Source: Rhizoclosmatium globosum (taxonomy: Eukaryota; Chytridiomycota; Chytridiomycetes; Chytridiales; Chytriomycetaceae). From it: DNA of 64,000 nt. The notes below the pieces were generated by a model. It did not search any database. It saw only the letters and a list, made by a program, of their open reading frames with translations, and had not been told where the DNA came from. Location of the stretch: positions 434,001 to 498,000 of the forward strand of contig MCGO01000004.1 in NCBI GenBank assembly GCA_002104985.1, in the 5' to 3' direction. This document shows positions 1 to 64,000 of the stretch, piece by piece; the first letter of the stretch is position 1, and every line of letters begins with the position of its first letter. The position numbers were made by a program, and so were the translations under genes.

Positions 1-3000
1 TAATACTTTCATAAAGCTCTTGTACTTTCTATCGGAGATGTTCATATGCAGGCGAGGAAGTTTTCCGCTAATTATCGTCCGAACATGATTTGCTAACTTT
101 GGAAGAATGGAGAGTTTCACTTCGAAAGTTATATCCGCCCTATCCAGGAAGTGGAGGGAGCTACTTCCATCGGCTCCACTCACTTCAATTAAGCAACTTT
201 CGAGACTTGGCCCAATCACAACCTTCGGAATATGTTAGTATATTATGACAAAACTTGATGCAACATTATACCTGCACTGACGTCAAAACGCATTTGAATT
301 TATCATACATCATAGAAAATAGCTTTTCCATTTCGGCAGGTGAGAATTCGCCCCCTTGTCTTGCCTCAAGCTCTTTCTTGGCTTCCTTGTCAACTAGTTT
401 AGATTCGACATTCAAATGACCGGCATCTATAACAACGACAGTCGTTTTTTTTGAAGTACAGCTAAGACAAGCTTAGTCCTTAGCTCACATTATGAATATT
501 ACCTTTCTGGCAACACAAATATTGGAGCTGCAATATCAATTTTTGCGTCCAGAGTTCGATGTTTACTCAAAGCAAATTCCAACCCAGCTCGTGTCTGTGC
601 TGTGATTCCTTGTGCCACAGATTTTATTGCTGTAATGGCGTAAGATTCCGAAGAAGGAACCGCCAGAAAGTCGATAACTCCATTAATGGCTAGAGGATTC
701 AGGACAACTTGCAGAGGCAACATTTTCAGGGTGATTGCCTCATCAGCACGTTCATCCAAAGGATTATGCTCAAAATCAAGAGAAAAGAAGGGCTGTTTCT
801 CGAATCTGTTTGATATTGTTGAGTATTATCCGAAAAGGGATGTGATACTGACCCCTGCGAAGGTATGCCTTTGTCTTGAATGGCTTGGATCAAAAACGGA
901 TACAAAGTTCCTGGTGTAGTCCCATCTGCCACAGTCATACCACCAAGAGATATATTTCCCGTCACTGAAGAAGGATAGTGATTGATTTTCGCTGTAAAGT
1001 TGTCGAAAACAACCGACACGAAATCACCAGCCATATTTTTTTTCTTTAGAGCCAAAGAACCTTTTCTCAGACTCCATTCCACATGCATCAGAACTGTCTG
1101 TATCAAACTTTTAGAACGCCATCATATAATTTGGTACTTCACATCGTTCGGTGTATCGGCTGCGATCAAAGAGGCCTCAGGGTCATATTCAATTGTATCC
1201 ATCAGTTTTTTCATTTGATCGTCAGTAAAAGACGTTGCCTCAACAAGTTTTCCAACCGATGCCTATTATTCCGTTAAAAACAGATGAGGGTCTTAGGCTT
1301 ACATCAACAGCTGGCTGTTCGGTAGCGCCCCACCAGCTTGCAATCCATCCCACAGTTGTCGTTTCTGCTGGTTTGGTTGGCGTCGTCGCAGCTAAATCTC
1401 GTAAATACTTAGAACGTATATGGCTTGCAACTCACCTAAAATAGCCCTTTCTTTCTTTAACTGATTATTCGCGATTGATCTGTAAAACCGGATATCTTCA
1501 AATGAGAGTCGTTTCTCAATCGTTTTCAATAGCTCCAAATCCTTTATCACAATAGTTTTCAATAACTTTAGGCGCTGAAGTATCTCAAACCTCGGGAGGA
1601 AGTCCGATAATAGATTTAGAACGTTTAAAGAGGCTAACGTATAACAGCCTTCTGTCTCTGCGCTCTTCAAAATACTTCCACGACCATTTTTCGTTCTTCT
1701 CATGTATGTCGCTGACAACACATTTCACTATGTATCGTTAGCTTCATTTAAGATTCACAAATCACAAACCTGCAAAGTTAAGCCATAGTCGAGGATCCAT
1801 CATGGGCCGAATGTATTTTGGAGGACGAAATCTTCGATACTATCCATAAAATATATCAAATGATAACTACATTCTTCAACTAATTACCTTTTGAGACTTA
1901 ACAAAAAGTGCGAAGGATCGTGTTAGCATCAAAATAGATGCATATTGTTCATCAGATATCACAAATCCGAACTCATCAAACTCAAGACTTCCATCGTATT
2001 TTATATCTCCTTTTTTCGGAGACTTGTTGATTTTTACCTTGATTGATTTAGTTAAGAGAATTCAAACCACTGCATATATTTACCTTCCCTTGCCCAGAAA
2101 CAGGCTTTAGAATATAGTCATTATCCACGGGTATGTCATCATCAGCAATCTTTGCATACGAGTTAGAAATTAAAAAGTAAATTGTAAAATTACCAAATCC
2201 ATCAACTTGCTTTTCATTTGTTCAGGTGTCATTGAGGAAACACTTATTTCATTGTTATTAAAGTAAATTGCGAGGCTTCCTAGACGAATAAGCTGTGAAG
2301 GCGTGTTAATCATGATGTTTTAAATGAAGAGGTACCAACCAACCTTATGAATGACACCAATTTCATCATGGATAAATGCTTCGTGCCAGTTTTCATCTGT
2401 TGATGCAGCTGAGAGCTCAGAAAGCGTGATTCCAATTGAGAGTGGTGCCTAAACAATACTTCAGCCAACAGTCGAAAGAGTTGTCCCACTCACGCCATCA
2501 GCTCCCCCTAAACTCCTGTCTTCATACCGAATGTGAATGTTTTGAATTGAAATTTGAAGATTATCCACAATTTTTGTGATCAGTTGTGTGATGAATGTGG
2601 TGTTTTGTTTGTCCTCTATGAGTACATGATTAAGTAAGCGGTTCCGAAGCGGCCTTAGATAAACAAACCAGGTAGCTTTTCCTTGGCTGAAAGTAACTCT
2701 GCCGCTTCAACGCGATCCATTTTAGCCTTATGTGCTCGTTCGAGCTCCAAGCCTTCATCGTATTCTGTCTCACTCTTTGGATTCACCACTAGATACAAAT
2801 CCTTGATGAAAACTCGAACAGGTTTGGTTTTTAAATCACTCCAAGGGATACTGATGGTTAGATGGCCCAGAAACCCTGCATTCGGCGGTTATTGTTGGGT
2901 GAGGGCTAATTTGCCATACCTTCGACAACATCAACCGGTAGATTGAATTTATCAAGTGCCTCGCGCTTTAAACGAAGATTTTGAAGAACAACGTCACCTG

Positions 3001-3148
3001 TATCGTGGCGAGATGCATGAGATACCACCCAATGAACAAGATGGAACATACCAGCCCATATTCCGATACTCAGTTGATTATTCTCGAGATCAAGTACATA
3101 GTCTCCCAAGAATTTGTTGAGAAGCAGTGAAATTACGCTTTCAAACAT
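1..3148 (-). CDS. VPS13: VPS13 family lipid-transfer protein, N-terminal part (cut by window edge)
   Basis: The start codon at 3148 opens MFESVISLLLNKFLGDYV, the classic chorein/VPS13 N-terminus. The following residues LSIGIWAG and, after a 54-bp intron (2998-3051), DVVLQNLRLKREAL complete the signature. Downstream exons keep VPS13 hallmarks: IPWSDLKTKPV, the linker rich in Glu/Ala, IHIRYEDRSLGGAD, and near 500-760 a stretch reading LEFALSKHRTLD then APIFVLPER. VPS13 proteins are very large bridge-like lipid-transfer proteins at membrane contact sites; only the first roughly 700 residues lie here and the gene runs off position 1. Many short introns break the frame, so exon borders after the first are not fully resolved. 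It is divergent from PIG-V. Identification rests on several conserved blocks in order and is secure; the precise paralogue is not determined. Confidence 0.93.
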
Positions 3149-3194
3149 CTCAGTCCTTCGAGCCGCGTACTTCTTTCTTGTTTGTTGTTGGAAA
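3149..3194. promoter_or_regulatory. 46-bp divergent promoter between VPS13 and PIG-V
   Basis: The two start codons (3148 minus, 3195 plus) face away from each other with only 46 bp between them, so 5' UTRs or promoter elements must overlap the opposite gene. An in-frame ATG of the PIG-V frame at 3114 lies inside VPS13 exon 1, but the PIG-V family starts close to the 3195 ATG. No TATA-like motif was seen. Confidence 0.5.
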
Positions 3195-4522
3195 ATGAGA
3201 GACGAGAAAAGAGTTGCCATCATCGCCATAGCCTCCAGGATTGCAGTCGTATCTAGCTCCATCCTGATCAACCTGACTCCTTTGAAACCGTATGATACGT
3301 CTGGCAAATTTCTCGGCGCTTGGGATGCTGTGTACTACCAGTTTATTGCGGATAGCATACACTCCGAGCCTTATCCATTTGAACAATTCCACGCATTCTT
3401 TCCAGGACTTCCTTTTCTTACTAGCTGCTTCTCTCGTTTGAGTGGGCTCACCTCTATTCATATCGGGTTGCTTATTTCAAATATTGCCTTCGTTGGTGCC
3501 GCAGTAATTCTTCGTCGGCTGACTGAACGTGTTCTGCATGATCAGTCTGTAGCATTAGGATCTGCCATATTGTTCTGTTTGTCTCCGTCTGCCATCTTCC
3601 TGTCGTCATTGTAAAGTCATTGATGGTCATATTTTAGTCTAACGCAAGCCGTAGATATACAGAGAGCTTGTTTTCATTTTTGGCATTCGCTGGAATGTTC
3701 TTTCATGTCGAGAAACGTTCATGGCTGGCTTCTGTGGCTTGGATGTTGGCAGGGTTTATTCGTTCAAACAGTATCGTGTTTGTTGGTTTTTTTGGATATG
3801 ACTGGCTATATTCCATCTATGTCAAGCAGGAATTCAATGTTTGGGTGAGAGTTTGTTTGACTCAAGAATAATTTCACTCATTGAGCTTAGAAAGGGATTC
3901 AAACATTTCTCCAATGCTGTTTAACAGCTTCAAGTTTTATTGCTTTTCAGTACTATGGATACTTATCGTTTTGCTCTGATGTATCCAATTTTCGACCATG
4001 GTGTGATTCAAACCCACCCGTCTTGTACACGTTTGTCCAGGCAGAGTATTGGTAGGAGCCAAACCTTGGTAACTTTTCCACAGCTTATCAATTTTGTATA
4101 GGAACAATGGGTTTTTAAAGTATTGGACCTTTGGCCAGATACCAAATTTTATTTTGGCTGCTCCAATGCTCCTTACTTCAAGTTTTGGGATTTTGTCATA
4201 CTTCAGATATGATTCTTATCGATTTTTGACTCTGGGACTGATGCCATCAAAGAGAATTGAACTTGAATCTGGATTTCATTCCTCAAGTGCTTTGTCTCAT
4301 GCTTTTCTTTGTTTCTTTCTCACAATTTATTGTGCAACATGTATGCACATCCAAGTCATCACCAGATTTTTCACATCACTGCCTTTTGTATATTGGTATC
4401 TTGCTTATTGTATTATACATCCATCTAAAAATGAGAACTGTGGAAAGACTGTTTTGAGTTGGTTTTTGGGATACGGGGCCATAGGTGTGGTGTTATTCTC
4501 TTTATTCTACCCACCAGCATAG
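3195..4522 (+). CDS. PIGV: GPI mannosyltransferase 2 (PIG-V/GPI18 family)
   Basis: Four exons (3195-3610, 3655-3844, 3891-4051, 4102-4522) join in phase to 395 residues, a normal length for the family. PIG-V adds the second mannose to the GPI anchor precursor in the ER lumen. Signature blocks are visible in order: LKPYDTS and WDAVYYQFIADS near the N-terminus, HAFFPGLPFL, the exon 1/2 junction reading FLSSLYTESLFSF, FQYYGYLSFC in exon 3, EYWNNGFLKYW across the exon 3/4 junction, QIPNFILAAPM, and MHIQVITRF before the last membrane segments. The protein is strongly hydrophobic throughout, as expected for a multi-pass ER protein. Introns are 44-50 bp with CTAAC-like branch sites. It ends with TAG just before the Fanzor-rich island. 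Confidence 0.93.
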
Positions 4523-4669
4523 CTATACAAATTTCAACACTTTTTTGTTCAAAAAAGCAGAATGGTAGTAAAATTGTTATATCTGTATTTTTTGTAGTTA
4601 ACACAAAAAAAAAGCAAAAGAAAAAAGCATACATGTAAAAATAATTAGAATTATTTATAGGGAAAGAAA

Positions 4670-5330
4670 GGGGGAAATGTGTTTGTATTGTTAATCAGGA
4701 ATGTGTACAGGGCTGTTAAATGAAAGCTGCAGGTCAACCACCAGTATGATTACAGCAAGTGGCAAATCAAGTGGCAAATGTTGTATGCAGCTTGAATATC
4801 TTTGTCCACAATCTTAACAACAAGTGTTAGTGCTGGTACCATTTGCAAGCATACATACAGTAGGGGGTCCTGGAATGAGTGGGTACTCAACAAGACAATA
4901 AACTGAACTCTGGATGTTAGTAAGATCAGGGCATTGAACAAAGGGATGCATTGGTTGTTTGTCATCATCAATGCAGTATTTTCTCGAGTGAAGATCCTGA
5001 AACTTGTGTTTCTTGTGGGGGCATCTAAAAATAGGTACTTTGTTGATTACTTACTGTCACAACTGATGGATAATGATATACACCTCCTCCCTCATAACCA
5101 GCACTGAGGCGATTAACTTGTAGCTGCTGCTGCACATTTCCAGCATATCATTATACCTGCATTGGGAATAATTTGTCGACTGAATGGGGTTGGAAGATAC
5201 AAACAATGGTTGTGGGGGACTAAAGCTGAACATTGTGGCATAATTGGAGTTTTTTTTCAATTTAAATCTGTTTGCTGGAGTTGCCACTTGAGGAATGATG
5301 TTGATTGTATGTTCTTCCATGGACTAATTC
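4670..5330. mobile_element. Rearranged Fanzor fragment: RuvC-III end joined inverted to an exon-4 piece
   Basis: Reading the minus strand from about 5125 down to 4680 gives the last part of the Fanzor gene found complete at 14.87-17.88 kb: the RuvC-II flank, the short introns, the exon encoding IVDKDIQAAYNI and the 3' flank. From about 5126 to 5330 the plus strand carries a piece of exon 4 (AHIS-like region ending in VGRY and AEHCGIIG). The two pieces lie in opposite orientation and meet at the same point as in the fragment near 22.0 kb. In this copy the codon matching the in-frame TGA of the main copy is AAA. No intact frame remains, so it is a non-coding derivative. Confidence 0.8.
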
Positions 5331-6290
5331 TAAAGTGGCAACTCCAGCAAACAGATTCAACTCAAAAAAACAGTCCAATTATGCCACAATGTTCAGCTCA
5401 AGTCCCTCCACGACCATTGTATCTTCCAACCCCATTTGGTGGGCTAATTATTCCAAATGCAGGAACAATGATGTGCTGGAAATTTGCAGCAGCAGCTACA
5501 AGTGAAACGCCCCAAAAGGTCCCTCAGTTGTGGCATAAACTCAATATTGACATAGAACACAATAGTCTATTCCACAAAAGACTGCTTGAACCGTGGTGGC
5601 ATTGGTTGGAAGTGGTGCAAGAGGAAAACAAGCTTCACTTCCAAGGAGTGCCATCTCTGGGCAAATAAAACTGGTTCAATGGTAGTATGTTGAAATTAGC
5701 AAATGAAGGCTTGACAGATAAAAACTTACTCTCTGGTATAAGCCAAAATATTATTGCCCATTCTTGTCAAAGTGTGGGCCACGCTGAATGTTATTGAATG
5801 GCATGGCAACAAGAAACTGTCTGTGATGGAGAAGAAATGCAACAGTATCGTTGGTGACTACCTTAAATTGGCAATGAATCTGGGAGCAAGTGCATTTTCA
5901 GATTCTGTACGCAATTTTTTTTAGGCTTCAATGGCAATAACTTCCTCTCATTCAAAGTTGGGATAGTTAAAGAGGGGTTGGATAGGTTGTCCATTCTGAA
6001 AACCATTTTTGTCACAACTAACTCAATGGATGATGACAGTTTTGGAAGTTTCTAACAAGTAATGTCATGTGTGCTTGAAGGGCTGCACCAACTGGAACGA
6101 TGTAGGGCGTGCCAACAGGAAAGCCAGGAAGTACAAAATCAATTGGAAGTGGTGCGAATAATTATTGGTGAGCAGATTTCCAGAAGCATACTTGGGTGCA
6201 AATTGGAAGAAGGATTCTGAAAACTCAATATCAAAATGATTGTGCCATAATTTTAAGTCCCAATGAATTTAAACCATTTAATTGGGACAT
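5331..6290 (-). mobile_element. Truncated Fanzor copy (exons 2-4), inverted
   Basis: The minus strand from about 6290 to 5331 is a decayed copy of positions about 15.05-16.33 kb of the main Fanzor gene. Similarity begins inside intron 1 (the stretch matching CCCAATGAATTTAAAC) and runs through exons 2, 3 and 4 with internal deletions, for example around 5820-5900, where most of exon 3 is missing. At 5330-5340 it meets the neighbouring fragment head to head, forming a palindrome of exon-4 sequence. It shares with the main copy the TGA in place of a sense codon (rc of 5391-5410). Frameshifts and deletions show that it is not functional. Confidence 0.8.
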
Positions 6291-6599
6291 CCATATATTT
6301 ATAATTCAACCATAATACAAATCCAAAAAGTACAGGTATACAGCAGCTTCAACGTCTCAGTAGCTTGCCATGCATCTTCATGGAGTTCTTGGATGGCTTT
6401 TCTTGGACTTTAAGATGATATACTATTTGGCTTTGCATTACTGACCTATCTTGAATTGCATCGACAGCAGCTCTTGAAGCATCCCATTCTCTCCAAAGCT
6501 CCAAGATGGATTTAAAACAATGTGGGTGTTGAATTCATCTTGAACTGGACTGAATTGGAGGAGAGAGGGGAGGTATAGTGGTGGCTGTTCTTCCATTTC
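6291..6599. other. Intergenic, nothing recognised
   Basis: AT-rich sequence without a convincing reading frame, repeat or RNA signal that I can see. Confidence 0.4.
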
Positions 6600-7360
6600 A
6601 CAATAACCGATTTAAAAGAAGGAAAGCAGAAAAGGTACAAGTGAAAAGACTAATTTAATTGTGTATGAATTCGTGACTGACATTCACACGTTCCTCCTGA
6701 AGGCAAATCGACTAAAAAGGGGCTATAACTCAAAGATCTCACAAAATTCTTGTAATAATGAATCAACACTACTCTCTGTTTGAGCAGCAAGCTGAACATC
6801 AGCAACCATAGACAAAGGACCCAAAACAACATCACCAAAATCTCCCGCAGCTCCATCTCTCTCCCTCTCCTTTTGCAAAACCCTTGCAGAATCAGGCTGC
6901 CCAAACTAGTGACGCCACAACATTCCCCTTCACCAAATTCTGCAACCCAACACCTCCATCCTTCTGCCTCAAATCAACCCACTTCTCTGCCTCCAACAAC
7001 TTCTCCATCTCATCACAATCATGTCAAGCCCCCATCTCCAAAAGACATCACTTGCCTCCTCCCGCATCACACACACAACAAAACAGAAGCCATTTGGTCC
7101 TCCTCCCTCCACAAGCCGCACAAGATCTTCAAGTGCGCACTACACGTAGCGTAAGTGTTGCACTGTCCATACAAACACACCTGGGTCCATCAAGGAAGTG
7201 GCTCTGCCGTCGCTGGCAATGGTGTCCTGTCTGTGTTCCATGAGCATACTGATCACAGGCGTGACTTCGATACCCCCCGCACAGTAGATCCAGTGAGGGA
7301 TAATGGACTTGTATAAGAGCAATGGGGATTGGGGGATCAAGGATCGAGACATGTGACGGC
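6600..7360 (-). pseudogene. Decayed ferric-reductase/NOX-like NAD-binding domain
   Basis: On the minus strand near 7330-7170 the frame reads IYCAGGIEVTPVISML, which resembles the NAD(P)-binding signature (hydrophobic-AGGIGVTP-h-S-hL) of ferric-chelate reductases and NADPH oxidases. Some residues later it reads VFVWTVQHLRYV, resembling the FVWxVR motif of the same domain, and then ALEDLVRLVEGGGPNG in a shifted frame. Further down, near 6860-6720, another open stretch has GDVVLGPLSMVADVQLA. Frame changes and stops interrupt the whole, and no upstream membrane or FAD-binding part is clear. I therefore read it as a relic of a ferric reductase-like gene. The first two motifs are the only real support. 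Confidence 0.5.
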
Positions 7361-9409
7361 AGTGGTAAGGGAGCGGGTTAAGGGGTTTTTTCCAGACAAT
7401 TGTTACACCACAGAATGGTTTTTTGACAGCATGTGTTCAATGGGGAGGTCTTTTCTTTTTGGGCTGTTGTTGGTTGTCCCCCAGGATGGGGTTGCTTGCT
7501 AATAAGACTGGGTGCCATTTTGTGGAATATACCATTTTTTCACAGATTAGATTTCAGAATTTAATGGATTGATTTAATGAGTGATGTTACCTCAGGAACA
7601 GGTATTGTCCAGCCTTGACACCTCAAAGCAGTGGAGTGCAGATTGTAATCAAGGAAGCATCAGTATGTGGGTCTGAAAATGCCACAAGTTCAACAACCTT
7701 GACATGACAGTGTGGCTTGAACATACGCAATCCCTTATCAGCAGCATAGAATTCAAGTGGAGGAGTTAAGTAGACAAGCAACTTGCTTGGAGCATGCTAG
7801 TAGCTCATTGTAAAAAAAAAGGTACAACAAGAATATGGATGGTGTAAAAGAAGGAATAGACTGCACGGCGTATTCCATACAGCATTCACTGAATACCGCA
7901 TCAATGCATGTGCTCAAAATCTGTTGTTTAGGTTGGATACTAGGAAACCTCTCACTACACCACAGCAAAACTTTTTTGCTTCCTTGGCTCATATCAAATT
8001 GGATTCTTTTTTGTTGTCTTGTTGAGTCCTTCAGAGTCACAAGAAGTCTGTTTTTACAAAGTCTTGAAGGCAAAGAATCAGGCCAATGGAGGCACTATTG
8101 CCCAGATGTATACCCTATGAATTTCATACTCTGAGTTAGCATCTTCAAACTTGTCTGTTTCTGTGAGGACACTTGTTACTCAGAATAGGGGTGGTCAAGG
8201 TTGAGAAATTTCACAAAATGAAAAGCAAAGACTGGGGTGTTTGAAAAGCGAAGGTTCATCATTTTGATAAGGGGTAAAACCTGCGGACAGGTAGGGTCAA
8301 AGTTGCGGTTTTGACCACAGCCTATTGTGGATATTCTTCATAGCGGTTTTGTTGGTGAAAAGCAAAATCGAATCGCAAAAACAGAAAGGTAGAGGTTTCA
8401 CACCCTTTTGGATTTGAAAAGCAGATTCCCAAAGGCGATTCTCCGAATATGCCTCTGGTTCATTAGATGCCAACCAAAACTATGCCGTTGCTTCAATTCA
8501 TGTGTCCAAATTATCCTTTATGACCCAATGCTGGTTAAGTGGATCTCAAGTTATCAAATTTTAGTCAGTAAACAGCATATGTATTTGTCAAACCTGATTT
8601 TTAGACTTGGCCACACACGAGAAGCTTCTTTTCAAGTAACGCTACTGTAACATCATCCAACCCTTTATCTGACTCATCTGTTTGATGACCATGCTCCAAA
8701 ACACTACCTATAGATTCAATCTCAGCCTTTTGCTTTTTAGCTAGTGCAGCAATTTTATCAAGCTTTGTAGGATTGAGGCCCAAGGTTAGAGCATCTCCAC
8801 CGCGTTCAAATTCAACCTTCAAATAAAAATTTGTAATTGAAGTTTTTCGTTCCGTTTCCATAGCGCAAGCTCCTTCAATTCACTTCTTTTGCATCTGTAA
8901 CCTCCCTACAGCAAGTACGGTATTTTTTTATTGGTTTTTAAATACAAGATACTGATATATCAAATTAGGATGGATCCACTGGTATTCATGGATGAGGAAA
9001 AGCGTAATGTGTGGCCATTCCGCGAGCATAATAGAACTGTGAGTGGCAAAATTGATAATTGAAGATTCCAGGATTCTAGCCCTTGGCCATAGCCTCAAAT
9101 TACATCCATACAATTTCCATTCTACCATGCTGCTTTGGATTTGACTTGTCTAATTCAAGAATTACTGAAATATGCTTCCTTGCAGCAAGCGGAATCATTG
9201 CTTGAAAATCAGACTCTACTTTCTTTGATTGCAAAAGTTGCTGAGAAAGATTTTGGTTGTGTGCAACAAGCAAGCTTTGGTTCACAATCAAACACTTTGG
9301 TTTTTGGACCTGAGCCACATCAGGCTCTGGAATTTGTTGACAGGTCCGATGCGGAACGCGGAGTGTTTAAGTCTCAAAGAGTATCTCTCAATTGAAATAC
9401 CCAGCTAAA
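7361..9409. other. Accessory DNA with broken, unrecognised frames
   Basis: Several minus-strand frames (8073-7753, 8861-8601, 9318-9100) have protein-like composition, for example KLDKIAALAKKQKAEIES near 8760, but no frame is long or joined by clear introns and I recognise no family. They may be relics of the gene that also left the reductase-like fragment at 6.6-7.36 kb. No RNA gene or inverted repeat was found. Confidence 0.35.
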
Positions 9410-10190
9410 GCTGGGGCGTGATCCTGGCTGGGTTCCTTCAGAAATGAATAAACGTTTTTATTTAATGTTTATTTAAAAAGTCGACATTTTCGAGTTGATC
9501 CCGATCGCGACGAGGACTTAATAAACCGACAAATTAATATTGTTTTATTATTAAGAGAAAGTATGACGTTCTATGGTCTTGAATTTAGACCAGGGTTGTG
9601 GTTTGAGTTTTGTGTTGATCACTACTTGCCTGCGACTCGGGAACGGCTGAAGCGAAATACCTGAAACTTTCGGGAACAATTAATAAAACTCATATTACTA
9701 TCTAGTTGAAATATTGAAGAGATCGAACAAAGATTGAAGGAGCTGCGCCGGGGTACACACCTCGAACCCAACACGCGCAACTCAGGACCCTAAGCCGTTA
9801 TTAGGAAAAACGGCTCTAGGTTGCCTTTGTATTTAATTTTTTCATCATTTAGTAAAGTTGCAGGGGAATAAGGCGAGGATTGAAGGAGGAGATAGGTTTT
9901 GAAGGATTTCATTTCTGCCTGCCTCACGGCCGCCACCAACCCGCCGCCGCCACCACTTCGCGACTAATGTGCTTTATTTAAATAGTTCTACACGCGTATT
10001 AACAGGAAAGTCTGTTTAATTGGTTGGTTTTTGATCCCGGTTTTGTCCTCGGAAAAAGTAGGCTGATGAAAAGACACCCAAAAAAAGACAGGGAGCTTCC
10101 CACGGTTGAGGTTCTGCCGAAAGGTTCGAACCCTCGCCCACACACACACACGCAGAAGAAACCCCTGACTGGGTAAACCCAGCCAGGAAC
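9410..10190. repeat. Possible small mobile element with weak inverted ends
   Basis: The sequences near 9418 (ATCCTGGCTGGGTTCCTT) and, inverted, near 10175 (TTCCTGGCTGGGTTTACC) are similar. Inside are two stretches with RNA polymerase III B-box-like sequence: GGTTCGAACC at about 10112-10121, and a rc GGGTTCGAGG near 9760. An (AC)n tract lies at 10140-10154. This could be a tRNA-derived SINE or a small inverted-repeat element, but ends and target duplications are not clear. Confidence 0.3.
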
Positions 10191-11485
10191 AACAAGAGGA
10201 ACTTTAGGACAAGGCTAGATTTTGACATCAACAGATTTTTAAAACCAGATCTGTGTGTCCCAAACAGGATTTCTCCATTAAAAATTGTCTTGCACTATTA
10301 GACCATGATTTATGTCTGCAGAAAAGTGGTCTCTACAATTTCCAGTTCCAGTACAAATTGGGGATGATGTTACTAATCAAGAGAAGGAGTCTAAGGTCTT
10401 TACTGACCATGGAGTTAAGTGGAGGGAGTGGTTGGTGAAGCATCTGAGATCTATCTGTACTGTTCATGGACAAGCCAAACAGCTGTATACCGCAAAATGG
10501 GTCAGTGTTGCCATTGAAAGAGTCTCAAAGCCATTGTTTTCTTGACTCGCAGCAGCCATCCTGAGATCACATTAGGAACAGAGCCCTGCTAGGTCACCAA
10601 GAGAGTACTAACTTATTCATTTATATCTGATCTGTTGAATAAAAATGTTTGAAGAGAAACGGAGCGTGGTGGCAGGAGTTGTGAAGTGACGCGGACAAAA
10701 GGGTGTCTCGTTTTTTGGGCGGATCCAACTGGAACAATCCAATTTTGGCCCAAACAGTGAATAGCCTTGTAATGACAGTGGAACAAGGAGTCAACACCAC
10801 CAATTTTGACTTGAGGAAAATCATGATCCTTAAATGATTTTTGGTGTCCGGAAACACACTCCCTTCACTTAAAAATAAACCTAATTACGTAATTTGCCAT
10901 ACAATCCAATGAATGTGTCAATTTATTTTGCACAGACTGAAACCAGAATCGGGTTGATTGAAGCAGAAATGCGGGAGGAGATACAGTGTGAAGACAACTT
11001 TTGTTAATGTATTCGAATTCTTTAATTTAAAAAGCGCGACTCATTAAACTATCATATGTCATCACATATACAACGTTTGAGCGCCTCTCAAATTACTAGG
11101 GGCCACAATTGATTTTGTCATTTCCTAACCTATTTCAATTTTTCATGCAATCTGGCAACTTTTTGCTATGCTCTTGATATTTTTCTGGAAGAGCTGCCCG
11201 AGGTTTGCTGAAAAAAAAGGGCGGTGGAGACACTCCAATTTTTTTATAGAATTGCAACATGATTGATTAAACGAGACTCTTTTACATCATTGACCACCAG
11301 ATTATAAGTCTTTTGGGCAACACTCTCAAATTATCTCTCGCAATGTCAAGGTGTGAAGACAAAACTTGCCTCAGAGCAGAAGAATTACAACTCTGATATT
11401 TATTCACGTGCTGACTCTATGCTTTTGCTGGTGAATAATTGCTGCAACCTGTTTACAAAAACAGCTCTAGTAGTTGCCCCATGTG
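10191..11485. other. Intergenic, nothing recognised
   Basis: Low-complexity AT-rich DNA. Two overlapping short plus frames at 10253-10545 have no conserved look. No splice-linked exons, repeats or RNA genes identified. Confidence 0.4.
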
Positions 11486-12176
11486 GAACCAAATAGGACC
11501 TTCCCCAGTTCGGTTTGAACCGCAGTTTGAAACCGAACCGTTTTGTGTACTTAATGAACCGTGGTTTAGCTTTGGCAAGCGGTTTGAACCGTGAACCAAA
11601 CCGAACCAAACCGTTCAAACCGGTTTCCCTTCACGGTTCCATGAAAAGACCCAAAGTACAAGAATGACCCGATAGAGAGCTGTGTTTTTTGTTTTTTTCA
11701 GTGGACCATATAAAAAGAGAAGGAAAAATCACTGGAGAAATCATCCAAAAATGAGATGTCTTCCAAAAGTACACCTGTGCATGATGCAGCCAACTTTCAG
11801 ACCACCATGAACCCTTTGTACTTGAGCTACTGGCCTTCGCTTTCAACACTGAGGTTCCTGACAACATGAGTGACATCTTGGAGTTTCACTTTGCCGTCTG
11901 TTGTTTTTCCTGTTGCTCCCAGCAATGTTTGCTCTTCTATTATTAATCAAGATGATGATGATGTGGCAGAGACTGATACGGTCATTATGTACTTGCTTGA
12001 CACTGAAAATCAATGATTTTATTTTGATTACAAATAAACAACAAAACCGTTATCAAACCGCGGCTTGAACCGCGGTTTGAGATCAGTTAGCGGTTCCAAA
12101 CCGTGGTTTAGATTTGGTTAGCGGTTCAAACCGAAACCGAACCGAACCGAACCGGGTAAGGCCCTACTTTGGTTCG
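11486..12176. mobile_element. Non-autonomous inverted-repeat element with AACCG-rich ends (hAT-like MITE)
   Basis: The left end (about 11486) reads GAACCAAATAGGACCTTCCC and the reverse complement of the right end (about 12176) reads GAACCAAAGTAGGGCCTTAC, so the ends form imperfect terminal inverted repeats. Both subterminal regions (11505-11635 and 12040-12160) are packed with AACCG/CGGTT motifs in both orientations, a pattern common in the subterminal zones of hAT-type DNA transposons. No transposase frame is present in the roughly 690 bp, so it would be non-autonomous. I could not find a convincing 8-bp target duplication, so the superfamily assignment is tentative. Confidence 0.6.
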
Positions 12177-12453
12177 TTGAAATGCATATAATTGAAGACT
12201 CTCAGCATCTCAGTTCATTTGTGCAACCGAAACTTGTCCATCTACTTTGACAATATAATACATGCCAAAATGGCAAAGCATGGAATTTGATTGCTTTCGA
12301 AAACTGCTGGTGGTGTGACAATTGATCACACTCTTTGTAATGGTAAAAATTGCCCTACTGTTGCATCACAAGTTCATTCAGATGCAGTGGTGAAATTTTA
12401 TTTCAATGCAAAACAGATGATTAAAGCCTCATCTCTTGACGCAAAATTAAGGT

Positions 12454-13059
12454 AATTTGTTGTAAACAATCACAGGCTTTGTTCCATGTGACACTCTACC
12501 TCTTGAGCCCCGTGTGGTGCGCATGAGTAGGCTTGGATCCAGCCTCTCCCCCTATTTTTTCCGGAGGAGAGGCTGCTCCAATTGATCCTCACTGCCTCCC
12601 TGCCACCATCTTTCCTCCTGAACCGAATAAAAGCAACTATGGTGGCTTCTATCAGCAATGGGAAATGCATTCTACCCAGGTTCAAGATACTTTACGCCAT
12701 TAGCCATCATTATTTCATTTGAGTTTATTTGTAACTTGAAGCAGGGATAGATTCAGACGGACATTGATCTTTGAATAGTGAAGTCATTTGCAGAGGATTG
12801 GCTAATCCTATTAAGATGCAGCCTTGCATTTTGTAATAAAATATACTTAATACTATGTGTGCCAAGTTTCGTAAAATTTGCTTAGGGAGTTCAGGAGAAA
12901 AGGTGGTGGGAGGGAATTTACTAATTGATTCTGGATTAGCCTCTCCTCCGGAAAAATAGAGGGGGAGAGGCTGGATCCAAGCCTACTCATGCGCACCACA
13001 CGGGGCTCAAGAGGTAGAGTGTCACATGGAACAAAGCCTATTATTGTTTATAACAAATT
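12454..13059. mobile_element. MITE with about 120-bp terminal inverted repeats
   Basis: The left arm (about 12454-12575) and right arm (about 12939-13059, inverted) are nearly identical. Shared stretches include GGCTTTGTTCCATGTGACAC, CTCTTGAGCCCCGTGTGGTG and a CCGGAGGAGAGGC end. The interior of about 360 bp has no coding potential. This is a classic foldback/MITE architecture. It lies directly beside the 3' end of the Ser/Pro-rich frame at 13079-13948. Its target duplication was not identified. Confidence 0.75.
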
Positions 13060-13078
13060 GCCTCCGGAGAGGCTGGCA

Positions 13079-13948
13079 CTAGGTTTGGACGTGGGAGGTG
13101 TGATGTTGGAGTTGGGGAAGTTGCGGATGGGGTTGGAGGGGTTGTGCTTGCTGGCGAATATAGGGCTCGAGGAGGGGTGGTGTTGCGGATGTTGTAGGTG
13201 GAGGGAAGAGAATCATTGGGACGGTTGAGAGGAGGTTTGGGGGTGACGGGGAGGACAGCAATTGGTGACGGGTTTGGAGCTCATCGGGTCCTGGTGTGAA
13301 ACTAAAGAAGGACCCGAGTTCGGTTGGGGTCGGGGATGTGATTCTTGAGCGAGTCCTTGGAGAAGAGATTGATGCAAAAGTTTCAAGAGAAGGTGGTGGG
13401 TATAAGGATCGTTGAGGAATGGGGGCAGATTGTGGGGTTGTATCTTCGTGATCGAATTGCTTTGCAGTTGTGTCTAATGCGAGTGATGGCACAGATGGGG
13501 GCGAAACCGCGCGAGATTCCTGTGGATTTGGAGGAGCTGAAGAAGAACGAGGAATGCCGAATTCCTGGATTGGTGCTGCGGAAGGCTGCTGTCGAAAGAA
13601 GAAATCCTTAATCCAGGTGAGCTTGCGTGCGATCAGCTGGCCAGCATCCCTTCCGACGCTTGAAATACTGGCAGCGGTATTGCTGCCTCCTCCATTCAGA
13701 GAAGTATTGCTGTTGAATACTCGCAGACCCAAGCGTGGAGTGATGCTTCGTGGAGCAGGGGAAAACACTGTTGGTTTCGCAGCTTCACTAAATGGTGCAT
13801 CTTCGTACAAAGCAGGATCTGGGAAAATGTTGAATTGATCCACATAGTCAGAGAACGGCCTTACTGGTTTCCCGGTTGAGGGAACCAGTGAAACAGGAGA
13901 ACCCAGTTTCTGTTCGGGAACATCCCAATCCTGCCTACTATTGTCCAT
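13079..13948 (-). CDS. Ser/Pro-rich protein of unknown function
   Basis: A single open frame of 289 codons starts at 13948 (MDNSRQDWDVPEQKLGSPV) and ends at a TAG at 13079-13081. The product is rich in Ser, Pro and Thr, predicted disordered, with one amphipathic Trp/Phe-containing patch (LIARKLTWIKDFFF, residues about 125-138). Codon use resembles a real protein rather than a shadow frame, and the opposite strand is broken. The stop lies only about 20 bp from the end of the MITE at 12454-13059, so the C-terminus may have been shortened or replaced by that insertion. Further upstream or downstream exons cannot be excluded. I do not recognise the family. It may be the tail of a kinase or signalling protein, but that is only a guess. 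Confidence 0.5.
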   Translation of the reverse strand: MDNSRQDWDVPEQKLGSPVSLVPSTGKPVRPFSDYVDQFNIFPDPALYEDAPFSEAAKPTVFSPAPRSITPRLGLRVFNSNTSLNGGGSNTAASISSVGRDAGQLIARKLTWIKDFFFRQQPSAAPIQEFGIPRSSSAPPNPQESRAVSPPSVPSLALDTTAKQFDHEDTTPQSAPIPQRSLYPPPSLETFASISSPRTRSRITSPTPTELGSFFSFTPGPDELQTRHQLLSSPSPPNLLSTVPMILFPPPTTSATPPLLEPYIRQQAQPLQPHPQLPQLQHHTSHVQT

Positions 13949-14553
13949 TTAGTTGAAAATCGAATTCCTGCGACCTTTCTCCGGAACCAGCCACAGGACC
14001 TAAACCAAACAGCGCACTGACTATAGGCACCTGCACACATCAAGCAACGTCGGAAACAATGGCCCATTAGTTATGGATGAATGAGGCAAAAAGGTCAAGT
14101 GATTGGAAGCTCTCAACAAGGTCAAACCTACCCTTAAATGCTCAATCTCAAATGCAACCAAACAAGAAACCAAAGCAGTCGCTCTTATGTGTGCCATTTC
14201 TTTGAAACTCTGTGGCCAGCAAGTCCGCTTACCGCCGAAGTTTGCTATAATGTATCAAGCAAAACTGCACCATCTCTCACACTCTCCAAGTCGAGCTCTA
14301 AGGAATTCAAAACGAGTTTCAATCATTAAATACTTGACAATACAATGACTTCTTTGTAATAGAGATGCCTTTGACACTTTTACTTCTTCTTTTCTTGTAT
14401 ATGCATTAATTATAGCAGAATAAAATAAATGAATGGCTAGCAGGAGCTGAGAACTAAAGAGCTAAGGTGGTTGTAAGTTGTTCTGTTCCGGTGTCAAAGA
14501 ATCCGATTGGCTCGCACATTAGCCATCTCCATTTTTTCGCGCGCGCGCGCAAT
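13949..14553. other. Intergenic DNA with a (GC)n tract
   Basis: No gene recognised. A run of alternating GC occupies about 14538-14550 just before the hairpin/T-run motif that precedes the tRNA-like sequence. Confidence 0.4.
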
Positions 14554-14596
14554 ATTATTTTCAGAGACGAAGAACATTCATCTTCGGTTTTTCTTT
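14554..14596 (+). repeat. Hairpin plus T-run motif, copy 1 of 2
   Basis: The sequence ATTATTTTCAGAGACGAAGA is followed by ACATTCATCTTC and a T-rich run. GAAGA and TCTTC can pair around a 7-nt loop. The same arrangement with a few substitutions occurs at 36371-36414. Here it lies about 20 bp upstream of the tRNA-like sequence. Function unknown; it may be the end of a small RNA gene or a shared promoter piece. Confidence 0.45.
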
Positions 14597-14618
14597 GCCG
14601 ATCTTGACCACATGTCAT

Positions 14619-14692
14619 GGGCGAATGGCCAAATGGTTACCGCGCTCGACTATGAATCAAGAGGTCCTAGGTTCGACCCCTGGTACAGATCC
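14619..14692 (+). tRNA. tRNA-like sequence (degenerate tRNA or tRNA-derived SINE head)
   Basis: An A-box-like TGGCCAAATGG (14626-14636) and a perfect B box GGTTCGACCCC (14670-14680) have tRNA spacing. The T arm folds as CTAGG/CCTGG around TTCGACC. An anticodon-like arm with loop CTATGAA would give anticodon AUG (His), but its stem has a mismatch. The flanking bases do not form a good acceptor stem. I therefore read it as a tRNA-derived element or decayed tRNA rather than a working gene. It lies about 180 bp upstream of the Fanzor start codon. Confidence 0.45.
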
Positions 14693-14869
14693 TGTTGCTG
14701 AGAGGAAGAAAGCCGGAAAAACTCCGGGTAAACCCCAACGGAAAATGAGATCGGATAAAAAAGATAACAGTGTGAAAATTGCATTCGAGAAAAAAACACG
14801 AGCCAACTGATGAGGCCTTGCCTCCTATCTATTCTTCTCATTCTTTTGGTCGCCACTTCTGTCATTCAT

Positions 14870-17800
14870 ATGGCTCAAAACAACTTCCATCGCACTCGCC
14901 ATGTTGGAGCAAGACAAGCTACTCGACCAGAACTACGTTGTGTAATGGGGCCACTCTTACAAGAGTTTGCAAGAAATGTGTCCCTCCTACGCTCCGATGC
15001 CATGCTTGCAATCAACCTTCACCTAGAGCGCAACCCAACTGGTATTTAACAGCTCAAATTAATATCGTTTAAATTCATTGGGACTTAAAATTAGGTCACG
15101 ATCATCTTGACATTGAGTTTTCAGAATCCTTCTTCCAATTTGCACTCAAGTATGCTTCTGGAAATCTGCTCGCCAATAATTATCATGCCCCACTTCCAAT
15201 TGGTTTTGTACTTCCTGGCAATCCTGTTGGCACACCCTACATCCTTCCAGTTGGTGCAGCCCTTCAGGCACACCAAAACACCCGCCGTTCTGTCACAAGA
15301 CATTACTTGTTGGAAACTTTCCAAAACTTTCATCATCCATTTAGTTGTGACAACAATGGTTTTCAGAATGGACAACCCATCCAACCTGGTCTTCGAATGG
15401 TTCCCCTCTTTAACTGTCCCAGCTATGAATGGGAGCAAGTTATTGCCATTGAAGCCAAACGATTGCGTACAGACTTTGAAAATGCACTTGCTCGCAGATT
15501 CATTGCCAATTTAGGCAAGCTGGCTGAGGAGGTTTGTTGATCTTGTCTGAAATTTACTTTAAATCTTACAACATAATTCAGGTTTTCAACTTTCATTGCT
15601 TCCTGCATGGATACCAACCTACCGCTGTTATCAAGGCAACTGCAAAGACAGCAATATACAATTACCTGACCCCACCATTTGGTGCCCCACTTGCACTTCC
15701 TGTAGCAGTTCCACAGGCAGTGACCAACAATATTGTTGCATTTCTTCTCCATCACAGACAGTTTCTTGTTGCCATGCCCTTCAATAACATTCAGCGTGGC
15801 CCACACTTTGAAATGAATCTTATTAGGGCAATGTCAAGAATGGGCAATAATATTTTGGCTTATACCAGAGAGTAAGTTTTTATCTGTCAAGCCTTCATTT
15901 GCTAATTTCAAACATACTACCATTGAAACAGTTTTATTCGCCCAGATATGGCACTCCTTGGAAGTGAAGCTTATTTTCCTCTTGCACCACTTCCAACCAA
16001 TGCTACCACGGCTCAAGCAGTCTTTTGTGGGATAGACTATCGTGTTCTATGTCAATATTTTATGCCACGACTGAGGGACCTTTTGGGGCCTCTTGCTGTT
16101 CCACTTCCTCAACCACCAGGTGGAGTTAACTTTCCACCTTCACTTGTAGCTGCTGCTGCAAATTTCCAGCACATCATTGTACCTGCATTGGGAATAATTA
16201 GCCCACCAAATGGGGTTGGAAGATACAATGGTCGTGGAGGGACTTGAGCTGAACATTGTGGCATAATTGGACTGTTTTTTCGAGTTGAATCTGTTCGCTG
16301 GAGTCGCCACTTGAGGAATGATGTTGATTGTATGTAAAACTTTATTGCATTGAATAATTCTAAAGGGCCCTAGCTTCATATTATCTTCAAACTGATGGCA
16401 GAAGCTTTTCATGGACTCTGAATACCAGACAAGCCTTTGTTCAGAACAATCTTGCAGCAAATGCCAACAGAGTTCCTCACAAAAGTTGGACTGATGATGC
16501 AAATTCACTCCCACAAAATTATAACTATAACCAATTCATGATAAATGGTCGTGGAATGGTGCGTGTGGATCATCACATAAACAATATGGGAATTGTGAAT
16601 CAAATTCAAGCTGGAATCTTGGATCCTCACAATGTTATTAGTGTTGACCCAGGTTTGATTTCTGTGTTTGGCTTACTAAATCAGCTTCTAATATTTATTT
16701 TACCTATTTAGGTATCAGGAATGTTGTAACTTGTGTCAATAGTGATATCCAGCTCCAAATCAACAATGCTGCTGTTGCTCCAGTTCCAGTACCTCCGCCT
16801 GCACATCCTCCATCACGACAGATTATTCATGACCACGTTGTTCAGGTTTCCCATGGTCATATGCGTCAAATCAATGGTTCTAAGCTCTCTGAAAAGAGGG
16901 AAGAGGTGTTCCGAGACAATGATCACCGCATCAACTTTGCATATGATGTCCTTGCTCAAAATTCTCCACGTGTTATTGGTCAACGTACACTGGGTCATTG
17001 GTGTCAATGGACCTGGATGGTCAAGCATTTCCAGTCAGAATTCTTGTTGCAAGAGTATTCTCGTCCCCAGCATCTAAAGTGGAAGCAGAGCAGTCGTATG
17101 AAACACCAGCGGGCTGAACAAGCTCTCATCAATCGTATGGCTGGGCGCATGACAGACACTGATTGGAACAGTATGCAAGGCAGGATTGTTCCTGGAGCAA
17201 GAAAACTCCGCCGTCGAACACGCCGCTTGAATAATATTCCAGCTTTTCCTGTTGCACCAGTCTATTTTGCTTATGGCGATGGATCTTGGAATCACCAGAG
17301 ACCATGGGCACCTGTTCCCAACAATGTCAGTTTAACGCAATGGTTGGCAATACTAAATATGTGTTTTTCACACAGAGAATCAGAGAAAAGGCTGCTCATG
17401 AGCACTTTGTGTTTGTTATTGATGAGCATTTGACTTCACAGCGGTCCCATCGTCTCAGTGCTGGCTATGAGGCAGGAGGTGTGTTCCAATATCCACCAGT
17501 TGTGACAGTAAGTAATCAACAAAGTAAGTCTTACATTAATGTTGGACTAGGTTCGACGTCCTATTCTTAGATGCCCCCACAAGAAACGCAAGTTTCAGGA
17601 TCTTCACTGGAGAAAATACTGCATTGATGATGACAAACAACCAATGCATCCCTTTGTTCAATGCCCTGATCTTACTAACATCCAGAGTTCAGTTTATGGT
17701 CTTGTTGAGTGCCCACTCATTCCAGGACCCCCTACTGTATGTATGCTTGTGACTGGTACCAGCACTAACATTTGTTGCTAAGATTGTGGACAAAGATATT

Positions 17801-17875
17801 CAAGCTGCATGCAACATTCGCCACTTGCTGTTTCATTACAATCATACTGGTGGTCGACCTGCAGCTTTCATTTAA
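14870..17875 (+). CDS. Fanzor-type (eukaryotic TnpB-like) RuvC nuclease, nearly intact, one in-frame TGA
   Basis: Nine exons join with consistent phases: 14870-15041, 15095-15531, 15582-15871, 15932-16329, 16374-16652, 16712-17325, 17376-17507, 17551-17736, 17783-17875. The frame has 866 codons before the final TAA. RuvC-I is VISVDPGIRNVV (Asp codon 16646-16648, split by an intron after DP). RuvC-II is FVFVIDEHLTSQ (Glu codon 17424-17426). Cys/His residues of a ribbon-like region follow (LRCPHKK, KYC, VQC, VEC). RuvC-III is IVDKDIQAACNI (Asp codon 17795-17797), then the terminal GGRPAAF. This order and wording match Fanzor proteins, RNA-guided DNA nucleases related to transposon TnpB. One TGA (16245-16247) interrupts exon 4; other copies have AAA or CAA there. 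The gene is therefore probably a recent pseudogene or carries a sequence error. An upstream in-frame ATG exists at 14810. Confidence 0.85.
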
Positions 17876-18027
17876 CAGCCCTGGATACATTCCTGATTAA
17901 CAATACAAAGAAATTTGGTATGGCCTTGCTTTCCTTATGGCATAATTCTAATTATTTTTTACAGGTATGTTTTTTTCTTTTACCTTTTGTTTTTTTTTAA
18001 TGTTCTTCTAAAATGTTAAATACAGTA
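17876..18027 (+). ncRNA. Conserved 3' flank of the Fanzor gene, candidate guide-RNA/right-end region
   Basis: About 150 bp after the stop codon are nearly identical to 22375-22529 downstream of the broken copy, and part is found inverted at 4680-4720. The similarity ends abruptly after AAATGTTAAATACAGTA in both places. Conservation of non-coding sequence to a shared boundary marks an element end. In Fanzor/TnpB systems the guide (omega) RNA is encoded at the 3' end of the gene and extends into the right end, so this is the natural candidate. No RNA structure has been tested. Confidence 0.45.
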
Positions 18028-20929
18028 CATGAGTTGTGATTCTTCTAAAATCACTCAAATCTTAACATATAATGAAAAATAAAAATCTTAAGAGCAATAT
18101 GCACCAATACAATGCCTATTTATTTGGAGGGACTTGTTTAAATACAAGATTGGTTAGCTTGGAACTGCCTGGAATGAGCGTATTTCCTCTTTCACTTGGC
18201 CAATGGCATTACTAATGTTTGAATAAGTAGCAAGCTTAGTTGAGAGAGACAGTTGCTTGGTAAGCAACAGAGTTGACATTATCCTTAGATATATCTCGCA
18301 GGTGTATCACATGCAGCCATCTCAGCAGGATGTCACATATGTCATAGCCTGTTAACTTTTGCAATGAATTGCGTCACTTTTGCATCAAGATGAGGCATTA
18401 TTCAGCAGTTATCGTTCGCCTTTTGAGTTTGTGGTCTTCAACATAAATAATACTATAATACCATGGTTCCTGTTGCAACTTAACTTGTGTGATTTCAGTA
18501 ATAGCTGTGAAAACCAGGTAGTTGTCAGCTATATTTTTACGAAAAACTTGAAGCACCATATGAATGGAAGTCTTTGTTCTCATGATGCGAAGCCTCATGG
18601 CTGATTATTCTATCAGCTGGATTTCAAGGCGGCGGACTTAATTGATAAAAATAGAATATACAGTAAGCTGTCTGTTTCTCCCCACACAAAAGCCACAGAA
18701 CAAGTGGGTGATTAGCCATCCTGAGACCCAACCAAATTTATATTATTGAATTTACATTATTCTTGCATGGTTGAACTTGTGCGAAGAAAAGTGCTGTCTC
18801 GTTTTTACAATCTGGATGGTTACAGATTTTCTCCTATTGCTGATAATCCGGGTCTTCAAGAGGCATGGCCAACAAAAGAAGAAAGTCATCATGATCAAGA
18901 GAATGGACATTGTTCAATAGTTATTGCACCATAAGCTTTGGGACCCAAGCAGTGAATCATACAATAAATTTGTCGTAGAGAAGCCATGGCTGCTGTTGCA
19001 CTCAGTGAATATCTGTGCTATCTGTGTTAAGAGTCAACAGTCTTTCAATGCCCACAACCCTTTCATATAGAACTAATACGCAATGTTCAAATCAGAAACT
19101 GGAAAATACTTTAAACAAGAAAAAACCAACAGCGTAACAAGAGATCCATCCAAAGTGAGTAGTTTTGCATTCTCTACTTTTTTTTTGAATTGCACTTGGA
19201 GGATTCCAACCTTTTGATAAGTTCAGTTATTTAACACAGCCAATCAAGTCAACAAAACCTACCAGATGAAGTCCACGTAATATTCGCAGCAAGTTCAACT
19301 TGCTGGAAGTCTGGTAACCCAACTCCAACCCTCCTCTACTCACCATTCTTATTTTTGTTCTTGTCAAGGAAAAGTCAAACATATTGGCAGAGTCCCAAGA
19401 CATTGTCACCATACTATTTTGAGAGCCACTGTTAACAAAAAACTATTCTAAAAACTGCACCTTGAAATGGGCACTTGTTCCTGCAACAGAGAGCAGCTTG
19501 ACATCTTGAAATTGCCAGGGATATTTTTGAGAATGCTCCTCTCAAGGTTCACTTTAAATGTCAAAGACATCTTAGTCAAGCCAGCAATATTATCAGCCAT
19601 AACTACATCACCAATAGCACCGAGGCCCTTATCTTTTTCATTCAAACTTTTTTTGAATTGGATGATACTTTGAAAGAACTGTTCGAAGGGCCAGGGCAAC
19701 ATCTTCAGAATACACGTTCATGACCAAAATATGATTGAGCTCCTCCAAGAACAGATATGGACAGATATGTTGAAAACACATTGCAATCTCTGAAAGAATA
19801 TTTCTTCCTTTTTGAGTTGTTTTCAAGAGCTTTAATTGACTGTGACAATTTTGTTGCTGCATGAATCAAAGACTCACCACCAGAAACTACCTTTGTTAGC
19901 ATCTTCACTGGATCCTCATTAATCAAGTGCAAATAGTAATAATAATTATAAGAATAAAGATTGGTGGTAAACGTTTATATCTTGGATGTACGTCTGTATA
20001 AACATTCAGCTACATATGCTCCCAATACTGCTTGCTGTCCTTGTTCTTTCATGTTTTGTTGCTGCATCAGGGCAGGGGTGGCCATTTTCATCAATATTGG
20101 GACGTACAATGTTGGGGCAATCATCTTCTGACTGTGGTGTTGCAGACAGTTGAATCCTTCTGGAACCACTCTGTCCCAACCAGTGTCCCTGTATTGTGAC
20201 TGGTGCAGATTATACAATCACACTGCTTCTGTTTGTGATCATAATAGTTTCTTGTATCTGCTTTCCCCACTCACAACAACGTTGCCTCCACTACAAACAC
20301 GAAATGGCTGAAATGAGCACTCTTATAACCTTGCCACCCATCCAAACTGTTTTCGAATCAGCTTCCCTCATTGCTATTATCAATGCCGCCTTTTTATCAG
20401 ATCCTTCCCATCCCTTAGCCACATCTGGATTGCCATGTTGCAGGTAATACTGCAGCACCTACTGGGCCACAAGATCGAGAAGAACGGTTTCAGCCATTAA
20501 GTAAGCCAAGGTACTGATGTTAAAATTGACAGGCAGCCAAGACAGTAACAACAGTGGAGGGCTGTTAAGACTGCAGCAATTAGTTTTGATGTGGTGTTGC
20601 TGCTCACATCAAGGAAAACACATTGTGTGTGATCCTATGACTCCTGCTGTTGTCAACTTGAGAAACGTGCTTTGGATATTAGTATTGAGGTCGGAACTCC
20701 CAGGTTCCAATAAATATTTTTCATTAAAGAGAAAATATTGGAATTTGTTCCAGCATTGCCACAAACAATTGCCACCTCTGTCGGTTGCTTTCAAATTGAG
20801 AAATAGCAGACTTGCTCAGAGGCCATTGATCGTCCATCAACAGATGCAGCAGCCTGTGCAACTGCCATGCAATATGATAATCAAACCAAAGACAACATTT
20901 CAAAATTTCCAATGGGTACAGCAATCCAC
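18028..20929. other. Accessory DNA with broken unrecognised frames
   Basis: Minus-strand frames at 20217-19975, 19932-19705, 19862-19638 and 19702-19448 look protein-like and may be parts of one decayed gene (for example GLGAIGDVVMADNIAGLTKM near 19610). A plus frame at 18770-18934 (LSRFYNLDGYRFSPIADNPG) also looks coding. None belongs to a family I recognise, and frame changes without introns suggest decay. No tRNA, CRISPR-like or inverted-repeat structure was found. Confidence 0.35.
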
Positions 20930-22529
20930 CTAAAATGGCTTGACCGCAGAGTTTTCTTTCTCCTGAAACAATCCTGCCTTCCAATCAGTGTCTGTCATGC
21001 ACCCAGCCATACAATTGATGAGAGCTTGTTCATCCCACTGGTGTTGCTGCTTCTACTTTAGATGTTGGGGACAAGAATACTCTTGCAAAAAGAATTCTGA
21101 CTGGAAATGCTTGACCATCCAGGTACTTCCATTGACACCAATGACCCATTGTATGTTGACCAATAACACATGGAGAATTTTGAGTAAGGACATCATCATA
21201 TGCAAAGTTGATGTGATGATCATTGTCTTGGAACACTCTTCCCTCTTTTCAGAGAGCTTAGAACCATTGATTTGATGCATATGGCTATGGGAAGCCTGAG
21301 CAATGTCGTCATATATAGTCTGTTGTGATGGAGAATGTGAAGGCGGAGGTACTGGAACTGGAACAACAGCAGCATTGTTGATTTGGAGCTGGATATCACT
21401 ATTGACACAAGTTACAACATTCCTGATACCTAAATAGGTAAAAAAAATATTAGAAGCTGATTTAGTAAGCCAAACACAGAGATCAAACCTGGGTCAACAC
21501 TAATAACATTGTGAGGATTCAAGATTCCAGCTTGAATTTGATTCATAATTCCCATATTGTTTATGTGATGATCCACACACACCATTCCACGATCATTTAT
21601 CTTAAATTGGTTATAGTTATAATTTTGTTGGAGTGAATTTGCATCATCAGTCCAACTTTTGTGAGGAACTCTGTTGGCATTTGCTACAAGATTGTTCTGA
21701 ACAAAGTATTCAGAGTCCATGAAAAGCTTCTGCCTTCAGTTTGAAGCTAATATCAAGCTAGAGCCCTTTAGAATTAGTCCATGGAAGAACATACAATCAA
21801 CATCATTCCTCAAGTGGCAACTCCAGCAACAGATTTAAATTGAACAAAACTCCAATTATGCCACAATGTTCAGCTTGAGTCCCCCACAACCATTGTTTGT
21901 ACCCCATTCAGTGGACAAATTATTCCCAATGCAGGTATAATGATATGCTGGAAATGTGCAGCAGCAGCTACAAGTTAATCGCCTCAGTGCTGGTTATGTG
22001 GGAGGAGGTGTATTCCATTATCCATCAGTTGTGACAGTAAGTAATCAACAAAGTAAGTCTTAAATTAATGTTGGACTAGGTTTGACGTCCTATTTTTAGA
22101 TGCCCCCACAAGAAACACAAGTTTCAGGATCTTCACTCGAGAAAATACTGCATTGATGATGACAAACAACCAATGCATCCCTTTGTTCAATGCCCTGATC
22201 TTACTAACATCCAGAGTTCAGTTTATTGTCTTGTTGAGTGCCCACTCATTCCAGGACCCCCTTCTGTATGTATGCTTGCAAATGGTACCAGCACTAACAC
22301 TTGTTGTTAAGATTGTGGACAAAGATATTCAAGCTGCATGTAACATTTGCCACTTGCTGTTTCATTACATTTAACAGCCCTGGATACATTCTTGATTAAC
22401 AATACAAAGAAATTTGGTATGGCCTTGCTTTCCTTATGGCATAATTCTAATTATTTTTTACAGGTATGTTTTTTTCTTTTACCTTTTGTGTTTTTTTAAT
22501 GTTCTTCTAAAATGTTAAATACAGTAAAA
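20930..22529. mobile_element. Rearranged Fanzor copy (minus then plus orientation)
   Basis: From about 21975 down to 20930 the minus strand matches the main Fanzor gene from late exon 4 through exon 6. It includes the region NANRVPHKSWTDDANS and the RuvC-I block, then breaks off after a MEGRIVSGERKL-like segment (exon 6), where unrelated sequence begins. From about 21978 to 22529 the plus strand carries the C-terminal part: the RuvC-II flank, the exon with IVDKDIQAACNI and the 3' flank to the shared boundary. The central switch of orientation is the same as in the fragment at 4.7-5.3 kb. The codon at the TGA site is CAA here. It cannot encode a nuclease as it stands. Confidence 0.8.
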
Positions 22530-25168
22530 TGGCAACACCAAAAAAGCGCAGAACATCAAAGTCACCCCTTCCATCCCACAAAATAAGAAAATAGATTTAT
22601 TTAATGAATATGTATTTATTTTTTGGAATGAAACGCCCTGAGCTCTATTTTATTTGTATCTAAGGACTGCATTGATTTTGCCTTTCTGTCCCATTTCTTC
22701 TCAAAAGAACTTTTGAGGTTGAGTTTGATTGCTGTATTAATTGGGAGAGTTTTACTTGGTATATTCCACATGTATATATTCTTTGCGAACTTGTGGCCAT
22801 GGTAAGTTTTTGACCATTTTGAGAGTCGCTGATATCCAACGGAATTTCCTCGGAGCTTACACTGGAGTTGAATTCACCTGACCAACTGCAGTGTGCCTCA
22901 TTTTCGCTTTTAAGATTCCAAATGTTGTCTCACAATCATCAGAAGTTTGAGCTCAGTCATTGATGATAGGAATAGTCATTGCAAGATTCACATTGGCATT
23001 AACCTTTGCTTTCAAATGAACTAAAACACGCTGATGGTACATAAATTGTTTGAGGTAGAGAATTGTTTCAAGAGTTGCAATCGCCCATACTGCTTGAGCA
23101 TAACAAATACTCCCACTCAGTACAGGACAATCCTTGACTTCAAGTTTTTTGGACAATGAGACAAAGGTGGGTTCATGTGTATTGAACACAAGAGCTATTC
23201 AACTTATTCAGAACACAGTGATAAAATTGAAATACCTTTTTCTTAAACAAGTCCAAGCATTGTTTTGTCTTTCAATCCTCTTTTCATCACTGAGTCCAGC
23301 CTTGTCCTTGGATTAATTAGCTTCCTGTATTGTTTTCCAAAGTTCCACAGCTTCTGAGGCATTGCCAGTAGAATTAAAGCTTCTTCAACATCTGTAGACC
23401 AAAAGGACTTTGCATTTGGTACATTCTGTTTGTCTCGCTTCAGAAATTCTGGCGTCAGTTGACTCAGTCTTGAAGCAACGTTTTCACCTCCTCTAAGCTG
23501 ATACATCCAACAAAGCCATTCTCAGATACAGCAGTAGTAAAAAACCTTGTCAAAGTGAGGCCAGTCTACAAGGAGAAGTAAGGCTTCCCGTTCCGTGTCT
23601 CAGGAACTTAAAACCAATGGAAAAAGTCCGCAACAGGTTGAATCTTCAACAAACTGGAGAAGTTATTGTCTGTTTTGTTCAAAATCGGATCTTTGCGTCC
23701 TTTTTGATCCGACTCTTCCGAGGTTTTCGTATTTGCGCACACTTGCCATACACCTCAAGGCTGCAGCTAAAAGCAGAATCAAAGTAAAGGCATCCTTTTT
23801 ATATATGTTTATATATGTCTTACTTCATGGGAGTCAAACGAGGCCACCAGCCCATCTTTTTGAGAAGTCAAAATATATCAATCAGCCAAAGTTCCAGTTC
23901 CATTAATTGATCAAGATTCACATTTAAAAAAGAATAGTTTCGAGTTGTAGGATGTTGGTAACACATTTGATTTATTCATTGTCTTTCGGGATATTCAGAA
24001 CCAAGTTTGTGGAGGAGCTAGGATGCTGGCATCTGATTGGTTGACGCAGGTTTTCATCTCCTTTTTCTGCGCGCAGATTTTCCAGGGGGTCGGTGATGCA
24101 CAGAAAAAAGTGGCAATTTTATCACTTTTTGGAACCAAGACTGCATCTCCGCAGCACCGCTATTTAAATACTTCAAATGTATAAAAAGTTTGTTTATCCT
24201 GCTTATTCATGCAATATTAATACTCCTTTCTGCAATTTGAGGGATATGCTAATCACGACTCGTTATAGACAATATGTTTTCAAAATATTTGAAAAGTGTT
24301 TAGTCGATTTTGTAAGACGCTAACATTTCACCCTTTTGGCCTCCAGATCAATTCATAGTCATCCCCGACGAAATAACAAGTTGAACCGCAAGACCTTTCT
24401 ACCAGATTTTGCAAACAATCCATTAAGACTTTATGAGGTAAAAGGAACACGGAAGCGCACTTCTTATTTTGTGGTCACAATTCTCGCTTATCTTCTTAAA
24501 TGTATTCAATGTATTTAAAAAGTTGTTCTTAAAGGTCTCTGATTGTTTCAGGCCATTCCGTTTTCTTTTCATATGTATTTGTTTTGTGAATTCTTAAAAC
24601 AGTCCAAGGATATTTAAATCAGAAAAAAGGAGCACTTGGTGATCTAAAAGATACTCTGGCAATGGCAAATCTTTTTGATTCAAGAGAAGGGAACGAGTAA
24701 GAAAGAAGTTATTGAGGTTTGAAGGAAAATCGCGATTTTACGAACCAAAAGCGAATTCAAAAAACGGAGCACTTGGCCCTCATAAACGCATCAGTTACTT
24801 TGTCTCAGTCAAAATTGATGCTTATACGTTTTGATTTCATGAAGTTATTAGGGTTGGAAGTTTGGGTGAGTGTCCCTTTTTGACCCCAAGGAAATTTTGT
24901 GAGGCAAAGTCGCAAAAAGTTGCGACATCACCGACCCCGTTGCAGATTTTCTGCTCAAAATTCGATTTGGCGCTGCGCGCGCAATAGCACCATCCTGTCA
25001 ATTCATCTGAAGACAGGTACTCAACTTCGAAAATAATAACTGCTTTTTTAAGATGAGATTAAGAATTAAATATCAATGTTTTTTAAAAACTTTCTTTTTC
25101 CCAACAATTGTAAATTCTTTCCTTTCTTTTTATTCTGGAGAAATAAGAACAATGGGAAAAGAAAAATC
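22530..25168. other. Gene-poor DNA with a weak inverted repeat
   Basis: Minus frames at 23189-22953 and 23506-23243 (EEALILLAMPQKLWNFGKQY) look protein-like but are short and unrecognised; they may be transposase relics. The 13-mer GGGGTCGGTGATG at about 24087-24099 recurs inverted at about 24927-24939, with GCGCGC-rich neighbours on both sides (near 24069 and 24978). That hints at a MITE of roughly 0.9 kb. Nothing else recognised. Confidence 0.35.
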
Positions 25169-26352
25169 CTAATTTTTTGCACAAAACGCTGAGATGGCTA
25201 GAGACTTGTTAGTCGTGAGCAGATGGGATTTAACAAAGAAAGTCTCACAAGATATGATTGATGCATAGGCTGCATAGGCAGGAGAGTCTTGATACTGATC
25301 CACAAATGATTCACCAAAGTCGCCAGAGATACCTATTCTTGGATCAAGGGGAATGGATCCCAAGAACGGAATATTCTGCTCAATAGCCAACCCTCTCGCC
25401 CCACCACTAGTAGCTGGGAATATAACACTGCTTTTGTCGCACTTTGGACACACAAACGAGGCCATATTCTCAACTACTCCTATCATCGGAACTCCCACTT
25501 TCCGACAGAAGTCGATTTCCCTGCGAACATCCTGCAAAGCCACTTCCTGGGGGGTTGTAATCAATACCGCACCAGTAATTCCTGCATCTTTTAGGTATTG
25601 TACAATGGATAGGTGTTCATCAGAAGTTCCAGGTGGGGTGTCAACAACTAGGAAATCCAGATCACCCCAATCCACATCTTTCAAGAACTGCTTGATCATT
25701 CCTATAAACACATTGAGCGAGGCAGGAAAACAAGGGAACAAACCATTCTTCTTGGGCCCTTTCCAAATCACAGCATCATTCTGATTGGCCATCAAGAACC
25801 CAATCGACATCACTGCCAAGTTATCAGAAACATATACCGGAGCCCAGCCAGAAGAGCTTTGACGAATCTGCTCTCCTTCTAGTCCAACCATTTTTGGCAC
25901 AGATGGTCCACAGATGTCGATATCAAGGAGTCCAACCTGATGTTGGGTTAATTGTTGGATTTGAAATGCATAGATAGACAAGATATGGCTGATCCAGCCC
26001 TCCCACTCCCTCGCCAAATAGCCGAACGGATTCACTCAATTACCTGAGTATCGTCGTTTTGAGAAAGGAATAGTGATAGGTTTGAGCTGAATGTGGACTT
26101 TCCCACCCCACCCTTCCCTGAGAGAACCAAAATCTTATGCTTCACACCAGAAAGTCGATCGGCAATGGCAGCAATAGCTGTTATGAGGCATTAGACGCAG
26201 ATTAGACTTCCTTTGTCTTGTATCATACCAGGGTCAGGTCCTTTGGGACCCTCTGCACAAATATTTTGGTTGGGACAGCCTTCACATGCAGCACTCTTTC
26301 CTGCATTCTGTGTTTCGGGTCCTGGACAATGTTCTGGTTCTGGGGCGTTCAT
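25169..26352 (-). CDS. NBP35: Cytosolic Fe-S cluster assembly scaffold NBP35/NUBP1
   Basis: Three exons (26352-26229, 26177-26044, 25936-25169) join in phase to 341 residues. The N-terminus carries the cysteine cluster typical of NBP35: [20 protein letters not shown] followed by NQNIC, a four-Cys Fe-S site absent from CFD1. Exon 2 holds the deviant Walker [10 protein letters not shown]. Exon 3 holds [22 protein letters not shown] and the CPKC pair that binds the bridging cluster in the NBP35-CFD1 scaffold. The protein acts in the cytosol, loading 4Fe-4S clusters onto target proteins. The start is shared with a tight divergent promoter to RBM22. Confidence 0.96.
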
Positions 26353-26410
26353 CCTCCTTTTCAAAGTTGTTTTTCTCAAACAAAACAACATCCCAAAGGA
26401 ACCAGCAACA
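26353..26410. promoter_or_regulatory. 58-bp divergent promoter between NBP35 and RBM22
   Basis: Start codons at 26352 (minus) and 26411 (plus) leave 58 bp for both promoters and 5' leaders. No clear core element was seen. Confidence 0.5.
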
Positions 26411-27806
26411 ATGAGTGGCGCCAAAATGCAATGGGAGAAGGGTGCAGACTTCCCTATTCTGGTATGTATCATTCACAATTCTCTTTGGAGGAGACTGACT
26501 GGCGCTAGTGTGAGACATGCTTGGGTGATAACCCTTACGTGCGTATGACAAAGCAAACCCATGGAAAAGAGTGCAAGATATGCGCTCGTCCATTCACTGT
26601 CTTTCGCTGGTGCCCAGGTGCCGGTAGGTTCCCTATTTACGGGACTGGCTCACACTCCGACTCAAACATCCACTAACCACTAGGTATGCGCTACAAAAAA
26701 ACTGAAATCTGTCAAACATGTGCGAAAATCAAGAACGTGTGCCAAACGTGTGTCTTAGACCTTGAATACGGACTTCCTGTGCAAGTCAGGGACTCCGTAC
26801 TGGAGGTGCAAGACTCAGTTCCGCGGTCAGATGTCAACAGAGAATACTTTATCAACAGAGTAGAAGGGACTGTGAGTAGTTTTCTTCGTCCTGGTATCGA
26901 AATCCTTGACTGCGCTTTTCATTTTATGACGCATTACGTTCAAACTCTAACTGTATTTGTTAGTTAGGACAAGCTGATACCCTAGTGAACTATTCAAAAG
27001 CAGAATCTGTGGCAAAAGTTGCCTTGAAGTCAATGGCTCGCACGGAACCATTTTACCAGAGAAACAGAGCCCACATCTGTTCGTTCTATGTTAAGGGAGA
27101 ATGTAAGAGAGGAGAAGAATGTCCGTTTCGGTAAGTCGTTTGAGAAGTTTTAAGTGACAGCTTACTCTCGATCCGTGCAGTCATGAGCTACCCCCCGCTG
27201 ACAGCGAAATGGCTCATCAAAACATCAAAGACAGATATTATGGGACCAATGATCCCGTTGCCAAAAAGATGTGTATGTTCCCAATTTTCTGTTTGCAACA
27301 ACTCATGTATCACAGTGAGTAAGGCAGGTAATCCGTCAGGCCTACAGAAGCCTCACGACACAACAATCACTTCATTATTTATTACTGGTGTTGAATTTGA
27401 CGTAACAGAAGACGATTTAAGGTCAGTCCTTTTGCCAAGGTTTAATCTTGACAAAATTTCCTATAGAGAGCACTTTCACCCATTTGGAGAAATTAAATCG
27501 ATTGTGGTGGTTACCAAGACAAAGACTGCATTCGTCAACTTCACTTACCGTGCTGCGGCGGAGGCTGCCGCTTCGAAGTTGTACAACAACTTGAATATTA
27601 AGGGGCATGTTCTGAGAGTTCAATGGGGAAAATCGCGTTCAGCTACCGGTGCTGTGATTCCTGCTGTTTCAGCTGCTGTTCTCGGTGGTCCTATCGATCC
27701 TGACTTGTTGCCCACCATTCCTCCACCACCAGGCACTACGGGGATTGTGTATGCCTCAACAGACCCAGGACTTCTCGGATCCTCCTTGAAAAACTATCGC
27801 GCGTAG
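26411..27806 (+). CDS. RBM22: Pre-mRNA-splicing factor RBM22/SLT11
   Basis: Seven exons begin at 26411 with [17 protein letters not shown]; borders are at 26461/26509, 26623/26684, 26871/26964, 27130/27181, 27272/27316 and 27421/27467. The N-terminal zinc-binding part reads [31 protein letters not shown] and [23 protein letters not shown] finger follows ([19 protein letters not shown] split across exons 4 and 5). The C-terminal RRM includes [25 protein letters not shown] and [15 protein letters not shown]. This is the order in RBM22 (yeast Cwc2/Ecm2-type), which contacts U6 snRNA in the catalytic spliceosome. The Ala/Pro-rich tail is shorter than in animals. A polyadenylation-like AATAAA occurs just after the stop. 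Confidence 0.96.
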
Positions 27807-27819
27807 TTGCAATAAACTT

Positions 27820-28153
27820 TTATTTCTTCTTCTTGCTCTTATTCAAAACCGACGCAACAAAGGCGGCAATCAAAGAACCCCCTGCGACAAGCAAAATCAC
27901 AGGCAATCTCACAGCCCAAACTCTGTCTGGAAAGAAGGAGTGGATTGAATTCGACTCATCAAGCAATGGCTGTTTGGAAACGATGAGATAAGACCAGTGT
28001 TGCCAATAACATACCAAGATGAGAGCCCAAGTGGTATAATACACAAACACAACTACGCTAATGAGCAATAAAGCGCTTCCCACCAGACGATCGGATGCGC
28101 TAGCCTGATTAGTGTGAGACTCAATTGATAAACATCATTCATCCACTCACCAT
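27820..28153 (-). CDS. DPM2: Dolichol-phosphate mannosyltransferase regulatory subunit 2
   Basis: Three exons (28153-28151, 28104-28015, 27969-27820) give 80 residues, close to the usual 84. After the Met comes ASASDRLVGSALLLISVVVF, then a first membrane helix with YYTTWALIL, a short luminal loop with SIHSFFPDR, a second helix and a lysine tail. This is the DPM2 pattern. DPM2 stabilises and regulates the DPM synthase at the ER and also contacts the GPI-GlcNAc transferase. The initiator ATG forms its own 3-base coding exon, followed directly by GTGAGT. An alternative is an upstream frame (28342-28154) that would add a hydrophobic N-terminus; family length argues against it. It converges with RBM22, with 13 bp between stop codons. 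Confidence 0.88.
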
Positions 28154-28343
28154 TTTTTGTGGGTTTTCTCCAATGAAAAAACAGGGGAGAGGGACGGAAA
28201 GGAAAACGGCCATCAAGAAGGAATCAACTGCCGTAAAACTGATAGCGGATCGCTCCATTGAGCTGTAAGCAGCATTGATTTGTTGCTGAAGATCGACCTT
28301 CAGAATAACCAAACAAACCAGAAACAACATCTCACTCACCATT

Positions 28344-29929
28344 TTGAACGCTGGACCGGCCCATTTATCTTCTCATCATGTAACTTTGGCGATTTCTCAA
28401 GTTTCTCGAGCAATCTTCTTAAACAAGCAAGAACCCAGTTACTACATCAACCGCGCAGAAGGCTATCTTCTCGCTAATGATTATGAATCTTGCATTTCCA
28501 ATTTGAAGAAAGCGCAGTTGTTATTGCCTCCAAGGAAGAGTATGAAATCCACTTTGCCTGACGCCATGCCGGGTGCTTGCTGGAAGGGAGTTATTACTGC
28601 AAATGAAAACGAAGAAGATAGAGATCTCTTCTACGCGAGGGATAAGTTTGAGGGTAATAATATCAGCAATCTGTCAATTATTAACAACTCCACAGCCTGT
28701 GCGAGCTCAAGCGTGTGGCTCAACCTCAAATTCAGACGAATATATTTTACTTTCGGTCAGATTTTACTAGATCAGCGTCGACTCTACGAATCGCTGAAGT
28801 ACTTCAAATTGGCGCGAGACTTTGGGATGTGCACTTCATCCGTTTATCTACGCATGTAATAGCGTTCATTAAGTTTGAAAAGTTCTAATATCTGGAAATT
28901 AAGGGTCGCAATTTATATAGGACTTCATAAAACTGATGAAGCTCTGGAACTCTTGTACAATCTAATTGAGAAGCATCCAAAAAACGCAGATTTATATATT
29001 CTTCGAGCAAAGCTATACAGTGAACTGGGACACGTAGATTTAGTTAGTATGGACCTCAACAAGGTTGCAATTTTGAACCCTCAACATCCTGAAATGAGGC
29101 AGTTGATGGAATATGTCATCTGGACTTCAATCAAATACAAAAACAAAGCATCAGCGCAGATATTAAAAGGGCAATTCGATGTTGCCGTATTCTTTCTGAA
29201 TCATGCTTTGGAGTTGGACCCTACAGACTGGATTACCTTATTGAAAAGGTAAAAGTGCAATTTTACGTATTCTCAGACTTCTCTGATATAGTTTCAGAGG
29301 AGTTATATTTTCAGAGATGGGACATTACGAATCTGCGATTGCTGACTTGAAAGGCGTTCTAGAAATGGATGACCGTGATAGAGAAAGGGATGCGGAAGTT
29401 AAGTCATATGTTGGAAGCGTATATAATAAGCTTGGTGTGGATCTATTCTTGTAGGAAGTGATTACGAATAATTCATTGTCTCACACGTTATCATAGGAAC
29501 AAAAACCTTGATGAAGCTGTCAATACGTTCAAGAAAGCAATTCAGTTTACTTCAACCGAAGCAATTATCTTCAAAAATTTGGCAGATTGCTATTGGTTTC
29601 TTGATGACGATAACAACCGGGAAAAGTGCCTGTACCGCGCATATCAATTGAATCCAACTGATGATGAAACAAGAGAAAAACTTGCCGAGCTTTATTTCAG
29701 TCGAGGGGAACGAGGAGTATTCGCTGGTCACTTTGCCAATGGTCTTAGAGAACTGTCTAAGGCCATCGACCTGAGTCCGAATGCTAATTACATCTTCGAA
29801 CGTGGAAGAGTTAATCTACTTACAGAGCAACTGGATGCAGCGAGGGAAGATTTGTCTATTGTATTAAAAATGAATCCAAATCACCGCGAAGCAAGTGCTA
29901 TGTTTGATCAACTTGTCTCAAAGTCGTAA
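28344..29929 (+). CDS. Tetratricopeptide-repeat protein (TTC16-like)
   Basis: Four exons (28344-28855, 28904-29248, 29298-29450, 29497-29929) join in phase to 480 residues. Repeated helix-turn-helix units of TPR type run through the protein, e.g. PSYYINRAEGYLLANDYESC, LYILRAKLYSELGHVDLV, FDVAVFFLNHALELDPTDW, GHYESAIADLKGVLEMDDRD and LDAAREDLSIVLKMNPNHRE. There are no membrane segments or catalytic motifs, so it is likely a scaffold. The arrangement resembles TTC16-type proteins, but TPR similarity alone does not fix orthology. The first ATG lies opposite a minus-strand ATG upstream of DPM2, so 5' leaders overlap. Confidence 0.8.
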
Positions 29930-30227
29930 AAACATACACAAAATGGCGTGCTTTTTCTCTCTTCATCTTATAGTAATTAAAGTTCGAATTTTTCATCGTA
30001 TTGTGAGAGAGAACGAGAGAAAAGGGTCGCGACGAATACCTGATATAAGTTTTATTATTTCCATTTTCAGCCAGCTTCAATCATCCTTGTCGTGGCTCGC
30101 ACAACAGCGAATGACTGTACGCTTCCTCCTCAGTAAAAACCTTAAAACTCTTGACCATATCTTGGATTTCAACAATAACTTCAAAGTTATATAAAGTTTT
30201 CTGATAGGTCTATGACAAGAATTATAT
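29930..30227. other. Short convergent intergenic region
   Basis: Lies between the stops of the TPR gene and the RasGEF gene; AT-rich, no feature recognised. Confidence 0.4.
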
Positions 30228-32808
30228 TTAAGACGAAGTGTGAAGAAGATTGAAACTCGATACCTGAAATTCCAAAATGTAGCCTGCCTCCTTCTGAAAC
30301 TTATGAAAATTCACCAATCCACCATCCAGAATATTCTTGTTGCAGGTAGATAGAAATACTAAATCGCTTTGATAAACTCCTGGAAATGGAATGATAGGAG
30401 GATTGGCTGAGTGAATTCTTGCTCTCAAGTTTTTATAATTATGTTCGCTTGACGCAACACGCAATAAATCATCCAACATCTTCATATGCTTTGCACCTAC
30501 TAGGCTTTTTGTCTTCTTGAGACGGTATATGGCTGAAGATTCAATTGCAGCCAAGACTTCTCGAACGCCATTGAAGTTGTTCAACTTTTCAAGTTGATGA
30601 CCTAGCGAAATAATACGTTCGAATACTTGTGCTCGGAGTTTGTGATTTTCTTTGACACTTAAAATTTCTGTTGCAATCCACTGTACCACATGATTTGACC
30701 AATGTACCATTCTTGTTATATTTGGGGATTTGATTTCCTTGTTGTCTTTCATCCATGCCATATCAAGAAATTCGCGAGGTTTGATATTTACGAACAGCTC
30801 TGCTTCCATCAGCGTAAGCTGTCGCGCCATCTCCAAGGGGTCTATATCAAGAATATTCAGCTTCACATCGTCAAATTGTTTAATAGTCGCTTGAACGCTT
30901 TGATTTTCGGGTGAATATCGCTTCATCAGCTGTTTGGGTACAATTGCCTTTGGAGGAGTTGACTTTACTAATTGGTGACTTTGATCTTCATTAGTTAACT
31001 GCAAGGTTTTAGTAGATATTGGTGTATCCAAAGCAGTGCAAAGCTACCTTTCGCGTCAAAACGGACTTCACAATGGAATTTAACTTTTCATCTTTGATTG
31101 TTTCCAACAAACTGTTGATATCAGCAACTAGCGTTGGATCTTCTTGAAAATCCGACCAATATCCTTCCAGCCAGGTCTTAATTGCGTTTACAAATCTTGG
31201 TGGTGTGTTAAAATCAAATATGGTCTCTACATTCTTCGTACCTTAAAATAATTGGTGTCTGGTAACCTTTGTCTTCCATCTTTGACTTAATTGCCATAAA
31301 TTCTCTGTGTTTTTGAGCAATCAAATCCATGAGACTCCGACTTGTCATGAACGCGGGATAAGTCAGCATAAATGCTTGTAAGTACTTGTTGTCTTGGTGT
31401 TCATATTAGCCATAGCCTTAATAGTTGACGACGTCTGTCTTACCGAATGAAAGCGGATCCAGTAATCTCTCAATCAATTTATCAGGCGTTGCACCTTTAA
31501 TACGCTTTTCTGATCCATCAGTTTCAATAAAAATGACCAGTCCTTCGGACTCATCCTTTTCGTCCCGAGAAACCCTCTTTTCTTCCAATTTCTTCAAAAC
31601 TTCTTCCTGTAATGCACCTCGAAGCTTATAGACGTCCGCTCTTAAGTCCGAGTTTTCCTTTTCAATCATAGCCTTCAACTTCTCTGCTAACTACAGTTTG
31701 TTTGGTTGGTATTAAATTGAGACAGTTTTTGAGCTGGATATACCTTGCAACGTTCATCCAGGTCTTTCAGCTGAGATAAAATAGAGGGATCAGTTTCTCC
31801 CTCGAAAAATTCGGAGGTTCTCGCGCAACTTTCTTGAAAAGCTCGTTCAGTTTCATAACTTCGTTTCAAGATACTTTGTATCTGCTCGGAATGTTGTTTC
31901 GCCATGTCGTTGAGGTTTTTACGATGGAAGCTCTCGCGTTCTTTTACACCAATTTCGAGCCGATTGACGCGTGCTCGTAGATACGCAATGGTTGCCGTCT
32001 GTTTATCATACTGGATCCTATCTTTGAGCTTCTCAATGCTCATGTGCTTTTCCTCGACAAGTCGTTGCAAAGCTTCTTTAAATCCGCTTTCTATCTTATC
32101 TTGATTAGCTAGCAGCTTTTGCACAAGTAGTTTTAGCTCAGGGACGCTATCAGGAAGGTCGCTTTCAATCATCCTTTGTTGGAATGGAAACAATGAAGAC
32201 TTAGGCCCCGTTTGGTCTTTCTCAAAAAAGCTTTTTTTCAACAAATACCTCCAAACAATTTGCGGATCCCAGAAAGGAATTTTTTTTTTCTCATCATTAT
32301 TCTACTTTTTATTCTTCTTTCTTCTCAAATATGTCTAATATCCAAGATCAAATAATCCTGGAATTTTTGTTTCTTCTAACCACAAGGAAGTAAAAGTGAG
32401 GCTAATCTCTTTCCAAATGAACAAAAATGCCATTTTCGAGCCTTTCTCGTTGCCAAACGGGGGCTTATTTATTTCTCAAAAAGATTTCTTTCCTTTTTCA
32501 TGGTCGTCATCTTTGAAGTCAACTCATCATCGAATCGAACTTGGAACTCCTCTTTATCTTTGTGGACCTTCTTCTCATTGATAGTACGAAATTGATTAAG
32601 CTGAAGGTAATATTCGGTCTCAGTTGTTATAAAGTTTTCTAAATTATACAAACCTCGCTATGGAATTTGTCTGAAACATCGGCTCCAGACTTTTTGAATT
32701 TGTTACCCTATCACTAATAGTTAATACAAATTGACTCAGAATAAATCTCACAGCAAAAGTGACATTGGAGGAAGTATGACCATATGGATGGTACAACTCG
32801 TCTACCAT
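30228..32808 (-). CDS. Ras guanine-nucleotide exchange factor with coiled-coil N-terminus
   Basis: The last exon (about 31000-30228) contains the CDC25-type catalytic domain: DPLEMARQLTLMEAELF, then ITRMVHWSNHVVQWIA, LNNFNGVREVLAAIESSAI and GVYQSDLVFLS. Upstream exons carry a RasGEF_N (REM) domain (ATPDKLIERLLDP, NKYLQAFMLTYPAFMTSRSL). Before it lies a long coiled coil (32170-31600, e.g. EALQRLVEEKHMSIEKLKDR). The first Met in the joined frame is at 32808 (MVDELYHPYG). The same frame stays open upstream through short introns into the ARMH1-like gene, so a longer protein is possible. A MITE (32204-32464) lies inside the locus, and the exon border next to it is unresolved. The protein would activate a Ras-family GTPase by nucleotide exchange. 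Confidence 0.88.
32204..32464. mobile_element. Tourist/Harbinger-like MITE with TTA target duplication
   Basis: The left end GGCCCCGTTTGGT (32204-32216) and inverted right end GCCCCCGTTTGGC (rc of 32452-32464) form 13-bp terminal inverted repeats. The 261-bp unit is flanked by TTA on both sides (32201-32203 and 32465-32467). G/C-rich GGCC..GTTTGG ends with a 3-bp TTA/TAA duplication are the signature of PIF/Harbinger (Tourist-like) MITEs. No coding sequence inside. Confidence 0.8.
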
Positions 32809-33033
32809 GGGTTCATCTTGTGCGTCTTTGTTTTTCTCATATTCGTTGAGAATTGAATCTTTTTGAGCTTTGGCATCCGGAGCTGATGCTGGTGCAGCTT
32901 CGCCTGTATCGACACGAACAGGGGAATCCCATCTAAAGTACGAATCTTTAAATTAATACCAAAAAAAATTATAGCATACGGGTCTGTTCCTCTAAGTTTA
33001 CGTGTTAACACAAAAGTAATACCATAAAGAGCA

Positions 33034-35208
33034 CTAACTTGTTCGTGGGGAAAGCAAACGCTTCCGCACCACTGGAAGTCCTTCGACTTGTTCTTCGGTC
33101 AATATTACGACTGTTGGCGCCACCAGCCGACGAATCCGGAAGTTTTCCAAGCCTGCAAGCATATCAGTCTTGTTACAGAACCGTTTTCAAATACAAACCC
33201 ATCTTCATCGGAGCTGACAGAACCTCCGGAATCTTCTTCCCCTCCATCGTCTTCATCATGATTGTCCGCATTAATTCTAACAGTATTTTTACGAAGGTAC
33301 TTGACTTGTTCCCAAGTAAGTTCACGGTAAAAAGTATCTGGTTTATCCTATAAGTTATGATTTAAGCTCTTCCGTTATTGAAAAGAGAGAGCAGTAACCT
33401 CAAGTAAATCAAAGAAGTTTCTGCCCATATTTTGAATCAATGCCTCAGCCACATAATCAAAGTTTTGAACCAAATAAATAAGAATATTTGAAGCATATTT
33501 CTGGCTGTCTGGATGCATGACGTTGGCAATCAAGTTGAGTAATCCACTGACAATTTGAAGCTGAATCATTCGTTCCGCCAACTCATTGGAAGACGTTGCA
33601 ATAACCCTAAACACAAAAGTAAATACATTGTGTTAAGCTACGTGATTTACCCTAAGAGTTTGGCAGCATATGCTTGCTGGATGTAGATTGCGAGCATACT
33701 GTCGGACGGTTTTTCATCAGAAAGCATTGACGTAGCCCATTGATTATTTGCTTGCAAGGTTTTTCCTTCTCCTGCCTTTGTACCACGTCTTCGACGATCT
33801 TGAATACGAATTAACAACGAAACCCATTATGACACATTACCATCGTTGTCATCTAATAAGTCCTCGGTAGGTACATTGCGAAGAGATTGAATCAATTGCA
33901 TCAGAACAATGTCTTGAAGCGTGGATCGTTTGACGAGTTCTCGAATCAATTCATAACCTATTTTAAATGTCATTCATTGTTACTGCACGGACCAAACACC
34001 AAACCTTCGTACTGAATTTGAATATGCGGGCTCTTTAAGAGCCCGACAGTAGCATCCACGATTGATGGATGAATAGTTTGAATTGACGGCTTGTTCTTTG
34101 ATTAGTATTTCAGCCAATTTTGAAGTGTTTCTCACCAACAGCATCCTTAAAGCCTGTCCAGACATTTGTTGAGCAGTTGGAGATGATTGCGTTGAAGTCA
34201 ACAAAGACAGTAGTGATTTGTACACTTGCATCAAGAACTTCGGGTTTCCCTGACAGTTTCCAATTATTGCAGGCAGATATCAACCACAACTTACAACTCC
34301 CAACTGATATAATAAACTCTGGCAGTAGTCTTGCGTAATTTCTGATCTCGATCTTGCAAGGCAATCAGCCACAGTTCGAACACCATAACTTTCACATAAA
34401 AACTCCTTATACTTTCTCCCAGCATTGGCTATATGTAGCAAAAGCCTCAATGCTTCGGCTTTGTCCGACTAATATCGCGGTTTATAATGGACAAGACGAG
34501 CATTACTTACTTCTTTCACTTGACTTAAACCTAATAACTCCAACACCGTTAAAACTCCACCAACTTCCAAAAATTCCGCAAGGAATCTGCTTCCAGAAGC
34601 AGCAGAAATAAAAATTGAGATAGCTTGCAGTTGCAGCGATATGTTGAAGTTGAGGAGGTATGTCAATCTCAACCACGCTGTTACTCTTGTCAGAAACAGG
34701 CTAGCTCCGTTTCCAAATTCTCGTTCAAGTTGTGGTCCTGTTTTATTACGATTGTTGTTTACGAAGTCTTCAAGTATCCGCTCCCTCATATTCCTGTTGC
34801 CCTTCATTTCAAAAGCACCTAAGTCCACAGTGTGCCTATCAATCACTTACAGTGTCCCATGTTTTACTGAGCTGCATAAAATACGCGCTAGGACAGCTTT
34901 TGCTGAACGTTTTGGCTGCGCGTAACACAGGAATATGCGTTTCAACTGTGATTGTCTTCATTTTTGGTATGAAAAAAAAATGAATAATTATTGATAAAAA
35001 ATACTTTGAGAGAGTTGGCTTTGTTGATGGTATCCAGAATGGATTGAAGGAAACCGCCGAGTTTGCTGGTTGGTGTCTCGACGAACTCTTGGTGGGTGTT
35101 CTGAGTCTTGGCGCTTGGACCATCTTGACGGCTTGGTACATGGACGCCACGTTGGAGTTGCGTCTTGATTGTTTCGGGTAATGTCCAGCTACGGCTTGGG
35201 CGTGTCAT
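33034..35208 (-). CDS. Armadillo-like helical protein (ARMH1/C1orf228-like)
   Basis: The gene starts at about 35208 (MTRPSRSWTLPETIKTQL) and is split into many short exons. The most telling block is in exons near 34850-34500: FGNGASLFLTRVTAWLRLTY, QLQAISIFISAASGSRFL and FLEVGGVLTVLELLGL, which resembles animal ARMH1 (a helical-repeat protein kept mostly in ciliated or flagellated lineages). Later exons give more helical repeats (AERMIQLQIVSGLLNLIANV near 33560). Near 33330 comes FYRELTWEQVKYLRKNTVRI, followed by an acidic tail. One splice choice ends with SPRTS and TAG at 33034-33036; another continues into the RasGEF frame. Exon borders are only partly resolved. The name comes from remembered family features, so treat it as probable. 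Confidence 0.65.
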
Positions 35209-35422
35209 TGTTGTGGTCTTTTTTGGGTTGTGTTTCAACAACCTCGTCCTTTTTTGTATCTACCGCATTAGTACATGGTTCAAAAAGGATAATGAACAGG
35301 TAGCAGGTAGTGGATGGTACTCTCCAATTTATTGGGCAACATTGAACAAAGAACGGCTTCCCGTGTACAAATCCCAGAAGAATCCAACAATTCCAGTATG
35401 GCCCAACTCCATGATACATACT

Positions 35423-36037
35423 TTAACGGTATCTGCGGAGGGAGAGGGTGTTGCGGCGCTTCCAGTTCTTTCTGCGACCACCACCCTGGACCTTGTGGAA
35501 CTTGTGACCCTTTCCGAGACCACGGTTCTGCTTACCAATGGAGGTAAGACCGCGGGACTCACGGTGCTTCTGTCCTGGAGCAACGATCCAGTTGATGCGA
35601 GCATCGCGACGGATAGCCTTGTGGGATGGGTCAACAAGGATAACCTCGTAGAACTTGAAAGTGGAGTCCTGGTTAACCCAGTAGGAGTTGAGGACACGGA
35701 GGTTACCGCACTTGCGACCAACACGCTCTTCAGCGGTGGCACGGTGGGAGCGCTCAAACTTGAGCTGGTTAACTCCCTGGGAGGCTGGCTTACCGAAGAC
35801 AGCTCCCTTCTTGACTGGTCGCTTACGGTTACCACGGCGGACACGGACACGGTAGATGACGTATCCCTGCTTGGCCTTGTATCCCAAACGACGAGCCTTG
35901 TCTGGGCGAGATGGGCGAGAAGCACGGTGGATGACGTTCAACTGACGGAACTCCCAACATCTAACACGGAGAAGGAAACGGACAACGTCGGATTGCTTCT
36001 TGCGTTGCAACTCTTCCAAGTACTTGTAGGCACCCAT
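35423..36037 (-). CDS. RPL15: 60S ribosomal protein eL15
   Basis: An uninterrupted frame of 204 residues starts [18 protein letters not shown] and contains the eL15 hallmarks [53 protein letters not shown] and a C-terminal [17 protein letters not shown]. Length matches the family exactly. eL15 is a structural protein of the large ribosomal subunit. Strong codon bias keeps the antisense strand open over about 330 codons; that antisense frame is a shadow. A 71-bp sequence about 170-240 bp upstream is shared with uS17. Confidence 0.98.
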
Positions 36038-36204
36038 TTAAGTACTGCAGTTTACAGAAAGTTAGTTTATGTGCGTTTGTTTTTGTTGAGGGGTAGATGT
36101 CGTGCAACCACTGATGACTTCTTTTTGGCAATTCATTCCAGCATCGATCAGATAATGTGATGACCTGATGTTCGTGTCTTGAAGCTTCATAATGCCGATA
36201 GGAT

Positions 36205-36276
36205 GTCTGATGATTGATGATGGTGGATGGATGTGGTGGGGATGGGTGTTGACAACGCACAGTTTGTGTTTGAAAA
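36205..36276 (-). promoter_or_regulatory. 71-bp element shared by eL15 and uS17 upstream regions (copy 1)
   Basis: About 71 bp here are nearly identical to 41277-41347. On the coding strand of the ribosomal genes the core reads CAACACCCATCCCCACC, then repeated ATCATCAA-like units. It lies 168-239 bp upstream of the eL15 start codon. A shared upstream element in the same orientation at two ribosomal-protein genes suggests a common promoter or leader module. Confidence 0.6.
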
Positions 36277-36370
36277 GAAAGGAGATCAACAGTGAGAATA
36301 CCAAAAGAAAAGGAGAAAGGATAACAAATACATTAAAAAATAAAAGAAATAGAAGAAATTCGTCGTTACT

Positions 36371-36414
36371 ATTATTTTCAGAGATGAAGAACATATATCT
36401 TCACTTTTTCTTTC
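36371..36414 (+). repeat. Hairpin plus T-run motif, copy 2 of 2
   Basis: ATTATTTTCAGAGATGAAGA followed by ACATATATCTTC and a T-rich run matches the motif at 14554-14596 with few changes. The GAAGA/TCTTC stem is kept and the loop differs. Confidence 0.45.
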
Positions 36415-36823
36415 AAAACATTCCCCAACATTCCCCCCTCTCTCGCCCTTTTGCCCCCTCTCTCCCTCTCCGATCTACTCTTTCAGCAGCACTTTAGCAG
36501 CAAAGCAGCAAGCAGAATACAACAGCCTCCCCCCTCCCCTTTCCCTCCCTTTCAGCCGGCTTCCTTCTTTTCAATCGTACCATAATGCCATCCATGTTGA
36601 CATTTCTTGAGAAAAGGGAGAGGCTGACGCTCCGTTTCCGAGCGCGACTGATGCTTTCGCTTGGCCGGGCCGCCAAATGCTCTCTCCTCTTTCGGCGTCG
36701 CGGTCTGAATCCGAATTCAGGCAGCCAAAGCGGAAGAGAAAGTAGCCGTGGTGTCGAAAGCGGTAGGTGTTTGTGTTTTGAGGGGGTGGGTGGGTGGCGA
36801 GTGACAAGACGTGGAAGTGGCTG

Positions 36824-37909
36824 ATGAGTTGTCCGACAGAAATGGACTTTGTGTCCACTGCCGCCGCCGATGCAGCCACCGACTCGACCATCGACTGTTT
36901 TGACGATGCGATTGTTGATGACGACTCGGACGTTTGGTCGCTGACGTCGGCAAAGTCAGCGGTGTCTCACTTTGACATTGACTCGGATTTGTCGCCTCCC
37001 CCACCAACTCGTCCCGCCACCAGCACCTTTGCCTCACTTGTAACCCCGCAAAGCAGCGTAAAAAGGGCATCTCGTTTTCTTCCTGTGAATACTCCTTCTA
37101 GCCCGGTCCCTTTCAGCACTCCTTCATCACGCTTTCAACAACAACATCACCAACAGCACCAGCAGCAACATCTTGTACCATCTCATCGAAAGAATCACCT
37201 TCCAAAATCGAAATCCTCCAATGATCTTAAATCAGAGCGTATGCGCAATTTCTTGCACCACGGAATTCTTCGGCAATCTGAACGTGTGTTGAAAAACCGA
37301 GGTCTCTGTTTACCACCAGTTGATGCATCGAGTAAAGGGAAATGGAATCTTGGAAACCTCCTTCATATCACCGATAAGTATATTCCCGATCTTGATGAAG
37401 ATCCAAATCAAGCCATCTCTCAACCGAAACTGACAAGGGCAGTGTTACCAGACGGCCGCAACATTGTACAAATTCAATCTCTTCGCTTTTCTGACAAACC
37501 GTTTGATCGTAAATTATTTGACGCCGCACAACAGCTTGTTTTCGCCCAGTTTGCTGAAAAAAATGTTAATGCAGATCTTGATGGAGTTCTTGATGATGAT
37601 TTTACAGTTGACGTGATCACGGACCCTGTGACTGGCATAGTTCTCGGTGCTGTTGAATATGTGTTTATGAAGCGTTATCTGTGGATTGACGCCATAGCCG
37701 TTCACCACAATGTTCGTGGCCTGGGAGTTGGATCTATTATGCTCGAACGTCTACGCAATATTGCATCGATTCGAAAGAAGACACTGTTGTGTTTTGCCCT
37801 CCATGATGTATGCCCGTGGTATAAGAAACAAGGGTTCGTATTAGCCACAGAGTTTCCAGAGTTGCCATGGCATATTGGAAAGTTCCTTTTGTGGACACCT
37901 AACAATTAA
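36824..37909 (+). CDS. GNAT-fold N-acetyltransferase-like protein with long disordered N-terminus
   Basis: The first ATG of the frame is at 36824 (MSCPTEMDFVST); the frame is open upstream only through a GTG. About 361 residues. Residues 1-150 are acidic, then Ser/Pro- and Gln/His-rich (QQQHHQQHQQQH), and look disordered. The C-terminal 150 residues have GNAT-like features: VLGAVEYVFMKRYLWIDAIA as the central beta strands, the acetyl-CoA-binding loop HHNVRGLGVGSIMLERL (Q/RxxGxG/A type), and a final strand around WYKKQGFVLATEF. The substrate is unknown. In plant and algal nitric-oxide or Spt10-like families such domains modify histones or small molecules, but nothing here fixes that. Intronless. 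Runs divergent to eL15. Confidence 0.75.
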   Translation: MSCPTEMDFVSTAAADAATDSTIDCFDDAIVDDDSDVWSLTSAKSAVSHFDIDSDLSPPPPTRPATSTFASLVTPQSSVKRASRFLPVNTPSSPVPFSTPSSRFQQQHHQQHQQQHLVPSHRKNHLPKSKSSNDLKSERMRNFLHHGILRQSERVLKNRGLCLPPVDASSKGKWNLGNLLHITDKYIPDLDEDPNQAISQPKLTRAVLPDGRNIVQIQSLRFSDKPFDRKLFDAAQQLVFAQFAEKNVNADLDGVLDDDFTVDVITDPVTGIVLGAVEYVFMKRYLWIDAIAVHHNVRGLGVGSIMLERLRNIASIRKKTLLCFALHDVCPWYKKQGFVLATEFPELPWHIGKFLLWTPNN

Positions 37910-37974
37910 TGAATAAATTTAATACTATCCGAAATATAAGGGAAGATGAGCAGTTAACAAGTACTGTTGCTAAA

Positions 37975-38470
37975 ACAGGCATTTGAGAATCGCAGAAAAC
38001 TTGCTGACAATGTGACACAGGAGCAGATTGATATTGCGTGTGTTTTCCTCGCATTTATTAACTGTCAGCTAACTCTGGGTAAGAAGAGGAGTTCATGCTG
38101 AAGATATTGCTTTATTTGAGTCATAAGTCTCACAGTCCTGATGTTTGGATCATGAATCCATCGGAAACTCTCCAGTCTGCATTTTGAAAAGCGTTTGGAA
38201 CAGCTCGTTTATTATTCAGCAGTGATCCAGGTGGAAGAAGAGTGGAAGTACAAATGGCAAGTACTGGCCATGTTGAAACGCAGATGGCCCCAACCTGTTG
38301 TCACGGCAGCTCAAGAATGCACAAAATAAACTGAACAAGTACGCTCAACGAGTTTGTTGATCTTCTACGGAATGGAATTCTTCGAGTGCTGATTCTTCTG
38401 CCACTCAGACTTCAACTCCAAAACCACCAACAAGAAATCGGCTTCTGGAAAAGACGGGATTCCAAGTAAG
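37975..38470 (+). pseudogene. Decayed gene of unknown family
   Basis: Between a plausible acceptor (ends 37978) and donor (38084) the frame reads AFENRRKLADNVTQEQIDIA and continues CVFLAFINCQLTL. After an intron the same phase gives VLMFGS, a TGA, then LHFEKRLEQLVYYSAVIQVE and EEWKYKWQVLAMLKRRWPQP. A frame shift follows (NAQNKLNKYAQRV), then STEWNSSSADSSATQTSTPK before a GTAAGT donor at 38471. The composition is clearly protein-like, but one stop and one shift interrupt it. A short 33-nt intron could remove the TGA, so a functional gene with odd splicing is possible. Family not recognised. Confidence 0.45.
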
Positions 38471-38931
38471 TTTAATGATTTGTCTTGTCTCTAGTTTTCT
38501 CTTGTGTATTAATCACTATTTACTCTTTTTATTGGAGATTGGATGGGAGTTTTGAAGAATGCAGGTGTCAACAATTGTCAGCGAGTGGACAAAAATCCAC
38601 ATACTTTCCTATCTTGCACTTGACTTCCCGTGGAGCTGCTGGACACGTTACCAACGTATAGCTGATTTAAGTCATCTTCGATTTCTCACCAAATCAACTA
38701 AACTGTCAACAGAGAGGAAGAATATTAAATATATATTAATACATATTGGTGATTTATTGGAACTTTTTGTAAATGTAAATGCTGCACAGCCCTTGATAAC
38801 ATTATTTTATTCATTTTAATGCAACGCTGTGAAGGAATTCCAAAGTATGTTCACGTATTTGATGACTTGATGATGATGGTTTCTGTTCATCGGTTGTTGC
38901 ATTGGACGAAGCGAAATTTTTCCACCCGAAC
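38471..38931. other. Intergenic region upstream of eS6
   Basis: No clear exons. It holds the eS6 promoter and perhaps further remnants of the decayed gene at 37.98-38.47 kb. Confidence 0.35.
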
Positions 38932-40171
38932 ATGAAGGTAGAAGCAGCCATCCATCCTTACGACAGGAGCCATCACATCTTTACGGGCGTTGATTAGGCG
39001 TGATATAGTGGTCTTGTTTGAGGCGGTTGAGGTTTTGATGGAGACGTTGAACCAGGATTGTTGGAATGGCTCAAGACATGACTGGATGCTCAAAACCCAA
39101 CTTGACTTGCGAATAGCACAGGGAAAAGCCTCACGGGACGATGCACGAAACTCCGGCGTTTCTGTCTATCCAATTGCTGATTCTACTTGAAACTGACGTT
39201 CTTCCAATTAGTTGAACATTGCCAACCCAGCCTTGGGCACCCAGAAGATGATCGAGATTGATGACGAGCGTAAGACGTACGTATAACCAAACGTTGAAGG
39301 AAGTGGCGTACGTGGATGCGAATCAAATAGAATGGGAGTGTTGTCCTGGCTCAAAAGTTGGAATGCCTGTATCTTGGCAGCACGTCTGGATACAGAGCTT
39401 AGAGTCTATAGTCCAAATACACGAATAACGGGATCAATATCGAAAATTATGTATTGCTGGGGCGACAGATTCCTTATTCAGCTTTCAAACTTGGATTCTA
39501 ATCAACGTAACAGTCGCATCTTCTACGACAAGCGTATGTCTCAGGAAGTCAAGGCTGACGGCCTTGGTGACGAATTCAAGGGATACGTTTTCAAGATCAC
39601 TGGTGGAAACGACAAGCAGGGTTTCCCAATGAAGCAGGGTGTTCTCCGTCCAGGACGTGCTTCCCTCCTCCTCTCTAAGGGACACTCCTGCTACCGTGCC
39701 CGCCGCACTGGTGAGCGCAAGAGAAAGACCGTTCGTGGTTGTATCGTTGCCTCCGACATCTCTGCCCTCTCCCTTGTCCTCGTCAAGCAGGGAGACAACG
39801 AGATTCCAGGTCTCACTGACACCAACACTCCAAAGCGCTTGGGTCCAAAGCGTGCCTCCAAGATTAGAAAGCTCTTCTCTCTCTCTAAGGAGGACGATGT
39901 TCGCAAGTACGTTATCCGTCGTGAAATTCAGCCAAAGAAGGAAGGAAAGAAGCCATTCTCCAAGGCTCCAAAGATTCAGCGTCTTGTCACCCCACTCACC
40001 CTCCAGCGTAGAAGAGCTCGTTTCGCCTTGAAGAGAAAGGCTCAGGAGACTGCCCGTGAGCAGGCTGCTGATTACGCTAAGCTCTTGGCCCAGAGAGTCA
40101 AGGACCGTAAGGAGAAGAGATCCGAGACCCGCAAGAGACTTTCATCTATCCGCAAATCCGCTACTGCGTAA
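38932..40171 (+). CDS. RPS6: 40S ribosomal protein eS6
   Basis: Three exons: 38932-38937 (ATG AAG only), 39212-39276 ([20 protein letters not shown]) and 39514-40171. They join in phase to 242 residues. The body has the eS6 blocks [60 protein letters not shown] and [19 protein letters not shown], and ends in the Ser/Arg/Lys-rich tail that is phosphorylated in many eukaryotes. The tiny first exon with Met-Lys is common in eukaryotic ribosomal-protein genes. Its two introns (274 and 237 nt) are several times longer than the local norm. Confidence 0.97.
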
Positions 40172-40491
40172 TTCCTCTTTTGTTGCTATCTTTTTTGCCC
40201 AACGTGCGCAATAAACCCTCTCAAATCGAAACATTGATTGATGATAAAGTGTTAACGACGATTAGTTTAGACTCACCGGAGTTCAGTAAGTAATTGTCGG
40301 GGGACAACCCGGAACACGGAGTAACAGTCGGACTGGACGTGCAGCTCGACGTTATACACATAAAAGCGAGGAACGAAGGAAGTACTTTGGTTCTATACTA
40401 ACTATGCGCAAATCTATGAAGTCTAGATCTTTTTCTCGTGGTTTTTCAAAACGCTTTAAAGAAGCTTTATTAACTGTTCTGAATATGGAAC
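40172..40491. other. Convergent intergenic region between eS6 and uS17
   Basis: Contains AATAAA-like signals for both genes (near 40210 and in rc near 40465). No gene recognised. Confidence 0.4.
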
Positions 40492-40968
40492 TTAGAACTT
40501 GGTGAACTGCTTGGCACCGACACCCTTAACAATCTTCTTCTGGACCTTGAGAACGTTGAAGCGGACAGTCTTGGAGATTGGACGGCACTGACCAACAGTA
40601 ACCAAGTCACCAGCCTCAACACCAATGAAAGCTGGGGACAAGTGAGCAGAAAGGTTCTTGTGACGCTTCTCGTATCTGTTGTACTTTGGAATGTAGTGGA
40701 GGTACTCTCTGCGGATGACGATAGTTCTCTTCATCTTGTTGGAGACGACGACTCCCTTCAAGATACGTCCACGAATAGAGATGGTTCCAGAGGTGAATGG
40801 ACACTTCTTGTCAATGTAGGTACCCTCAATGGCCTCCTTTGGAGTCTTGAATCCAAGACCGACATCGTTGTACCATCTCTTAGCGGCACCCTTCTTCTTG
40901 AGGGCGAGCTTAGAGTTCTGGAAAACTCCTGGCTGGAATTGGAAGGCTTTCTCAGTCTGCTCGGCCAT
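40492..40968 (-). CDS. RPS11: 40S ribosomal protein uS17 (RPS11)
   Basis: A single frame of 158 residues starts [20 protein letters not shown] and carries the eukaryotic uS17 pattern: [40 protein letters not shown] core (here [17 protein letters not shown]), [20 protein letters not shown] and [20 protein letters not shown]. Length and content fit the family. It binds 18S rRNA helix 11 in the small subunit. A 71-bp element 309-379 bp upstream is shared with eL15. Confidence 0.98.
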
Positions 40969-41276
40969 TTCGGTACTATTATACAGTTAGTATTCCATTC
41001 ATCAGCATGAGAGTGGATGATGAGGGGTCGACCACGATCGCTTTTAACGAGTAACTAGAAGGTCCCAATATTCGTTCGAATATCCCCTCCAATACCCTGT
41101 AATTCATTGACGGTGGTATCTACTAGATTGCATGCTCTGTCATGACAGTTTTCACTGTTGTGACTTCGTACATGTTGCATCTCTGAGTCTATCAGATATC
41201 CCTCGTAATTGATGGCAGCACCGTCGTTTCATCCAGGCTGTATCCGTCTAAATTCACTCTGTCGTATGTCTGAATG

Positions 41277-41347
41277 GTCTGATGATTGATGATGGTGGAT
41301 GGATGCGGTGGGGATGGGTGTTGGCAACGCACGTTTGTGTTTGAAAA
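41277..41347 (-). promoter_or_regulatory. 71-bp element shared by eL15 and uS17 upstream regions (copy 2)
   Basis: Nearly identical to 36205-36276 and in the same orientation relative to its ribosomal-protein gene (uS17, start 40968). Confidence 0.6.
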
Positions 41348-41451
41348 AAGGGGGGGAGAGGGAGAGGGAGGAATTCACACCTCACTCCTTCCTCTCACAC
41401 ACTCTCTCTCCTTCTTCACCGATAAAACGATATTAAAGACATCAAATCATC

Positions 41452-43280
41452 TTATTCACCGTCCAATAAAGAACACAAAAACGCGCTTTCAACATCATCT
41501 GCGGACACACTTCCTCCAGATCCCGCAACAACAGCTGCAGGAACATATTTTGGTTTCCTCATTCCAACCAAGATGGTTCCTCCCCTCCCATTTGTCTTTA
41601 GCTCCAACGCAGCGCGAATCAATCGAATTGCTAGATCCGATAATGGTACTGCAGCGAACATATCAACATCTTTTCCATTCTCTGTAAAGGTGACATTTCT
41701 CCATTGACGAACAGCGGAAGGAGCCATTGCACCCAACACACTTGCAATTTCTCGGTTGGTAGCCGATTCGGCGGCTTGACACATTTCAATCAACAGCGTA
41801 CACAGTTCATTGATTGACTTTTTGTATTCTTGCGCCCATTTCTGGATCGCGGCAGTATTGTGGGCATCTGGGGCAAGGGACGACAAAAGTACGTCGATAT
41901 CTGAGGCAAGAGTTGGGAGAACAGTTGTGTTCACGTAGTGAGTTGTTGCGAATGAGTTTGATGAAATAAGTTTGGCAAGGTTATCCGCCAATGTTTCAGC
42001 CCAGATGAAGTGTGCAACTGTATTGATGTCTTCTGGAGTATCACCAACTAAAAAAGAAACATACATATAAGAGCCTTATCTCAATCCAAAAATAAGTTAA
42101 CTTACCAAGAGCAGAAAGATCAGATTCAAGTTCTGTAACACGTTCGAAATGAGTTGTCAAAGCCGCCGTAATAGTTGCTTCGTCTAAATCGTCAAATATT
42201 TGTAAGAAATTCATCACTCAAAGTAGTATGCATATACCATCATACCCAGAGCGCTTGTCTCCCAAACATCGAATACTTCCACCAGCAATGACATTCAAAG
42301 GACGCTGTGTGAATTGATAGAGATTGTTTTCCTATTGATGCAAACGCGTTTAATAACGAAAATAATCTAGTAGTCTAACCTCTGCAATTTCAGCCAATAC
42401 TTTCCCACCATCAGAGCTTTCCACGGCATCTCGCTCAAATAGGTTGAGCGGGTATTCGATACATGAGAATGCATGAGTATCTGTTCCGCCGACTTCTTTG
42501 GCTATTGAAATACATTGTTGAATGTTAATGTAGTCAGGAACTGATGGGTTGGCAATTGAATTTGAAGAAATTCCGTATGACCCAATTCGTCCACGTTTCA
42601 CTTCATGTTCAAGGTGTTGAAAAGCTTCTTTTATGTGAGGATATACATTTGTAACCTATCGCATGAAGTTCAGCTGAGTACGCAGCAAAGTTTTGAATCA
42701 AACCTGCTGATTACGCAGTTTCCCGGCAAGCAATCGTTCCGGACAATTGATCATATAAATATCAATCTTGTCGACTCCCAGCCGTTCCAGTGATGAATCA
42801 ATCTCAGACTCAATGAACTTTGGTGATATGCAGTGAGCAGCTGATTCCGACAGAACGACGGCATTCGCATCAGCGCGTTGCGACCACTCCTTCACACGCT
42901 TTGAATCGCCGAGAATATGGCCGCACTTTGAAATGAGAACGATGTCCTATGGATTGAGTGATTGATTGAAAGAGTTGAGCTTGCCAATGCGACCAACAAC
43001 CAACAAAGACGGCGACACAAACTTTTCGACTCAGGCCGAATTCGGTTTCCGCGGCTTTCAGCGCTGCGCCGATCGTTCGCTCCGAGGCGCCGCCGCCAAA
43101 GTGCGCCGCCGAATCGACAACGTTGACGCCGCATCGCAGCGCTTCTTTCACTGCAGCCTCGTCGCTGGCCCCAACTCGGAAGCCACCAACGCCAACGCTG
43201 CTCAGAGACTCGACTGACAGTCGCCCGCGGTGAGCACTGGGCCATGCATAGCGTGCAATCGTTGAAAAGTGTCGCAACAT
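41452..43280 (-). CDS. Aldo/keto reductase family protein, probably mitochondrial
   Basis: Exons 43280-43023, 42946-42704, 42655-42380 and further ones down to a TAA at 41452 join in phase. The N-terminus MLRHFSTIARYAWPSAHRGR is basic and Ser/Ala/Arg-rich, as in a mitochondrial presequence. Aldo/keto reductase motifs follow: GVNVVDSAAHFGGGASERTI (position of the catalytic Asp/Tyr region), DIVLISKCGHIL, SLERLGVDKIDIYMINCPE and RIGSYGISSNSIA. The C-terminal half (EDINTVAHFIWAETLADNLA and onwards) is longer than in simple reductases and resembles a fungal/plant subgroup of unknown substrate. The catalytic Tyr is not obvious in DSAAHFG (a His stands where Tyr is usual), so activity is uncertain. 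It lies 65 bp downstream of the RhoGAP-like gene. Confidence 0.8.
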
Positions 43281-43345
43281 TTGGACACAAGAAACAAGAA
43301 GAAAGAAGGCCTTCCAAAGTAAATATAGTTTATAAAGCCAATCTA

Positions 43346-46077
43346 TTACAATATCTCATCGAGATTCCGCAACAGAAATTCCAATGCGGCTGCTGTCACA
43401 GTCGGGCATCGGTGCTCAAGAAACAATACAGGGGAAATACCTCTTCTCGTTATATAGTCAGAAAGAATGAATTTCATTCCTGCATCCAGCAGAGACTTGA
43501 AATAATTATCTTCGATCGTTTCTCCCAGTTTCTGTGGGCCCATTTGCAACAATTTCTCTCTAAGCTCAAGCCATCGGATCTTTGCCTTGTTTCTACGCGA
43601 CTCGACCTTCTTGAGCTCGTCCTTCTCTTTCTGGATTTTGGCCTCTTGTGATTCCTTATTAAAACGTTTGATGAGTTTCCCTAGAATCCATTCCTCATAC
43701 TCGCGTTCCGCCTGCAATTCAGCAGCTTTAATGGGATCCAGCTCTTGTTTGGGGGCAAAGGGACTCAGTGGTGAAACATCATTGGCCGAAGGCAGTTTGA
43801 ACTGCGAAGGAGAAGCCAACATACGAAATCCTTTTGCAGAATCAGGAGAAGGTTTTGGGGTGTCTCCGAATAAATCTTTCACTTGTAACGATTTTCCTGT
43901 TCGACTTCCTTGTACGACTGGTTGTGTTACCATAATTGTGGCAAACAGAGTTGCAACAGGGGCTATCACAGATTCGCCGTATTCGTCCATTGCGAAGCAA
44001 AGCCGTCGCAAATGACATAAATTCATCTTCAACTTGAGCATATTTGACCGTGGCAGGGATTTAAAAAGTAACCGAGCCGCACATATCTTGTCTTCTATGC
44101 TTCCATCCTGTCGCATCATCTCGATCAACGGCTTTGACAAGGAGGCATCGAGCATTGAATGTCCTGTGATAACGTGCAATCGATATAAATTCATGAGCAT
44201 AGGTTCAAGCTTATCCCAACTGATGACCTCAATTTTGTTCTTGGCGTAAATGGATAAACGTTTGCTTTGTTGGTTTAGATGATTGATCAGGATTTCTGAC
44301 TCCCGTTTGTCCATCGTGCCAAAATCCTTTGTAAATATCAGTTCCAACTCGGCGAATGTCAATTGTTCCACGATTGGTTCATTGGTGGGGTATTGTGGAA
44401 GAGCTCTGAAAAGATCGCGCAGAGATTTTTGCCTTTTCAAAGCAGGTAAATGAATGGATTCCGCTTCTTCGTCTGTATCAATCCGTATCGTTGATGTTTT
44501 CCGTGAGTTCTGTTGCAAAGAATTTTTTCGATCGATCGAATTCAAAGTCACATGGCCAGCTGAGTCTTTTCGTACGTGCGATGACGTAGTTGAGCGAGGG
44601 TTTTCGGCAATTGAAAGTTGCAGTGACAGTTGTCGTCCTTGGGAGCCAAGAGAAATTATCGACAAGTCTCGTTCGATATGCAATTTATCCACTGACTCTG
44701 ATATTTTGGGCATGGACGTTCGCTTCGGCATGACTGACAACGGAGCTGTTGGCACTGGCGGAATATCTGAAACATCTTCGTCTGAAATGTTAACTCTCGA
44801 ACGTTTTGAACTATTGGAAAACGTAGACGACGTTTGAGTCTGACTTCTCATGCTGACTATACTTTCACGCACATTTTTTTCGACTGTATTCAACGTTAAG
44901 TGGGTTTGAAGTAATTTTCGGACTCACCATATTTCATCACATCTTTAAATCGACCGACAATAGTTGAATCCCCACTTTTCATCTTCTCTGCACGTTGTTT
45001 ATGTGCCATAGTTGGGCTTCGACCCGTTGGACTTGCCTCAACCCCAATCGGTTTCGTCGTCAATTGAGGATCCTCTTTTGTATCAGAAGGAGCTTCCTTT
45101 GAGCTGATAAAGAGCATCAATGATTGGGAATTCGTGGAGGGTATTTGTGTTTGTGTATTATTTTGTGCATTTTGTGCAATTGGAGGAAGTTTTCGAACAG
45201 CTTTTGGAGATGATATTGTTGGCTGAACAGATGCAGGTGAACTGACGAATTCAATCGGAACAGATATCGTATTATTATCAGATGACGTTATCGATTTGTT
45301 TGAGAGATGACTTTGAGAATCTGTCACTTCTCCTTTCTTTTTCTTTTTCCCTGATCCGCTTCGAAGCATCCCCGAAAGCAAGCCCTTCTGCGATTTGTAC
45401 ATGGGAGATTCAGGAGGTTTTGGTACTGGAGTTCCACCGGTTTTATCAGCTTGTTTCATAATCGAATTATAATTTGCTATGGATGCGTCCGAACCAAGAG
45501 CTTTTGAGCTTGATAGGGAATAATTTGAAGATGCTGTACCAGCATCTGCCGGATTAAGCGAAGCCCTTGATCCTCTGGAAACATTCCCAGATGAAAGCAA
45601 ATCAAATTTTGGATGCGAATTTGTAGCAGCCACCATTGCATCACTGAGGCTTTTTGTGGATTGCGACCGTTTCATGGTTTCCTCATTTAAGGCTGCATTG
45701 GACAGTTTCGTTGCAGTTTTGAGTCGTGAATTCTTAATTTCTGCCGAATCCTTCAACAGTGCTCCTCGTATCTTTTGGACAGCAGTTGGAGAAGTCAATT
45801 CCTGTAGATTTTGCGAGCTTCCAACGCGTGATGAAGATGCGGAACCTTTGCGCGATGAAGTAGGTGATTTCTTTGCATGAGGTTGTGCAATTGGTGTAAA
45901 AGCATTTGTTTTTCCATTTGCTTCTGTTATTTGGAGGTGTATTCCTGCCGAAGATTTATGATGTTTTGACGTGGCATTGGCCAGCCCTCCAGGACGTCGA
46001 GGAACAGTAGCGTAGGTTAATGAACCATCCGCCCCTATTTGCGGTAGTTTAGATGAAGAAACGGGAGGCGATGACAT
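43346..46077 (-). CDS. RhoGAP-like protein with long disordered N-terminus and coiled coil
   Basis: Two exons (46077-44928 and 44883-43346) give 895 residues. Residues 1-400 are Ser/Thr/Lys-rich and disordered. The middle (residues about 550-680) contains SKPLIEMMRQDGSIEDKICA, LLFKSLPRSNMLKLKMNLCH and LRRLCFAMDEYGESVIAPVA, which resembles the helical core of RhoGAP domains (LP..N...L..L..HL). The arginine finger is not evident, so the domain may be degenerate. A basic coiled coil follows (EREYEEWILGKLIKRFNKES and onwards), then a conserved-looking tail. The layout is reminiscent of FAM13-type proteins. I rate the RhoGAP assignment as tentative; that it is a real gene is clear. Confidence 0.65.
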
Positions 46078-46162
46078 GTTGATTCTAGAAGGAAAGAGGA
46101 AAAATAGGAATTTCCAAAAAAGAACATGTGTTATTCCGCAATAGAAAATTAAATTAAGGTAA

Positions 46163-49100
46163 TTATGATTGTGATTGACCCGCCAAAAGCATCTCCATTC
46201 GCTTCTTTCGCTGTCTCTCAAACTCACTAACTACAGACGTGTCCAAACCAAGTCCAATACTGTATGGATTGGCAACACTTCCACCACCACCAATACTTGA
46301 AGCTCCAAGACTAAAACCAGGAAGCATAGATAGATTTGGTTTAGAGAATGAAAACATTGGCTTCTTGACGGGTGATTTTGGTACAAGAGCACCCAACACA
46401 GATGATCCTGCTGTGGCCGCTTTTGGTAACTGGTATAATTCCACATTAGGCATAAATTTTATAGACGATGTCGTTGATTAGCTCACCTCTTCAGCCTCTT
46501 CGGCCGTGATAGCTTTGGCAGACAGCTTTCGTTTCTTCTTCTCCATACCCTCCTTACTTGCCTTTCCTGTTGAAGCATCTTTCGCATTCGCATCATCTTC
46601 TGTCGCTTCCTCTTCAACAGACTTGGATGCCACAGTTGCTTTCCTCTTCTTGGGTTTAGTAGTAGAACCCGTTTCACCTTCACCAATTGGTACAGCATTA
46701 TTGCCCATTCCATCTTCATCCGCAACCGCTTCGTTCGAAACAGACGCAGCGGCTTTGGAAGAACCCTTTGGCTTTCTTTCATTCTCCTTATTGCTCTTCT
46801 CCTTCTTCTTTGGAGCTACGGTGGCACTAGTTTCGTCCTTTTTGCTCATTGGCGCTATAAAATCGTCTTCTTCTGCATTGTCTTTTACATTCGTTGCTTC
46901 CGGATCGTCATCGTCGTCCATGGCTTCAAGAGTTGCAATTGGCTCTCTCTTTCTTCGGCCAGCCAAAACTGGGGGTTGGTATTCTTTCCACCCAGTACTT
47001 TTCTTCTTGTTTGCTTGAGTAGTGAGAGAAGACGTTGAAGGTTCAGCCATTTCTTGAGACTCGTTTACAGCATCATCATCCTTCTCTTCTACAATTTTCT
47101 TCGATTTTTTGGGACGAATATCCACAGTCGAAGAAGGGGCTGTGGAGGCAGAAGCCGTCTTTGGTAATTGAACCTGGTTAGTCTCGGTCGAGCCCTCTTC
47201 ACTAACAACTGGTGGCTCAGTTGCGGAAGCTGTCGACTTTTGCTTTCTAGGCCCTTTCTTTTTGACGGTAGTTATTTCAGATTCAGATGGAGCTTCATCC
47301 TTCTCCAAATTGACAGGTTCAGCCTCAGCGACAGCAACAGGTGTTACAACAGCCTTCTTCTTCGATTCCTTGTGTGAATGAACCAATTCCGAAGCAGAAG
47401 ATCCCGAACTCTCGTGGTCAACAGACTTTTCCTTGTCTTTCGTGGCCTTCACCTTGTCAGCTTTCACGTATTCAATGTTATCAATGACAGTGTTGTCACT
47501 TTGACGAGAACTCTTGCTGGAGGCTTTTGTTGTAGGCTTGTGTTCAACCTTGTCCGTTTTCTCCTCATCTTCCTCCGATTCATCAATGACAGCCTTTTTA
47601 GAGACAGGTGCGCGTTTACGTTTCTCGGGCACAGACTTTCCGACCTTTGCAGATATTTCGAGAAGGTCGGAAACATCCGACATACGGGCTCGTCGTCGTG
47701 GAATCGGCTTGTCCTCTTGTTCAGCAGATTTTGGTGGAACTTCGGCAGCAACCTTAAAAAACAGGTTGAGTACATTCATCATATACACACAAGTGCAGAC
47801 TGTAATACCATAATCGATTTGTGAATTTCCTCAGGCAGCTGTACTTTTTGCATTTCATTTGCAGATTTGAGAGTCTCAGAAATACTCATCAGGCGATTCT
47901 ATAAAAATCGTAGGTATTGAGAAACTGAGACTTCAGGGAAAAATTCAGCTTACCTCCAAAGTCGCAATCTTGTTTTTCAGAGCCTTTCTTTCCACATCCC
48001 AAAGGTCACGTTCACCATCCACTTCCTTTTCAAAGTCCTCCAAACTCTTTTTACCCATTTCAATGGCCCGATGTAAAGCCTTCTGAAGCCTCTCGACATC
48101 ACGCTTCCATACTTCAATAACTCCTTCAGATTCTTCCAAGCGACCCTCCAAATCTTTAATAGTTCCTTGAACTTCTGCTTTCACTTTCCTCAATTCACGA
48201 ACATGATCTCGAGCCTGTTTTTCCAATTGCGCTTCAATTTCGTCAGCCCGAGTTTGAGCTTCACAAGTTTGGTCCATTCCAGATTTGGTCAACTGTTTCT
48301 TGAACTCACGCATCTTATCTTGGTGCTGTTCAACCAAGGCAACTACTTCTGAAGTATGCTCAGTTGCAAGGGATGCCTTCAAATTGGCAAGTTCGGTTGC
48401 AAGAGTTTGCTCGGACTCTTTTTCGAGGGCAGCGAGACTTTCTTTGTAAGCTTTCTTCCGTTCGGCAAGTTTTTTCGAGAGTTGTTCATTGGCCTCACGG
48501 AGTTCTTGTTTCTCGTTTTCAAGTTGCGTAATTTGGGTTGTCAACGTTTCAGTGGAAGATGTGAGCTGGTTATGGACCATTATGGTTTCTTGTTGTGAGA
48601 GTGCCAGGGAATCAGTTATGATAGAAATTGACTCCTGAAGTTGCGAAACTTGAAGTTTCAATGAGGAATATGCTTCATAAGACTCGGTTGCAGATTTTTG
48701 AGCCAAGCTATGGGCTCTTGTCAATTTCTCCAACTCAGTGTTGAGGAGGGTGTTCGCCCTTTCAAGAGATTCAATTTCACGAACTTTGGTATACCGTTCC
48801 GCGTCAACGAAAGCTGGACATGTGTTAGATAGTCTTCTAGAAAAGCATAGTGGATACCTCGTAGTGCAGTTTGCTTTTGGAGTTCCTCAACTAAAGTTAG
48901 CTTCTGCAAATTCATTTCTCCAAGTTTATCTTCATATTCTTTCATAATGTGGGTTGCTTGTGCATGGAGCTCCTCTTTGCTTTGGCTCAATTTCTGTGAG
49001 AGAATCAGATATCGACTGTACATGTTGTAGTATAATACCTTTTCCATATCCGCCTTTTCTAAAATCCACTTCTCTTTTTCTTGCTCATTCATCCGCATCG

Positions 49101-50881
49101 TATCCGCAAGTCGCTTTTCTCCGTCTTTGACAACGTCTTGCACCCGGCGCTTGGCGTCCTCCAAGACTTCCGCCACTTTTTTGTCCGCTGCCAAGTCAGC
49201 TTCTTTCAAAAGCAGCTCATATTTACGAGTCATTTCAGTCACTTCCGCATCACGTTGCTTTTGTGTGTCGGAGATTCTTCGAGCAGTTTCTTGACGAGTC
49301 GACTCCAAGAGGCAAGTTAGCTCTTGAATTCGAGCAGTGTGGACATTGATTGTGTTATTTTGCATTTCGGACGCATCCTGAAAGGTACAGTTTTAATATA
49401 CTCAATATTGTATGGCTAGCCTTACCTTCAATGTTTTGATTTCTTGTTGAAGAGATGTACACTTTTTTTCTTCTGTTGTGAGCCGCGCATCAACACGGTT
49501 GAGGAGCTGTCCATTTTGAAATTTAGTAGGTGATAAAAAAGAATCAGAGTAGTACCTGCACGGATTTCAACTTTCTGAAAGAATGAAACAATTCGATTGC
49601 ATGTTCACTCTCAGTTGAAGTAAATTTGTCAGATGGCTAAAGTTGTATTGATTAAGGATTCGGGAAAAATATACTAATCAGCATACATCAACTGCAAGAA
49701 GGAATGTTGCATGACCATTTCCTCCAAGAAACGCTTGAAAAGACAAATGTTAAAACGGGTTGAGCATCGACCAAAACACCCTACGTGAACAGAGAGTAGT
49801 CAAAATAGATTCAGAGTAAGGAATGGGTCCAAGGGAGGACGCTGAAGAAAAACGCGAGACGATTTTTTCTTTATAAAAGTCTTAGTGGACACTGACTCAC
49901 TGTAACCTGATTGTACTCAACTAAAGATAGAAAGGGATCCCGTAACACTTGCTCCTGAGCAGACATATGACGTATCAGTTGTTGGCAGAAAACATGGATG
50001 TCCCAGATCAATCTAAGTCAGTCACTTGTCAAAAACAGTTGGATAATATGGAGAGAACCAACCAAACAAAGAGTTCCCACAGTTCGAACTGGCTTGAAAG
50101 ATTCAACTCGAAAGTAAAATATGGATGGAAGCGTGCATTCTATTTGGGTTTGTGAGGATGCTTACAAGAAAGGCGTGGGACCACACCTCGTTGAAGAAGA
50201 GTTTCGACCACTTCCGGAGAATCCATTGGCGTCAAAAGAGGAGTCATATCACTTGATATGGACGATGCTGTTATATTTCCAAGAATGAGGCTACATTCGA
50301 TTCAAGACGTGACACGAACCAGAAATAGTCCTCTCCGTTTCGAGATTCATGAGCTTTGCATCAGTGACACCAAAATATCCGTATGAGATTGAAGAGTTAT
50401 TTGCGAGACGAAGGAGGTGGGAAAACACGGGTCGAAAAACAGCAATTCTGGGATTGGTTCAGGAGGGTCAGTAAAAGACATGAATTGAGTGCTATCAAAG
50501 AAAACACCTTTGTTGCTGTGTAAGAAACCGTCCGACAGATGCTGTGAATAGAGCCTTGTTGTGACCTGTCAAAACATGAGTATCACAGCATCAGTGGCTG
50601 CAGAGAGGTGTACCAGCAACTGCATCCTCCACGAGACTGGCGAGTGGTAAATCTACTTCCGGATTCGTAGGAATGTAGTCGAAGGTGAAGGTTTTTCTAT
50701 GTTTCAATTCAGTTTCCAGTGCAAAGGAGGTTGAAAGAATGGCTGCGTATTACTTGACTTCTCCCGAGTGTGTGCGAAGACCAACTTGGCACTTGTCTGC
50801 GGACAGAACGGCGACACTTTGATGTCCGGTCTCGGACGCGGAAGCGAGACGCAGCGCCACCGATGCGCTGGCGGTGTGCAT
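46163..50881 (-). CDS. Kinesin-like protein with degenerate motor domain, coiled coil and Lys/Glu-rich tail
   Basis: The gene starts near 50881 (MHTASASVALRLASASETGH). Short exons then give pieces of a kinesin motor in order: KTFTFDYIP (beta3), SPEVVETLLQRGVVPRLS (the NxxSSRSH-flanking helix), RTVGTLCLVGSL (place of LVDLAGSE), GPIPYSESILTTL (place of IPYRDSKLTRLL), and LGGNGHATFLLAV then FHSFRKLKSVQ (place of LGGNSKT and the end of the motor). The P-loop GQTGSGKT is replaced by a non-matching stretch (NKALFTASVGR) and the DLAGSE switch is lost. A long coiled coil follows (49365-47945), then an acidic/basic disordered tail and a short C-terminal piece ending at 46163. It is probably a non-motor kinesin relative. 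Some exon borders are unresolved. Confidence 0.72.
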
Positions 50882-51176
50882 TTTTGTGTTTGTCCGAACT
50901 TTCAAAGGAAAAGGAGCATGACGAATCTTACCAACCCCATTTCACGCAAATAATTAACGCAATAACGACTGTATGTGATATTATGCATCAGAAACGGTGC
51001 TTCTTGTCTGTTGTAACCAAATAGAAATGAAATTTGTGTTTCATTTATTCCCATCCACCATGTATTTGGCATATCGCATACGAAACAGTTATCAATTTTA
51101 TGCAGTGGGTCACGATGGAGTAGATTTGGGAGCGAAAGGGACTTCTTTGCCCTTCGGACATTGTGAAAAAGAAGGA

Positions 51177-54100
51177 ATGCAGCAACAGCCGGCGCAGCAA
51201 GGGCAGCAAGGACAACCGCCAACGCGCGCACCGAATCCGTCATCGACCGAGTGGATGCGCGAACACCAACGACGCTGCGCCGAGGTCGTGCACGATGCGG
51301 CGCTGGACATTGGCTGCGAGGCTGCGAGCTTCTTTGAATGGATTGACGAATTCCGGATGCACATTGCCGCGCGGTGCGTCTCTCTCTCCTTCTGCTTTCT
51401 TTGGCCTCCTTCCCCGAATGCGTGTTAGATTGTGCTGATTCCGGGTCCAGTAACTTCCAGGACGCCGTATTCACTCCCGGAAAACCTCTGCTTGAACGCC
51501 ACAACAATTATAACCACAAAGCAGTCGCGGAAATCGACGTTGACGCGGTACGTTTCCTCTCTTTATTCTCCAATTCCGCATCTAATTGTGTGTCGTAACT
51601 AGACTCCAACGGCTGCACCTTCTAAACGAACTTTACATGAAAGCGTCCCTCCTTCTCCTGCAACTGTTAAACCACTCTTGCGTTTCAATACAACACAACT
51701 GCCATCAAAGTCCGACCTCTCCGCAGCACCTGCTGCTCCATCACTCGTAACTGAATCCTCAAAACCTGTGGTGGAAGATTCCCTCCCTCAAACTGCTACT
51801 GCAATTGCATCTTCTGCTATTATTCGCGATTCGTCCACATTTGGTACTACCTTTCGGCCGCTCAAAGTTCCAGTCTACACTGTCTTTAAAGCTCCAAGCG
51901 AAGATGATGATGATGATTCGGTTATACATCAACAACCCGTCCTCATTGCCAAACCATCAGCTCAGTTCAAACAAATATCTTCTACTTCAAATGTAAAGGA
52001 AACCATTGCCGCTTCATTGCCGTCCGTGACCGAGCAGCCTGTAAAGCGTCAGATTGTTGTAGAACGCGACGAATCAAAACAACAACGGTCACGTCACAAC
52101 GATGCCTCTGCTAGTGATCCTAGCCCACTAAAACGTGCTAGACTGATGGGTCCAGAGCCTGAGGCTGAAACACAACCGGTATTGAAGGGTACTACAGACA
52201 TGCAGGCTGAATCTGCCAGTATCACTGCAGGAAAAGATTATGAAGTGAGGGCAGACGACTTTTCTCCTGCTCAAACCGCTACTACAATTGCTTCAATCAT
52301 CGTTCCGCCGACAGAGAAGCGGGTTGCTCATGTGGAACCCATTGTCACCGCTGCTCCCACTTCGTCAGTCGTAACCAAAGAAGAAAATGCAGCAATGAAG
52401 AATTTGAAGGGTAAATTGGCCACACTTATCAAAAAGAAAGAGCGCGGGACCAGCGGAAATTCAAATGCAGAAAGTGCCCGGAGTGTGTCCAGTGGGAGTG
52501 AAAAGGATTCTATTTTTGGTCGGATCTCTCAGGTGATAAATAGCAGAGTGTGTTGATGTATCCACTAACCAAACATCCTGATTATAGGAATCACAAGCAA
52601 CCGCAAAAACAACGCCACCAATCGCAATCCTACCACCAAACCAAACTATATTACCTTCAATGGCTCCATCCTTGCAATCCATGGAAGAGCCAATAAGCCG
52701 TCCAACAACACGGAACCAAGCCAAAGCTGCCAACAAGGAACCAAATGTCGAAGCACCCCAAACGCGGGTTGAACAATCAAAGCCTTTACCGATACCGACC
52801 CCATCCATTCAGACGTCAATCGATAGTGATGGGGACGTCGATATGAGTATTGAAGAGTTCAAAATCACTCTTCCTCCTGATGAAGAAACTGGCGAAGAAA
52901 TTGCATTCGACTCTATTGACCCTATGAAAGAAATTCGAGGCGCAAAAGTTCTTGTGTTGAATACACAAAAGCCAGACTTCGTGGCTTTCAATGATGACGA
53001 GGACGAGGAGATGGATGAAAGCAGCACCGATGAGATTCCTAAAACGCCTGGAGTGGAGAAAAATGCAAAGAGCGTTGTCGTGAAGGGAAGGGGGAAAGAC
53101 GTGGGCGCAACTCAGACTAGTTCCATGAATGGAAACATGACAGGGACTGATGGAAACCAAACTTGGGTTGGCAAAGTGTGTTTTTCTCCGAGTTGTATTC
53201 CTTCCTTATCTTAACCGTTTTGCAGGTTCTTTCAGGAATTTCGTCATTCCTTCCCTCCCCTTCCAAACCACAATCTACAATTGCTCCTCCAACCCCTTCC
53301 GTTTCACAAATCCCAAAACCTATCGTTCCAATAATAAGCACCAGTCAACCAACTGAACCTGTCGTGGCAACTACTCGGCTTGCACTCAAGAAGGATGCTG
53401 GACAGAGAGCGAGAGAGCTGGCAAAGAAGAGAGCTGAAGAAAAGCGGGCCCTTGCTGCAAAAGAGCTTGAAGAAGCCAATCACAGGAAGGAAATGGAAGA
53501 GAAGAAAGCAAAAGAGGAACGGGAGCTGAAAGAGGTTCGTATTTGAACCGCGTTTTAAACGACATTCTGATTTATCTATTTTTATTCAGATTATGGAAGC
53601 CGCAAAAAGGATCCCGGCTATTAAACCCAAGATTGCTGTTCCTGAGGTCAGTTCCATAAAAGTGCGTCTTATTATTATAACGAAGAATCCTCCATAGCCC
53701 AAAAAGGTTCCCATTAGCGAACCCTCGGATGATGATATGGAACTCTGCTCCCAAACCATTCCACATCCAGGTGAAGGAAAACCTAAGTCAAAGTTGTTGG
53801 TGACCAAGCTTCCAATGGCTTCAAGTGCACACGCAATTTCAGCTGCTGAACCGTCTAGCCAATCTGTAACAGATGTATGCAAGTTTTTTAATTGTATTTT
53901 TGAGCTTATCGGAATTCTTCATAGTTTGCTGTCCCTATGGCGGCAACAAAGAATCTCAAGGAACCAACTCTTGACATTGCCACCCCTAAAGCACTGCCAC
54001 GCCATAATCCTGCGACAAAATCCACGCACTTGCAATCAAAATCAATTTTGAAAACCGCGACACCCTCGTTTGATGTCAAGTTGGCAGAACGAATCAAAGA

Positions 54101-54803
54101 AGGGCTTGTGGCTCCTGAACCTCCTGTCATTATCGCAAAATCAGGAGCGTCAAAGTATGGCAGTGGTGGAAGCAATTCAATTCTTAGTGGATTGTATGAG
54201 GACCTTGGGGGCAAGAAGGGAAGCGCGTCTTCGTCCTTGAGTTCGGACAGTGGGAAGGGAAAAAAGAATTCTGGACCGGCAACTATTGTCGACGAAAATG
54301 GAGAACTTCCTGAAATCGCTGAGTATGTTCTCGTTGCTACAGAGTGTGTTGAGTTTAACTTTGCTTAGCTCGGATGAAGGCGAAAATTCATCAGATGATG
54401 ACGAAGAGGAAGAGGGCCAAATCGCCAAGACTCCCGCTGCTCCAAAACCAGAGCCTAAAAAGTCTGCGGTGCCTGCATGGGTTGAAACTCCAAATTTGAT
54501 GAAGACTTTGACTCAGCAAGTTGCAAAAGATCCTGACGCGATCTTTGGATCAGTAAAACCACTGCTATTGGAAGGTTTGTCTTTATCTAGATTCCTAAAA
54601 CAGAACAAATTTACTTTGTTTTGCAGATGTGTTTAAAGGAGCCAAGTCACGGAGATTTAGGGACTCAATGGCAGGAAATTGGGTTGGCAATGGTATGTAA
54701 ATGCACTTATACGCCTGCAAAATAACTGAGCATATATTCTCCAATAGGCGAATTGACTAAAGAAGAAGAGGAGGAGTACAAGCGAGAAATGGGATTCAAG
54801 TAG
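51177..54803 (+). CDS. INCENP-like chromosomal passenger complex protein
   Basis: At least ten exons; the first four (51177-51373, 51451-51547, 51603-52532, 52588-53175) join in phase. The N-terminus (EVVHDAALDIGC, FFEWIDEFRMHI) suits the survivin/borealin-binding helix. Most of the protein is disordered and Ser/Pro-rich. Exon 5 encodes a single-alpha-helix-type Lys/Glu/Ala/Arg stretch (ARELAKKRAEEKRALAAKEL). The C-terminus has an IN-box: VPAWVETPNLMKTLTQQ, DAIFGSVKPLLLEDVFKGAK and FRDSMAGNWV, the Aurora-kinase-binding motif with LEDVF and a final S-x-x-x-W-like element. It ends with TAG at 54801-54803. INCENP (yeast Sli15/Pic1) scaffolds Aurora B on centromeres and the spindle. Divergent from the kinesin-like gene, 295 bp apart. 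Confidence 0.85.
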
Positions 54804-54916
54804 TCGCAACGTTTTTGGCCAAAATAAACTATTTATGATGTAATTATTATCTTTTCAAAACCGTTTATTTTCGAAACCGTTTATTCATATAAACATAATT
54901 AAGTTTGGTATTCCCA

Positions 54917-55336
54917 TCATCTTCCACCACGTCCACGTCCTCCACGCCCACCTCTTCCACCTCTTCCACGACCACCACGTGCACCTCCTCTTCCTCTACC
55001 TCCAAGACCAGGTCCTCCTAGATGAAATAGGTTAACATATATGCCATAGACATCAAGAATCGCTACTCACCCTCCTTCTTCTTTCCCTTACTCTTTGGAG
55101 CATCATCCACAAGCAAAGTATCAATTGGCAGAGCATCCGGCAGAATCACGTAACGAACGTTATTTCCACGAATTCCCAACGTATCCAACGAAACCGGGTC
55201 TTTCCCACGAACAGTCATTTTCACATTCTTCAAGTGCGTATTCATTTGCATATCGACAGAGGTGATGGTTCCGTGAACGATGGTACCGTTCTTAAGCTCA
55301 ATGGTAACTGTTTCGGTACAGCATTTCATGAGGAAT
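54917..55336 (-). CDS. SNRPD1: Small nuclear ribonucleoprotein SmD1
   Basis: Exons 55336-55071 and 55017-54917 are joined in phase. The Sm fold is clear: [40 protein letters not shown], and GIRNN-type Sm2 motif [20 protein letters not shown]. After [10 protein letters not shown] the last exon encodes an Arg-Gly repeat tail ([17 protein letters not shown]) typical of SmD1, a substrate of symmetric dimethylation, ending with TGA at 54917-54919. The family N-terminus MKLVRFLMK implies a short upstream exon (about five codons) ending in phase 2. I could not locate it between 55340 and 55700. A Met at 55329 could be used instead. Confidence 0.93.
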
Positions 55337-55768
55337 CTGGAGGGGAAAGGAGGTAAGAAACGGGTCAGAGTATTGAAGGCATGGATAAAGTGGCAGGTTT
55401 CGTTTGAGTAGGGTTTGATTTGACTAAGTTGACGTTGACGTTGATGTTCGTGTGTGTGCGTTGTTTCGAGCAAAGCATTGAACTGCGAGGAACCACTCCA
55501 TAACGAGCCCAAAACAGTTACATCCAAATGTGACGATACGCTGTTCCCGTTTTATATAATCTGCTGTTCTAGACGCGAAGTTGCTGTGGCCTCGAAACTG
55601 CGCAGTCTCGCCCCGCCAAACTCCAGCGTTCACATCAATACTGCATTCAGTACCACGACAGGACCATTCATACGAGAGACGGCAGACGGGTGATGCTGGT
55701 GGCAGAGCTCAAACTAACCGGACAAGTTTCATTTTGTGGGTTGGAGGAGAGTTTTTGGTTCAAAAAAC

Positions 55769-55769
<1 letters not shown>

Positions 55770-55806
<37 letters not shown>
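55770..55806. repeat. (GA)n microsatellite
   Basis: An almost pure run of AG dinucleotides between SmD1 and PSMB4. Confidence 0.9.
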
Positions 55807-55813
<7 letters not shown>

Positions 55814-55926
55814 TAACATTCTTCCAATAGACCGAACCAAATATAACAATTTTTGAAGAACCAAAAGGAGAAGAAGAAAATAAAGTATGCATTCCCTCTT
55901 TCCACCTCTCATTCTCTTCAAATAGT

Positions 55927-57286
55927 TCAAGCTCCGTATCCACGAATCTTTTCAGCAAAGCTCCAGTCGGTTTCAAGACTGTATGGATCAGTAATAGTAA
56001 CACCAGAAGCGGTAATAGTAGCACGTTGGAACTGGATATGGTTGGTCAGTAACTTGGATTACATACAGAAACAGTTTCCTTACCTTGTTCAAACTTCTTG
56101 CATCACGGTAGTACAAAACGCGCATACAATCTTCAATAATTTTCTTTGCCTGTTCTTCAGTCATGTTCTCCTCTCCAATCTGATCCACAGCCTTTCTCAA
56201 GATAGGAATTGCCAAGTGACCACCGAATCCAGTTGCAATGGTCGAAGATTGGTAGCTGGTTCCCTGAAGGTCGACAAATCCGAGGAAGCTAAAGTAACGC
56301 GTCATAAATAATACTCGGTCATCACAGGAATCAACTTACGATTCGTTGTTTTTGACTCCAGCAATCACTAAAGAGTTCCACAATGGGTTCACCTTGGTAC
56401 GACGGCCGTACATTACACGAGACATGTACTCAAACACGTTCTTTGGTCCAAGCGAGTGTCCGTCATCCAAATACTTTTCCTTAGTCCTGCAATCCCACAA
56501 GAGTCAACAAAACGGACGCCCCACACAAAGACAGAAAAGCGATTCTTACTCAAGGTTGACGAGCATGTGTTGAATGTATTGCAGATCCGAGATATCGCCT
56601 GATGCTCCGACGACAGTGTAGTCACCTACTTTCAGCAGTCTCTCAACGTCACGGAAACGGGCCAAGCTTCCATAGGAGGCTAAAGAATTGAATGATTTGA
56701 TGAGTTTCATGCTGAAGGTTTGGTGCAAAGGAATGGAGGTCAGTTGACGCGCGTTTCCGTTGTTACTGGTGCATTCATTTGTGAACGCCTCTCGCCCATC
56801 GCTATTTCATAAACATATATCCATGGCATTCGATTCCAGTTTGACAGTGTTAAGATTGTAATCTGTGCTGGTTGGGAGACGTGGCAAGCAAAGCATTACC
56901 CAAGTTGTCGGCAGCCAACATGACTCCTCCCTTGAATCGAATTCCGATGACTGAAGTACCAGTGACGACTGGTTGTCTGAAGAATTGAATTCGCGTTGAG
57001 GTGATTCGAGAGTTGTTTTTGGTAAAGGGGGAGGAAAGGGTGCCGCGTGGTTAGCCAACTAAAAAACCCAAGGCAGCATCAGCAAAGAAGATTATTACTG
57101 AGTGTGAGCTCGAGGCATGTGAGATGGGTTTGAAATGTATTCGTCGCAAGAGAAGCCGCTCATAGTCTTCTCAGCTCTGATGCGGGGGTGGTCCTGTGCA
57201 ATAGAGCCTGGAAGGTAGTCGTTTGACTCGAGGTAGGTGTCGTCTCTTGAGCGAGGATTGCCCCAGTTGCCAGGAAAGTGGTCCAT
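55927..57286 (-). CDS. PSMB4: Proteasome subunit beta type-4 (beta-7, PSMB4/PRE4)
   Basis: Six exons (57286-57099, 56976-56900, 56679-56550, 56486-56340, 56288-56084, 56031-55927) join in phase to 283 residues. After a long propeptide-like N-terminus comes PVVTGTSVIGIRFKGGVMLA, then SYGSLARFRDVERLLKVGDY, VVGASGDISDLQYIQHMLVN, MYGRRTKVNPLWNSLVIAGV, FLGFVDLQG and MRVLYYRDARS, all typical of beta-7. The mature N-terminus lacks the catalytic Thr-1 context of active subunits, as expected for this non-catalytic subunit of the 20S core. Divergent from the XLF gene (248 bp between starts). Confidence 0.96.
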
Positions 57287-57534
57287 TTGTTCTGAGGGAA
57301 TGGAGGGGACAGGTTAGAAACTACAGAGGAAGCAAGGAGTAGAAGAAGCGAGAGGGCAAGAAGGTGATGAATGCACACGCGTAACATCCATTACAACGAT
57401 GGGAGGAATCACGAATGCATTCCCCGATGAAGGGAGGGGGTGTTGAGTGGATGCGTACGCGTCGTCTTTTTGTTTGAGAGAAACTGGACAGCCAAAAAAG
57501 TGGATGGAAGAATCAGAACAAACTCAACTCGGAA

Positions 57535-58785
57535 ATGGACTTGGCCCGTGAACCGTGGCAGCCCGTTTCAGTCCGCCTGAACGGCACCACAGCCACTCTT
57601 TTAATCAAATTTGCTGCAGGCGACTGTGAAGAACACGCATACACGTGTTGTGGCGTCTTTGCTCCGGGATCGTGCGTATCCAGACTAGTACTTGTTCAAG
57701 ACATTAAACACTCTCGTCAAATCTAGTTCAAATGCCTTGTTCGAATCACTATCCGTCTCCGAACTCATCAGTCGAACTGCCACGGTTGCTCCGGCCTTCA
57801 GGCGAAACCCTCCTCGAAAAGTAGTTCGGCTTGTGCACCACCTTCTCCTCGCAAAGGAAATGGAAAACGTATCCTGCGATGCTCGTTGGACAACCCCATC
57901 TATGCTTAATCTATCTCTAAAAGGCCAAATTGGGGGGCTTGTGTTTGCCTGGAAAATGACTTTGATTCCTCCTCCTCCATCCGTCGACACAGATACCTTG
58001 ATTCCATCCCAATTCTTGACTCCAATGATTGCATCCATCAATGTCTTGCTCACGAATCAAATTCGCCTCGAGAAAATAATTGCCGACAAAGAAAAGGAGA
58101 TTGAAGAATTGCGTGCCGCACTTGTAAATAATGCAAACCATATGGGTGGAATTGTTCGCGTCAAGAGTTGAGCGTTTTTATATCCTTGTGCACGCTTCGA
58201 GGTCTAACTGGTCACGACACCCTTCAGAAACAACTCCCCATTTCAATTCAACTCAAATATTCCAAGAATCTCTTCAACAAGTATTTCCGCCATCATTGAT
58301 TGCTGGCGACATTGAAGCTGCGAGTCATGCCGTGTCCCTGTCTCTCTTCCAGAAACCAGAAATGGAATCTGTGTACAAAAGCGTCATGACAAACTTGATA
58401 CCGACAACAGACGAGGCTGAACGAAGGAGAGAACCTGGTGATGGTACGATCCCATTTGTTTACGCTTGGCTGGGGATTTTTTTCTCCTCGTCTTTTTCCT
58501 GTGATTTACAGCCTAAACTTTGTTCTCCTACCATCAGATGAAGATCTTTCGCAGCTGGATTATGTCCCTGATGGACCTGGATCAACTCAAGTTATTGGTG
58601 GAGGAAGTGGTGGTGGAAGTTCTTCGACGCAGATTCCTGCAGGGACACAGGGAGTCAGCGCGACACAAAAGTCAAAGAAAGAAGAAGCCGATGAAACAGT
58701 CGATAGAAGGCTGAAAGAGTTGATGGAACTTGCCGAAAAGAAGCAGCAGGCTGCAGCGAAGCCCAAGAAGAGGAAAATCATATGA
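57535..58785 (+). CDS. NHEJ1: Non-homologous end-joining factor XLF/Cernunnos
   Basis: Starts MDLAREPWQPVSVRLNGTTA, with the Trp-containing head strand (family pattern W...L..LLvK). It continues after a short intron with YLFKTLNTLVKSSSNALFES, FRRNPPRKVVRLVHHLLLAK, MLNLSLKGQIGGLVFAWKMT (the L.L...L.G.PF.W.F block of XLF) and FLTPMIASINVLLTNQIRLE, entering the coiled-coil stalk. The C-terminal region is disordered and ends in AAKPKKRKII, matching the position and basic/hydrophobic character of the Ku-binding motif of XLF. XLF pairs with XRCC4 to bridge DNA ends for ligase IV. Intron borders near 57650 and 58150-58200 are only approximate. The tail-end exons are 58160-58440 and about 58539-58785. 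Confidence 0.82.
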
Positions 58786-58915
58786 ATAAACATTCCTCAA
58801 CAGGCACAAACTTAAATAACATTATGGTCAACACAATCCTTTTATTGCAACTCCCTATCTAAGAAAAGTACACAAGGCAAACAAAATAAATACACCCAAA
58901 AGTACCCTAATCTCA

Positions 58916-61393
58916 CTAGAAAGACAACTGTCCAATTAAATTCTCAAGGGTAGTCTTGTCAAAGGGAATGTACACGTTCTCTTCACCCTGGAACCCTCGC
59001 TTCGACAGAATAATCCGGTGATCCCGAAACTCTGCCAACTGAGCTTTAAAGTTATCCAAGCTGTTGACGCAAAACTGTTCGATACACTTTTGCAAGAAGC
59101 CATTGTACGACATGCCCTTGACAGACTTGTCAGCTGCAGCCGCCTTCTTTCCAGCCTGCTCATCTTCCTCTTCATCTTCAGCATCACCACGCTCAACACT
59201 GCCCTTCTCACCACGTCTCTTTTTCCTGCCCTTCTCTTGTACTTCCTCTTCCCCACCATCACCACCACCACTCAAAGCCAACATCTGCTCCTCCGCTAGA
59301 ATCCTAAACATTCGACGCGCATTCACATTCAAACTTCTCAATACGTGAACAGCTCCATTTACACCTTTACGCGTCTCCGCTTCAACCATTACAAACCCTT
59401 CATGCCCCGTCTCCACAAAATACTCTTGGTATGTCGTAACATCCTTCCACAACCAATGGAACCAATCCGCACTCTGACGATCCCAAAGAAGCGGCGCATT
59501 AATATGGTCAATGGTGGCAATGACACGAATTGTTCCTCGGGGTACACTTTGGATTAACGTCTGCAACACCAAAAGAGTCTTGTTGCTCGCGCCACTTCTC
59601 ATTGCAGGTCCATCAATACTGTTAATCAGGAGATACATGCATGGAAACTCTCGTGCAGGATCTTTAAAGTACGCAGCAACCTGAGCAAGCTGCGTCGCAA
59701 CATTTCCAAGAGGCTTTGTGGCATCTTTCCCAAGTACTCCAACACTGAGTTTCGCAAACAAGTCGGTAGCGAGGTTTATGGTTGGCATGTACCCGTTCAA
59801 CGTCAAGACAGGAACATTTTTACACGCGTATTCCTTAAACTGATCAAGCACAGCACGTTTTGAGCCGTATCCGTACAAGAGAAGGTTGAATCCTTGAGCC
59901 AGTTCACAGTTCCATTGTGGGAAATGTGATGGAATCAAACTTTGGAGCATATCACGTTCCTTGGCGTGTTTCCGTGGTATACGAGTGAGGCAGTCCAAAA
60001 ATTCAGCGCGCGTGAGGACAGGTAAGCTTGCGAGAGTGTTGTTTGAAGTGAGCTTTTTTGATGTTGCGGTGGATCTCGAATCAACGAAGTAGTCTTCAAC
60101 ATTTGCACGCAATTTACCGCGACGCTTGACGTCACGGTCAAAATCGGAGTCTTTCTTGCCAAAGAGAGATGGTGTAAGAGAGGTATCTTTGCCATCGTCG
60201 GTTGTTGAAGGCTCGACACCTTCTGCAGCTTCTCGTTCTTTGATGGCAGCGAGGTAAGATGGCTAGTTCAGATTTAGTATAGTGATGGTAGAGAGGAATG
60301 CACTGCTTTTCTATGCTTAAAATTCACTGGATTTTGTAGTTTGTTTGCTTTGCCGACCTCCTCTTCTCTATTTTCGCTACATTGTTTAACGCTCACTAAA
60401 GGCTCATACAGTTGTTTGTGTGGCTGCAATGGGCTTCAGTGTGGAGGAGAAAAAGGAGAAAAAAATTTTCCTCTTTCCTCATATTCAAAAACACAACACA
60501 CACACCTCAAACTCTTCATCCTCCGCCTCCTCATCGCTGTCGTCATCACTTTCTTGATCTGATTCCGAGTCACTAGCATTCATAGTTTCTGCAAGACGTT
60601 GCCGAGCAATCAGTTTGGCATCTGGAGTGCGACCCTTAGGAGTTTTTGGTTCTGGAACGTGTTGTTTGACTGCAGAACGCGTAACACGGCGATCAGGGGT
60701 AGCATCATTTGAAGATGACAGTTGTTGCTTAGATTTCTGTTGAGGAGTCGCAGCCGCAGATTGTCTCAAAGAGCGTTTGAGGGGAGTGCTCGTTGCTGTT
60801 GGAATATTCCGTGAAGGAGTGGGCTGGGCTTCAAGGTTCTCCGCAAAGATAACCGCCTTTGAGCGAGGAGTATCGTTCGCCGAGCGTTGTCTGAGTTTAG
60901 TTGGAGTGTTTAAGTTTGAAGCGAGTGGTGGGCGTTGGGCATCTGCATCAGATTCGGACACGTCTGAGGCTGAGACGGCATCGAGGCGCAGCAAGCGAGT
61001 TCGTTTAGCGTGTTTTGCCTGTTCTGCGGCAAGGGCGAATACTTTTGAGGCGGCGGGCGACTTGAGCGTTGAGGCGGACATTGAAGCAGCAGCAGCAGCA
61101 GCAGCGCGGGATCTGTCGTCAACGGCGAATGCGAACTGGTCGTCGACTGGTTTTGACGAGGGAGTTCGTGTTCCTGGTGTCCCGGGTGCGAGTGTTGTTG
61201 TTGTTGTTGCTGTTGCTGTTGACATCGAAGAAGGTGTGGCGCCAGTGCTCGTCAGGCCAGAGGCAAAGGCCTTGCGCGCTGAGGCTGGTGCTCCAACGGC
61301 GGCGGCGGCGGCATCAACGGCGGCTTCCCCTCCGCCGAGGCCCGCGAAGAACGACTTCTGCAGTTGCACTTTGATGTTCGTGTTACCAAGCAT
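58916..61393 (-). CDS. ORC2: Origin recognition complex subunit 2
   Basis: Two exons (61393-60506 and 60262-58916) give 744 residues. The N-terminal half is disordered with Ala, Thr and Ser tracts, from (GCA)n- and (GTT)n-like coding repeats near 61086 and 61195, and an acidic patch. The C-terminal half is ORC2: FPQWNCELAQGFNLLLYGYG, SKRAVLDQFKEYA, LLINSIDGPAMRSGASNKTL, TIRVIATIDHINAPLLWD and the winged-helix end with SYNGFLQKCIEQFCVNSLDN. ORC2 is part of the complex that marks replication origins and loads MCM. A lysine-rich insertion (KGRKKRRGEKGSVERGD) lies between the AAA-like part and the winged helix. The single intron is 243 nt, longer than local average. Confidence 0.96.
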
Positions 61394-61424
61394 TTGTGCG
61401 AAAGTTCGGACATGGATTCAATCT

Positions 61425-63038
61425 TTACTCTGTTTCCTCATCTTCTTCTTCATCTTCTTCATCTTCATCTTCCCCTTCATATGAATACACTTGCTCATTA
61501 TAATCCAGTACCCAATGCTTACTTCGTGCATGATATCGCAATGATGACTCGTTGGAATATCGTTTCCGGCATTCCTTGCACACATATAACTTATCCAGGT
61601 CTTCTTCTTTGCATTGAAATGAAGCTTCTGTCTTTACAACCGGTTCAACTGGAGCTTCCGATTCTTCATCTTGATCCATTGCGTCGCAAACGTCGCGCTC
61701 CAGATGATATATCAATGCATTCTTGCTTGCATACTTTTTTGCGCACGAAGATCGAGGACATGTCCACTCCATCTCTCCATTTGCATTCTGTTCCGGAACA
61801 ACTCCTTCCAATAAGTCACTTGCTTGTTTTCTGATTTTCCAAGATGGAATATACCCTTTCTCCTCTTCCCCGCGTCTTCGCTTTCTCGAAAGTTCATTTT
61901 CTTCTTCGTCTTCTTCATCGTCACTGGTATCGAGAATTGTGTGAATCTTTGGAGGGGGTGCCTTTGTTTGTAACCTTGAACTTCGACGCTCGCCAACAAC
62001 AATTGAAGAATCTTCCGCCTTGAATTGTGCATCATGCTTTTGCTTTGTTCTGGTTACGCCTTGTGTTTTATCCTTCTGTGACGGTGATTTTGTGGAAGGT
62101 CGTTTCCTTCGACTCGATTGAACGGATTCACTGCCAAGATCGCAATTGGTTGAATCAGATTTTCCATTGGAATGTGAGTTTCGCGACTATGTCACATATC
62201 AGTCCAAGGCTCACCAAACAAACCAAAACACATACCATCATTTCCCTCATCCGCCGTCGTTCCAAACTAGCACGCAATCGATCCACCTTTCTCTCCATAA
62301 CTACTTGACAACCTTTTCCCTTGTTCCCATCAGTTACTACTGTCTCCTTCGCAACAGACTTTTCCCTAGCCTTAGTAACTTTCGGTTTCAGTTCCATCTT
62401 CCCCTTACTACTACTACTACCACTACCAACCACCTTCTTCTCTTCACCCCCTTCGTCTTCACCACTTCAACGTCCACATCCTCCTTCTTCACTTCCTCAA
62501 CAACACCAACCGTACCACCCCTCTTCATAGCCCTCTGCCTCCTCCTCAACTCTCGCCTCGCTTCACGCGCCCGCTCCTTCACAGCCCGAACCAACCTCTG
62601 CTCTTCCTCCAACTCTGCAACAACATCCCCACAATCCCCGCCAGTAGTAACCACAGCCGCAGGCCCAGACTCCAACAACAGGTTATGAATGAATGCATAT
62701 ACTTCGATATAAGCTTCACACAACAAATTCCCCGCGTCGTCTTCCTCGTCTTCATCTTCCTCATCGCGTTCACCTGTGTCTCCAGACTGCTTCCTAGTTC
62801 CAAGCGAAACATTCTCAGGGCTGTCTGAGAGGGATTCAGTTTCGGACAGAGACACGTCAGAAGTCTGGTCTTGGATAGAGGCGTTTCGATCAGAGTCAGG
62901 TGTGGGAGACAAGACGGCCCGGGGAGGTCTCCTTTGCGGTTTTGGCTTCACAGGACGTTTGAATGCGGGTTTTTTTGTTGGGGTTACACGTTGTTTGCTG
63001 CGTGTTAAACGTTTGCTTCGTCGTGTTACTACCGGCAT
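61425..63038 (-). CDS. C2H2 zinc-finger protein of unknown function
   Basis: Starts at 63038 with MPVVTRRSKRLTRSKQRVTP, a very basic stretch with AT-hook-like PVKPKPQRRPPR, then an acidic Ser-rich segment and a helical basic region (LVRAVKERAREARRELRRRQ). Around 62420-62230 the frame changes across a probable short intron into KGKMELKPKVTKAREKSV. Further exons reach RRSSRLQTKAPPPKIHTI. The C-terminus carries two C2H2 fingers: CPRSSCAKKYASKNALIYHL and YVCKECRKRYSNESSLRYHA followed by RSKH, then an acidic Glu/Asp tail ending at 61425. Probably a nuclear DNA-binding protein. It lies only 31 bp upstream of the ORC2 start on the same strand. Exon joins are approximate; homology beyond the fingers is not recognised. 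Confidence 0.7.
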
Positions 63039-63345
63039 TTTCCTTGTGTTGATCAGTTAGTCTCAGAGAGGAAAGAGCCAAAACAACAGCAAGAGGGCTT
63101 ACCAATTTGCTCTGTCTTTGTGTTTTTTGGTATATAGAGCGAATTGATGGAGAAAGGGGCGAATGCGGTCAAGCGCTCGAGTCGAATGATGACAACTCCA
63201 CCAAAAAACAAAAACAAAAACAAAAGCAAAAACCAATTTCCTCTCAAAACATTGTTAGCAAGGTCTCTCTGCCACACCATAACATATAAGCTATACACAA
63301 AATAAAGAGATAACTGTCCCATTCACATTCTCCCTTGCTAACAAA

Positions 63346-64000
63346 TTACTGATTCGCTGCTGCCGCCGCCGCCGCCGCCGCTGCAGCTGCAACTTCCTTC
63401 TTCCTCCTCCCAATTTCGTCCAACACACTTGCACAAACTCGCCCCATACTCTTTACACCACCCTTCTTGCACAATTTATACGCGATATGCACCATCCTCT
63501 CCGTTTCGCCTGGCGCCGTTTCCAGAAACACATTTCCAAGGAGCACAAGAGTCACGATTTTGAGTTGTTGACTAAGAAGTGTATCAGAGAGCCGAAGAGT
63601 TTCTAGGAGATGGACTCTGCGAGTGTTTGATTTTGGTTAAATTGGAATACTTTGTGAACAGTATCGGGCAAAACTCACTTTGTTTTCTTGATTTCTGTAT
63701 TTGAGTGTGATATCATAGCACAACACAAGTTTTGGAATGCTTTGATGTGATCACAATGTGCCATAGTGCTTGTGCCAGATATTGTCGATGACATGGGAGT
63801 AGCCGGAGAAGTAGCAGTCTGTTGATGATGATGGCTCGACAAAAGCAGAATCGGTTCGTGCACGTCTTTTTCAAGTCCTTCCAGAATCTGTTTTGCCTAA
63901 ATACACATAATGAATATGAGAGGACGTATTCTCCACAATTCTTGAATACCATTTCAACTCGAGCTGGATCGCCTCCCATCAACAATACAACAACATTGCA
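63346..64000 (-). CDS. C-terminal part of an unidentified helical protein (cut by window edge)
   Basis: Reading from the right edge, exons give LLMGGDPARVEMVFKN, then AKQILEGLEKDVHEPILLLS, a His/Ser/Thr-rich linker, and HCDHIKAFQNLCCAMISHSN followed by TEIKKTK. The last exon (63555-63346 and slightly upstream) reads LVLLGNVFLETAPGETERMV, HIAYKLCKKGGVKSMGRVCA and ends with a 13-residue poly-alanine tract from a GCN repeat (63357-63395) and NQ before the stop. The amphipathic helices suggest an armadillo/HEAT-like solenoid, but I do not recognise the family. The 5' part lies outside the window. Confidence 0.55.

Follow-up and report, generated by a model that had tools for sequence, protein, structure and literature searches.

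A Fanzor-type gene in a TA-flanked multicopy element of the chytrid Rhizoclosmatium globosum, with predicted cutting next to CCTA and a stop-broken copy in the window

The closest described element

Spizellomyces punctatus, a chytrid, hosts the described element that most closely resembles the one reported here. This element, SPu-1, was reported with putative TA duplications and 33-bp repeats (excerpt of PMC3627910). PMC10432273 adds that CA is conserved ahead of the left repeat, in ghost elements as well, that the RNAs reach 14-15 nt beyond the conserved part of the right end, and that the TAM of its nuclease, SpuFz1, was measured as CATA. In Fanzor1s at large, the repeats and the duplicated target letters are predicted to be part of the RNA scaffold (PMC10711439, in part). 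The biological role of Fanzors is described as unknown in the discussion of PMC10432273.

The stretch analysed here, called the window, spans 64,000 nt of Rhizoclosmatium globosum (assembly GCA_002104985.1, contig MCGO01000004.1, positions 434,001 to 498,000, forward strand). It holds a Fanzor-type gene in a TA-flanked 3.5-kb element with at least 18 copies, for which we predict cutting next to CCTA guided by a right-end RNA, the window copy being broken by a stop codon; the probability of this reading as a whole is put at about 0.8. As far as the excerpts of the sources describe it, the Fanzor1 system SpuFz1/SPu-1 is alike in its fungal host, in being a TA-flanked terminal-repeat element that encodes only Fanzor, in ghost elements that retain the right-end region, in a D-E-D active site and in a fixed dinucleotide before the left TA (CA in SpuFz1/SPu-1, CC in R. 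globosum). The two differ in gene architecture: a single ORF encodes SpuFz1, a protein of 633 aa whose zinc finger is CCCC, whereas the R. globosum gene has nine exons and 866 codons and has lost the ribbon cysteines. The R. globosum element also differs in its predicted TAM (CCTA instead of CATA) and in a tRNA-derived leader. A literature search pairing Fanzor with Rhizoclosmatium or Chytridiomycota returned no paper; supplementary tables, which may already list R. globosum Fanzors, were outside its scope.

Table 1. Features of the Fanzor-type element and related loci (window coordinates unless a contig is named)
Feature	Position	Strand	Remark
Exon 1	14870..15041	+	ATG at 14870; alternative upstream ATG 14810 used in P0001
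Exon 2	15095..15531	+	
Exon 3	15582..15871	+	
Exon 4	15932..16329	+	contains in-frame TGA, codon 405, 16245-16247
Exon 5	16374..16652	+	RuvC-I aspartate D524 at 16646-16648 (SVDPG)
Exon 6	16712..17325	+	
Exon 7	17376..17507	+	RuvC-II glutamate E747 at 17424-17426 (VIDEHLTSQR), six residues before zinc-ribbon position
Exon 8	17551..17736	+	ribbon region, degenerate (LRCPHK...)
Exon 9	17783..17875	+	RuvC-III aspartate D841 at 17795-17797 (VDKDIQAACNI); stop TAA
Fanzor-bearing transposable element, window copy	14553..18025	+	shared sequence versus other copies; left junction atypical
Left terminal inverted repeat	14553..14579	+	27 bp in usual copies, imperfect
Right terminal inverted repeat	17999..18025	-	27 bp
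Terminal TA (target-site duplication)	18026..18027	+	CAGTA at 18/18 right ends
Right-end segment common with non-autonomous composite elements (91-94%)	17826..18027	+	predicted to contain the guide-RNA scaffold, placement inferred from SpuFz1
Right flank, predicted guide region of the window copy's RNA	18028..18042	+	inferred from SpuFz1
Degenerate tRNA-Arg(ACG)-derived sequence, 5' leader	14619..14690	+	A- and B-box-like motifs kept
Rearranged relative	20979..22526		internal piece, inverted, fused to a right end on the plus strand (CAGTA at 22526)
Older broken relative	4598..6283		mainly minus strand; inverted duplication around 5113-5506
Second Fanzor-like family	L159 (C413:86500-89900), C63:48877, C179:265604, C256:18315, C89:36922		

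Gene structure and the interrupted window copy

An earlier note, made from the letters of the window alone, had proposed nine GT..AG exons in matching phase. Joining these exons gives 866 codons and a stop (2601 nt) across eight introns of 43-60 nt, all GT..AG, and the spliced product carries the motifs that the note had listed (SVDPGIRN, VIDEHLTSQ, VDKDIQAA and the closing GGRPAAF). The sole close protein is the hypothetical protein BCR33DRAFT_848342 of R. globosum (P0001; 98% over 84%), which is the public gene model of the copy on contig C24. Its junctions are identical at introns 1-5; the C24 copy is devoid of 17311-17943, so that introns 6-8 lie beyond what P0001 can tell. A first choice of intron 4 (16334-16401) was dropped for that of P0001 (16330-16373), which yields the 866 codons. 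The 858-codon version with the first intron is eight residues shorter before RuvC-I, with residue numbers eight lower from there on, and served as query in the profile, PDB, protein-database and TnpB-alignment searches and in the search for exon-6 copies. Translation could start at the ATG that opens exon 1 or, as in P0001, 20 codons farther upstream. The nine-exon gene, with a structure read from sequence, is real; the retention of splice sites and open frame in five other full-length copies exceeds what chance would give.

An in-frame TGA, absent from the account in the earlier note, occupies codon 405 of the window copy, so that the 866 residues are not encoded in one piece here. No stop occurs there in the other copies (17/17). 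A possible intron concealing the TGA was ruled out, as P0001 reads through the stretch and those 17 copies are free of the stop; the TGA is thus a nonsense mutation of the window copy. The nine-exon frame check took in five other full-length copies (L036-L040), the remaining ones having been fetched in part, and all five are open through the nine exons with every splice site kept. Given these five open copies, the window copy is read as a single-nonsense pseudogene of a family with intact members. The description of the gene as near-complete is thus fair for the element and fails for its coding capacity.

A probable Fanzor-type RuvC nuclease variant

Curated profiles (Pfam, NCBIfam) gave no TnpB or Fanzor model over cut-off for the protein, and no NCBIfam family. 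With the whole protein, one Pfam family appeared at E<=1, OrfB_IS605 (E 0.72, at RuvC-I). The C-terminal half matched the same family (PF01385) at RuvC-I with E 0.23, and the last 136 residues alone matched Cas12f1-like_TNB (PF07282) at RuvC-II with E 0.088, both below cut-off. These two TnpB families, both weak, are the only Pfam families listed at E<=10, in a listing from which HMMER filters already discard most weak matches. The profile search by which the earlier note had wanted its Fanzor gene checked therefore brought no significant Fanzor/TnpB match, 0.088 and 0.23 being the best E values. A sequence search of the PDB matched no Fanzor, its sole match being an unrelated uridine ribohydrolase (E 0.049), and a second search gave none. 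In a word-based search of ∼5.8 billion proteins (7995 and 3669 candidates scored), P0001 was the only homologue.

The catalytic residues emerge from alignment with prokaryotic TnpBs. A motif pattern selected 79 IMG/VR stretches, which gave 64 ORFs with the alternative glutamate, and the 61 of 300-600 aa formed the profile against which the C-terminal 418 residues were aligned. Its three top-scoring blocks correspond to RuvC-I, II and III, and D524, E747 and D841 fall on the catalytic columns in that order, E747 on the Ealt column. Three collinear catalytic blocks occurred in 0/400 shuffles and in 0/81 open frames of the window (>=120 codons, many of them not genes); two blocks occurred in 2/400 and 1/81, respectively, and the reversed sequence gave one. 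No control matched the summed three-block score, and the best single-block score was equalled in 2/400 shuffles. As the TnpBs were picked for the alternative glutamate, the alignment indicates agreement with that group and makes no choice between groups. All three catalytic blocks are thus shared with these TnpBs, from which the R. globosum protein differs in its DPG motif (DLG in 55 of the 64 ORFs, DPG in none), while 61 of the 64 ORFs measure 300-600 aa and their zinc ribbon is intact, as the pattern that selected them required.

It is very improbable that the motifs are chance matches in a transposon protein of another type, with no nuclease at all. That P0001 is the sole homologue among so many proteins would suit such an origin, as would single-block scores this high in 2/400 shuffles. 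Against it stand the absence of three collinear catalytic blocks from all 481 controls, the two TnpB families as the only Pfam families listed, and the combination of DPG and a glutamate placed six residues ahead of the ribbon site.

This last combination is named as the molecular fingerprint of Fanzors in PMC10711439. The protein has the DPG at D524 (SVDPGIRN) and the alternative RuvC-II glutamate at the exact spacing of six residues before the zinc-finger position (E-HLTSQR-SxxL), the finger itself being degenerate. Its DPG-to-E distance of 222 residues is longer than the 120-160 spanned by the published regular expression for Fanzor searches (PMC10711439, excerpt). The Fanzor motif of Bao and Jurka comprises D-X(125,275)-[TS]-[TS], a C4 zinc finger and RD (PMC3627910, excerpt). 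The spacing from D524 to TS, 225 residues, lies within this range. At RuvC-III, VDKDIQAACNI with D841 aligns to HDRDVNAAKNI, K replacing R, so that KD stands in place of a literal RD. No C4 zinc ribbon was found: SHRL and CPHK stand where CxxC/CxxC would be expected, and the Cys/His ribbon announced in the earlier note is hence not a canonical C4. In two diverged copies reaching this site the letters are SHRL and SHHL, and C4 is absent from every copy read there. Diverged copies gave no sign of codon-position bias and thus do not demonstrate purifying selection.

Since the D-to-TS spacing fits, C4 fails and RD reads KD, the protein is called a Fanzor-type variant. The evidence supports a Fanzor-type RuvC nuclease that is not a textbook Fanzor, its nuclease function being predicted. 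The original designation as a Fanzor gene holds as to the catalytic alignment with its controls and the DPG/Ealt fingerprint, and lacks a curated profile over cut-off. The loss of the ribbon cysteines and the same lack of a profile match would also fit a decayed or repurposed TnpB relative devoid of nuclease activity, for example a transposon DNA-binding factor. Such a fate is judged distinctly unlikely: the three acidic residues are in place, all five other full-length copies are open, and a zinc finger is present in 'many', not all, Fanzors according to the excerpt of PMC10711439.

A second, unrelated Fanzor-like family in the genome is marked by VDEFKST..., CHHCGTMWDRDRNAARNI and a long acidic insert. 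Positions 368-387 of the 389 of NF040570 match its five loci at E 0.038, below cut-off. P0002 of Rhizoclosmatium sp. JEL0117 is a 97% relative (PF07282 at E 3e-4, below cut-off).

Extent and ends of the element

Five full-length copies match window positions 14553-18027 at 99.05-99.71% over ∼3475 nt (blastn), and the C24 copy does so at 99.6% outside its internal deletion. A genome search with exon 6 found matches of 97-100% in at least 18 places of R. globosum, window included. The earlier suspicion of a mobile family with several relatives is borne out by these dispersed, closely similar copies and their differing flanks. TA stands at both ends in 17/18 copies and at the right end only in the window copy; beyond the common right end the flanks are unrelated. 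The terminal repeats share 17/27 ungapped matches and have one 10-mer in common, GAAGAACATT, which is equally offset in both ends; their gapped local score is reached by 0.9% of base shuffles. RNA of the right end folds no better than shuffles (z -0.29, 0.20 and 0.76), and hence no RNA scaffold is visible there. A possible 3' UTR intron, seen by eye at 17918-17964 (TTTG/GTATGG...TTTTTTACAG, the stroke marking the splice), would remove part of the presumed scaffold. Both broken relatives in the window contain inverted pieces of the element.

CCTA at the left junction

The left junction reads host-CCTA in 17/18 copies, followed by CTATTATTTTCAGAG in 14 and by a near form in three. CC precedes TA at 183 of the 5945 TA sites of the window (both strands), and GG follows the right end in 0/18 copies. 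These 18 copies belong to a set of 32 right-end matches, of which another four are three composites and a mini-element, and ten have an unreadable left junction. The latter (C201:114560, C334:456375, C367:178605, C155, C367:237979, C334:438598, C356, C112, C367:177051 and C135) are rearranged, truncated or only partly fetched; a copy at C367:122k with an insertion of ∼218 bp in its left leader was kept in the count. At the window copy the junction (14540-14560) reads GCGCAATATTATTTT, with a CG repeat at the site. The window copy is the sole one of the 18 without CCTA on the left, which counts against the CCTA reading, and also the sole one with the codon-405 stop.

Non-autonomous relatives distinguish the two ends. 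The composites (C235, C157 and C391; 826-833 bp) have only their last 202 bp (91-94%) in common with the Fanzor element and a different left end, and follow CCTA in 3/3 cases. A 69-bp mini-element (L166, C360:57021-57089), with little beyond two terminal repeats, is also preceded by CCTA and ends in CAGAA. Related stand-alone MITEs without the Fanzor right end follow TTTA (four) or CTTA (one), hence CC in 0/5; TA flanks four of them on either side, and the right end of the fifth is rearranged. A Fisher test of CCTA in 20/21 versus 0/5, the mini-element not yet included, gives 9e-5. In small numbers, CCTA is thus shown to go with the right end and not with the left terminal repeat.

One copy offers a trace of the empty site. 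The left flank of the C374 copy is a 73-nt tandem repeat whose first unit is uninterrupted (AACCTATCA) and whose second reads CCTA[element]TCA, the trace covering just 3 nt on the right side. Because of this empty unit, the 3/3 composites, the mini-element and the 0/5 MITEs, CCTA is read as belonging to the target and not to the element. Three of the 17 CCTA copies have a left end that starts with deviant bases, and in each of them these bases repeat the start of the right flank (G, T and CATATATT), over up to 8 nt; in the 14 standard copies such agreement is neither needed nor generally seen. The deviant bases look like target-derived sequence retained at the junction.

CCTA is likely to be the TAM, as predicted by analogy with SpuFz1. 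The TAMs of other Fanzor1s differ (PMC11423790, excerpt), and the motif would be consistent with such TAM diversity.

Transposases may favour sequences around TA. On these grounds the CC could reflect an insertion preference of the transposase, Fanzor having no role in the placement of copies. We consider this unlikely. The preference falls on one side only and keeps its place with respect to the Fanzor right end (CC on the left in 17/18, GG on the right in 0/18), and MITEs with a related left repeat lack it (0/5) whereas composites with the Fanzor right end have it (3/3), the numbers being small and the two MITE groups compared being only 76-83% alike.

Transposase and proposed mechanism

The DDE_3 profile search found no DDE transposase inside the element; its 19 matches in the genome all lie outside the window. 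At one locus (L165, C360:50902-52315), a stretch resembles the Fanzor leader and exon 1 at 79% over 421 aligned columns, and ∼560 nt downstream of this Fanzor 5' end lies a decayed DDE_3 domain that points the same way. This single locus links the element to Tc1/mariner-type transposases. An autonomous partner was sought through the terminal 14-mer, and none was found among its 25 exact sites, 24 of which are already-known right ends; the 25th, on C290, shares just the 14-mer. With Tc1/mariner elements and MITEs, the R. globosum element has in common the TA target duplication, putative short, imperfect terminal repeats and the DDE_3 relic by a Fanzor 5' end; it differs from Tc1/mariner in being without an internal transposase and in its one-sided CC requirement.

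The following course of events is proposed. A Tc1/mariner-like transposase acting in trans would move the element at TA. The Fanzor RNA would take its scaffold from the right end, terminal TA included, and its guide from the right flank. CCTA together with the guide sequence constitutes the empty site, left after excision or present on the homologous chromosome, which Fanzor would recognise and cut, and repair off the element-bearing copy would restore or spread the element. If cutting and repair restore the element in this manner, insertions behind CCTA would be those kept. Put more sharply, the transposase might insert at any TA and the zinc-ribbon-less Fanzor keep or spread only CCTA insertions, the target-derived left bases being repair scars; this version is tentative, and we hold it to be possible rather than probable.

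If true, the genome would display Fanzor-permitted insertions and amount to a natural experiment in eukaryotic RNA-guided homing. The many closely similar young copies, a TAM that can be inferred from junctions, and relatives with and without the right end, which serve as internal control, open the retention or homing hypothesis to direct tests in a chytrid. What the zinc ribbon is for could moreover be probed with a Fanzor that has none.

A tRNA-derived leader

The 5' leader contains a degenerate tRNA-like sequence in sense orientation (Table 1), which Rfam tRNA matches at 14625-14684 with 25.8 bits, short of the cut-off of 29 bits. Six copies were compared with the window over 84 nt of this sequence and differ from it at 1-2 positions. 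Similar loci exist in the genome at 86-90%, and those fetched (5/5) are intact tRNA-Arg(acg) genes, so that an interpretation of the leader as a SINE was rejected. The tRNA-like leader could be a candidate internal Pol III promoter.
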